From a virus, in the IMG/VR virus record IMGVR_UViG_3300032291_003130, positions 1 through 29,760 of that record: 29,760 nt of DNA. One strand, written 5' to 3'. The notes below the pieces were generated by a model. It was not told where the DNA came from, did not search any database, and was given only the letters and a program-made list of their open reading frames with translations. The position numbers were made by a program, and so were the translations under genes. Below, piece by piece: positions 1-29,760 of this stretch (positions are counted from its first letter, which is position 1; each line of letters opens with the position of its first letter).

Positions 1-468
1 GGCTTCGGCAATGGTGGCGTTGGTGATTCTTGCATTCAGTTCCTCCAGGCTGCGAGCGGCTTCCCCATAGACGATGCCCAGTTGCAGCCCTGCCTTAGGG
101 TGCAGACCGAACCGATCCTCCAGCTGCCGGATCTCGGCATCAACTGCTGTGCGCTGACGATACATCGGATTCAAGATCTTCTGCCCTTGTGACCCCACGG
201 TCATCGGCTCCTCGCGCAGGTAGGTGTCCATCCGCTCGCGCTCCTCATACATTGAGAACAGCCGTTCGAGCGCAGGGTATTGCGCTGGCTGCACGACTTG
301 AGCAAAGGGTGAAGCCCAGAATACTTCCCACGACTTGACCCAGCGATCGGTTAGGTGCGCCGGCGGCGTAGGCACTGAGCGTGTATCGACCTCAATCTGC
401 GGCAGCAAGCCGATGTCTTTGGTCTCTCGCCCTTGCCTCCGAGAGGCTGGCTTTTTTGCGTTGGCCAT
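1..468 (-). CDS. terS: Terminase small subunit, P27 family (partial, runs off left edge)
   Basis: An open frame starts at ATG 468 and stays open for 156 codons to the window edge. Residues about 100-150 contain LNPMYRQR, then EDRFGLHP and LQLG, which is the usual C-terminal signature of P27-type phage small terminases, the DNA-recognition subunit of the packaging motor. Only a weak GAGG lies upstream of the start. Codon use differs sharply from the rest of the window: ATC, GTC and CTG are common here, whereas the neighbouring genes prefer ATT, GTT and TTA/CTA. The frame also carries four GATC sites, which the remainder lacks. It follows an HNH gene, the typical order near a packaging start, so a second packaging module may lie beyond the edge. 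It is not the same protein as the small terminase at 29139-29621. Confidence 0.8.
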   Translation of the reverse strand, partial: MANAKKPASRRQGRETKDIGLLPQIEVDTRSVPTPPAHLTDRWVKSWEVFWASPFAQVVQPAQYPALERLFSMYEERERMDTYLREEPMTVGSQGQKILNPMYRQRTAVDAEIRQLEDRFGLHPKAGLQLGIVYGEAARSLEELNARITNATIAEA

Positions 469-568
469 AAAAAAACCTCAACCCTTCAAAAGACCCCAAG
501 CCGACACGAGTTCCGCGAACTCGGCGCTGGATACTACGGGGGTACTCATAGCCAGATTATAAACCCCC
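469..568. other. Junction between foreign-looking terS and phage operon; 17-bp palindrome at 507-523
   Basis: This 100-base gap separates the HNH gene from the left small terminase. It holds a perfect inverted repeat at 507-523 (CGAGTTC, CGC, GAACTCG) that could be an operator or part of an RNA hairpin. A TATAAT hexamer on the minus strand (556-561) has no convincing -35 partner. A 23-codon minus frame inside it lacks a ribosome binding site. Base and codon style change across this gap, so it is the best candidate for a recombination or integration junction, although no duplicated attachment core is visible in the window. Confidence 0.4.
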
Positions 569-889
569 CTACCTATGCCGAGTTACGCGCCCATGGCAAG
601 GGCGGCATAGCACCCTTAGCAGGTGCTCGGGTACCACGGGGCTTTGCCCTGGTTGCAGGGGGGTAATGTGGTCTACGGTTAAGCTATCGCGTGCGCCGCA
701 CGCCTCGCACCATGGGCGCTTAGCCCGTAGCAGCGCGGATAGTTTGCGCCATGCCGGGTCGGTATACACCGTGCGCCCTCGTTCCCGCCCGCGCTGGGCA
801 ACGATAACCCCGGCGCACTTACCGCAACGGTTGCCTTGCCGCTGCAATACCCCGCATGTTAGGCAAGCACGGGCAAACCGTAACGGCAT
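569..889 (-). CDS. HNH endonuclease
   Basis: A 106-residue protein with the treble-clef HNH architecture. An N-terminal pair of Cys dyads (CLTCG near 10, CGKC near 22) is followed by WCEACG near 60, then VDHITPL near 72-78 (the HH dyad region is represented by DH), and LCRPCH near 94-99. Phage HNH enzymes of this type nick DNA, often near cos, and work with terminase in packaging. The start codon overlaps the stop of the upstream metallopeptidase gene as TAATG, so the two are translationally coupled. The small terminase gene that follows leftward fits the usual HNH-terS order, but that gene has different codon usage, so the pairing may be recent. Family assignment is solid; the packaging role is inferred from order. 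Confidence 0.85.
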   Translation of the reverse strand: MPLRFARACLTCGVLQRQGNRCGKCAGVIVAQRGRERGRTVYTDPAWRKLSALLRAKRPWCEACGARDSLTVDHITPLQPGQSPVVPEHLLRVLCRPCHGRVTRHR

Positions 890-1290
890 TACCGCTTGGC
901 CTTAAAGGCGGGCAACGGTAGTAAAGGCGCGATAACCGGGGCGAGGGCATCGGCTACCCGTTCGGTTTCGGTATCCCATAAGCCGTTTAGTATCTCGTAA
1001 GCTTGGCTACCTAATACCCCTTCGAGCCGCTCAACCATGCGCTCCAAGGTTGCGTTATGCACGTGCAATAACTCATGGGTAAGTATGTTGCGCTGGTGCT
1101 CGGGCGGCTCCTTAAAAAACTCATTGCTTAACCGTATGGTGGCTTGCCATAGGTTTTGGCTTACCTCAACGTCCGCCCAGGAATCGTCGGGGGGTAAATC
1201 GGGGCTTACCTTAATACGCCATTGGCGTAGGTTAAGGGTAGGTAATGCGGCGTTAAGGTAGCGCTCGGCTTGGTTTCTCATAGGCTGCAT
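889..1290 (-). CDS. SprT-like zinc metallopeptidase
   Basis: A 133-residue protein containing HELLHVH near residues 92-98, an HExxH zinc-binding helix, followed by a conserved Glu-rich helix (LWDTETERVADAL) near 104-116 that could supply the third ligand. The size and arrangement match minimal SprT/WSS1-like peptidases often carried by phages, whose targets are unknown. The start is taken at ATG 1290; ATG 1281 is an alternative. No good Shine-Dalgarno sequence precedes either, but a strong GC-rich stem ends 6 bases upstream (1296-1329), so translation may be controlled by RNA structure. The stop overlaps the HNH start. The peptidase fold is confident; the biological target cannot be given. 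Confidence 0.75.
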   Translation of the reverse strand: MQPMRNQAERYLNAALPTLNLRQWRIKVSPDLPPDDSWADVEVSQNLWQATIRLSNEFFKEPPEHQRNILTHELLHVHNATLERMVERLEGVLGSQAYEILNGLWDTETERVADALAPVIAPLLPLPAFKAKR

Positions 1291-1295
1291 AGTAG

Positions 1296-1352
1296 CCGCC
1301 CGCGGCTGGGAGGAAGCAGCCGCGGGCGGGGGGCCGCCCGCAAAGGGGCGGC
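1296..1352 (-). promoter_or_regulatory. GC-rich leader with three mutually exclusive hairpins
   Basis: The 82-base gap upstream of the metallopeptidase gene contains four complementary segments: A 1296-1307, B 1318-1329, C 1334-1341 and D 1346-1352 (part of C extended to 1333-1339 pairs with D). A pairs perfectly with B over 12 bp with a 10-nt loop. B (1322-1329) pairs perfectly with C over 8 bp with a GGGG loop. C pairs with D over 7 bp. Because B and C each have two partners, the RNA can fold in alternative ways, as in attenuators. On the minus-strand RNA the A:B loop reads as CCTCC-type anti-Shine-Dalgarno sequence. No U-tract follows, so simple termination is not certain. Confidence 0.55.
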
Positions 1353-1372
1353 GTGCGCGTATCTTAATACAC

Positions 1373-1852
1373 TCAACCCCACGTATCGGGCGTTGCCACG
1401 CGCTTAGTTATGGCATTGCTAGCCAACGGTAAAGGCGAAGCTGGGCGCATTACGCACGTTGCGTCCGGGCATCGCGGCGTTAGCCCCTGCTCGGTATCCC
1501 CACCGGTGCACCAATCGCAAAAGCGGTTAATAAGTAGTTGTAAACGGCGGGCCTCCTTTTCGGCGGCGGTAAGCACCGGGCGGTTATTAGGCATGTATGG
1601 CTTTGCCAAATCGTTGCGGTCGACCCAATCATCATGGTCGAAAGGCCCAAAAGCCATGGTAAATAGCCGGCAAAACTCGGGGCTTGGGCGGCGCTCGGCT
1701 TTGGCATAGGAGCGTATGGTGCGCCCCGTAATGCTTAGCCCTAACTCAACCAGGCGCGCGGCTACCTTATCGCTCGCAATGTTGGCGCTACTATTTGGGT
1801 AAGCTTCAAGCACGCGCTTACTAATAACCTCTGGCCTTAATGCTTGGCTCAT
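1373..1852 (-). CDS. HTH DNA-binding protein with C-terminal Cys motif
   Basis: The start is placed at ATG 1852, which overlaps the preceding stop as ATGA; an upstream in-frame start at 1915 would overlap that gene by 67 bases and adds a low-complexity leader. The 159-residue product has a helix-turn-helix-like region around residues 25-55 (VAARLVELG, then TGRTIRSYAK) that resembles phage regulators in which the recognition helix reads TIRSYxK. The C-terminal part holds CDWC and later CPDATC, a Cys-pair arrangement that suggests a zinc-stabilised tail. It is the most likely transcriptional regulator in the left operon. Its operator is unknown; the structured leader downstream and the palindrome at 507-523 are candidates. 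Confidence 0.55.
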   Translation of the reverse strand: MSQALRPEVISKRVLEAYPNSSANIASDKVAARLVELGLSITGRTIRSYAKAERRPSPEFCRLFTMAFGPFDHDDWVDRNDLAKPYMPNNRPVLTAAEKEARRLQLLINRFCDWCTGGDTEQGLTPRCPDATCVMRPASPLPLASNAITKRVATPDTWG

Positions 1853-2307
1853 GGCAAGACGTCCAGCCGGATACGGGCAACGCCGTAGCCAAGGGGATAG
1901 CCGGCGGCATGCCATACGGCGGGGGCTAAATCTATAAGCCGCTCATCGCCTCGGCGCGCGGTGCCATTGCAGCTGCACCAATCAACCACCCGCACGTCTA
2001 CGCTTACGCCGGTAGCCAAAAAAGTAATGCGCACCCCGTAGTTTTGTTTCCAGCGGTCGGGTACCAGCGCGCGCAATCCTGGGCCCGCTGCACCGTAAAG
2101 GGTAATGCCCTTACGGGTATACCAAGTGGTTTGGTTGCCGCGCTCGGCGTCAAACCAGGTAGCCGTACCAAATAGCGGGGTTTCATACACCGTTGGCGTG
2201 CGCGGCTCGGTTAATAGTTGCGGTACGTATGGGGCGGGCGGCTCGCCCGTAGGCGCTGGGTTGCTCCATGCACCTATGGCTAGGGCAATGGCTAGCGCTA
2301 TTTTCAT
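1849..2307 (-). CDS. Secreted double-psi beta-barrel (RlpA-like) protein
   Basis: A 152-residue protein with a short N-terminal hydrophobic segment (MKIALAIALAIGAW) that looks like a signal peptide, then a Pro-rich stretch, then a barrel domain from about residue 45. Characteristic pieces are GTATWFD, ALVPDRW and VVDWCSC, and near the end RLIDLAPAVW, which parallels the Asp-containing strand of RlpA/expansin barrels. Such domains bind or cleave peptidoglycan glycan strands. A secreted wall-active protein placed inside a replication/recombination operon is unusual for a phage. It could weaken the wall, block superinfection, or be an accessory lysin. Start overlaps the upstream stop as ATGA; end overlaps the HTH gene. 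Confidence 0.65.
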   Translation of the reverse strand: MKIALAIALAIGAWSNPAPTGEPPAPYVPQLLTEPRTPTVYETPLFGTATWFDAERGNQTTWYTRKGITLYGAAGPGLRALVPDRWKQNYGVRITFLATGVSVDVRVVDWCSCNGTARRGDERLIDLAPAVWHAAGYPLGYGVARIRLDVLP

Positions 2308-2666
2308 GGCTGCACCTGCTTACCAAACCAGGATACAAAGTCGTCAAGGTCGAGCACAATAATAGTACGGCGCCGCTTGCCGGGGCCTGGGCTATCGCCT
2401 ACTACCAGCGCTGCTAGTTGGTCGCCTTTGACGGTAATCGAGCGTAGCCAACCATCATAGCGCTCGGAATAGGCGCCGCCAACCTTGCATTGCACCGCTA
2501 CCCAATCGGTAGCTACGTCGGTTTTGCCGCCAAACTGGCCTACCCTCGCGCCGTTAAGCATCTTGGCGACCTCGCGCTCAAAGGCATTCCCGCGTTGGCG
2601 CGCCGTGCGCCCCCGGCGCTTACGGGCGTTTTGCTCATCAACGCTAAGGTCGTTAGTTGCGGTCAT
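2304..2666 (-). CDS. PD-(D/E)XK nuclease-like protein (resolvase-type)
   Basis: The real start is ATG 2666, not the longer frame to 2840, because the 58 extra residues lie over a separate small membrane gene and the 2666 start makes an ATGA overlap with it. The 120-residue product has a basic N-terminus (KRRGRTARQRG), then NAFEREVAKML near 28-38 as the first helix with its Glu. TDVATDWVAVQCK near 49-61 follows, giving the D...QxK pattern of the PD-(D/E)XK fold. This layout resembles phage Holliday-junction resolvases and related nucleases, which would suit its position in the recombination operon. Exact substrate is not known. Confidence 0.6.
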   Translation of the reverse strand: MTATNDLSVDEQNARKRRGRTARQRGNAFEREVAKMLNGARVGQFGGKTDVATDWVAVQCKVGGAYSERYDGWLRSITVKGDQLAALVVGDSPGPGKRRRTIIVLDLDDFVSWFGKQVQP

Positions 2667-2827
2667 CGTGCTAAAAAGCCTAGCGTAATGGCGGTTGCAA
2701 TACTCAACGTAAACCACGCCAATACCAACCCTGGGTTTGTGCGGGGCTGGGTTAGGGCAATCCAACCCATAGTTAGCGCTATTGCCGTATGGCAAATAAT
2801 GAGGGCAACCGCTACCGCGCCAATCAT
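2663..2827 (-). CDS. Small two-helix membrane protein
   Basis: A 54-residue frame. It begins at ATG 2827, overlapping the stop of the upstream gene as ATGA, and its own stop overlaps the nuclease start as ATGA. The product is strongly hydrophobic, with two predicted membrane segments: about residues 3-20 (AVAVALIICHTAIALTM) and 33-52 (GLVLAWFTLSIATAITLGFL), joined by a short polar loop. The perfect coupling on both sides argues that it is a real gene. Function is unknown. It could be an accessory holin, a superinfection-exclusion protein, or a membrane anchor for the adjacent secreted barrel protein. Confidence 0.7.
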   Translation of the reverse strand: MIGAVAVALIICHTAIALTMGWIALTQPRTNPGLVLAWFTLSIATAITLGFLAR

Positions 2828-3117
2828 TGCGGCAACTCAACTATGCGGGCAATAAGTACCCGGGCGCCGTAGGGCGGCAATAGGATAGGCTCGCCTACTA
2901 CGTGCAGCGCCCCTTGGGTAATGAGCGCCTCAACAAGGTCGGTATTTTCGCTATACGCCTTGCAGAAAAAAAACCCAACCGGCGGCAACTCGCCGTCTAC
3001 GTAGGTGCTTAATCGAGCAAAGGGCATGCCGTCGGTATCAAATACCTCCGCAACGTTGCCGCGCTGGTTTAGCCATAGGGCCTCCCCTTTGTAGGTTGCC
3101 TTACGCACGGTTGCCAT
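2824..3117 (-). CDS. Hypothetical phage protein
   Basis: A 97-residue protein with no family I can name. It looks like a small beta-rich domain: short alternating strands (TYKGEALWLN, VAEVFDTDG, FARLSTYV) and a C-terminal strand pair ending LLPPYGARVLIARIVELP. No signal peptide, membrane segment or metal-binding cysteines are present. The start overlaps the upstream stop as TAATG and the end overlaps the small membrane gene as ATGA, so it belongs to the same translationally coupled operon. The arrangement suggests an accessory protein. Confidence 0.65.
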   Translation of the reverse strand: MATVRKATYKGEALWLNQRGNVAEVFDTDGMPFARLSTYVDGELPPVGFFFCKAYSENTDLVEALITQGALHVVGEPILLPPYGARVLIARIVELPQ

Positions 3118-3311
3118 TACTTACCTCCCCCAATGCACGCTTTGTGCCGCCAATCCCAGGTATGCGTTGCCTTGGCGCCCTCAAAGGTTTTAATAAGTAC
3201 GCGGCTGGCTTTGGCGTGCGACTCAATCGGCTTATTGCAGCTGGTGCAATCGCCCCCGTGCCAAACCGGCGCCTTAGTTGCGCCCCCCTTTTTAGTTTTT
3301 ACTCCCGCCAT
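3117..3311 (-). CDS. Small basic Cys-containing protein
   Basis: A 64-residue protein that starts inside the last codons of the methyltransferase gene (overlap 3299-3311) and ends overlapping the next gene as TAATG. It is Lys-rich at the N-terminus and carries CTSCNKPIESH near residues 22-32 and RHKACIGGGK at the end, together offering Cys and His ligands for one zinc ion. This pattern fits a small zinc-binding nucleic-acid-associated protein. It is one of several such mini-proteins in this operon. No specific function can be given. Confidence 0.6.
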   Translation of the reverse strand: MAGVKTKKGGATKAPVWHGGDCTSCNKPIESHAKASRVLIKTFEGAKATHTWDWRHKACIGGGK

Positions 3312-4771
3312 AGTTCCAACTCCTCCCCGTACTTAATGGTGGGCGGCTCGCCCGCCAGGTTCGAGCCGCCCGGGGCTACGGTATCTGGCTGCTCGGCTAA
3401 CGTCAAGCCTAGCCCTGCTTGGGCTACGGCAATGCGCCCCTCAATAATCTTTACGTACTCGGCCTCCCGCTCGCACCCAATCCAGGCTACGCCCTCTTGG
3501 ATAGCCGCAACGGCGGTAGTACCCGAGCCCATAAAGGGGTCGAGGATTACCGAACCTTTGCGGGCAACCATGCGGATTAAGTACGCCATCAAGGCAACCG
3601 GCTTAACCGTAGGGTGCGTATTAGCGCGCGGTTGCGATTCTCGCCCACCATCGCGTAGGGCGCCCGTGCCGGCTACCTCGGTGCTAAACCCGTCTAGCCC
3701 AAAGTTACGCTCCCCCCTAGCCGCTTTGGCTACGTAAAAAAACCGCGAGGCGCCGCCGCTATCGTTATGGGTATTAGCTGCATTATTTACGCCGCGTCCA
3801 CCGCTAGCGCCAATGCCAAACACCGACTTAATCGTTGGCTGGTAGGTTTGCTCGGCTTGGTTTGACGTACTTACCCCGCTTTGCTTATCAAGCAGCGCCG
3901 CCGCCGCCTCATCGAGCAATACGTTGGCTGGCCACCGACCCGCATTTAATGGTTCGGCTGGGTATGATTCGCTAAAAATACCCCCGCCAAATACGTTATT
4001 ACCGCCCTTATCGGAAAAGGTAACCCGCTTTGCGCCCCCCTCGGTGCCAATCCTAGTAGCCGCAATGTTTATGGCGCCCGTACCGTAGCGCTGCACGTTT
4101 TCGGCAACGGTGCCAATAAGCGGCTTACGCGCCATAACGATAGGCTCGACGGCTGGCTTTAATGCCGTACCCCAACCCTCCCACTCGCGCGCGGCATCGG
4201 TAGCTGGCGCGCTATGCATGTATTCGCCGCCAGTAAAGTTACCGCTCATTGCGTGCCGTTCGCTACCGCTTTTACCGGCTATGCCGATAATCTCGCGCTC
4301 GGCGCCGGCGGCTTTATCTATTGCCTTACTAACGTTTACGCTTTTGGGAAAGCCCGAGCCGTAAAGCCATAGTAGGCAATCGCGTATTTCAAACCCGGCG
4401 TCCTCAACCCCCGCCGCTAGGCGGTGGTACGTGCGGGTGCCGCCAAAGGCAAGCAGGTAGCCGCCCGGCTTTAACACTCGGTACGCCTCAAAGGCCCATG
4501 CGCGGCTAAACTCCTGGAATGCCGCCGCCTCGCTGGGCGCCATTTTGGCGGGGCGGGCGCTCATCGTATACAAAGGGCTACGCCCGTATTTTTCCGTAAA
4601 CTTTTGCTGCTGCTCTGCTCGCCCCTCGGGCGTTAGCCCCTGGGCGCCGCCGAAGTTATCCCAGCCCTTACCCATAAAGCCAATGCCATACGGCGGGTCG
4701 GTAATAACGGCGTCGACGCTCTCGGCATCGAGCGTGCGCATTTGCTCTATGCAATCGCCTACCAATAACAC
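3299..4771 (-). CDS. DNA amino-methyltransferase (N4/N6, beta class)
   Basis: The likely start is GTG 4771, six bases after a GGGAGG site and just past the stop of the preceding gene; an ATG at 4837 would extend it into that gene. The 490-residue product has catalytic motif IV DPPY at about residues 25-28. A long central region of about 280 residues probably contains the target-recognition domain. The C-terminal SAM-binding motif (LDPFMGSGTTAVAA) lies near 430-445. The order catalytic motif first, SAM motif last is that of beta-class N4-cytosine/N6-adenine enzymes. HPTVKPVAL precedes the SAM motif as expected. No cognate restriction enzyme is nearby, so it appears to be an orphan enzyme, perhaps protecting phage DNA. 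The recognition sequence cannot be read from the protein. Confidence 0.9.
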   Translation of the reverse strand: MLLVGDCIEQMRTLDAESVDAVITDPPYGIGFMGKGWDNFGGAQGLTPEGRAEQQQKFTEKYGRSPLYTMSARPAKMAPSEAAAFQEFSRAWAFEAYRVLKPGGYLLAFGGTRTYHRLAAGVEDAGFEIRDCLLWLYGSGFPKSVNVSKAIDKAAGAEREIIGIAGKSGSERHAMSGNFTGGEYMHSAPATDAAREWEGWGTALKPAVEPIVMARKPLIGTVAENVQRYGTGAINIAATRIGTEGGAKRVTFSDKGGNNVFGGGIFSESYPAEPLNAGRWPANVLLDEAAAALLDKQSGVSTSNQAEQTYQPTIKSVFGIGASGGRGVNNAANTHNDSGGASRFFYVAKAARGERNFGLDGFSTEVAGTGALRDGGRESQPRANTHPTVKPVALMAYLIRMVARKGSVILDPFMGSGTTAVAAIQEGVAWIGCEREAEYVKIIEGRIAVAQAGLGLTLAEQPDTVAPGGSNLAGEPPTIKYGEELELWRE

Positions 4772-4772
4772 C

Positions 4773-5063
4773 TTAAACCTCCCTTGCCGCGTACTTAGCG
4801 CGGCGCTTGGCGTTACGCTCAACGCGGTTAGCCTCATACCATGCCCGCATACGGGCTTTGTAAGCCTCCTTATGCCGTTGGTACTTTTCCCGTTGGTGCT
4901 TACGTGCAGCTTCCGGCGTGCGGTATCCCCGGGCTTTAACCTTGGGCGCCTTTACCCCCTCCGATTCGCACGCCAAGCATACGGGGCTACCCTCGCGGTA
5001 AAACTCGCCGTCGGCTGGCCAGGGCTCTTGGCAACCAATGCAAACTTTCTCCTCCTCAACCAT
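4773..5063 (-). CDS. Zinc-ribbon protein with charged helical tail
   Basis: A 96-residue protein. The N-terminal 30 residues hold CIGC and CLAC dyads spaced about 20 apart (EKVCIGCQEPWPADGEF, then PVCLACE), the pattern of a one-zinc ribbon. The C-terminal half is a very basic, Tyr-spaced helix (REKYQRHKEAYKARMRAWYEANRVERNAKRR in two pieces), of a type often seen beside HNH or homing-type domains. It probably binds nucleic acid. Its Shine-Dalgarno overlaps the stop of the upstream gene, and the methyltransferase GTG start follows two bases after its own stop, so it may assist or regulate that enzyme. No catalytic motif is visible. Confidence 0.65.
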   Translation of the reverse strand: MVEEEKVCIGCQEPWPADGEFYREGSPVCLACESEGVKAPKVKARGYRTPEAARKHQREKYQRHKEAYKARMRAWYEANRVERNAKRRAKYAAREV

Positions 5064-5067
5064 GGCG

Positions 5068-5277
5068 CTACTCCTCGCCCGGGTTAATCATGGTGCCGAG
5101 TTTGGCAATCATCTCCAGCATGGCGCCGTCGACGGTTTGGCTATCAACCGTTAGCGTTGTGCCATCGTGGTCTTCGCATTGCAGCGTTACCTTGCCGGTT
5201 GCCGTATCTACTACCAAGCTTGCGTACCGGAAACCTACCATTTCTGCCATGGTTTCAAGGTCGGTTAGGCTACTCAT
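5068..5277 (-). CDS. Hypothetical small phage protein
   Basis: The start is placed at ATG 5277, seven bases after a GGAGGTGG site; a frame to 5304 adds nine residues lying over the kinase gene. The 69-residue product is acidic, beginning MSSLTDLETMAEMVGFRY, with strand-like segments (ASLVVDTATGKVTLQCED, TLTVDSQTVDGAML) and an acidic end. No motif allows a function. It overlaps the dNMP kinase end by 8 bases and sits in the coupled operon. Confidence 0.6.
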   Translation of the reverse strand: MSSLTDLETMAEMVGFRYASLVVDTATGKVTLQCEDHDGTTLTVDSQTVDGAMLEMIAKLGTMINPGEE

Positions 5278-5854
5278 GTACCACCTCCTTTTTGGCGGCT
5301 TCAAGCACCGCCGCTATGCACTCTAACGGTGTTAAGGCCTGGGTATCAAGCACTAACTCGGCGGGTAACTCGCCCGCTTGCCGCTCGGTAATGTCTAGTT
5401 GCCATGGCTCGGTTGCGCCCGCCGGAGGGCGTACCAGCCGCACAAAAAGCGTATGCGGGTACCACGCCGCAATGTAGTTGCGCTCGGCATCGAGCCGTAA
5501 GTCATCAACCGCCCAGGGGCGGTTAGCCCCAAGGGCAATAGTGCCGTCTACCTGCTCGCACTCAACCCGGCGCCGCCATACCCGTAGCCAAAATAGGTTG
5601 TCCATCTCGCGTAAAGCTGCGCCTATTTCCTGCAAAAGTTCCCGCCCGGTAATGAGGCGTGCCAAACCCAAAGTATTTTGCGGGTACTTGGTTTGCTTAT
5701 CAAACTTGCCAAAAGCCATTTGGGCTACCTCGCGGATAGGCTCGGCAATGCTCAACCGGTCATAGCCGTAATGCTCGCTAAGCATTTGCGCCAAAGTGGT
5801 TTTACCCGTACCCGCCTTGCCCATAAAGGCTATTGGCCTTAGGTGCGCGCTCAT
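5270..5854 (-). CDS. Deoxynucleoside monophosphate kinase-like P-loop protein
   Basis: A 194-residue protein with a Walker A loop GKAGTGKTT at residues 12-20, and DRLSIAEPIREVAQMAFG at about 32-49 for the nucleotide-base side. GRELLQEIGAALRE lies near 70-83, and VDDLRLDAERNYI lies near 116-128. The last, a VDDhR followed by an Asn/Glu-containing helix, is the conserved switch of phage dNMP kinases of the T4 gene 1 type, which phosphorylate dNMPs to feed DNA synthesis. The length matches that family. The start overlaps the upstream DnaD-like gene as ATGA. Specificity (for example, modified bases) cannot be read from sequence. Confidence 0.75.
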   Translation of the reverse strand: MSAHLRPIAFMGKAGTGKTTLAQMLSEHYGYDRLSIAEPIREVAQMAFGKFDKQTKYPQNTLGLARLITGRELLQEIGAALREMDNLFWLRVWRRRVECEQVDGTIALGANRPWAVDDLRLDAERNYIAAWYPHTLFVRLVRPPAGATEPWQLDITERQAGELPAELVLDTQALTPLECIAAVLEAAKKEVVHE

Positions 5855-6273
5855 CGTTGCGCCCTGCGCAAAATCTCGCCAAGCGCTAAGGGGGTAGGGG
5901 GTTTCTTATTCTGCTCTGCTCTGCTCTGCTCTACACCGTCAACCCCTCTTGGTTTCGTGCTCAATCTAGCTAGGTAATCCCGTTGGCGCTTTGCCGAGGT
6001 GGGGTCGACTTGGTATCGAGCATAGTTCGAGATAAGCACGGCGCCCTCCCCAGTTTTGCTAAGCAGCCCAGCTGCTAGTAGTTGCGGGATAGCCCGCCCA
6101 AGCCTTGCACCTATGCAATGCCGGAGGTGCTGGGCGCTCTTAAACTGCCCGCCATTGCGCAACTGTTTAGCCTCGGCAATGGCAACGATAAAGGCCCTAA
6201 AAGCGGTGTCGCTAATCTGGCTAATAGCCTCGTCTTTGTGCGCGTTTACTTCCCATTTAATCCATAAACCCAT
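5851..6273 (-). CDS. DnaD/replisome-organiser-like replication protein
   Basis: A 140-residue protein with a GGAGGAGG site 5 bases before ATG 6273. The first 90 residues (GLWIKWEVNAHKD, AFRAFIVAIAEAKQL, IPQLLAAGLL, VLISNYARYQ) resemble the winged-helix N-terminal domain of phage replisome organisers. In those, a short WIK-type strand is followed by helices and a hairpin ending in NxxxYQ. The tail is basic and low-complexity and contains the GAGCA repeat described separately. It is expected to bind DNA at a replication origin and to load a host helicase, fitting the absence of a phage helicase or polymerase here. Homology is by pattern only. Confidence 0.55.
   Translation of the reverse strand: MGLWIKWEVNAHKDEAISQISDTAFRAFIVAIAEAKQLRNGGQFKSAQHLRHCIGARLGRAIPQLLAAGLLSKTGEGAVLISNYARYQVDPTSAKRQRDYLARLSTKPRGVDGVEQSRAEQNKKPPTPLALGEILRRAQR
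5911..5932. repeat. Pentanucleotide tandem repeat (CTGCT)4 inside the DnaD-like gene
   Basis: Four perfect CTGCT units plus CT lie within the coding strand tail of the DnaD-like gene, where they encode alternating E-Q-S-R-A-E-Q-type residues. A five-base unit is not a multiple of three, so slippage by one unit would change the frame of the last 40 codons. The region is short, so this is only a potential hypermutable tract. Confidence 0.6.
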
Positions 6274-6294
6274 AAAGCCTCCTCCGGTATTGGC

Positions 6295-6324
6295 GGGGGG
6301 CGGTATAACCCGCTACCGCCCCCC
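6295..6324 (-). promoter_or_regulatory. Perfect 11-bp GC-rich intergenic hairpin
   Basis: Between the annealing protein and the DnaD-like gene, GGGGGGCGGTA (6295-6305) is exactly complementary to 6314-6324 across an 8-base loop. It sits 15 bases upstream of the GGAGG site of the next gene. On the coding strand no T-run follows, so it is more likely an RNA-stability, processing or U-less termination element than a classical terminator. Confidence 0.6.
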
Positions 6325-6333
6325 AAGCGCTAA

Positions 6334-7017
6334 CTAAAAAGGCAACGAATCCAAATCCTCGTTGCCCTGGGTGTTAATCGGCTCGGTTTGCTTGGCTACC
6401 CACTCAATGCTGGGCTTACGCTTGCACCAAGCCCCGTCGGTTTTGCCGCTGCACGCCCAAAAGGGGTTATACGGCTTGCCGGTAGCTTTACTTACGCCGC
6501 CGGGCTTTTTCGCCCAGGGCTGGCCATGGTCTGGGCAACTATCGGCGCCGAAAAGTTCCATAGCGGCTTTAAGCATGACCGTATCGTGCCCCGCGGTAGG
6601 CTCGGGTGCCCTCGCTACAATGCCCGTAGGGGCGGTAATGCGGGGCGTAGCAGGGTTCTCCTTGGCGTAAAGGTACCTGGCTACCCCAAAAAGGCTGGCG
6701 CAACGCCGTAATGCATCGCTCGCCGCCTCTTTAAGGCTCTCGCCGCTACCCCCGGTTTCGTACCCAAAGTCCGCCCTAATAGCTACCGTGCCGTCGCTAA
6801 ACCGCACGTGCAGGGTGCCCTTAACGGCGTTAGTATCCCCTACCTTTTCTACCTCAAAGTCCCAGCCGTTTACGCCTAGCACCTCATCGAGCCGCCCCGC
6901 AACGGTGCGGGCATCAACCCAGGTAAGGTCGCGCCCGCCTACCCCTGGGCGGTGCCGGATAACCTCGGGGGGAAAAGGTGCAGCCAAGGCCGCCAAAATC
7001 TCGCCGTGCTTACTCAT
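6334..7017 (-). CDS. Rad52/22-type single-strand annealing protein with SSB-like tail
   Basis: A 227-residue protein. Residues about 30-120 carry the Rad52-like annealing core: WVDARTVAGRLDEVLG, NGWDFEVEKVGD, VKGTLHVRF, and ESLKEAASDALRRCASLFG with the conserved DALKRCA-type helix. Two Cys/His clusters follow (CPDHG, then WACSG and WCKRK), probably a zinc module. The protein ends NEDLDSLPF, an acidic tip like that of bacterial SSB. It anneals single strands made by the neighbouring YqaJ exonuclease, giving a complete lambda-Red-like pair. The start overlaps the next gene upstream as ATGA. Confidence 0.8.
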   Translation of the reverse strand: MSKHGEILAALAAPFPPEVIRHRPGVGGRDLTWVDARTVAGRLDEVLGVNGWDFEVEKVGDTNAVKGTLHVRFSDGTVAIRADFGYETGGSGESLKEAASDALRRCASLFGVARYLYAKENPATPRITAPTGIVARAPEPTAGHDTVMLKAAMELFGADSCPDHGQPWAKKPGGVSKATGKPYNPFWACSGKTDGAWCKRKPSIEWVAKQTEPINTQGNEDLDSLPF

Positions 7018-7538
7018 CGTGCAACCTCCAAAATCGGTACCGTATGCAGGTATTTTTGGGCAACCAGCTTAAAGCCCTTGCCGCCATTGGCACCGATAGC
7101 CCAGCCCTCGGTTGCGGCAATCCAGCCTATTACGTCAACTACTCGAAACCCCTCTTGGGGTAGCGGGTAGGCTAACACCACGTACCTGTTAAGTGCAACG
7201 TCTTTGTCGCGGATAACTAGCCGGTGCTCGGGGTTTACTATGCGTTTTACCTCAATACGCTCCCCGCAATCGGGCTCCTCGGCGTGCGCCCAATGCTCGG
7301 CGGCTGGCCAGACCTTGCCATGCCAGGTAACCCCAAAAGCCTTTGCAACCGCGCACTCGCCCGCCGCGGCGGCAAAGGAGGCGGTTTCGTCGTCTTGCAT
7401 TTTTGCCCTATCGTAATAGGGCTTATCGGCTACGCCTCGGTTGGCAACGTTGCGCCCATCGCCTACCGCCTTAGCCTTTGCCAACTCATCAAGCGTTAGG
7501 GTAATAAGGCGCCCTTTGGGGGTATAGCTGCTAATCAT
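7014..7538 (-). CDS. PD-(D/E)XK-like endonuclease, recombination operon
   Basis: The start is ATG 7538 (an ATG at 7550 is the alternative). It overlaps the YqaJ stop by 8 bases, with GGGGGG as the likely binding site. The product, about 174 residues, contains AGECAVAKAFGV near residues 60-71, then PDCGERIEVKRI near 89-100. An E-containing helix, then an Asp and ExK, is the layout of PD-(D/E)XK nucleases. Similar proteins are common in actinophage recombination operons, where the role is not clear. It lies between the exonuclease and annealing genes, suggesting a joint function in DNA repair or replication-fork processing. No close experimental homologue is claimed. Confidence 0.55.
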   Translation of the reverse strand: MISSYTPKGRLITLTLDELAKAKAVGDGRNVANRGVADKPYYDRAKMQDDETASFAAAAGECAVAKAFGVTWHGKVWPAAEHWAHAEEPDCGERIEVKRIVNPEHRLVIRDKDVALNRYVVLAYPLPQEGFRVVDVIGWIAATEGWAIGANGGKGFKLVAQKYLHTVPILEVAR

Positions 7539-8490
7539 TAAGCCCCCCATCGCGCACGATAAAGCGCCGGCTACCCGCGCGCTCCTTGGTAAACCGCGTT
7601 AGGGCCTCGCCGTAGGTATCGGGTGCAAGCCCCTGCAAACTCTCGGCTACGGCTCGCCAATCGGTAAGGGTGCTTGGGCGGGCTTGGCGCCAATACACCG
7701 TCCACCCATTGCCTGTTAGCCCCGCCTTTTCGGCAATCGCCTCCTTTAACACCATTTCCAAGGCGGCTTGCTTTTGCTCTAAAAAGTGCACCTCGGTTGC
7801 GGTTTCCTGGTATTGCCGTAGCACCCGCTCATGGGCTGCATCGGCAACGGCAAACTCCTCCGTAGCTTGCGGCGTAGCCTCGGCGTAGGCCATGGCATCG
7901 AGCGCTTCGAGCGCCGGCGGTGTGTTTGTATCTACTAACTCTAAAAACCGCGTAGCTGCAGCTTGCATGGTTTCCCAAAGTGCCGGGTCAAACTCTACCC
8001 GCTCAACCTTAAATACCAGCCCGCCTAGCAGGGCGGCAACGTCGCACCAAGGCGCGCCAACTATGCCCATTTGCCAGGTGGTTTGCAAAACTACCTCCGG
8101 CGGTACGGGCCAGGTGCTCCAACGCGGGCTAGCGCTGGTTTTAATCTCAACAATGCCAGGGCTACCCGCAATGGTGCGGTCAAGGCTTGCCATAAACCTT
8201 GGGTTAGCTTTAAGGCGTACTACGCCATTGCTCTTACGCAACTTAACGCCGCGCTCCTGCTCGTACCAGGTGCCAACGGCGTCTTCGAGCAATACGCCCC
8301 GGTTGGCGGCTGCGCCTACCTTTTGCGGCTCAACCGCGCCGGTTTTCTCCGCCCATAGGCCATACGGGGTTTTATAGGGGCTTACCCCCATAACCGCCGC
8401 CATGTCGGAGGCACCAAGCCCCCGGCGGCGTAGTTCGAGCCACTCGGCGCTACGCTGGGTTGCCTTTACAAACTCGTACCGTTTACCCAT
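7531..8490 (-). CDS. YqaJ-family viral recombinase exonuclease
   Basis: A 319-residue protein that begins RYEFVKATQRSAEWLELRRRGLGASD in two pieces, the standard YqaJ opening (WxxxRxxGIGxSD). It has MGVSPYKTPYGLWAEKTG near 34-51 and an active site in SLDRTIAGSPGIVEIKTSAS near 102-121, giving the D...ExK core, followed by VVLQTTWQM. This is a 5'-3' exonuclease that prepares ends for the Rad52-type annealing protein encoded next but one. The C-terminal third is helical and partly coiled-coil (EQKQAALEMVLKEAIAEK). GGAGGAG precedes its start within the end of the methyltransferase gene. Confidence 0.88.
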   Translation of the reverse strand: MGKRYEFVKATQRSAEWLELRRRGLGASDMAAVMGVSPYKTPYGLWAEKTGAVEPQKVGAAANRGVLLEDAVGTWYEQERGVKLRKSNGVVRLKANPRFMASLDRTIAGSPGIVEIKTSASPRWSTWPVPPEVVLQTTWQMGIVGAPWCDVAALLGGLVFKVERVEFDPALWETMQAAATRFLELVDTNTPPALEALDAMAYAEATPQATEEFAVADAAHERVLRQYQETATEVHFLEQKQAALEMVLKEAIAEKAGLTGNGWTVYWRQARPSTLTDWRAVAESLQGLAPDTYGEALTRFTKERAGSRRFIVRDGGLND

Positions 8491-9577
8491 TTTGCTCCTC
8501 CTCCCGCCAATGGCGGTTTGCGTGCACTAGCCGTTCCCCAATCCATTGCGCAACGGGCGCAACAACCCCATTACCGCAACAACGGTAACGGTGGGAATCC
8601 AAACCTACCGCCGGTAAACCATCGTGCTCTACCGTGCCACCTACGATGGCATGGGTAGTACGTATGTCGCCAACGTCAAAACTATTAAGGGTGTTGGCTA
8701 GCCCATCATCGACCCAGGTTTCGGCGGTGCCCGGTAAGCTAACCCGTGCCGACTTTCTAAATACCATTGGGATAGCGCGCCCGGTATCAAGCGTTGGCGC
8801 TTGCCCATGCTCGGAAAAAATACGCTCCGATTGGGGCGAATCGCTACCGCCCCCGGTTAGCGACCCAGCCACTTTTTGCTTACCGTCCACCCATCTGGCC
8901 AGCCCATTAGCCGCTCGGTTTCCATCGGGGTAAGCCGCCGTACCTGTTGGCTGGTTTGCATACCCGTTGCCAAAGCTTGTAGCGCCTCTTGCAGCAATGG
9001 GGGTAATAGTTTGCCGCGGCGGTTCGCTCTCTCCAAAATGCCCTTTGCAGCCTTCGCACTCAAAAAGTACCGAGCCGGCGCGGTCGGTTCCAAAACTTGC
9101 AACAATAAACACCCTACGCCGCCTTTGGGCGACTCCGAAAAATCGCGCGTCCAAAACTCGCCACGCCACGCCATACCCGAGCCCCTCCATTTCGTAAATG
9201 AGCCTTCCGAAATCGCGGCCTTGGTTGCTAGTAAATAGCCCGGGTACGTTTTCCAACACCAGCCACCGAGGTTTTCGCTGCTCGACCAAATCGAGATAGG
9301 TAAAGGCAAGGCTGCTACGGTTACCGGCAAACCCTGCGCGCTTTCCGGCGGCGCTAAGGTCTTGGCATGGGAAACCGCCCGACCAAACTTCGGCTTCGGG
9401 TATGGCATCGGCATTTACCTCCGTAATGTTGCCCAGGTTAGGAGCGCCCGGGAATCGCTCGGCTAGCACGGCGCTAGCGTATGGCTCTATTTCGCAAACA
9501 CTTACCGTTTTAATACCTGCACGCTCAAAGCCAAGGTCAAGCCCGCCAACACCGCTAAAAAAGCTAGCGTGCCGCAT
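8483..9577 (-). CDS. C5-cytosine DNA methyltransferase
   Basis: The start is ATG 9577, preceded by GGAGGG with 5-6 bases spacing; the 41 extra residues up to 9700 would overlap the FmdB-like gene and begin before motif I. In the 364-residue product, motif I SFFSGVGGLDLGF is at 5-17. Motif IV GGFPCQDLS is at 67-75 with catalytic Cys71, motif VI LENVPG is at 108-113, and motif VIII RRRRVF lies near 155. The last motifs CCGNGVV lie near the C-terminus. Everything expected of an active m5C enzyme is present, with a target-recognition region around 180-300. No restriction partner is seen nearby. It probably protects phage DNA or affects gene expression. Confidence 0.92.
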   Translation of the reverse strand: MRHASFFSGVGGLDLGFERAGIKTVSVCEIEPYASAVLAERFPGAPNLGNITEVNADAIPEAEVWSGGFPCQDLSAAGKRAGFAGNRSSLAFTYLDLVEQRKPRWLVLENVPGLFTSNQGRDFGRLIYEMEGLGYGVAWRVLDARFFGVAQRRRRVFIVASFGTDRAGSVLFECEGCKGHFGESEPPRQTITPIAARGATSFGNGYANQPTGTAAYPDGNRAANGLARWVDGKQKVAGSLTGGGSDSPQSERIFSEHGQAPTLDTGRAIPMVFRKSARVSLPGTAETWVDDGLANTLNSFDVGDIRTTHAIVGGTVEHDGLPAVGLDSHRYRCCGNGVVAPVAQWIGERLVHANRHWREEEQNG

Positions 9578-9764
9578 TTTTTCCCTCCGCTTTCCTGTCC
9601 TTTTTTGCCCAGCCCGAGCCCTTAAATACCAGCCCCGGCGGGCTAAATAGCCGCCATAGTTTGCCGCCGTCGGCATCATGCCGTAGGGCTTTGCGCCCAT
9701 CGGCGGGGGCTACCTGCTCAACCACCGCGCCGCATTTACGGCATTGGTAGTCATACGTGGGCAT
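9564..9764 (-). CDS. FmdB-like zinc-ribbon protein
   Basis: A 66-residue protein that begins MPTYDYQCRKCGAVVEQ, the exact opening style of FmdB-type zinc ribbons. The downstream knuckle that would hold the second Cys pair is replaced by RHDADGGKLWRLFSPPGLVFKGSGW, so the second metal pair is degraded. The end retains the FxGSGW element of the family. It overlaps the methyltransferase by 14 bases and the upstream gene by 14. FmdB proteins are small regulators of unclear role; in phages they may act on host RNA polymerase or transcription, but that is inference. Confidence 0.75.
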   Translation of the reverse strand: MPTYDYQCRKCGAVVEQVAPADGRKALRHDADGGKLWRLFSPPGLVFKGSGWAKKDRKAEGKNAAR

Positions 9765-9960
9765 AGGTACCCCCTCGGCGCTTGCCGCGGCGCTCGGCTA
9801 GGCGCACGCAATAGGAGCACTCGCCGCAAACTACGGGCCTAGCCAATACCGGGCGCTGGCATTTGCCGCACCAAAGGCTACGCATGCAGGGGCGGGTTTT
9901 GCCAATGCCATTAAGGCTATGCGGGTTGCATAGGTGCGCAATCGTGCCCTCGCCGGTCAT
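9751..9960 (-). CDS. Small multi-Cys zinc-binding protein
   Basis: A 69-residue protein with three CxxC pairs: WCGKC near 30-34, CGECSYC near 47-53, and a single C near 11 plus C25. The basic tail (RLAERRGKRRGG) and the Cys pattern suggest a two-zinc nucleic-acid binding mini-protein. ATG 9960 overlaps the preceding stop as ATGA. No family name can be given. Together with the FmdB-like and other Cys-rich neighbours it forms a run of tiny zinc proteins. Confidence 0.6.
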   Translation of the reverse strand: MTGEGTIAHLCNPHSLNGIGKTRPCMRSLWCGKCQRPVLARPVVCGECSYCVRLAERRGKRRGGTYAHV

Positions 9961-10106
9961 CGCCCGCCTCGCAAAATCGTTACTAGGATAATGAGCCCAA
10001 TAAGCAGGATTATTTGGGCGTTGCCGCGGCTTCGAGCCCTCGCCCGCTGCTTGGGCGTATAAAAGCTGGTATACACCTTTGGCGTGCCCGCTCGGTTAAG
10101 TTTCAT
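9957..10106 (-). CDS. Small basic protein with C-terminal membrane helix
   Basis: A 49-residue frame. It starts at ATG 10106, overlapping the upstream stop as ATGA and preceded by GGGAGGGAGG, and stops overlapping the next start as ATGA. The N-terminal 28 residues are strongly basic (KLNRAGTPK, TPKQRARARSRGN). Residues 31-45 (IILLIGLIILVTIL) form one membrane helix, so it is likely an inner-membrane protein with a cytoplasmic basic domain. Function unknown. Confidence 0.65.
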   Translation of the reverse strand: MKLNRAGTPKVYTSFYTPKQRARARSRGNAQIILLIGLIILVTILRGGR

Positions 10107-10213
10107 AGAACCCTCCCTCCCATCGCCGTATAGGCGATTAAATACCCAATAAGCGCATAAAGCGCAATAATCAAACCCCTAATAAACCCCTGCTTAATCG
10201 CCGCCTTAATCAT
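10103..10213 (-). CDS. Very small membrane protein
   Basis: A 36-residue frame from ATG 10213, four bases after GGAGG, ending in a TGA that overlaps the next start. Its first 11 residues (MIKAAIKQGFI) are basic-amphipathic, and residues 13-30 (LIIALYALIGYLIAYTA) are one membrane-spanning helix. It is coupled on both sides. It could be a toxin-like, holin-like or regulatory peptide; no evidence selects among these. Confidence 0.55.
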   Translation of the reverse strand: MIKAAIKQGFIRGLIIALYALIGYLIAYTAMGGRVL

Positions 10214-10361
10214 GCTTAACCTCCAAATAGTTTGCCCGCCCCTTTGCAGGTACGTAGCATTTACGGCATACGGCAAGCAGCCCGCCGTTTTCGGTTTTTA
10301 CAATCGCCAAATACCCGTGCTTGCCATCAACCGGGCATAGGCTCCAAAAGGCGCCGCTCAT
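10206..10361 (-). CDS. Small Cys-containing hypothetical protein
   Basis: The start is ATG 10361, seven bases after AGGAGGT and overlapping the upstream stop as ATGA; the longer frame from 10520 is out of place. The 51-residue product begins MSGAFWSLCPVDGKHGYLA and contains LLAVCRKCYVP, giving C-P and CxxC pairs that could bind a zinc ion. It ends with a Glu/Lys tail. It resembles other mini zinc proteins in this operon. Function unknown. Confidence 0.6.
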   Translation of the reverse strand: MSGAFWSLCPVDGKHGYLAIVKTENGGLLAVCRKCYVPAKGRANYLEVKHD

Positions 10362-10636
10362 GCTGGCACCTCCTCGCCGTACTCGGCGGCTAGTTCGGCT
10401 GCTACCTCGGCGTAGGCCTGTTTGGTAAGGGGCTGCATAACGTTTACCTCGTATGAGCACCAAACCTCCCAATAGTCGCCGCTCATCTCGTAAGCCGCAA
10501 CCATTTGCTCCAATACGCAACGGTCGAGCGCTACAAAGGCAATAAGGTACTTGCCATTGCGGCGCTTGGTAAGTTTGTAAGCGTTTTTATAGGCGCGGAT
10601 AGAAAAGCTTTCCCCGGTACTAAACTTGCCTTGCAT
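10358..10636 (-). CDS. Hypothetical phage protein
   Basis: A 92-residue protein with a GGAGG site before ATG 10636 and a TAATG overlap with the upstream gene. It has an N-terminal basic region (KNAYKLTKRRNGKY), a central strand rich in aromatic residues (DYWEVWCSYEVNVM) and an acidic Ala/Glu helix at the end (YAEVAAELAAEYGEEV). No recognised domain. It is coupled to the genes on either side and is probably expressed early. Confidence 0.6.
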   Translation of the reverse strand: MQGKFSTGESFSIRAYKNAYKLTKRRNGKYLIAFVALDRCVLEQMVAAYEMSGDYWEVWCSYEVNVMQPLTKQAYAEVAAELAAEYGEEVPA

Positions 10637-10833
10637 TACAACACCTCCGCGAGTGCAGCCGTTGCCCTTTGCAACGCCCGCTTTGCAACGTGGTAGCGCC
10701 GTACCGCGTTGGCGTATTCGGCTGGGTTTTTCTCGGCGGCAAACTCCTTTTCGTTGCGCGCCATGGCTAGCATGTATTGGGCTTTAATCAACCTGTCGGT
10801 AAGTGCCTTATGGCTTTTTTCTGCGCCGCTCAT
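10636..10833 (-). CDS. Hypothetical helical protein
   Basis: A 65-residue, almost entirely alpha-helical and charged protein. Its helix repeats (LTDRLIKAQYMLAMARNEKEFAAEKN, YHVAKRALQRATAALAEVL in pieces) suggest a short helical hairpin or coiled coil. It starts at ATG 10833, overlapping the upstream TAA as TAATG. Unknown function; could be a small DNA- or protein-binding adaptor. Confidence 0.55.
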   Translation of the reverse strand: MSGAEKSHKALTDRLIKAQYMLAMARNEKEFAAEKNPAEYANAVRRYHVAKRALQRATAALAEVL

Positions 10834-11057
10834 TATCGCGCCGCCTTTGCAGCAATGCGGGCAAGGTCGGTTGGCGCTGGCTTTCCTGCAAGCACCGAGT
10901 CAATACCAAAGTAAACAAATAGGTCAACGGCGCGCTTGCACTCATCGTAAGTAGCCCATGCCTTGGTAACGCTCTCGGTGCGCCCCCCGGCTACCATCTC
11001 AAAGGTGGAGGTACCGTCTGCGTTTTCAACCCACTTATAGCGCTTGGCTTTTGCCAT
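10833..11057 (-). CDS. First gene of left operon: hypothetical
   Basis: A 74-residue protein from ATG 11057, which has an AAGGAGG site 5 bases upstream. It begins MAKAKRYKWVENADGTSTFE and carries a mixed beta/alpha pattern (TESVTKAWATYDECKRAVDLF). No known motif. It is the first gene downstream of the promoter at 11111-11140 and therefore the first product of the left operon, a position often taken by early regulators or host-takeover proteins, although this is only inference. Confidence 0.6.
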   Translation of the reverse strand: MAKAKRYKWVENADGTSTFEMVAGGRTESVTKAWATYDECKRAVDLFVYFGIDSVLAGKPAPTDLARIAAKAAR

Positions 11058-11110
11058 TTTTGCCTCCTTATCGGTCGCCCCTGGCGGGGCTGTGTATGCC
11101 CGATACGTGC

Positions 11111-11140
11111 ACTTTACACCTAACGGTTTTTAACCGTCAA
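11111..11140 (-). promoter_or_regulatory. Promoter of left operon with internal palindromic operator
   Basis: On the minus strand, TTGACG (complement of 11135-11140) and TAAAGT (complement of 11111-11116) are 18 bases apart, close to a sigma-70-type promoter. Between and over the -35 lies a perfect inverted repeat at 11123-11137: ACGGTT, AAA, AACCGT. Such a placement would let a bound repressor or activator govern the operon. A start near 11104 would leave a leader of about 45 bases to the first ATG at 11057. Confidence 0.6.
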
Positions 11141-11345
11141 GCCCCCCCTCATGGGGGCTAGGCAACCCCCCCTCCTTTACCGCCTCAATAACCACCGCCA
11201 AGCACGTTTTGCATACGGCTTGGCCTAAAATCCAAGGTATACCCCCTACCCCCGTATTAACCGGGTACTCGTTAAAGCGGTATACCCGCCCAGCTTCGCC
11301 GCATACCGGGCATAGGGCGGTTTCGCCTTTATCCTCGGGCGCCAT
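11130..11345 (-). CDS. Zinc-ribbon hypothetical protein
   Basis: Start placed at ATG 11345, 16 bases inside the end of the phosphoesterase gene; the frame from 11387 is longer but over the active gene. The 71-residue product has CPVCG near 13-17 and VCKTC near 44-48, a two-Cys-pair zinc ribbon. It ends with a Gly-rich tail encoded within a small hairpin and the -35 of the next promoter. No strong binding site precedes it, so it may be coupled to the phosphoesterase. Function unknown; plausible small DNA-binding ribbon. Confidence 0.5.
   Translation of the reverse strand: MAPEDKGETALCPVCGEAGRVYRFNEYPVNTGVGGIPWILGQAVCKTCLAVVIEAVKEGGLPSPHEGGLDG
11140..11159 (-). terminator. Candidate hairpin ending the late operon
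   Basis: AGCCCCC (11140-11146) pairs with 11153-11159 across a 6-base loop. It lies inside the end of the zinc-ribbon gene and just upstream of the next promoter, so it could attenuate transcription from the right before the left operon promoter. There is no T-run after it on the coding strand, so it would be a U-less terminator at best. Confidence 0.4.
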
Positions 11346-12357
11346 CGAGCCTAACCAGGTACTCGGCGGTAGGGCCCTCCTTACCAAAAAATAGCGCCCA
11401 TTGCGCCGGGGTGCCGCTCGCCGCTAGCCACTCTTGGGCGTAGCGGTTGCTGCTCTCAATGCTGGCATTGCCCCAGCATGTATGCGCCCCATCGGATAGC
11501 ACCAAGCGGGCGGGCGTATGCCAATGCCCGTAAAACAAAAAGTCGAACGGTTGCACGCTAAGGTTCCAGCCCTGCGCCCGCTTTGCAATCGCGTAGTACG
11601 GCAAGCCAAAGGCGCCGCCGCGAAACTGGTCGCCATGTACCAGCATTGCGGTTTTACCGCCCGGTAGCGCCAACGTATCGTGCCAATGGCGCCCGCCCAT
11701 CGTTAGGCTCTCGCGCCAATCAACGCGCTTTTCGGCGCGTAGGTGCTCGGCTGCAATCCGGTACAAAATCGCGTCGGCGTTGCTCTCGTTGCTATGGTCG
11801 CCAAATCGCCCAAGGCGCCCGTGGTTACCAATCGCGCCGCGCACCGTTACCTTTGGTGCTAGTGCCGCCATTGCTCGCACAAACTGGGCAAGCATGCCCG
11901 CGCCCTCAAAAATCTGCACGTACAAACCGCCGCGCTCTACCTCGTAAGCTTGGCTTGGGAAAATGTTTCCGTCGCTCTCAACAAAGTCGCCCAGCAATAC
12001 GCACGCAATCTCCTTAACCGGCACGCCGTGCAACTCAATAAGCCGGGCTACCTTTTCGGCAAGCAGGGCAATACGTGCTTTGGCGGTTTCTATGTTGTAG
12101 GTTTCCGACTGCTTACCTAGTTGCCAATCGCCTAGCAAAATAACCAGGGTTTCGGGCTCGCCTTTTTTGCCCGAGGCCTTGGGCTTTGGTACCGGCGGTA
12201 TCGTTATGCTAAGTGCCGCATCGCGCGCCGCTTGGTACACCGCGGCAACCAACTCCTCGCGCGCTGCATCGCGCTTGGCTAGTTGCCGTAGCGCGCGTTT
12301 ATGCGCCTCGGTAACCTCAATAAGCCGCTGCTCAATCTGCAACTCCTCGCCGCTCAT
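11329..12357 (-). CDS. Calcineurin-like metallophosphoesterase
   Basis: The start is ATG 12357, which overlaps the HTH stop as ATGA; the 15-residue extension to 12402 lies over that gene. The 342-residue protein shows the five metallophosphoesterase blocks: VILLGDWQLG, VLLGDFVESDG, GAIGNHGR, MLVHGDQFRGG and FYGHWHTP. The N-terminal third has a helical leader (EEELVAAVYQAA). This protein type is typical of actinophage genomes next to a small HTH gene and is expected to hydrolyse phosphodiesters, perhaps cleaving DNA or a nucleotide; the native substrate is not known. Confidence 0.85.
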   Translation of the reverse strand: MSGEELQIEQRLIEVTEAHKRALRQLAKRDAAREELVAAVYQAARDAALSITIPPVPKPKASGKKGEPETLVILLGDWQLGKQSETYNIETAKARIALLAEKVARLIELHGVPVKEIACVLLGDFVESDGNIFPSQAYEVERGGLYVQIFEGAGMLAQFVRAMAALAPKVTVRGAIGNHGRLGRFGDHSNESNADAILYRIAAEHLRAEKRVDWRESLTMGGRHWHDTLALPGGKTAMLVHGDQFRGGAFGLPYYAIAKRAQGWNLSVQPFDFLFYGHWHTPARLVLSDGAHTCWGNASIESSNRYAQEWLAASGTPAQWALFFGKEGPTAEYLVRLDGARG

Positions 12358-12587
12358 CGTGCGCACGCGCACTCGCCGCGGCGGTGCCGGGCAATCGTCC
12401 AAAAACTTACGGTTACGCCGCGCTTAGCCAAAAAGGCGCTAATAGCCTTAGCCGTTATAGCCGGGTCATTTAACCCGTCAATAAGCGCCTGGTTAGCTGC
12501 ACCTTCGAGCCCTACCGCGGAAAAGCCGCACGGGGGCCCCTTACGGGGCTTACTCAACGCGCGTAGTTCCTCTAACTCATTACCCAT
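12354..12587 (-). CDS. Small HTH DNA-binding protein
   Basis: Start at ATG 12587, 8 bases after GGAGGT; an alternative TTG start at 12602 is ignored. The 77-residue product has a winged/HTH-type segment near 42-70 (ITAKAISAFLAKRGVTVSFWTIARHRRG in parts). There a recognition helix follows the VTVS turn, as in terminase-small-subunit-like and phage DNA-binding proteins. It lies directly downstream of three direct repeats (12618-12664) and may bind them. It precedes and overlaps the phosphoesterase gene by 4 bases. Confidence 0.6.
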   Translation of the reverse strand: MGNELEELRALSKPRKGPPCGFSAVGLEGAANQALIDGLNDPAITAKAISAFLAKRGVTVSFWTIARHRRGECACAR

Positions 12588-12617
12588 TGCCGGTACCTCC
12601 AAACTACTTACGCCGCT

Positions 12618-12664
12618 TATACCAGCGGTTATACGTAGCCTATACCAAGGGTTATGCCAGGTGT
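12618..12664 (-). promoter_or_regulatory. Three imperfect 12-bp direct repeats upstream of HTH gene
   Basis: On the plus strand the copies are TATACCAGCGGT (12618-12629), TATACCAAGGGT (12641-12652) and TATGCCAGGTGT (12653-12664). Consensus TATACCA..GGT-like; distances 23 and 12 bases, about two and one helical turns. This suggests a set of operator or iteron half-sites in the only gap between the lysin and the HTH gene. The protein encoded directly downstream would be the natural binder. The minus strand also has TATAAG and TATAAC that may form a -10 region. Confidence 0.5.
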
Positions 12665-12682
12665 GTGGCGCGCGGTGTGTGC

Positions 12683-13825
12683 CTAGTTTTTTGGCTTAAC
12701 CCCAAAGGCAACGTCGTTAGGGTTTAGGTATCGCACCACTACGTTAAGGGCGGCGGCAAGCCCGCCGCTTAGCACTACCTTAAAGTCGCCGGCGCCCATG
12801 TCGAGCAGGGGCGCACCAGTTGCAAGCATCATGGCAATAGCGGTACTTAGGAAAACCCGCGCCGCCTCCAGGATAGCCTCGTCTAGGCCCGTATTATTTT
12901 TAATAGCTTTAATAAAAGCAAGCATTTTGGCTGGTACCCCTTTTACCTTTGCAGCTGCCGCCGCCGCGCTAATAGCGGCGTTTAGCGCCCTCTCGCCAAC
13001 TTTGGCTAAGTTTACCTTGCCTAGGGCGGCTAACTCGGTTGCCACGGGGCTAGGGGCGGGTTTGGTGGAGGCGGCGAGGGGTTGCACCTCGCGTTTTGGC
13101 ATTGCGGCTTTTGGCTGCTCTACCACGGCTACGCGCCCCCCTGCGATAACTGGCGCGGGATTGTCCAGCGGCTTTGGCGCTACGGGCGCAACCGGCGCCG
13201 CGGGCTCAATAGGTGCCGTTGCCTTGGCTGGCCAAGTAATGATGATGCAGCGCTTATGTGGGGCGTCGCCTTTGCTGCTTGCAATCTGTTTAAGCGCCGC
13301 CTCGGTAATCTTAACGCCGTATGCCTCGGCGCCTACGCCGCTACGGGTAGGGCAAGCCCAATACCAAACCCCCTCCTCGGCATCGTACCCGGCGGAGGTC
13401 ATGTGCCCATAGGTACGGTTTGGCTGCTTTTGTTTAACCCACCACCACTTTTTCCATTTCTCATGCCAAGCGCTTACCTCTTGCCCAGCTGGGTATTTTC
13501 GGGGCTGCTCAACGTGCACGCCGATACCCGCGCCCGCTTTGGCGGCGGCTACTACGTCCTCCCAACTCTTGGCGTATCGAGCCTTAGCGCCGAGGCGCTG
13601 GGCGGTTTTAATAAGTTGCGGGAGGGTGCTCCCGTTATCGCTAATGCCCTGCTTATCTACTTGCCCGGTGCTCTCAAACTTAGCCCGGATACCATCGGCG
13701 GCGGTAAAATCGGGGCTATACTTTGCCGCCCAAGCCGTAGCGGCGGCTACGCTGCTAGGCCCGCAATCGTCCAAAATACCGCCTTTTTCTACGTGCGGTA
13801 GCTGGCTTTTAACCCGGTATTTCAT
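12683..13825 (-). CDS. C39-like cysteine endolysin fused to holin-like C-terminus
   Basis: A 380-residue protein. Residues 1-200 form a papain-like/C39-type peptidase: DDCGPSS with Cys21, GIGVHVEQ near 100-107, and TYGHMTSAGYD with His141 and Asp148 as a catalytic triad. This is expected to cut peptide cross-links in the cell wall. Residues about 200-265 are a Pro/Ala linker. From 315 on there is VFLSTAIAMMLATGAPLLDM followed by VLSGGLAAALNVVVRYL, two hydrophobic segments resembling the r1t-type holin family of actinophages. So enzyme and pore-forming module appear to be one chain. A separate 59-residue two-TM protein upstream may be the actual holin. Confidence 0.7.
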   Translation of the reverse strand: MKYRVKSQLPHVEKGGILDDCGPSSVAAATAWAAKYSPDFTAADGIRAKFESTGQVDKQGISDNGSTLPQLIKTAQRLGAKARYAKSWEDVVAAAKAGAGIGVHVEQPRKYPAGQEVSAWHEKWKKWWWVKQKQPNRTYGHMTSAGYDAEEGVWYWACPTRSGVGAEAYGVKITEAALKQIASSKGDAPHKRCIIITWPAKATAPIEPAAPVAPVAPKPLDNPAPVIAGGRVAVVEQPKAAMPKREVQPLAASTKPAPSPVATELAALGKVNLAKVGERALNAAISAAAAAAKVKGVPAKMLAFIKAIKNNTGLDEAILEAARVFLSTAIAMMLATGAPLLDMGAGDFKVVLSGGLAAALNVVVRYLNPNDVAFGVKPKN

Positions 13826-14067
13826 AGGCTGCCCTTAATCGCCATGGCAACCGCTCGGGCGGCGGGCTCAAACTCTAAGGCGGCACTTACTGGGAACCCA
13901 GCCGTTACGCCCTCGGCGTAATCGTTGCCATTATTGGCGCGGCGCCAAAGGGTACCGCCAAACCCGGTAGCCTCAATGTTAAGTACCAGGGCTACCCACT
14001 CGCCCGGGGCGGTATCTACCCTAGTCCAGCCCTGGGCTGCAATGTTTGCGAGGTGCTCGGCGCTCAT
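13822..14067 (-). CDS. Hypothetical protein, lysis region
   Basis: An 81-residue protein. It starts MSAEHLANIAAQGWTRVDTAPGEWV and has strand-like segments (WVALVLNIEATGFGGTLWRR) and an Ala-rich C-terminal helix (FPVSAALEFEPAARAVAMAI). It overlaps the lysin start as ATGA. No motif to define function; may accompany the lysin. Confidence 0.6.
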   Translation of the reverse strand: MSAEHLANIAAQGWTRVDTAPGEWVALVLNIEATGFGGTLWRRANNGNDYAEGVTAGFPVSAALEFEPAARAVAMAIKGSL

Positions 14068-14070
14068 GTG

Positions 14071-14250
14071 TTAATCCTTTCCCCATCGTAGGGGGCCTGT
14101 AAGCCCCCAAAGTGCCAATAGGGCAATAATGCATAGCCCTACAAAATCCCGGGTTTGCCCATCGGGGAGCACAATCCAGGCAATAAGCATGCCCAGCCAC
14201 GTCCAAGCCGAGGCGGCAAAATCGAGCAATAAATCTTTAAGTAGTTGCAT
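14071..14250 (-). CDS. Two-TM small membrane protein (holin candidate)
   Basis: A 59-residue frame. It starts at ATG 14250, overlapping the upstream TAA as TAATG, and stops 4 bases before the next start. Two hydrophobic segments at about residues 14-29 (SAWTWLGMLIAWIVLP) and 36-52 (FVGLCIIALLALWGLTG) flank a short polar loop, with charged ends. Location next to the endolysin and the size suggest a holin or antiholin. Alternatively it is a membrane anchor for the upstream secreted protein. Confidence 0.6.
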   Translation of the reverse strand: MQLLKDLLLDFAASAWTWLGMLIAWIVLPDGQTRDFVGLCIIALLALWGLTGPLRWGKD

Positions 14251-15341
14251 TACTTAACCTTTCTAGCAGCGCTACCGGTTGCCGCGGCGGTAGCGGCGGC
14301 GGCTACGGCGGCTTGGGCAATCTGCGTAATAATGATAGCGGGCACTATTGTAGCCGCGGCTTGCCGCTTTTCGGCGGGCGTTATGTCGTGCCCAAGGTTA
14401 GCTACAAAGGCGGCGGCCTCGCCAACGGCTTGCACCGCCTCGCCTACCGCCTCGGCTACCGCTTGGGCGGCTTCGCCTACTAATACCGCCGCTACCTCGG
14501 CTGGGTTATCTGGGCTGGGCTCGGGCGTAGGTTCAACGCTGGGCTCGGGGCTGGGCTCAATAGGGGCGCTGGGGCTCGGGGACGGGGTTTCGGGCGTAGG
14601 CGTAGCGGTCGGCGTAGGGCTGGGCGCTACGGGGCTTGGGGGCGGCTCTAAGCTGGGCGTAGGGCTAGGGCTAGGCTCAATAGTAGGGCTAGGTTCAACG
14701 CTAAAAGTTGGCGTAGGCTCAACGGGTGCCGAGGGTGTGGTCGTCGGCTCGGGTGTAGGCGGCGGGATTTGGGTTGGCTCATCGGTGGGTACCTCGGTAG
14801 GGCTCGGGCTTTCGCTCGGGCTGGGCTCAACGCTAGGGCTAGGTAATACGGAGGGGATAGGCGGCGGGCTACCGGTTGGCGGTTCCGGGTCAAGCAAAAG
14901 GGGTAGGTTGGCAATAAGGTCGTAATGCCCGCCCTCATCAAAAGGTGCGGCGGGGTTAATGCAGCCCTCGGGGGTGCAGAAAAACCGCCCAGCGCGTAGG
15001 CGGTAAGTGCCCGGCTCTAACGTAATGCCAATGTAGGAGTTCCAACTTTGCCCGTTGCGGCGGGGGTCATCATCGTTAATAGCCAAGGCCTCGCCATTAG
15101 TGCCGTATAGCCATAGCACCGAATCGGTAAAGTGCCCGCCCTGCTCGGGGCGGCTGCACCAATAAGCGTCGGTATCTTGGCAAAGGTCGGTTTCGGCTTC
15201 AAAAAAAGTTGGCTGCTCAACTACTACAAAAAAGTCCATAGTGCGGTTTACCGTAATAACGGTTTGCGCCTCTTGGGCTAATGCTGGCAATGTGCAAAAA
15301 AGCATGGCGGCGGCTAGCAGCGGGATAAGTGCGCGGCGCAT
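14250..15341 (-). CDS. Secreted Pro/Ser/Thr-rich protein
   Basis: A 363-residue protein. A signal peptide (MRRALIPLLAAAMLFCTLPALA) with cleavage near residue 22 is followed by a beta-type domain to about 150. That domain contains SVLWLYGTNGEALAINDDD and LEPGTYRLRAG, like the PPC-type calcium-binding domains seen in secreted bacterial proteins. About 130 residues of Pro/Ser/Thr/Glu-rich repeats follow (PSPSPTPSLEPPPSP-type). A C-terminal Ala-rich helix with a hydrophobic segment TIVPAIIITQIAQAAV is probably membrane-anchoring. It lies between the tail and lysis genes. It might coat the cell surface, block superinfection, or be a virion component. Confidence 0.7.
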   Translation of the reverse strand: MRRALIPLLAAAMLFCTLPALAQEAQTVITVNRTMDFFVVVEQPTFFEAETDLCQDTDAYWCSRPEQGGHFTDSVLWLYGTNGEALAINDDDPRRNGQSWNSYIGITLEPGTYRLRAGRFFCTPEGCINPAAPFDEGGHYDLIANLPLLLDPEPPTGSPPPIPSVLPSPSVEPSPSESPSPTEVPTDEPTQIPPPTPEPTTTPSAPVEPTPTFSVEPSPTIEPSPSPTPSLEPPPSPVAPSPTPTATPTPETPSPSPSAPIEPSPEPSVEPTPEPSPDNPAEVAAVLVGEAAQAVAEAVGEAVQAVGEAAAFVANLGHDITPAEKRQAAATIVPAIIITQIAQAAVAAAATAAATGSAARKVK

Positions 15342-15526
15342 TATCTACCCTGGCTTTGCAGCCACGCCAATAGCGCGCCAATACCCCCTACGCCCATAAA
15401 TGCACCAATAGCTTTAAGTACGGCTAAGCCGCCTTTCATCTGGTCTATCTCGGTTTTTAGTGCATCTATCTTGGCGCTCTGGGCATCGAGCCGCTCAATA
15501 ATGGCGTCGGCTTGGTTGCGGGTCAT
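15341..15526 (-). CDS. Coiled-coil and single-TM protein (XhlA/holin-like)
   Basis: A 61-residue protein. Residues 1-33 form an amphipathic coiled coil (ADAIIERLDAQSAKIDALKTEIDQMKGG in pieces), and residues 36-57 (LAVLKAIGAFMGVGGIGALLAWLQ) form a Gly-rich membrane helix. This layout matches XhlA-like phage proteins that assist lysis. It overlaps the tail fibre gene end by 4 bases and the next start as ATG. Lysis role is by analogy. Confidence 0.6.
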   Translation of the reverse strand: MTRNQADAIIERLDAQSAKIDALKTEIDQMKGGLAVLKAIGAFMGVGGIGALLAWLQSQGR

Positions 15527-17253
15527 TGCTGGGCCTCAATCGCTGCAAGCCGGGCTTCAAGGTCATTAACCCTATGCCAAAGGGCGGCAATAAGGGCGGT
15601 GCTATCTAGGCTTTCTGGGCGCCCCTCTGCATCATAGCCAACGGCGTGGGTAAGCCCTGCATCGTGCACCTCCTCGGCAATAAAGCCAAGGCGCGTTGCG
15701 CCCGCCTCATCGGCAATAGTGCTTTCGTAATGGCGCGGCTTAACGCTTTTTGCCGCTGCAAGCACCGCGGCGTCGGCATCGGTAATAGCGGTTTTGTATC
15801 GAGCGGAGGAGGTGTTGCGGCGTAGGTTATAGGTGGTGCCGCCCGTTAGCACCCAAATAGCCGCGTTAGTGGTTGCGGTGGTGCCCGTAATGTTGTCGGC
15901 GTAAAAAGTGTTTGCTTGTACGTACCCGCTTGGCGACTCAAAACTTCCCGAAACCGCTGTTACCGAACCCGTATCATAAAAGTAGCGGCTTGCCGTTGCG
16001 CCGTTCATTGGGTAAATGCGTGCCGCCCATAGCTGCCCATAAGTAGTAGTGCTGCTACCACTTAGCACTTGCATAACGCCAACCGCGCCCGACTTTAACC
16101 CTGCAAAGTCTGCACCGGTACGCGGCCTAAAAATAATGCGTGGGTTTGTACCATCGGCGGCGTTTGTATCTTGCAAAATAACGTCTGCACCGTTTGCTTG
16201 CAGCAAAAGGTCGCTAGTGGTGCTGTTATCGCTGCGCACGGTCGCGGCGTCAATAATCGAGGCGTTAAGTGTGCCAAGGGTAGTGCCGTCGGTTGTAACG
16301 GTCATACCGCTAGGCGCTGTTACCGTTACGCTCGTACCGCTTTGTAATGCAATGTACGTGCCGCTTAAAATCTCAACGGTATTTGCGCCAACTAGTTTTA
16401 CGTCTGGGCCCAGCAACAAATAGTCGCCATTGCCGCTTTGCACGTTAAGTTCTCCATTGTTTGCGTTAATGATTGCTGGGGGATAAACCGAGTAGCCCTC
16501 CTTATCGGTAAGCACTAGTTCCGGTACGCCGTTAGTTACTCGCACCTCCGTAAGGTCAACCGTTCGAGCAGCCGATTGGGTGGCAACCGTTGCAATGGTA
16601 ATAGTTAGTTTTAGGTATGCCGCGTCGGCTGGTGCCGTCATTGCCGTTAAGTCTGGCGCAACCCCCCACAAATCTGGCGCGGTAATGCCCGTTGCGCTTA
16701 TCAAACTATTAAAGCCGTAGGTAGCCGAGGTAAAAGCTGTGCCCGTAGTAGTAACTTGGTCGGAGGCGTAAAACTGGCAACTAAGTTTTGCCGTTGCCTG
16801 GGTGCTATTGGTGCCGCTATCAAAGGTAGCCTCCGCATAAAAACTAAATGACCGCGAGGCCGAGGAGGCAACCGGTATAAACCTAGTAAGGGTTGCACTC
16901 TTGCCCGTTAGGGTGCCGCTTGCAACGGTAAAGCGCAATACGTTACCCGAGGCTGCGCCGGCATCGGCAACGATAGCCGCGGTAATCGCGCCCGCACTAT
17001 TAACGTCGGTAAAAGTCCAATAAGGTAGCGGGTTGCCATCTTGCACAATGGTAGCCAAGGGGTCAAGCGGCGGGATAGCAAAGTCGCCGTTGGCAACGCC
17101 CGCTTGGATTTCTCGCAATGCAGCCGAGCCAAAAAGTAGCGATTGCTCCCCGGTGCTATCGCCGCTCAATAGTACGGCGCCCTCCTCGGAGATAACGCCG
17201 CCGCCAAACCCGGCTAGTTGCGACTGGTCGCTACCTAGTTTTTCGTATCCCAT
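15523..17253 (-). CDS. Tail fibre/spike protein with S74 intramolecular chaperone
   Basis: A 576-residue protein. The N-terminus has a short conserved structural region (SEEGAVLLSGDSTGEQ). The middle is beta-rich (repeated Ala/Thr/Ser strands, with DGTNPRIIFRPRTGADFAGL), and the C-terminal 100 residues hold the S74 signature: SSARYKTAITDAD, then LGFIAEEV, followed by a coiled coil ending ALWHRVNDLEARLAAIEAQQ. Such chaperone domains assist trimerisation and then self-cleave at the Ser of SSARYK-type motifs. This is likely the host-binding spike or fibre, placed after the tail genes. Confidence 0.8.
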   Translation of the reverse strand: MGYEKLGSDQSQLAGFGGGVISEEGAVLLSGDSTGEQSLLFGSAALREIQAGVANGDFAIPPLDPLATIVQDGNPLPYWTFTDVNSAGAITAAIVADAGAASGNVLRFTVASGTLTGKSATLTRFIPVASSASRSFSFYAEATFDSGTNSTQATAKLSCQFYASDQVTTTGTAFTSATYGFNSLISATGITAPDLWGVAPDLTAMTAPADAAYLKLTITIATVATQSAARTVDLTEVRVTNGVPELVLTDKEGYSVYPPAIINANNGELNVQSGNGDYLLLGPDVKLVGANTVEILSGTYIALQSGTSVTVTAPSGMTVTTDGTTLGTLNASIIDAATVRSDNSTTSDLLLQANGADVILQDTNAADGTNPRIIFRPRTGADFAGLKSGAVGVMQVLSGSSTTTYGQLWAARIYPMNGATASRYFYDTGSVTAVSGSFESPSGYVQANTFYADNITGTTATTNAAIWVLTGGTTYNLRRNTSSARYKTAITDADAAVLAAAKSVKPRHYESTIADEAGATRLGFIAEEVHDAGLTHAVGYDAEGRPESLDSTALIAALWHRVNDLEARLAAIEAQQ

Positions 17254-18681
17254 TTATGCACTCTCCAAAAACTTTTTAAGTGGGTTGCGCGGTACCCGCT
17301 CGCACGTAAGGTCAAACCTACGTACCATGCTGCCCGGCTCAAACCCCATAGAAATAGTTTCGATGCGGTATAGCCCGCTAAGGTCTAGCGCGCTAGCCTC
17401 AATGTTAAGGTATTGCCCAGCTTCCCAGCCGCTTTGCAATACGTAAGTGCTTGGCGCGGTTTGGCGGTACCCGCTCGCATAGCCGTATTGGTTTGGGCTT
17501 GCACCCGCGCCCGCAATGGTTAGCGTAATGGAGCGTTGCGGCGCTGCTCGGTTTGGGTAGGTGTTAGTGCCAAAAAACTTATTGGCGTAAGTAGTTATTT
17601 TGCTACTCCAAAAGGTAGGCGAGGCGGCGCGGGTAGGTACGGGGTTTACCTGGATAATGCCCTCCGGGCGGGGCCCGTTGCGGGTGCTCATACCGGCACC
17701 GTTAGGGGCGGCGGCATCGTATACGCGCCCATAGGGGTCGCTAACGGTGTATGAGCCGCCGCTAATCTGGCTGTCGAGTTTGCTCCACGCGCTATTCATT
17801 ACAAACCGCGCCTTTTTAATAATGGCGCCATGGTCAAGGCTTACCGATAAGCTACGCGCTTGCAAAGTCGAAGGGCTACTTACCGAACCTGCCGGGTCAA
17901 AAGTGCCCGTGGTTACAATCTTAAAAGGCGCGTTGGCGTAGGTAGGGGTTGCGGTGCCAAGGCGCGCCCATTGGATAGTGCCGCTCGGCGCAACCCAATA
18001 GCGGCGCTGCTCGCCATCTACGCCTTCGGCGGCCTCCTTTATCGAATCTAGGCATGAGCGTAGGGTTCCTGGTACTAACTTAATGTTGCCTACGGTTACC
18101 GCTGTACCGGTGTAGGTAGGGGTGGTATTGGTTGCAACAATCAACCTGTTAGCCGTGCGCCCGCTGGTACCGCTGGTATACGCCATTACGGCGTCGGCTT
18201 TTGCAACCAGGGCGGTTACGTTGGCTTGGTCGGTGCTACTCGCGGTGCCTACGCCAAAGTTGCCCGTATACTCCAATGAGTACCCAGCGGCTGCAACCTT
18301 GCCTTTATAAACAATGATTTTGTCGAGAAAGTTAGACGCGGCATCGGCTTTAACGGTTGCCCGCGTGCCTAGACCATTTTCGGCTAACTCCGCGTCAATG
18401 CTGGTAATAAAACCCAAAAAGGTAGTAGTGCCGCTTACCTGGAACCGCACCCTTGCGTTATCGTATACGTTGCCGCTTTTCCACCAAGGCCCGCCGACCG
18501 GGGTTTTGACTTGCATAACGTCAAAGCTTAACGTGCCGCCCGAGCCGTTAGCATCGGTAGTTAGGTTTACGGTTTCGGGGTCTACCCAAGGCGTAGTAGG
18601 GCTTGCCGTGGCGTAATCGTCCAAAATGTTTGCACCGCTGTTTACGCCATCAACCAAAATAGCAAAGGGGTGCGTTGCCAT
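17254..18681 (-). CDS. Minor tail protein (tail hub/tip)
   Basis: A 475-residue protein directly downstream of the tape measure gene, where distal tail or hub proteins usually lie. It begins MATHPFAILVDGVNSGANIL, has an N-terminal OB-like pattern (RVRFQVSGTTTFLGFITSID), a long middle part with strand repeats (KIVTTGTFDPAGS), and ends with a beta-strand region (LNIEASALDLSGLYRIETIS). This is in line with baseplate/hub proteins of the gp27/gp37-type, which attach the fibre. No enzymatic motif is visible. Identity comes from position and general architecture. Confidence 0.65.
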   Translation of the reverse strand: MATHPFAILVDGVNSGANILDDYATASPTTPWVDPETVNLTTDANGSGGTLSFDVMQVKTPVGGPWWKSGNVYDNARVRFQVSGTTTFLGFITSIDAELAENGLGTRATVKADAASNFLDKIIVYKGKVAAAGYSLEYTGNFGVGTASSTDQANVTALVAKADAVMAYTSGTSGRTANRLIVATNTTPTYTGTAVTVGNIKLVPGTLRSCLDSIKEAAEGVDGEQRRYWVAPSGTIQWARLGTATPTYANAPFKIVTTGTFDPAGSVSSPSTLQARSLSVSLDHGAIIKKARFVMNSAWSKLDSQISGGSYTVSDPYGRVYDAAAPNGAGMSTRNGPRPEGIIQVNPVPTRAASPTFWSSKITTYANKFFGTNTYPNRAAPQRSITLTIAGAGASPNQYGYASGYRQTAPSTYVLQSGWEAGQYLNIEASALDLSGLYRIETISMGFEPGSMVRRFDLTCERVPRNPLKKFLESA

Positions 18682-20058
18682 TTAGCGCCCCGTATCGCGT
18701 AGCATGCCGTTTACGGAATCCTTAACGGTGGCGTCAAACTCCTTTTGCCCTACGTAAACCTTAAACTCGGGCGCGCCGTATGAGGTGCCAACGTTGCCGG
18801 CTGGGTAATACGTTGGGTTATTTAATCCGCCCATGTTTGGCGTAGGAATAATAAACCCGCCGCCACCGCTCAACGGCTGGCTAAATGGGTTGCCCGCCGC
18901 GGCTGCGGCGTTGCGCCTATCCAACTCCTTTTGGTAAGCGTCGGCTTCCCCCGTGCCCGTAAGAAAGTCCGCAATGCCTTTAACCAATGAGCCAATAACG
19001 GTAACTACACCGGTAATAATGTCAAATAGCACGCCGATAGACGCGCCAATGGCATTAACCGCAAAGGCGAGGGGCCCGTTGCCATCGCCCCATAGCGCGC
19101 CCACAATGGTGCCAATGCTGGTAAGCAGCCCATCGGGCCCGGTAAGCACGCCAATAAAGGTGCCCACCTTCTCGCCCAGCATCTCAAAAATAGGCCCAAC
19201 TACTTTGCCTACCGAATCAAAAACCCCGCCTGGCTTGGTTAGGTTTGTAATGTTGTCCTGGATAATAGGCCCAAAGGCGCCTACTAACTTGCCGCCAATG
19301 TCTTGCACAATCGGCGCCAACGTATCGAGCCCAGCCGCAACGCCCGGCAAAATGTTTTTATTTAGAAAGTCCAGCCCATCGGCTGCAATGGGCAAAAACT
19401 TAGCGCCAAAATCCTCCATAATGTTATTAACGGTATTTTGCGCGCGGGTAAACTTACCGCTTACGGTGTTAGCAGCTGCCGCCGCTGCGCCGCCATACTT
19501 TTTAGTAATAGCTGCCAAAATCTCGGTAGCCTTAGCACCCTTTTTGGTTTGCACGCCCAAGCCTTTAAGGCCCTTAGTATTGCCCTGGTACGCCTTGCCA
19601 ACTAGGGCGGTAGCCTCCTCCAGGCTAATGTTGCGTGCCGCGGCAACGTCGGCGGCTACGTTTTGGATTTTTAGGGCATCGTTAAAGTTCTTGGTAAAAG
19701 CGGTTGCGGTAATGAGGCTTTCGCGCACCTGGTCGTCGCTAAATGCGAGGTCGGCAAGCTTGGTGGTTTGCGTTTCAATCGCGGCGGTGTTTGCATCGGT
19801 AAGCATGCCGCGGGTTTTAAGTACGCCGTTTAGCCGGGCAATCTGCTTTTCCTCATCGGCTGCCGCGGCTACGGCGGCAACGGTAAACCCGGCTACGGCG
19901 GTGGCAATGCCCAGGGCGCCAACCGCTGCGGTTTGTAGACCGCTACCTACCGCCTTGCCCGCCTTGGATAGCGCGCCAAAACCTTTGCCTACCTTTTTAA
20001 GTGTGGGGGTAGCATTGTCTACGGCCTTAATAACAATGTTTGCCATGCCGCTATTCAT
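18682..20058 (-). CDS. Tape measure protein (short)
   Basis: A 458-residue protein with the usual tape-measure features: an N-terminal Lys/Gly/Ala-rich start (NIVIKAVDNATPTLKKVGKGFGAL), hydrophobic segments such as AAVGALGIATAVAGFTVAA, then ARNISLEEATALVGKAYQGNTKGLKGLGV. A long region rich in Gly-Leu follows (GKLVGAFGPIIQ, KVVGPIFEMLGEKVGTFIGVLTG). If each residue spans about 1.5 angstrom the tail would be only some 70 nm long, a small siphovirus tail. ATG 20046 is an alternative start. It sits downstream of the chaperone frameshift genes and the gp10-like gene. Confidence 0.8.
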   Translation of the reverse strand: MNSGMANIVIKAVDNATPTLKKVGKGFGALSKAGKAVGSGLQTAAVGALGIATAVAGFTVAAVAAAADEEKQIARLNGVLKTRGMLTDANTAAIETQTTKLADLAFSDDQVRESLITATAFTKNFNDALKIQNVAADVAAARNISLEEATALVGKAYQGNTKGLKGLGVQTKKGAKATEILAAITKKYGGAAAAAANTVSGKFTRAQNTVNNIMEDFGAKFLPIAADGLDFLNKNILPGVAAGLDTLAPIVQDIGGKLVGAFGPIIQDNITNLTKPGGVFDSVGKVVGPIFEMLGEKVGTFIGVLTGPDGLLTSIGTIVGALWGDGNGPLAFAVNAIGASIGVLFDIITGVVTVIGSLVKGIADFLTGTGEADAYQKELDRRNAAAAAGNPFSQPLSGGGGFIIPTPNMGGLNNPTYYPAGNVGTSYGAPEFKVYVGQKEFDATVKDSVNGMLRDTGR

Positions 20059-20060
20059 GC

Positions 20061-20642
20061 TTAACCCCTACCTTTTCGGTATTTAATCTTGCCTTCGAGA
20101 TAGGCAACGACGGTATTTGTAATGGTACTAGTTGCCTTATCCTGCACGCTGCTATTTTGTGTAGCGTCCACGACAAAGTTATTAGCCGGTACGCGCCCGC
20201 CTACCCTAGCGCCCGCCTTAGCTTTACGCTCGGCATAGGATACGCCCGCGGCTACCTCGCTCCAACTCATTACGGGATTACTTGCCCGCCCAATGCTGGC
20301 TTGGCTACCCTTAACTTTGTGCCCGCTAATAACAAACCAGCGATACCACGCGCCCTTACTATCGCCCCGGCTTGCACCCGCCTTTACGCCTACTACCGCG
20401 CTGGGCTTATTAAAGCGCCCTTTACGGGCTGCTACGGCGCCCTTTAAGCGCCCCGTGCGGCTTGGGGCCTTAGCCTTTACCGGCTTTACCATGGTGCGGG
20501 CTGCGTTAAGGGTGGCTAGTTGCAGCATGGCGGCAAACTTTTTGGGGTTGCCCGATTCTAAAAAACCAAGGCGCACTTGGTTAAGCCCGCTAAGGCTCGC
20601 GCTATCTACGTATACCTTTACCGAATCTTTACCGACGGGCAC
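20061..20642 (-). CDS. HK97 gp10-like tail completion protein
   Basis: Starts at GTG 20642, 14 bases inside the frameshifted chaperone frame. The 193-residue product is basic, with AARTMVKPVKAKAPSRTGRLKGAVAARKGRF near 47-76 (in pieces). This is the typical K-APxRTGxLK signature of HK97 gp10-like proteins that connect head and tail. The tail end is basic again. In most HK97-like phages the gene lies before the major tail gene; here it is after it and the chaperone genes, an atypical order. Confidence 0.65.
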   Translation of the reverse strand: MPVGKDSVKVYVDSASLSGLNQVRLGFLESGNPKKFAAMLQLATLNAARTMVKPVKAKAPSRTGRLKGAVAARKGRFNKPSAVVGVKAGASRGDSKGAWYRWFVISGHKVKGSQASIGRASNPVMSWSEVAAGVSYAERKAKAGARVGGRVPANNFVVDATQNSSVQDKATSTITNTVVAYLEGKIKYRKGRG

Positions 20643-21110
20643 GTCTTACCTCTTTGGGCTGCAACTCAACAAATAACGCCCATGCGCGTAGCACTAAGTA
20701 TAGCGGCGCATCGGCAACTTCCCACGGAAACTTGCCAAACTCCTTGGCTAGTAAATGGAAAATAATGTCGGGCGGTGGTTTAACGGCTTGCCCAAGGCTT
20801 ATTTGCCGGGCGGCAAGCCTTAAGCTTTTGGGAGTTCTGCCGCCTGGGCAATAAACTTGGTAGCGGCGGTTTCTAGTGCCCCAATCGGCGCTTCGAGTGG
20901 GTCGCTGGTTGCGTTGCCGTCAAGGTCTTTCCAGCCCTCAATCGCCAAAATCATTTTGCAATACGCTTGCAGCCGCACGGTTACCGAATCGCTTTCTAGG
21001 TCAATAAGCACCCGCGCGCTAATGCGCGTAAGCGGCCTAAATGTTGCGTGCCACCCTGCAAACTCGCCGTCAAGGTGCACGATTACCGGGTCGGTTGCGG
21101 TATCTACCAT
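20629..21110 (-). CDS. Tail assembly chaperone, -1 frameshift product (gpG-T-like)
   Basis: Reading from ATG 21110 to the CCCAAAA site at 20826-20832, a -1 shift gives CCC AAA AGC TTA AGG and continues to a stop at 20629-20631. The result is about 160 residues instead of 96. The added 65 residues contain DIIFHLLAKEFGKFPWEVAD and YLVLRAWALFVELQ, a clear tail-chaperone T-domain style, with no start codon of their own. So the longer product is made by a programmed ribosomal frameshift, as in lambda G-GT. The short form is the 20820-21110 frame. Confidence 0.85.
20785..20832 (-). promoter_or_regulatory. Programmed -1 frameshift element: CCCAAAA plus hairpin
   Basis: On the minus strand the slippery heptamer C CCA AAA (plus 20826-20832) lies in the correct X XXY YYZ frame three codons before the zero-frame stop. 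Four bases later, a stem AAGGCT/AGCCTT (20821-20794) with an inner TGCC/GGCA pair and GCCC loop can form. Alternatively GGCTTGCC pairs perfectly with GGCAAGCC (20785-20792) with a larger loop, perhaps a pseudoknot. Both the heptamer and the structure match well-known frameshift signals. Confidence 0.85.
20820..21110 (-). CDS. Tail assembly chaperone, short form (gpG-like)
   Basis: A 96-residue acidic protein, MVDTATDPVIVHLDGEFAGW and on to ...AAELPKA, with a conserved core (SARVLIDLESDSVTVRLQAY) and placed between major tail and tape measure genes. The final codons CTC CCA AAA GCT TAA overlap the frameshift site, so this is the product when no shift takes place. The family coats the tape measure during tail assembly. 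The ratio of the two forms is usually important for tail assembly. Confidence 0.8.
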   Translation of the reverse strand: MVDTATDPVIVHLDGEFAGWHATFRPLTRISARVLIDLESDSVTVRLQAYCKMILAIEGWKDLDGNATSDPLEAPIGALETAATKFIAQAAELPKA

Positions 21111-21142
21111 TTGCCCTCCTTGCCGCTATGCGGCGCTAATGA

Positions 21143-22159
21143 TTATGGTCGAGCGCTAAGCGGAGAATCAACCCAAGCCAAAATGCTATTGGTGCCATTG
21201 CTGGCAAGCTGCAATGTTGCGGTGTTTAGGATAAGACCGTCCGCCTCGCTACCAATAACGCTTACGTTCTCAACTACGCCGCATACGTTAGCGGTAAAGC
21301 CGTAGCCGTTTGCATCGGTACCGTATACCTGCACAAACTTAGTAGTACCAATGTCGCCTACGGCAAAGGTGCTATTAGCGGTGCTATTGCTGGCAATCGT
21401 AAGTTCGAGCGTGCCGTCAAGGGCGCCGGTGTAGGCAACCCCGCCCGCGTTTACGTTTGTGGTCGAGCCGTTAAGCACCTGCAAAGGCGCTACGCCCGGG
21501 GTAAGGGTTAGGTTCCAGTTTGTAATAAAGGAGGTGTACGCCGTTGCACCCGTGCCCGCCTTATCGGTAATAAAGGTTGACTTGGTTTTAAGGCCAAATA
21601 GGCGCCCTGGCACAAAATACTGGGTAGCAAAAGCTGCGGTGCTTGTATCGCTCGTAGTTGCAAGGGCTCTCCCTGCCCACGTGCTACCTACCTGCAAAAG
21701 CCCGCCCTGGTCGGCGCTAATCGTAACCTCGGTAGGTACGCAACCGTCAATAATAAACTTTTGGTAGCCATCGGTAACGTAAAGGCTATACGTTTTTAGC
21801 GTATCAACGTCGGTCTGGCTTGGCGCGTAAGCCCATTGGTAAGGCCCAGCACCGGTAGGGGTAATGGTTGCCAATGCATCAAATAGCACCGGGAGGGTGC
21901 GCAATGAGGCGGGCGCCTCGCCAAAGGTAACCGTAGGTGCCTTGGCGGTAATCGTTGCAGCTGCGGCTACGCGGCGCGGGCGAATGCCCACGCTCTTATC
22001 GTCGCCCAAATCTACCGTTACGCCGGGGTCAACAATGCCCACAATGTCGGTATGTAGCAACTCGCCGTTAGCATCGGCAAAGGTTGCGGGGGTACCGTAT
22101 GCGGACTCCGACTTGGCAACTACCTTGGTAAATGCCTTTGCGCCTAGCGTAATAGCCAT
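21143..22159 (-). CDS. Major tail protein
   Basis: A 338-residue beta-rich protein located just before the chaperone pair, the normal place of the tail tube subunit. It begins MAITLGAKAFTKVVAKSES and has repeated strands (GVTVDLGDDKSVGIRPRRV, TYSLYVTDGYQKFIIDGCV, VTISADQGGLLQVGSTW), a central loop (TDKAGTGATAYTSF) and ends with LQLASNGTNSILAW. No enzymatic motif. High Thr/Ala/Gly content suits a tail tube. Identification rests on position, size and composition. Confidence 0.75.
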   Translation of the reverse strand: MAITLGAKAFTKVVAKSESAYGTPATFADANGELLHTDIVGIVDPGVTVDLGDDKSVGIRPRRVAAAATITAKAPTVTFGEAPASLRTLPVLFDALATITPTGAGPYQWAYAPSQTDVDTLKTYSLYVTDGYQKFIIDGCVPTEVTISADQGGLLQVGSTWAGRALATTSDTSTAAFATQYFVPGRLFGLKTKSTFITDKAGTGATAYTSFITNWNLTLTPGVAPLQVLNGSTTNVNAGGVAYTGALDGTLELTIASNSTANSTFAVGDIGTTKFVQVYGTDANGYGFTANVCGVVENVSVIGSEADGLILNTATLQLASNGTNSILAWVDSPLSARP

Positions 22160-22165
22160 GGTTTA

Positions 22166-22348
22166 TTACTCCTTAGTTGGTTTAGCGGCGGGCGCCGCGG
22201 GCTTGGTTTCTACAATCTCAACCAGCCCGGAGGCTGCTAGCGATAGGGCAACGGCGGCGTCAATCTCGGTTGCCTCATCGGTTGCGGGTAGGTACGGGTT
22301 ACCCTCGGCGCGGGGCTGCACAACTTTTACAACCAGCGTATTAGGCAC
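22166..22348 (-). CDS. Small hypothetical neck-region protein
   Basis: A 60-residue protein that begins MPNTLVVKVVQPRAEGNPYL, then an acidic helix (ATDEATEIDAAVALSLAASGLVEIVE) and a Lys/Pro/Ala tail. A short peptide of this kind often lies before the major tail gene. It overlaps the tail-terminator-like gene end by 8 bases. Function unknown. Confidence 0.55.
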   Translation of the reverse strand: MPNTLVVKVVQPRAEGNPYLPATDEATEIDAAVALSLAASGLVEIVETKPAAPAAKPTKE

Positions 22349-22778
22349 TTACGTTTACCCCTTCCAAAATACTTACCTGCAACTCCGCGGTAACCGTTAA
22401 ATAGGTTTGGTCGGCCCAGGTATCGGTGCCTAGTGTAGTACCAGAAACTACCGCTTGGGCTACCCCCGCTGTGTTTAGTTGCACCTGCCCGTCAAACACC
22501 GAGCGTAGCCATGTGCGCCATGTAAGCAGGTCGGCGTATTTGCGTGCCATGTCGGCTACCTCATTAAGGTAAATGGTTACGCTTACGGTAAGCACCGTAG
22601 TACGGCTACCGCCCGTACCGTAGGTAATGGCGTCGCCGCCCGGTACGCATACCGCGGCTGGTACTACGGCGAGGTTATCCGGGGGGGTTGCGTGCGCCGC
22701 TCGAAGGGCATAACCCGTAGGCGGCGTTGCAGCTGCAAGCCGAGCGGCTACGGCGGTATGAATCGTTAAGTCGTTCAT
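22341..22778 (-). CDS. Tail terminator-like protein
   Basis: A 145-residue protein between the connector and major tail genes. It begins MNDLTIHTAVAARLAAATPP and has strands (TVLTVSVTIYLNE) followed by a helix (ADMARKYADLLTWRTWLRSVF), and ends with LTVTAELQVSILEG. This alpha/beta layout and position fit the tail terminator/minor tail family (lambda gpU type) that caps the tail tube. It shares one base with the connector gene (TAATG). Confidence 0.55.
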   Translation of the reverse strand: MNDLTIHTAVAARLAAATPPTGYALRAAHATPPDNLAVVPAAVCVPGGDAITYGTGGSRTTVLTVSVTIYLNEVADMARKYADLLTWRTWLRSVFDGQVQLNTAGVAQAVVSGTTLGTDTWADQTYLTVTAELQVSILEGVNVSA

Positions 22779-23374
22779 TACGCTTGGATACCAAACCTAT
22801 TGCGGTAAGGCTCCAAAAGGACTTGGGCTTCTGGGTGCAGGGCTCGGCTCATGCGCATAACGCCGCCCAAATCCTGGCTACCAATAACCCCAAAGGGAGC
22901 GGTGCGGCTGCTCCATACGGCGCCGGCTTGGATAAGGGCGGCTTGCTTAACGGCGCTTGGCACCGAAGGCCAACCAAATACGCCGGTAATCTTAACGCCC
23001 AGGTAAAGGGTAGGAAAAAGTTTCGGCTCGTTAGGTGCCGTATCTACCTCGGTATAGGGGCGCGTATCGAGCGCCGCGTTGCGCGGTGCTAGCACGTAAT
23101 CGGTTGCGCTCCACGTGGTTTCGTATGTGCCGTTGCCGTCGTCGTCGGTTTGTAGGCTGGATACGCTAACGATAGGGTCGGTAAGCACAAAGCTTAGGTT
23201 ATCGGTGGTGTAGTACCGGGCTTGGCTAGCGGTTTGCCCAAACCCCACTTTGCTGTCGCAATAGTTGTTAATAAGTTGGTCGGTAGCATCAAGCACCGAT
23301 TGGAGGGCGCTATCGTCGGTGCTATCGGTAATACCTACGCTGGCCTTAAACTCGGCTAGGGTTGCATAACTCAT
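22778..23374 (-). CDS. Head-tail connector (gp6-like)
   Basis: A 198-residue protein. It begins with SYATLAEFKASVGITDSTDD, then LQSVLDATDQLINNYCDSKV, the helical N-terminal part of gp6/connector families. A beta-rich middle follows (YYTTDNLSFVLTDPIVSVSSL, YLGVKITGVFGWPSVPSAVKQAA), with LIQAGAVWSSRTAPFG near the end. The family forms a ring under the portal. It is placed after the capsid gene and small head proteins, as expected. Confidence 0.7.
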   Translation of the reverse strand: MSYATLAEFKASVGITDSTDDSALQSVLDATDQLINNYCDSKVGFGQTASQARYYTTDNLSFVLTDPIVSVSSLQTDDDGNGTYETTWSATDYVLAPRNAALDTRPYTEVDTAPNEPKLFPTLYLGVKITGVFGWPSVPSAVKQAALIQAGAVWSSRTAPFGVIGSQDLGGVMRMSRALHPEAQVLLEPYRNRFGIQA

Positions 23375-23376
23375 AG

Positions 23377-23646
23377 TTAGTTATTACCTACTTTAAGAAT
23401 CTGCACCGCCTCGGTACCGGTGTTTGCCCGTGCATAAAGTGCGGCGTTAGGCGGGAGCACAATCTCAATAAACCCGTCGGCATTGGCTAGGTTAAAACCA
23501 TTGCTGGTAGTAACGTCGGCGCCGCCAAGCCAAATCGAGCCGCCGCCGCTATGGTGGATAAATACGCGGCAACCGTCGGTATCGGCTTGCACCAAAAGGG
23601 TAGCGGCGGTAGTAGCCGTAACCTGGGCGCTGCTAATGTCTGCCAT
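23377..23646 (-). CDS. Small beta-rich head protein
   Basis: An 89-residue protein with a beta-sandwich pattern: ATTAATLLVQADTDGCRVF, HHSGGGSIWLGGADVTTSNG, NLANADGFIEIVLPPNAAL and an end GTEAVQILKV. The IWLGGADVTTSNG motif is common in small phage head-surface proteins. It is probably a capsid decoration or head-associated protein; function is not certain. Confidence 0.55.
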   Translation of the reverse strand: MADISSAQVTATTAATLLVQADTDGCRVFIHHSGGGSIWLGGADVTTSNGFNLANADGFIEIVLPPNAALYARANTGTEAVQILKVGNN

Positions 23647-23649
23647 ACC

Positions 23650-23880
23650 TTAACCCCGCTTTCGCCTTACTTTGGTTGCGCGCTCAATAGGTGTGATAAC
23701 CGCCGCTTCCTCGCGCGGCTCCTCGGGCATTGTAGCTGGTGCAATAGGTAGCGGTACCGCGTAACCATGTGCAATAAGTGCGTTGGCTTCATCGTTGGGC
23801 AAATCGGCAATGCCGCCCCTTGGCGGCCAGGCAACGCCATTGCGCAAACCCGTAATGTGGTTAAGCATTTTAACTAGCAT
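23650..23880 (-). CDS. Small basic head-region protein
   Basis: A 76-residue protein with VKMLNHITGLRNG, then GGIADLPNDEANALIAHGYA near 22-41. The latter is a small helical motif (DLPxxEAxxLIxxGxA) found in phage neck-region proteins. The C-terminus is basic (RATKVRRKRG). It lies downstream of a strong hairpin behind the capsid gene, so its dose is probably lower than capsid. Confidence 0.55.
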   Translation of the reverse strand: MLVKMLNHITGLRNGVAWPPRGGIADLPNDEANALIAHGYAVPLPIAPATMPEEPREEAAVITPIERATKVRRKRG

Positions 23881-23901
23881 GTGTACCCCCTTAATGGCAT
23901 T

Positions 23902-23929
23902 GGGGGGCTTGGCTCATGCCAAACCCCCC
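23902..23929 (-). terminator. Strong hairpin behind major capsid gene
   Basis: A stem of 12 pairs (23902-23913 with 23918-23929, including one G-T pair) and a 4-base loop lies in the 77-base gap between the capsid gene and the next small gene. No T-run follows on the coding strand. It is a likely partial terminator or 3'-end stabiliser that would raise capsid mRNA above downstream genes. Confidence 0.55.
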
Positions 23930-23957
23930 GTTGCCTATCTATTAGCCGCGTTGGCTA

Positions 23958-25097
23958 TTAGACGTTTGCGCCCTTAAAGGTCTTAACGGCGCTTGGCTCG
24001 ATAAGCCCGGTTACACCACGTACCTGGATACGGTACGTAATAAGCCCGGTGCTAAAAGCAAAGTCGGCGCTGGAGGCAATGTCTACACCGCCCACAACAA
24101 CCGTTTTAATGGCGCCCAAATCTCCAAACAACCAGGAGAGGGCTTCGTCGCCGTTATCGGCAACCGCACCGCTATAAACCGGGTAGCCCAAAAGCGTATC
24201 TGGGCGGCTCATGTCGCCTGGAATAAAGATTGGGCGGTTCTGCGAGTCAAGCAAAGCCATAGCCGCGCCAAGGTTTGCATCGCTCGTAATGAATCCGCGC
24301 TTAGGTGCTCGACGGTACTGCTGCTTGACCGAATAAATAAGGCTTACTAGGTCAAGGTACACGGGTGCAACTGCTGCACCCTGCTTACCAACCGTAGCTG
24401 CCGCTGCAACCGCTGGGCCTGCAACTGCGCCGTGCGCAATGCCGACTTCCTGGCCTGCCTTCTCGGCAACAAAAGCCGTAATGTCAAAGGCTGCATCATT
24501 TACCAGTTCCTGGCTAATCTGGAGGAGCGTTGCATACTTAACCGGGGTAAGCCCCAGGTTCGAAAGTGTGCCGTCGCTCTCGCCAATAGCGCCCGCCTCG
24601 GATACCGCAGCTGCGGTGCCAAGGGCTGTTACGCGCGGGAGGAGAATCTGGTTTCCGGTGGAGGCTCGGATAATGTCGACTACGTCTGGGTTAATAAATG
24701 GGTTTACCTGCCCAGCAACAACGTTTACCAGTCCTGCAACGGTAACTGGATTGCCCAGCCCGGTGCTCTTGGTTACGTCGCGGTACTCAAAGTTGCGCTC
24801 GCCGCCATCGCGGCCGAGGCGGCGGAGTTCCGCTGCATCGTCGTTAGCCTCAACCTTTGGCGCCATAGCTGTTGCAAACTCGGCGCGTGCCGAATCGGCG
24901 GCGGCTCGGGCCTCGGTGGCCTCGCGCTCGGACTTAATAACGTTGGCAAGGGTTGACGCCTCGGCGGTAAGGCTCTCAAATCGTGCCTGGGCCTCGCCCG
25001 TAAGCGACTCGCCCTTCTCGGCGGTAGCCTCAACCAGGGCGGTAGCCTCGGTCAAAAGCATAGCGCGCTTTTCTGCAAGCTTCTTAATGTCTGCCAT
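23958..25097 (-). CDS. Major capsid protein, HK97 fold
   Basis: A 379-residue protein. The first 90 residues are an Ala/Glu-rich helical delta domain (LAEKRAMLLTEATALVEATAEKGE), followed by the capsid core (VTVAGLVNVVAGQVNPFINPDVVDI, RVTALGTAAAVSEAGAIGES, ATLLQISQELVNDAAFDI, RAPKRGFITSDANLGAAM, DTLLGYPVYSGAVADNG). This is HK97-like, with a fusion-like scaffold that the adjacent protease would remove. The gene is preceded by a 114-base gap with an A-rich leader but no classical binding site. It uses more host-like codons than its neighbours, as expected for high expression. Confidence 0.85.
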   Translation of the reverse strand: MADIKKLAEKRAMLLTEATALVEATAEKGESLTGEAQARFESLTAEASTLANVIKSEREATEARAAADSARAEFATAMAPKVEANDDAAELRRLGRDGGERNFEYRDVTKSTGLGNPVTVAGLVNVVAGQVNPFINPDVVDIIRASTGNQILLPRVTALGTAAAVSEAGAIGESDGTLSNLGLTPVKYATLLQISQELVNDAAFDITAFVAEKAGQEVGIAHGAVAGPAVAAAATVGKQGAAVAPVYLDLVSLIYSVKQQYRRAPKRGFITSDANLGAAMALLDSQNRPIFIPGDMSRPDTLLGYPVYSGAVADNGDEALSWLFGDLGAIKTVVVGGVDIASSADFAFSTGLITYRIQVRGVTGLIEPSAVKTFKGANV

Positions 25098-25211
25098 TTT
25101 TATTTTCTCGCTTTCTTACTATTGGGTTTTACTAAATGTTTTGTACCGCTCGGGGGGATAACAAACCGCGGGCTCGCCTACTAAGGGCGGCGGGGCGGTG
25201 CCTCGTGCCCG
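25098..25211 (-). promoter_or_regulatory. A-rich leader before capsid gene
   Basis: The gap between the protease and capsid genes is the longest in the late region. The 50 bases before ATG 25097 are A-rich (on the coding strand ACAAAACATTTAG and GAAAGCGAGAAAATAAAA) and unstructured, with only GAAAG/GCGAG as binding sites. Upstream lies a GC-rich section. A TTGTTA with AAACAT 17 bases later is a poor promoter candidate, so a late promoter here is not certain. Confidence 0.35.
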
Positions 25212-26441
25212 TTAAATACTGTCGCTCTCCAGTTTGGCAAGGGCAAGCCGAGCCGCGGCAATGCTGCGGTCAATCTCAACCGGCTTTGGCGCAAGCGCCA
25301 TACGCACGGCGTCGATAACCTCAACCTCGTCGGGGCTTAGGCTCTTACCTGCTTTTACTGTTTCGAGCGTAGAAATAAGCCGCTCGGCGTTTACGCCAAT
25401 GCGGGCCTCGGCAACTTTGCGCACGGCGCTAAGTCCGAGGGTTGCGGGGTAGGCGGGCTGGTGCCCGCTCAAAATAGAAACCTCAAAAAGGTTTACCTCG
25501 TTAAGGGTGCGGGTTTCTCCCTCCCAGGTATCGCCGCCCTTTGGCACCGTAAAGCCAAAACTCATGCCCATAGCCTTAGCCTCGTGGGTAAGTTTGCTAA
25601 TAACGGCGGCTGCATCGGGGTCGGCGGGGTCTAGCTTTGCCTCAACGCGCAAGCCCTGCGAATCCTCGGTTAGGGTAAGGCGCCCGCTCGCGGTGCTTGC
25701 AAGCATGCGGCTTTCATCGTGCCCATGCAAAAACTTAACCACGCGCTCGGCCTTGGCTACGCGCCCGAGGGTACGCTTAAAGGCGCCTGGCTTAATGGTT
25801 TCGGTAAATGGCAACCCAGCGGAAGGCGCGCCGTATAGGGCGGCGTAGCCGGTAAAAACCTTTTGCCCGTCCTGCTCGGTAAGCCTAAACTCGCCAAGCC
25901 CAAGGTTGCGGGTTTCAATGTCCTTAGTGCTGCCGCGGTATAGCGTGCCCGGCTCAACGGCGGTAGTTGGCGCTGGCTTATCCTCGGGTGCGGCGCTATC
26001 CTCGGTTGCGGCTTCTGGCTGCGTATCCTCTTGCAGGTACTCGGTAGGGGTTTTGGCTTCTAGCCCTAACTCCCTAGCCATAGCGATTACCTCGGGGTCG
26101 TTATCTATGGCGCACTCAATCCCGTTAGGGGTAGCTTCGCCCTTAATCCCGTACTCGGTAATAAGCGCCTCATACTTGGCGCGCTTAAAGGCAAGCCCTA
26201 CGTTAGGCCCCTTTCCGGCGCCCTCAAAATCATTAAGGTAGACGTGGTCTACGCCCGCCACTTTGTTTTCCTGCAACCATGCGCGGGTTTCCTCTAATCG
26301 CTCAATAGGGCGCGCGCTTACGACGATAATCTGGGTACCGCCCTCCATTACCTCGGCGTTAAGGTACTCAATAAGCGGCGTATTAGGCTCGTTATTATCG
26401 AGCGCTAGCGTGCCGTCAATGTCTACAATCTTATACGCCAT
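25212..26441 (-). CDS. HAD-type phosphatase fused to HK97 prohead protease
   Basis: A 409-residue protein of two modules. Residues 1-130 have a full HAD pattern: DIDGT at 7-11, VVSAR with Ser42, Lys86, and CAIDNDPEVI with Asp113/115. This is similar to the phosphatase part of polynucleotide kinase. An acidic Pro-rich linker (about 135-170) leads to the prohead protease: FTGYAALYGAP near 196-206, LHGHDES with His241, and MGMSFGF with Ser294. The protease removes the capsid delta domain. Why a phosphatase is attached is unknown; it could act on DNA ends, nucleotides or be a regulatory add-on. It overlaps the portal by 11 bases. Confidence 0.8.
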   Translation of the reverse strand: MAYKIVDIDGTLALDNNEPNTPLIEYLNAEVMEGGTQIIVVSARPIERLEETRAWLQENKVAGVDHVYLNDFEGAGKGPNVGLAFKRAKYEALITEYGIKGEATPNGIECAIDNDPEVIAMARELGLEAKTPTEYLQEDTQPEAATEDSAAPEDKPAPTTAVEPGTLYRGSTKDIETRNLGLGEFRLTEQDGQKVFTGYAALYGAPSAGLPFTETIKPGAFKRTLGRVAKAERVVKFLHGHDESRMLASTASGRLTLTEDSQGLRVEAKLDPADPDAAAVISKLTHEAKAMGMSFGFTVPKGGDTWEGETRTLNEVNLFEVSILSGHQPAYPATLGLSAVRKVAEARIGVNAERLISTLETVKAGKSLSPDEVEVIDAVRMALAPKPVEIDRSIAAARLALAKLESDSI

Positions 26442-27642
26442 TATTTTTTTCTCCCTGTGTTGGCTCGCCTACCGTGCCAATGTTTAGCGGCTGCCTAAAC
26501 TCGTCGCCGGCTGGCCCAATCGGTGCCCGGTCTTCAAGCTGCCTAATCTCATTAAGGCTTAACCAGCCGTTGTTAAGCGCTACCGCGTATGCATCGTACC
26601 GCTCCTTAGTCATCGGGCGTAGCAGCGCATCAACGTTAAACTTAACAAAGGTAGTATTACCCACAATAAGCCGTTGTAGCCCAGCCTCCACGCGTGCGAT
26701 AAGTGGGCCTAGCCCAAGGCGCAACCACTCCGCGCTAATAACCTCCAGGCTGGCGTATGAGGAGGAGCCGTTAGGGTATTGCAAAAGGTGCAGGGGTACG
26801 CCATACAATCGAGCGATAGCCTCGGTACCCCATGCCATGGTTTCTATCATCTGCATGTCGCTAATCTTGGCGCTAAGGCTGGAAAAATCCGCGCCCCCGC
26901 TTAGTACGGCTACGCGGTGCATGCGGTCGACGCCCTCGTGGTTACGCCCAAAAGCTGCCCGCAACCCCTGGGCTTGGTCTTGGGTAAGTTCGCCCGGCAC
27001 CTTAATAATGCCGCTAGGCGCTGCGCCCTGCTCATAAAACTTAGCGGCGTAAACCTGGGTAGCGGAGGCAAGCCCAAGCGTTACCCGGTGGTGCTCAACC
27101 GGGCTTAGGCCTCGTAGGCTTTCGCCGTAGGCAAATAACGTAATGTGCACAATGGCGTCGGCGCCAAAGGTGCCCGTGCCCTCATTGCTCGTAATCTTAT
27201 AGGTTGGCGTACCATCGTGGGCTTGCAAAACCTCAACCTTACGCGGGTCAAGGACTCGCACCTCCAACACCTCGCCCAAATCATTGCGTACGGTAAGCAA
27301 AAAGGCGTTGCCATCGAGCAATAGGCTAGTAACGATACGGTGCCGCAAATCAAACCCGGTAAAGTTTGGGTTATTGGGGATAGGCTGGTCAAACCATAGT
27401 GGGCGCTTAACTGGGCGGCGCTCGCCATCGGCTCTAATGTATGCGCCCCAAGGTAGGCTTGCTACGGTATCTGCATAAAGCTTAACGGCGGCATACACCG
27501 CGCCAATGCTGGTGGCGTTATCTTGGTTAATGGCAACGCCGGCGGTTTTAGCGCCGTTGTCCTTCCACCAATCATTACCCCAGCCGCCGCCAATAGCGCG
27601 CCGCTCATTATCGCGCCCGAGAATACGGTCAATAATCCCCAT
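26431..27642 (-). CDS. Portal protein, HK97 type
   Basis: A 403-residue protein. It begins MGIIDRILGRDNERRAIGGGW, then GVAINQDNATSIGAVYAAVKLYADTVASLPW (in pieces), the typical opening of phage portal proteins. The middle contains IPNNPNFTGFDLRHRIVTSLLLDGNAF. Then SPVEHHRVTLGLASATQ, and the end has YDAYAVALNNGWLSLNEIRQLEDRAPI. The dodecameric portal is the DNA entry gate that docks the terminase. The end overlaps the protease start; an A7 run there is not needed for expression. Confidence 0.88.
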   Translation of the reverse strand: MGIIDRILGRDNERRAIGGGWGNDWWKDNGAKTAGVAINQDNATSIGAVYAAVKLYADTVASLPWGAYIRADGERRPVKRPLWFDQPIPNNPNFTGFDLRHRIVTSLLLDGNAFLLTVRNDLGEVLEVRVLDPRKVEVLQAHDGTPTYKITSNEGTGTFGADAIVHITLFAYGESLRGLSPVEHHRVTLGLASATQVYAAKFYEQGAAPSGIIKVPGELTQDQAQGLRAAFGRNHEGVDRMHRVAVLSGGADFSSLSAKISDMQMIETMAWGTEAIARLYGVPLHLLQYPNGSSSYASLEVISAEWLRLGLGPLIARVEAGLQRLIVGNTTFVKFNVDALLRPMTKERYDAYAVALNNGWLSLNEIRQLEDRAPIGPAGDEFRQPLNIGTVGEPTQGEKNNGV

Positions 27643-27651
27643 AAACTCCTT

Positions 27652-29271
27652 TTATAGTTCTAGGTACTCAACCTTTGGCCGCGGCTTTTCTGCCGGCGTG
27701 CTACCTAGGGTAGCAGCCCTACCCCATGCCATGATAGTTGCCACGCACAAGTCTATTTTTTTGCCGCTATCTTTCCCCTTTCGCACCTGCACCCCGTACC
27801 TAGTTTGGTAGGGCGTGGCGTTCATTACGTGCCGCGCGAGGCGCGGGTCGCCATCATGTTTAAGGCGCCCATTAACTACCGCGTCGTAAAAAGCTGCGGT
27901 GGCTGGGGTCATGCGTGCCGGGCTTTGCGGGTGCTCAACTACCGGTAAGCCCTCGGTTTGCCATCGCTCCATTGTGGCTTGCCAACGGTACGGGTCGCAA
28001 TCTATCTCCTTAACCGCGTAGGTTTTGCATAACTCAACCATGCGCAACTCGACCTCCTCAACGGGCACCCGCCAGGATAAGTCGTCAATCGGGCGCTCCC
28101 AATGCCCGAGCACAAACACCGCCCCGTCGGTAATACGCACGCCAACAATAGCCGTACTGTCGTTAGAAAATGAGCCGTCAAACCCGATAACTACCGGCTC
28201 GCCCTCGCCTAGGGTAAGCGTTGCATCGGCGCATTTATCCCAGGTACCAGCCGGCAAAAAAGCGGCGCCGCTTGCCGTAAACTGGTTAAGGCGCTTAGTG
28301 CGAAACTCTGCCTCCGGGGTACGCTTTTGCGCGCTTATTAAATCGTCGAGCGATAAAAGCGGCGGCTCGGATAGCAGCCCAGGGTTGGCTTGGGCCCATT
28401 TATCGGGGTTGCCGTAGGCATCGTCGTCCGCCTCAAACCACGCCATGCCAAGGCTAGGGTCGTCGTTTTCCCCGGCAATGCGGCGGCGCCCTAGCTGGTA
28501 AAGGGTGTAGGCAATCGAGTCCATGCCGGTTTGGTCGGTGCGTTGCCCAGCCGTAGTAATCGCCAAAAATAGCGGGCTGCGCCGGGCGCCCATGCTTAGG
28601 CTTAGCACGTCAAAAAGGTCGCGGTTTGGCCATGCCGCCAACTCATCGGCTAGTACCAGGGTTGCGCTTAGCCCCTCCTTGGTATACGCCTCCGAGGATA
28701 GCGCCCGCCAAATCGTACCGGTAGGCTTAAACTCTAACGTATCCCTAAATACCTTTATTTGCTCGGCAAGCATTGGGCTCATTTCAACCGCCCGCTTGGC
28801 GTGCGCCATAACCAGCTTGGCTTGGTCGCGGTCGGCTGCCGCGCTGTAAATCTCGCCGCCGTTATCCCCAAACAAACCAAGCGCCAACGGCACCGTGGAT
28901 AGCAGCGCGGTTTTGCCGTTTTTACGGGCGGCGCCAATCATGTAAAAGCGGTGGGTATAAGTGCCGTCGTCTTTACGGGCTAAGGCGTGCCGCAATAACT
29001 CGCGTTGCCAAGCCCTAAAAACCATAGGCTCGCCCGATAGACCGCCTATCGAGTCTTTGGCAATCGGTACCAGCGCCTCCCCAAACTCGGCTACCTGCTC
29101 GCCCTGGCTGCGCGCTAAATCCTCAACCGGTGTAGGGGTTAGCCATCTTGGCGGCCACTCGGTAGCGCGGAAAACTTTTCCCGAAACTCCTCCAGCAATG
29201 TGCGCGCTTGCACCATCGCTATACCCAGCCTTGCCCGGTCGCTTGGCGTTAGCCCTAGAACGGTTAGCCAT
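27652..29271 (-). CDS. terL: Terminase large subunit
   Basis: Start at ATG 29271, behind GGAGGAGAGGG; the frame extends to 29310 without a better site. In the 539-residue product the ATPase Walker A is GAARKNGKT at about 113-121 and Walker B is VLADELAAW with Asp-Glu near 209-210. SMGARRSPLFLAITTAG follows as coupling motif. The nuclease part has IGFDGSFSNDS near 365 and DCDPYRWQ near 430. It pumps DNA into the prohead and cuts it. Its first 44 codons overlap the small terminase gene in a different frame (29139-29271). Confidence 0.9.
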   Translation of the reverse strand: MANRSRANAKRPGKAGYSDGASAHIAGGVSGKVFRATEWPPRWLTPTPVEDLARSQGEQVAEFGEALVPIAKDSIGGLSGEPMVFRAWQRELLRHALARKDDGTYTHRFYMIGAARKNGKTALLSTVPLALGLFGDNGGEIYSAAADRDQAKLVMAHAKRAVEMSPMLAEQIKVFRDTLEFKPTGTIWRALSSEAYTKEGLSATLVLADELAAWPNRDLFDVLSLSMGARRSPLFLAITTAGQRTDQTGMDSIAYTLYQLGRRRIAGENDDPSLGMAWFEADDDAYGNPDKWAQANPGLLSEPPLLSLDDLISAQKRTPEAEFRTKRLNQFTASGAAFLPAGTWDKCADATLTLGEGEPVVIGFDGSFSNDSTAIVGVRITDGAVFVLGHWERPIDDLSWRVPVEEVELRMVELCKTYAVKEIDCDPYRWQATMERWQTEGLPVVEHPQSPARMTPATAAFYDAVVNGRLKHDGDPRLARHVMNATPYQTRYGVQVRKGKDSGKKIDLCVATIMAWGRAATLGSTPAEKPRPKVEYLEL

Positions 29272-29621
29272 TTGTAAACCCTCTCCTCCGTTGCGGTGCG
29301 CATACCCCAAGCGGGGTGGGCGTAGGCGTAGTTTTTGTCGGTATACAAAATAAGCCCGTCGGTTTCTAGCCTAGCGGTTAGCTGGGCAAGGAGCGCCTCA
29401 TCGCGGCATAGCATCGTAAGCGCCTCGCGGTCGCTCTCGGCTAGCCAATCGCACGCCGTGGTAATCCTAGCCCAAACCCCTTGGGCAATCGGGTCTAGGC
29501 CCTCGGGCATGGTTGCCAAATCGAGCGGTTGCACGCCTTTACCCTGCTTAGCCGGCATGCGGCTAGGCTGCAACGTACCGCGCTTAGCCTTTACCTCATT
29601 GGGTATTGCCTTACGCCCCAT
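29139..29621 (-). CDS. terS: Terminase small subunit, P27-type
   Basis: A 160-residue protein, MGRKAIPNEVKAKRGTLQPS and on, with a central region of GLDPIAQGVWARITTACDWL, then ADREALTMLCRDEALLAQL-like helices and near the end GLTPSDRARLGIAMVQ. This last piece is the Gly-Leu-TPxxRxxLG signature of P27-type small terminases. It binds the packaging start site for the large subunit. The end overlaps the large terminase gene by 133 bases. It is unrelated in sequence to the other P27-like protein at the left edge. Confidence 0.8.
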   Translation of the reverse strand: MGRKAIPNEVKAKRGTLQPSRMPAKQGKGVQPLDLATMPEGLDPIAQGVWARITTACDWLAESDREALTMLCRDEALLAQLTARLETDGLILYTDKNYAYAHPAWGMRTATEERVYKWLTVLGLTPSDRARLGIAMVQARTLLEEFREKFSALPSGRQDG

Positions 29622-29622
29622 G

Positions 29623-29760
29623 CTACAAAACCCCCCGGGGGGTTATTGTGCATGCGCACGCCAGCCCCTCGGCGCTGGGTACCGTACCACGCTCAGGGGC
29701 CAGACCGTTGATGCCCCTGGGGTAGGGGCGGTCGCCCTTATGGCTATTGCACTCGGCACA
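29623..29760 (-). CDS. HNH endonuclease C-terminus (partial, runs off right edge)
   Basis: A frame entering from the right edge and stopping at TAG 29623-29625, just before the small terminase ATG. The visible 45 residues begin CAECNSHKGDRPYPRG, the CxxCNxxKG(D/A)R end of an HNH nuclease zinc finger, followed by a tail of about 30 residues. HNH before small terminase is a common packaging order. The N-terminal part with the HNH core lies outside the window. Confidence 0.7.
   Translation of the reverse strand, partial: CAECNSHKGDRPYPRGINGLAPERGTVPSAEGLACACTITPRGVL
29629..29644. repeat. 16-bp GC-rich palindrome before small terminase
   Basis: AACCCCCCGGGGGGTT is a perfect palindrome that lies over the end of the HNH gene, 8 bases upstream of the small terminase ATG. 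The flanks ACAA/TTGT extend it with one bulged base. In RNA it could form a hairpin masking the start; in DNA it could be a protein site near the packaging start. Evidence is pattern only. Confidence 0.45.

Follow-up and report, generated by a model that had tools for sequence, protein, structure and literature searches.

A HAD phosphatase-like domain fused to the prohead protease of uncultured phages: a candidate enzyme cargo of the growing head

The window, which is the whole stretch of viral DNA that was analysed (29,760 nucleotides), encodes a HAD phosphatase domain and a prohead maturation protease in a single protein, and the same pair of domains is fused in many other uncultured phages. 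We propose that a lumen-facing head protein carries an active HAD phosphatase into the prohead as an attached module, a reading that we regard as evenly poised between right and wrong. Each half of the protein is already known, as are public prohead protease entries that hold a HAD and long N-termini on such proteases. The breadth of the fusion, the exchange of modules, the version carried by the portal protein and the internal start are new. In the open-licence literature, the pair formed by a HAD and a prohead protease was not found described.

Results

The fusion gene and its locus

The HAD-protease fusion gene (25212..26441, minus strand) is one uninterrupted ORF of 409 amino acids with an ATG start. 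It is located between the portal protein gene, its upstream neighbour (26431..27642, minus strand; PF04860, 1.5e-79), which carries no HAD, and the downstream gene of an HK97-type major capsid protein (23958..25097, minus strand; TIGR01554, 6.2e-39). This is the position of an HK97-type prohead protease gene. The residues of the major capsid protein that lie ahead of the capsid match would be a scaffold or delta part. The start of the fusion ORF and the end of the portal gene share 11 bases, and a Shine-Dalgarno-like GGAG (26451..26454, minus strand) is found 9 nt before the ATG.

The protein has four segments, all encoded on the minus strand. The HAD phosphatase domain, supported by PHROGs, the AF2 model, the fold match and conservation, comprises residues 1-138 (26028..26441) with the residues D7xD9GT, S42xR44, K86 and D113-N-D115. 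It is followed by a Pro/Glu/Ala-rich linker, residues 141-173 (25923..26021), and by the Peptidase_S78 prohead protease domain, residues 188-334 (25440..25880). The secondary structure of the model places C-terminal helices of the protease at residues 336-409 (25215..25436). In the AlphaFold model of the fusion, two confident domains are joined by the linker, in which the pLDDT is below 50. A sequence-only reading of this DNA had placed HAD motifs and a protease in one frame, and every residue that it named, D7-I-D9-G-T11, S42, K86, D113-N-D115, H241 and S294, is indeed at its position.

Elsewhere, the window encodes two DNA methyltransferases within the one 29.8 kb contig (3299-4837 and 8483-9700), a recombination pair made of an Erf-like annealing protein and a RecE-like exonuclease (6334-7017 and 7531-8490), a deoxynucleoside monophosphate (dNMP) kinase (5270-5854; phrog_139, 2.2e-21) and a tail protein whose C-terminal part is a Peptidase_S74 chaperone domain (15523-17253; 5.1e-6).

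The protease half

Peptidase_S78 (PF04586) matches residues 188-334 with an E-value of 2.2e-28 and 99.9 bits, against a cut-off of 21, and the curated family TIGR01543 is matched at 85.6 bits, above its cut-off of 59. H241 and S294 are invariant in 33 fused proteins, and the model of the protease half matches the fold of T4 gp21.

The HAD half

Modelled alone, the HAD domain has an AF2 pLDDT of 94.3 and a Rossmann-like HAD fold, which Foldseek matched to 5uj0 (E=1e-6). The nearest solved fold is the 3'-phosphatase domain of T4 Pnkp (Z 16.2, rmsd 2.0, 118 aligned residues, 25% identity). Structure prediction, which the sequence-only reading had proposed for both halves, leads to the T4 Pnkp phosphatase for the HAD and to T4 gp21 for the protease. 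In PHROGs, the window HAD matches phrog_415, a polynucleotide kinase family (6.3e-12), and phrog_505 (1.8e-5). A lack of HAD homology, the outcome that had been thought fatal to the fusion, is excluded by the phrog_415 match together with the structure match. PADLOC did not place the HAD among defence-system proteins.

The four HAD motifs are all present: DxDGT in motif I, Ser/Thr in motif II, Lys in motif III and acidic residues in motif IV. D9 and T11 never vary across 111 distinct HADs; S42, R44, K86 and D113 are the same wherever they are aligned, and the nucleophile D7 shows a single change, from D to E. The catalytic residues are kept down to 40% identity between HADs. The HAD part is shown to be under purifying selection by its dN/dS, which is 0.30 and 0.32 in two comparisons with the window, 0.18 for a pair of close relatives (L002-L003) and 0.03-0.05 in two more distant pairs. 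The dN/dS of the protease part is 0.08-0.18, so that the two parts are comparable. The window linker, at 0.36-0.79, is relaxed and is the least conserved part. From its sequence, we infer that the window HAD is an active, catalytically competent phosphatase.

The relation to T4 Pnkp is partial. The window HAD has two motifs of the PNKP phosphatases, DxDGT (D7-I-D9-G-T) and the SxR of motif II (S42-A-R44). Its match to HAD_PNKP (PF25109; 3e-4) scores 21.4 and falls below the Pfam gathering score of 27.6, and in alignments with T4 and phage PNKs the window HAD lacks equivalents of RSPYD/R176, D254 and D278. Membership of the PNKP family is not claimed. RSPYD/R176, D254 and D278 are essential residues of the T4 Pnkp phosphatase, and phosphatase activity can thus not be deduced by analogy with that enzyme. 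Among HADs of the window type, R48, W55, D71 and F72 vary little or not at all, and these residues may mark a substrate other than that of T4 Pnkp. Judging from the modelled fold, our most likely guess for the substrate is a phosphate on a nucleotide or on a nucleic-acid end. The more precise suggestion that, during packaging, the phosphatase acts on nucleotides or DNA ends found no specific support, since T4 Pnkp is the nearest fold but the three equivalents named above are missing. The sequence-only reading is therefore supported in part: its architecture, its residues and a start inside the prohead hold, and its action during packaging is not specifically supported. The internal start of most relatives and the exchange of N-terminal modules, both described below, go beyond it.

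Breadth of the fusion

Searching IMG/VR with the HAD query gave 28 loci, and scans with the HAD alignment gave 156 and then 357 related stretches, of which 80 each were taken. The pair of domains, which the sequence-only reading had suggested looking for in other phages, was found in about 149 distinct fused ORFs of IMG/VR contigs, a count of distinct sequences, a small number of which may derive from one contig that was fetched more than once with different ends. The first related loci hold 101 HAD-bearing ORFs; 94 of them contain the protease in the same frame, and the remaining 7 are cut off by the end of their contig.

An error of sequencing or assembly that joined two genes, the other outcome that would have undone the fusion, has a practically negligible probability. 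One related contig does hold a broken copy, L283:1971-3418, in which the frame of the HAD and helical part and that of the protease are shifted. It was considered as a split HAD and protease and rejected because L285 and L286 are near-identical and intact. Intact copies alongside the broken one, the roughly 149 distinct fused ORFs, which come from many samples, and public BFVD prohead protease entries with the same HAD already refute such an error. Among annotated phage records, 259 match the protease part only and none covers 80% of the fusion query. Scans of genome contigs with the whole fusion protein and with the HAD alignment gave no relative, and for this reason no host is named for the window phage.

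An internal start for the protease alone

The protease opens with an E-x-R. In 149 distinct fusions, the codon 5-7 positions ahead of it reads ATG in 89 cases, GTG in 36, TTG in 9 and GTA in 2, and it encodes other residues in 13. Hence 134 of the 149 have ATG, GTG or TTG at the protease boundary. Where the boundary residue is Val, the codon is GTG in 36 of 38 cases, against a background of 30% in the same genes, and where it is Leu, all 9 of 9 use TTG, compared with 14%. Of the junction start codons, 98.5% are preceded by a Shine-Dalgarno match of at least 4; the figure is 26.8% for the remaining in-frame ATG, GTG or TTG codons and 88% for HAD starts. These percentages are descriptive, because the sequences are related and the limits of the scan (positions, spacing and match length) were fixed after the first matches had been viewed. 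A tree of 135 proteases shows 11 switches among the three start codons, and only 4 changes between a start and no start. The Shine-Dalgarno contrast and the switching among start codons, rather than the percentages, make the internal start persuasive. Most relatives would thus probably make the protease alone besides the fusion, by means of a second translation start.

This internal start is the strongest regulatory signal among the relatives and it is missing from the window gene. In the window clade (with L002-L004), the junction codon is GCT or ACT and the start is lost; in the window itself it is ACT, coding for T172 (25926..25928, minus strand). An in-frame ATG within the HAD (M121; 26079..26081, minus strand), preceded by GAGGT 7 nt upstream, is also kept in L002-L004 and is a possible internal start in this clade. 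With the junction start lost, every protease copy in the window clade probably carries the HAD, barring a start at ATG121 or self-cleavage.

Exchange of N-terminal modules on the protease

Some near relatives have an alternative N-terminus in place of the HAD. It combines a GWAT..GEVIGCH stretch with a Cys-rich part, similar to high-potential iron-sulfur proteins, and with a helical domain about 100 aa long, and it is found in L122:2013-3452, L119, L126 and L030:3809-5260 (phiPsal1). The helical domain also sits between the HAD and the protease in many HAD forms. The proteases of L121, which has the HAD, and of L122, which has the GWAT/Cys-rich module, are 97.9% identical over 238 aa. Other relatives have an insert between the HAD and the protease, which is DUF3721 in L017:2458-4113 (3.5e-10) and DUF5824 in L020:3379-5277 (1.1e-7). 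A long N-terminus on such proteases is already known, since phrog_80 spans the GWAT/Cys-rich/helical form end to end, as in L122. No HAD was found elsewhere in 12 IMG/VR contigs of this other form (one of 30.1 kb) or in phiPsal1, an absence that is weak as most of these are fragments.

On the protease tree, which comes from a rapid search and has a single very long outgroup branch, the HAD label changes 6 times. Only 1 of these changes is required by the starred branches, and the total is the same when the labels are shuffled. Module swapping is therefore judged on the near-identical pairs and not on the tree. By these sequence comparisons the HAD is a swappable module, one of several that are exchangeable at the protease N-terminus. 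If this reading is true, the N-terminus of the protease is a hot spot of module exchange.

A related HAD on the portal protein

A scan with diverged HADs revealed 13 loci, in another phage lineage, where the portal protein continues in frame into a HAD and the helical domain, with a length of 729-756 aa where complete. The portal C-terminus is there fused to a related HAD and helical PSAGRIAWALWGG domain (L305:1543-3711, L308:983-3250, L309, L312, L284, L288, L275, L294, L295, L304, L313, L296 and L297). At these loci the S78-type protease is separate and on the other strand. Motif IV of the portal HADs has Glu as its first acidic residue (IENDA), and the other motifs are alike. Portal-borne and protease-borne HADs belong to different HAD branches, and the two attachments could have arisen for separate reasons.

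The C-terminal domains of the P22 portal reach inward, into the capsid (PMC4992974). Prohead 1 contains about 60 copies of the protease in HK97 and about 90 in D3 (PMC12749128). Both carriers of the HAD are thus lumen-facing, and that two such unlike proteins bear it is the main reason to favour a placement inside the head. The earlier idea that a protease-borne phosphatase starts out inside the prohead holds up, with the HAD on the portal C-terminus of other phages as independent support for a location that is itself inferred.

Discussion

The reading that we favour can be set out as follows. The gene product would be an HK97-type maturation protease that bears at its N-terminus, on a flexible linker, a catalytically competent HAD module. 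As the prohead takes in the protease, the phosphatase would reach the lumen as an enzyme cargo of the growing head. In most relatives a fraction of the protease copies would carry the HAD, and in the window clade probably all of them would, unless ATG121 or self-cleavage separates the two parts. The fate of such a cargo could follow either of two precedents. Purified D3 Prohead 2 shows the cleaved capsid band only and no protease band (PMC12749128), which suggests that the HAD may vanish on maturation and act transiently, or not in the head. The internal proteins of T4 and Alt stay in the head and then enter the host (PMC7411985).

A wider form of this proposal is tentative and seems to us somewhat doubtful. 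It holds that there is a general slot for loading enzymes, in which interchangeable catalytic or metal-binding modules are placed on lumen-facing termini, the N-terminus of the protease and the C-terminus of the portal; the internal start would set the share of cargo, and the phosphatase would serve the packaged genome or its ejection. If phosphatase loading is real, widespread uncultured phages load this enzyme into the procapsid on their portal or maturation protease and regulate the dose through a second start site. It would also be a natural route for enzyme encapsulation in HK97-type heads and would give the function of capsid-internal enzymes a testable place.

The HAD could instead be an ordinary cytoplasmic phosphatase of nucleotides or nucleic-acid ends, serving for example repair or salvage, and its fusion to a late head gene would then set only expression and dose, the position in the head being incidental. 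The closest folds are indeed soluble repair phosphatases (T4 Pnkp, Z 16.2), and HAD entries of 149-183 aa that stand alone occur among viral structure models. The presence of the dNMP kinase gene in the window points the same way, but this kinase is found in relatives with and without the HAD and so does not track it; a link between the two was accordingly dropped. Moreover, every HAD in the fetched loci is attached to a head protein, at the protease N-terminus or the portal C-terminus, and the fusion-lacking contigs examined hold no HAD elsewhere. We therefore consider a purely cytoplasmic role unlikely, while still a serious contender.

That the HAD serves the protease in structure or regulation, by aiding oligomerisation, restraining early proteolysis or acting as scaffold-like filler, with catalysis dispensable, is less probable still. 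Unrelated N-terminal modules replace each other at one site, as fillers or spacers would, and most relatives probably also make the protease by itself. However, D7, D9, T11, S42, R44, K86 and D113 are kept between HADs as little as 40% identical, which structure alone would not need. It is very improbable that the enzyme acts, like T4 Alt, on phosphorylated host or phage head proteins, or on small phosphometabolites, whether in the prohead or after ejection. HAD folds of similar size do include the protein, lipid and sugar phosphatases Nir2, lipin, MDP-1 and KDN-9-phosphatase, and head-borne T4 proteins that reach the host provide a precedent (PMC7411985), but no signature of protein, lipid or sugar phosphatase families passes the Pfam cut-off. 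Delivery of a phosphatase into the prohead is thus the reading that we retain, at the even level of confidence given above.

Comparison with known systems places the window protein among several relatives. One group is formed by UniProt/BFVD 'prohead protease' entries from uncultured Caudovirales phages (A0A6J5R419, A0A6J5S5M9, A0A6J5NAI8, A0A6J7WPK9 and A0A6J5MQJ8), whose HAD region is 54% to about 22% identical to the window HAD; their names are automatic, and the likeness rests on the HAD region, the rest of the architecture being known by name only. With T4 Pnkp, the window HAD shares the equivalents of D165, D167, S211, R213, K258 and D277, whereas the kinase domain of that enzyme has no counterpart in the fusion. 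The internal head proteins of T4 and Alt are a precedent for head-borne enzymes that are processed by the prohead protease (PMC7411985). They are encoded by separate genes and have cleaved targeting peptides, while the window HAD is a domain of the protease itself; retention in the virion is known for the T4 proteins, and the window HAD is known from sequence. The HK97 gp4-type maturation protease (Peptidase_S78, TIGR01543, phrog_80) has in common with the window protein the domain, the catalytic His and Ser and the T4 gp21-like fold, and the gene order terminase-portal-protease-capsid is common to both loci. Unlike the HK97 gp4-type protease, the window protein has an N-terminal HAD module and a linker, and most of its fusion relatives hold an internal start that would also yield the protease alone.
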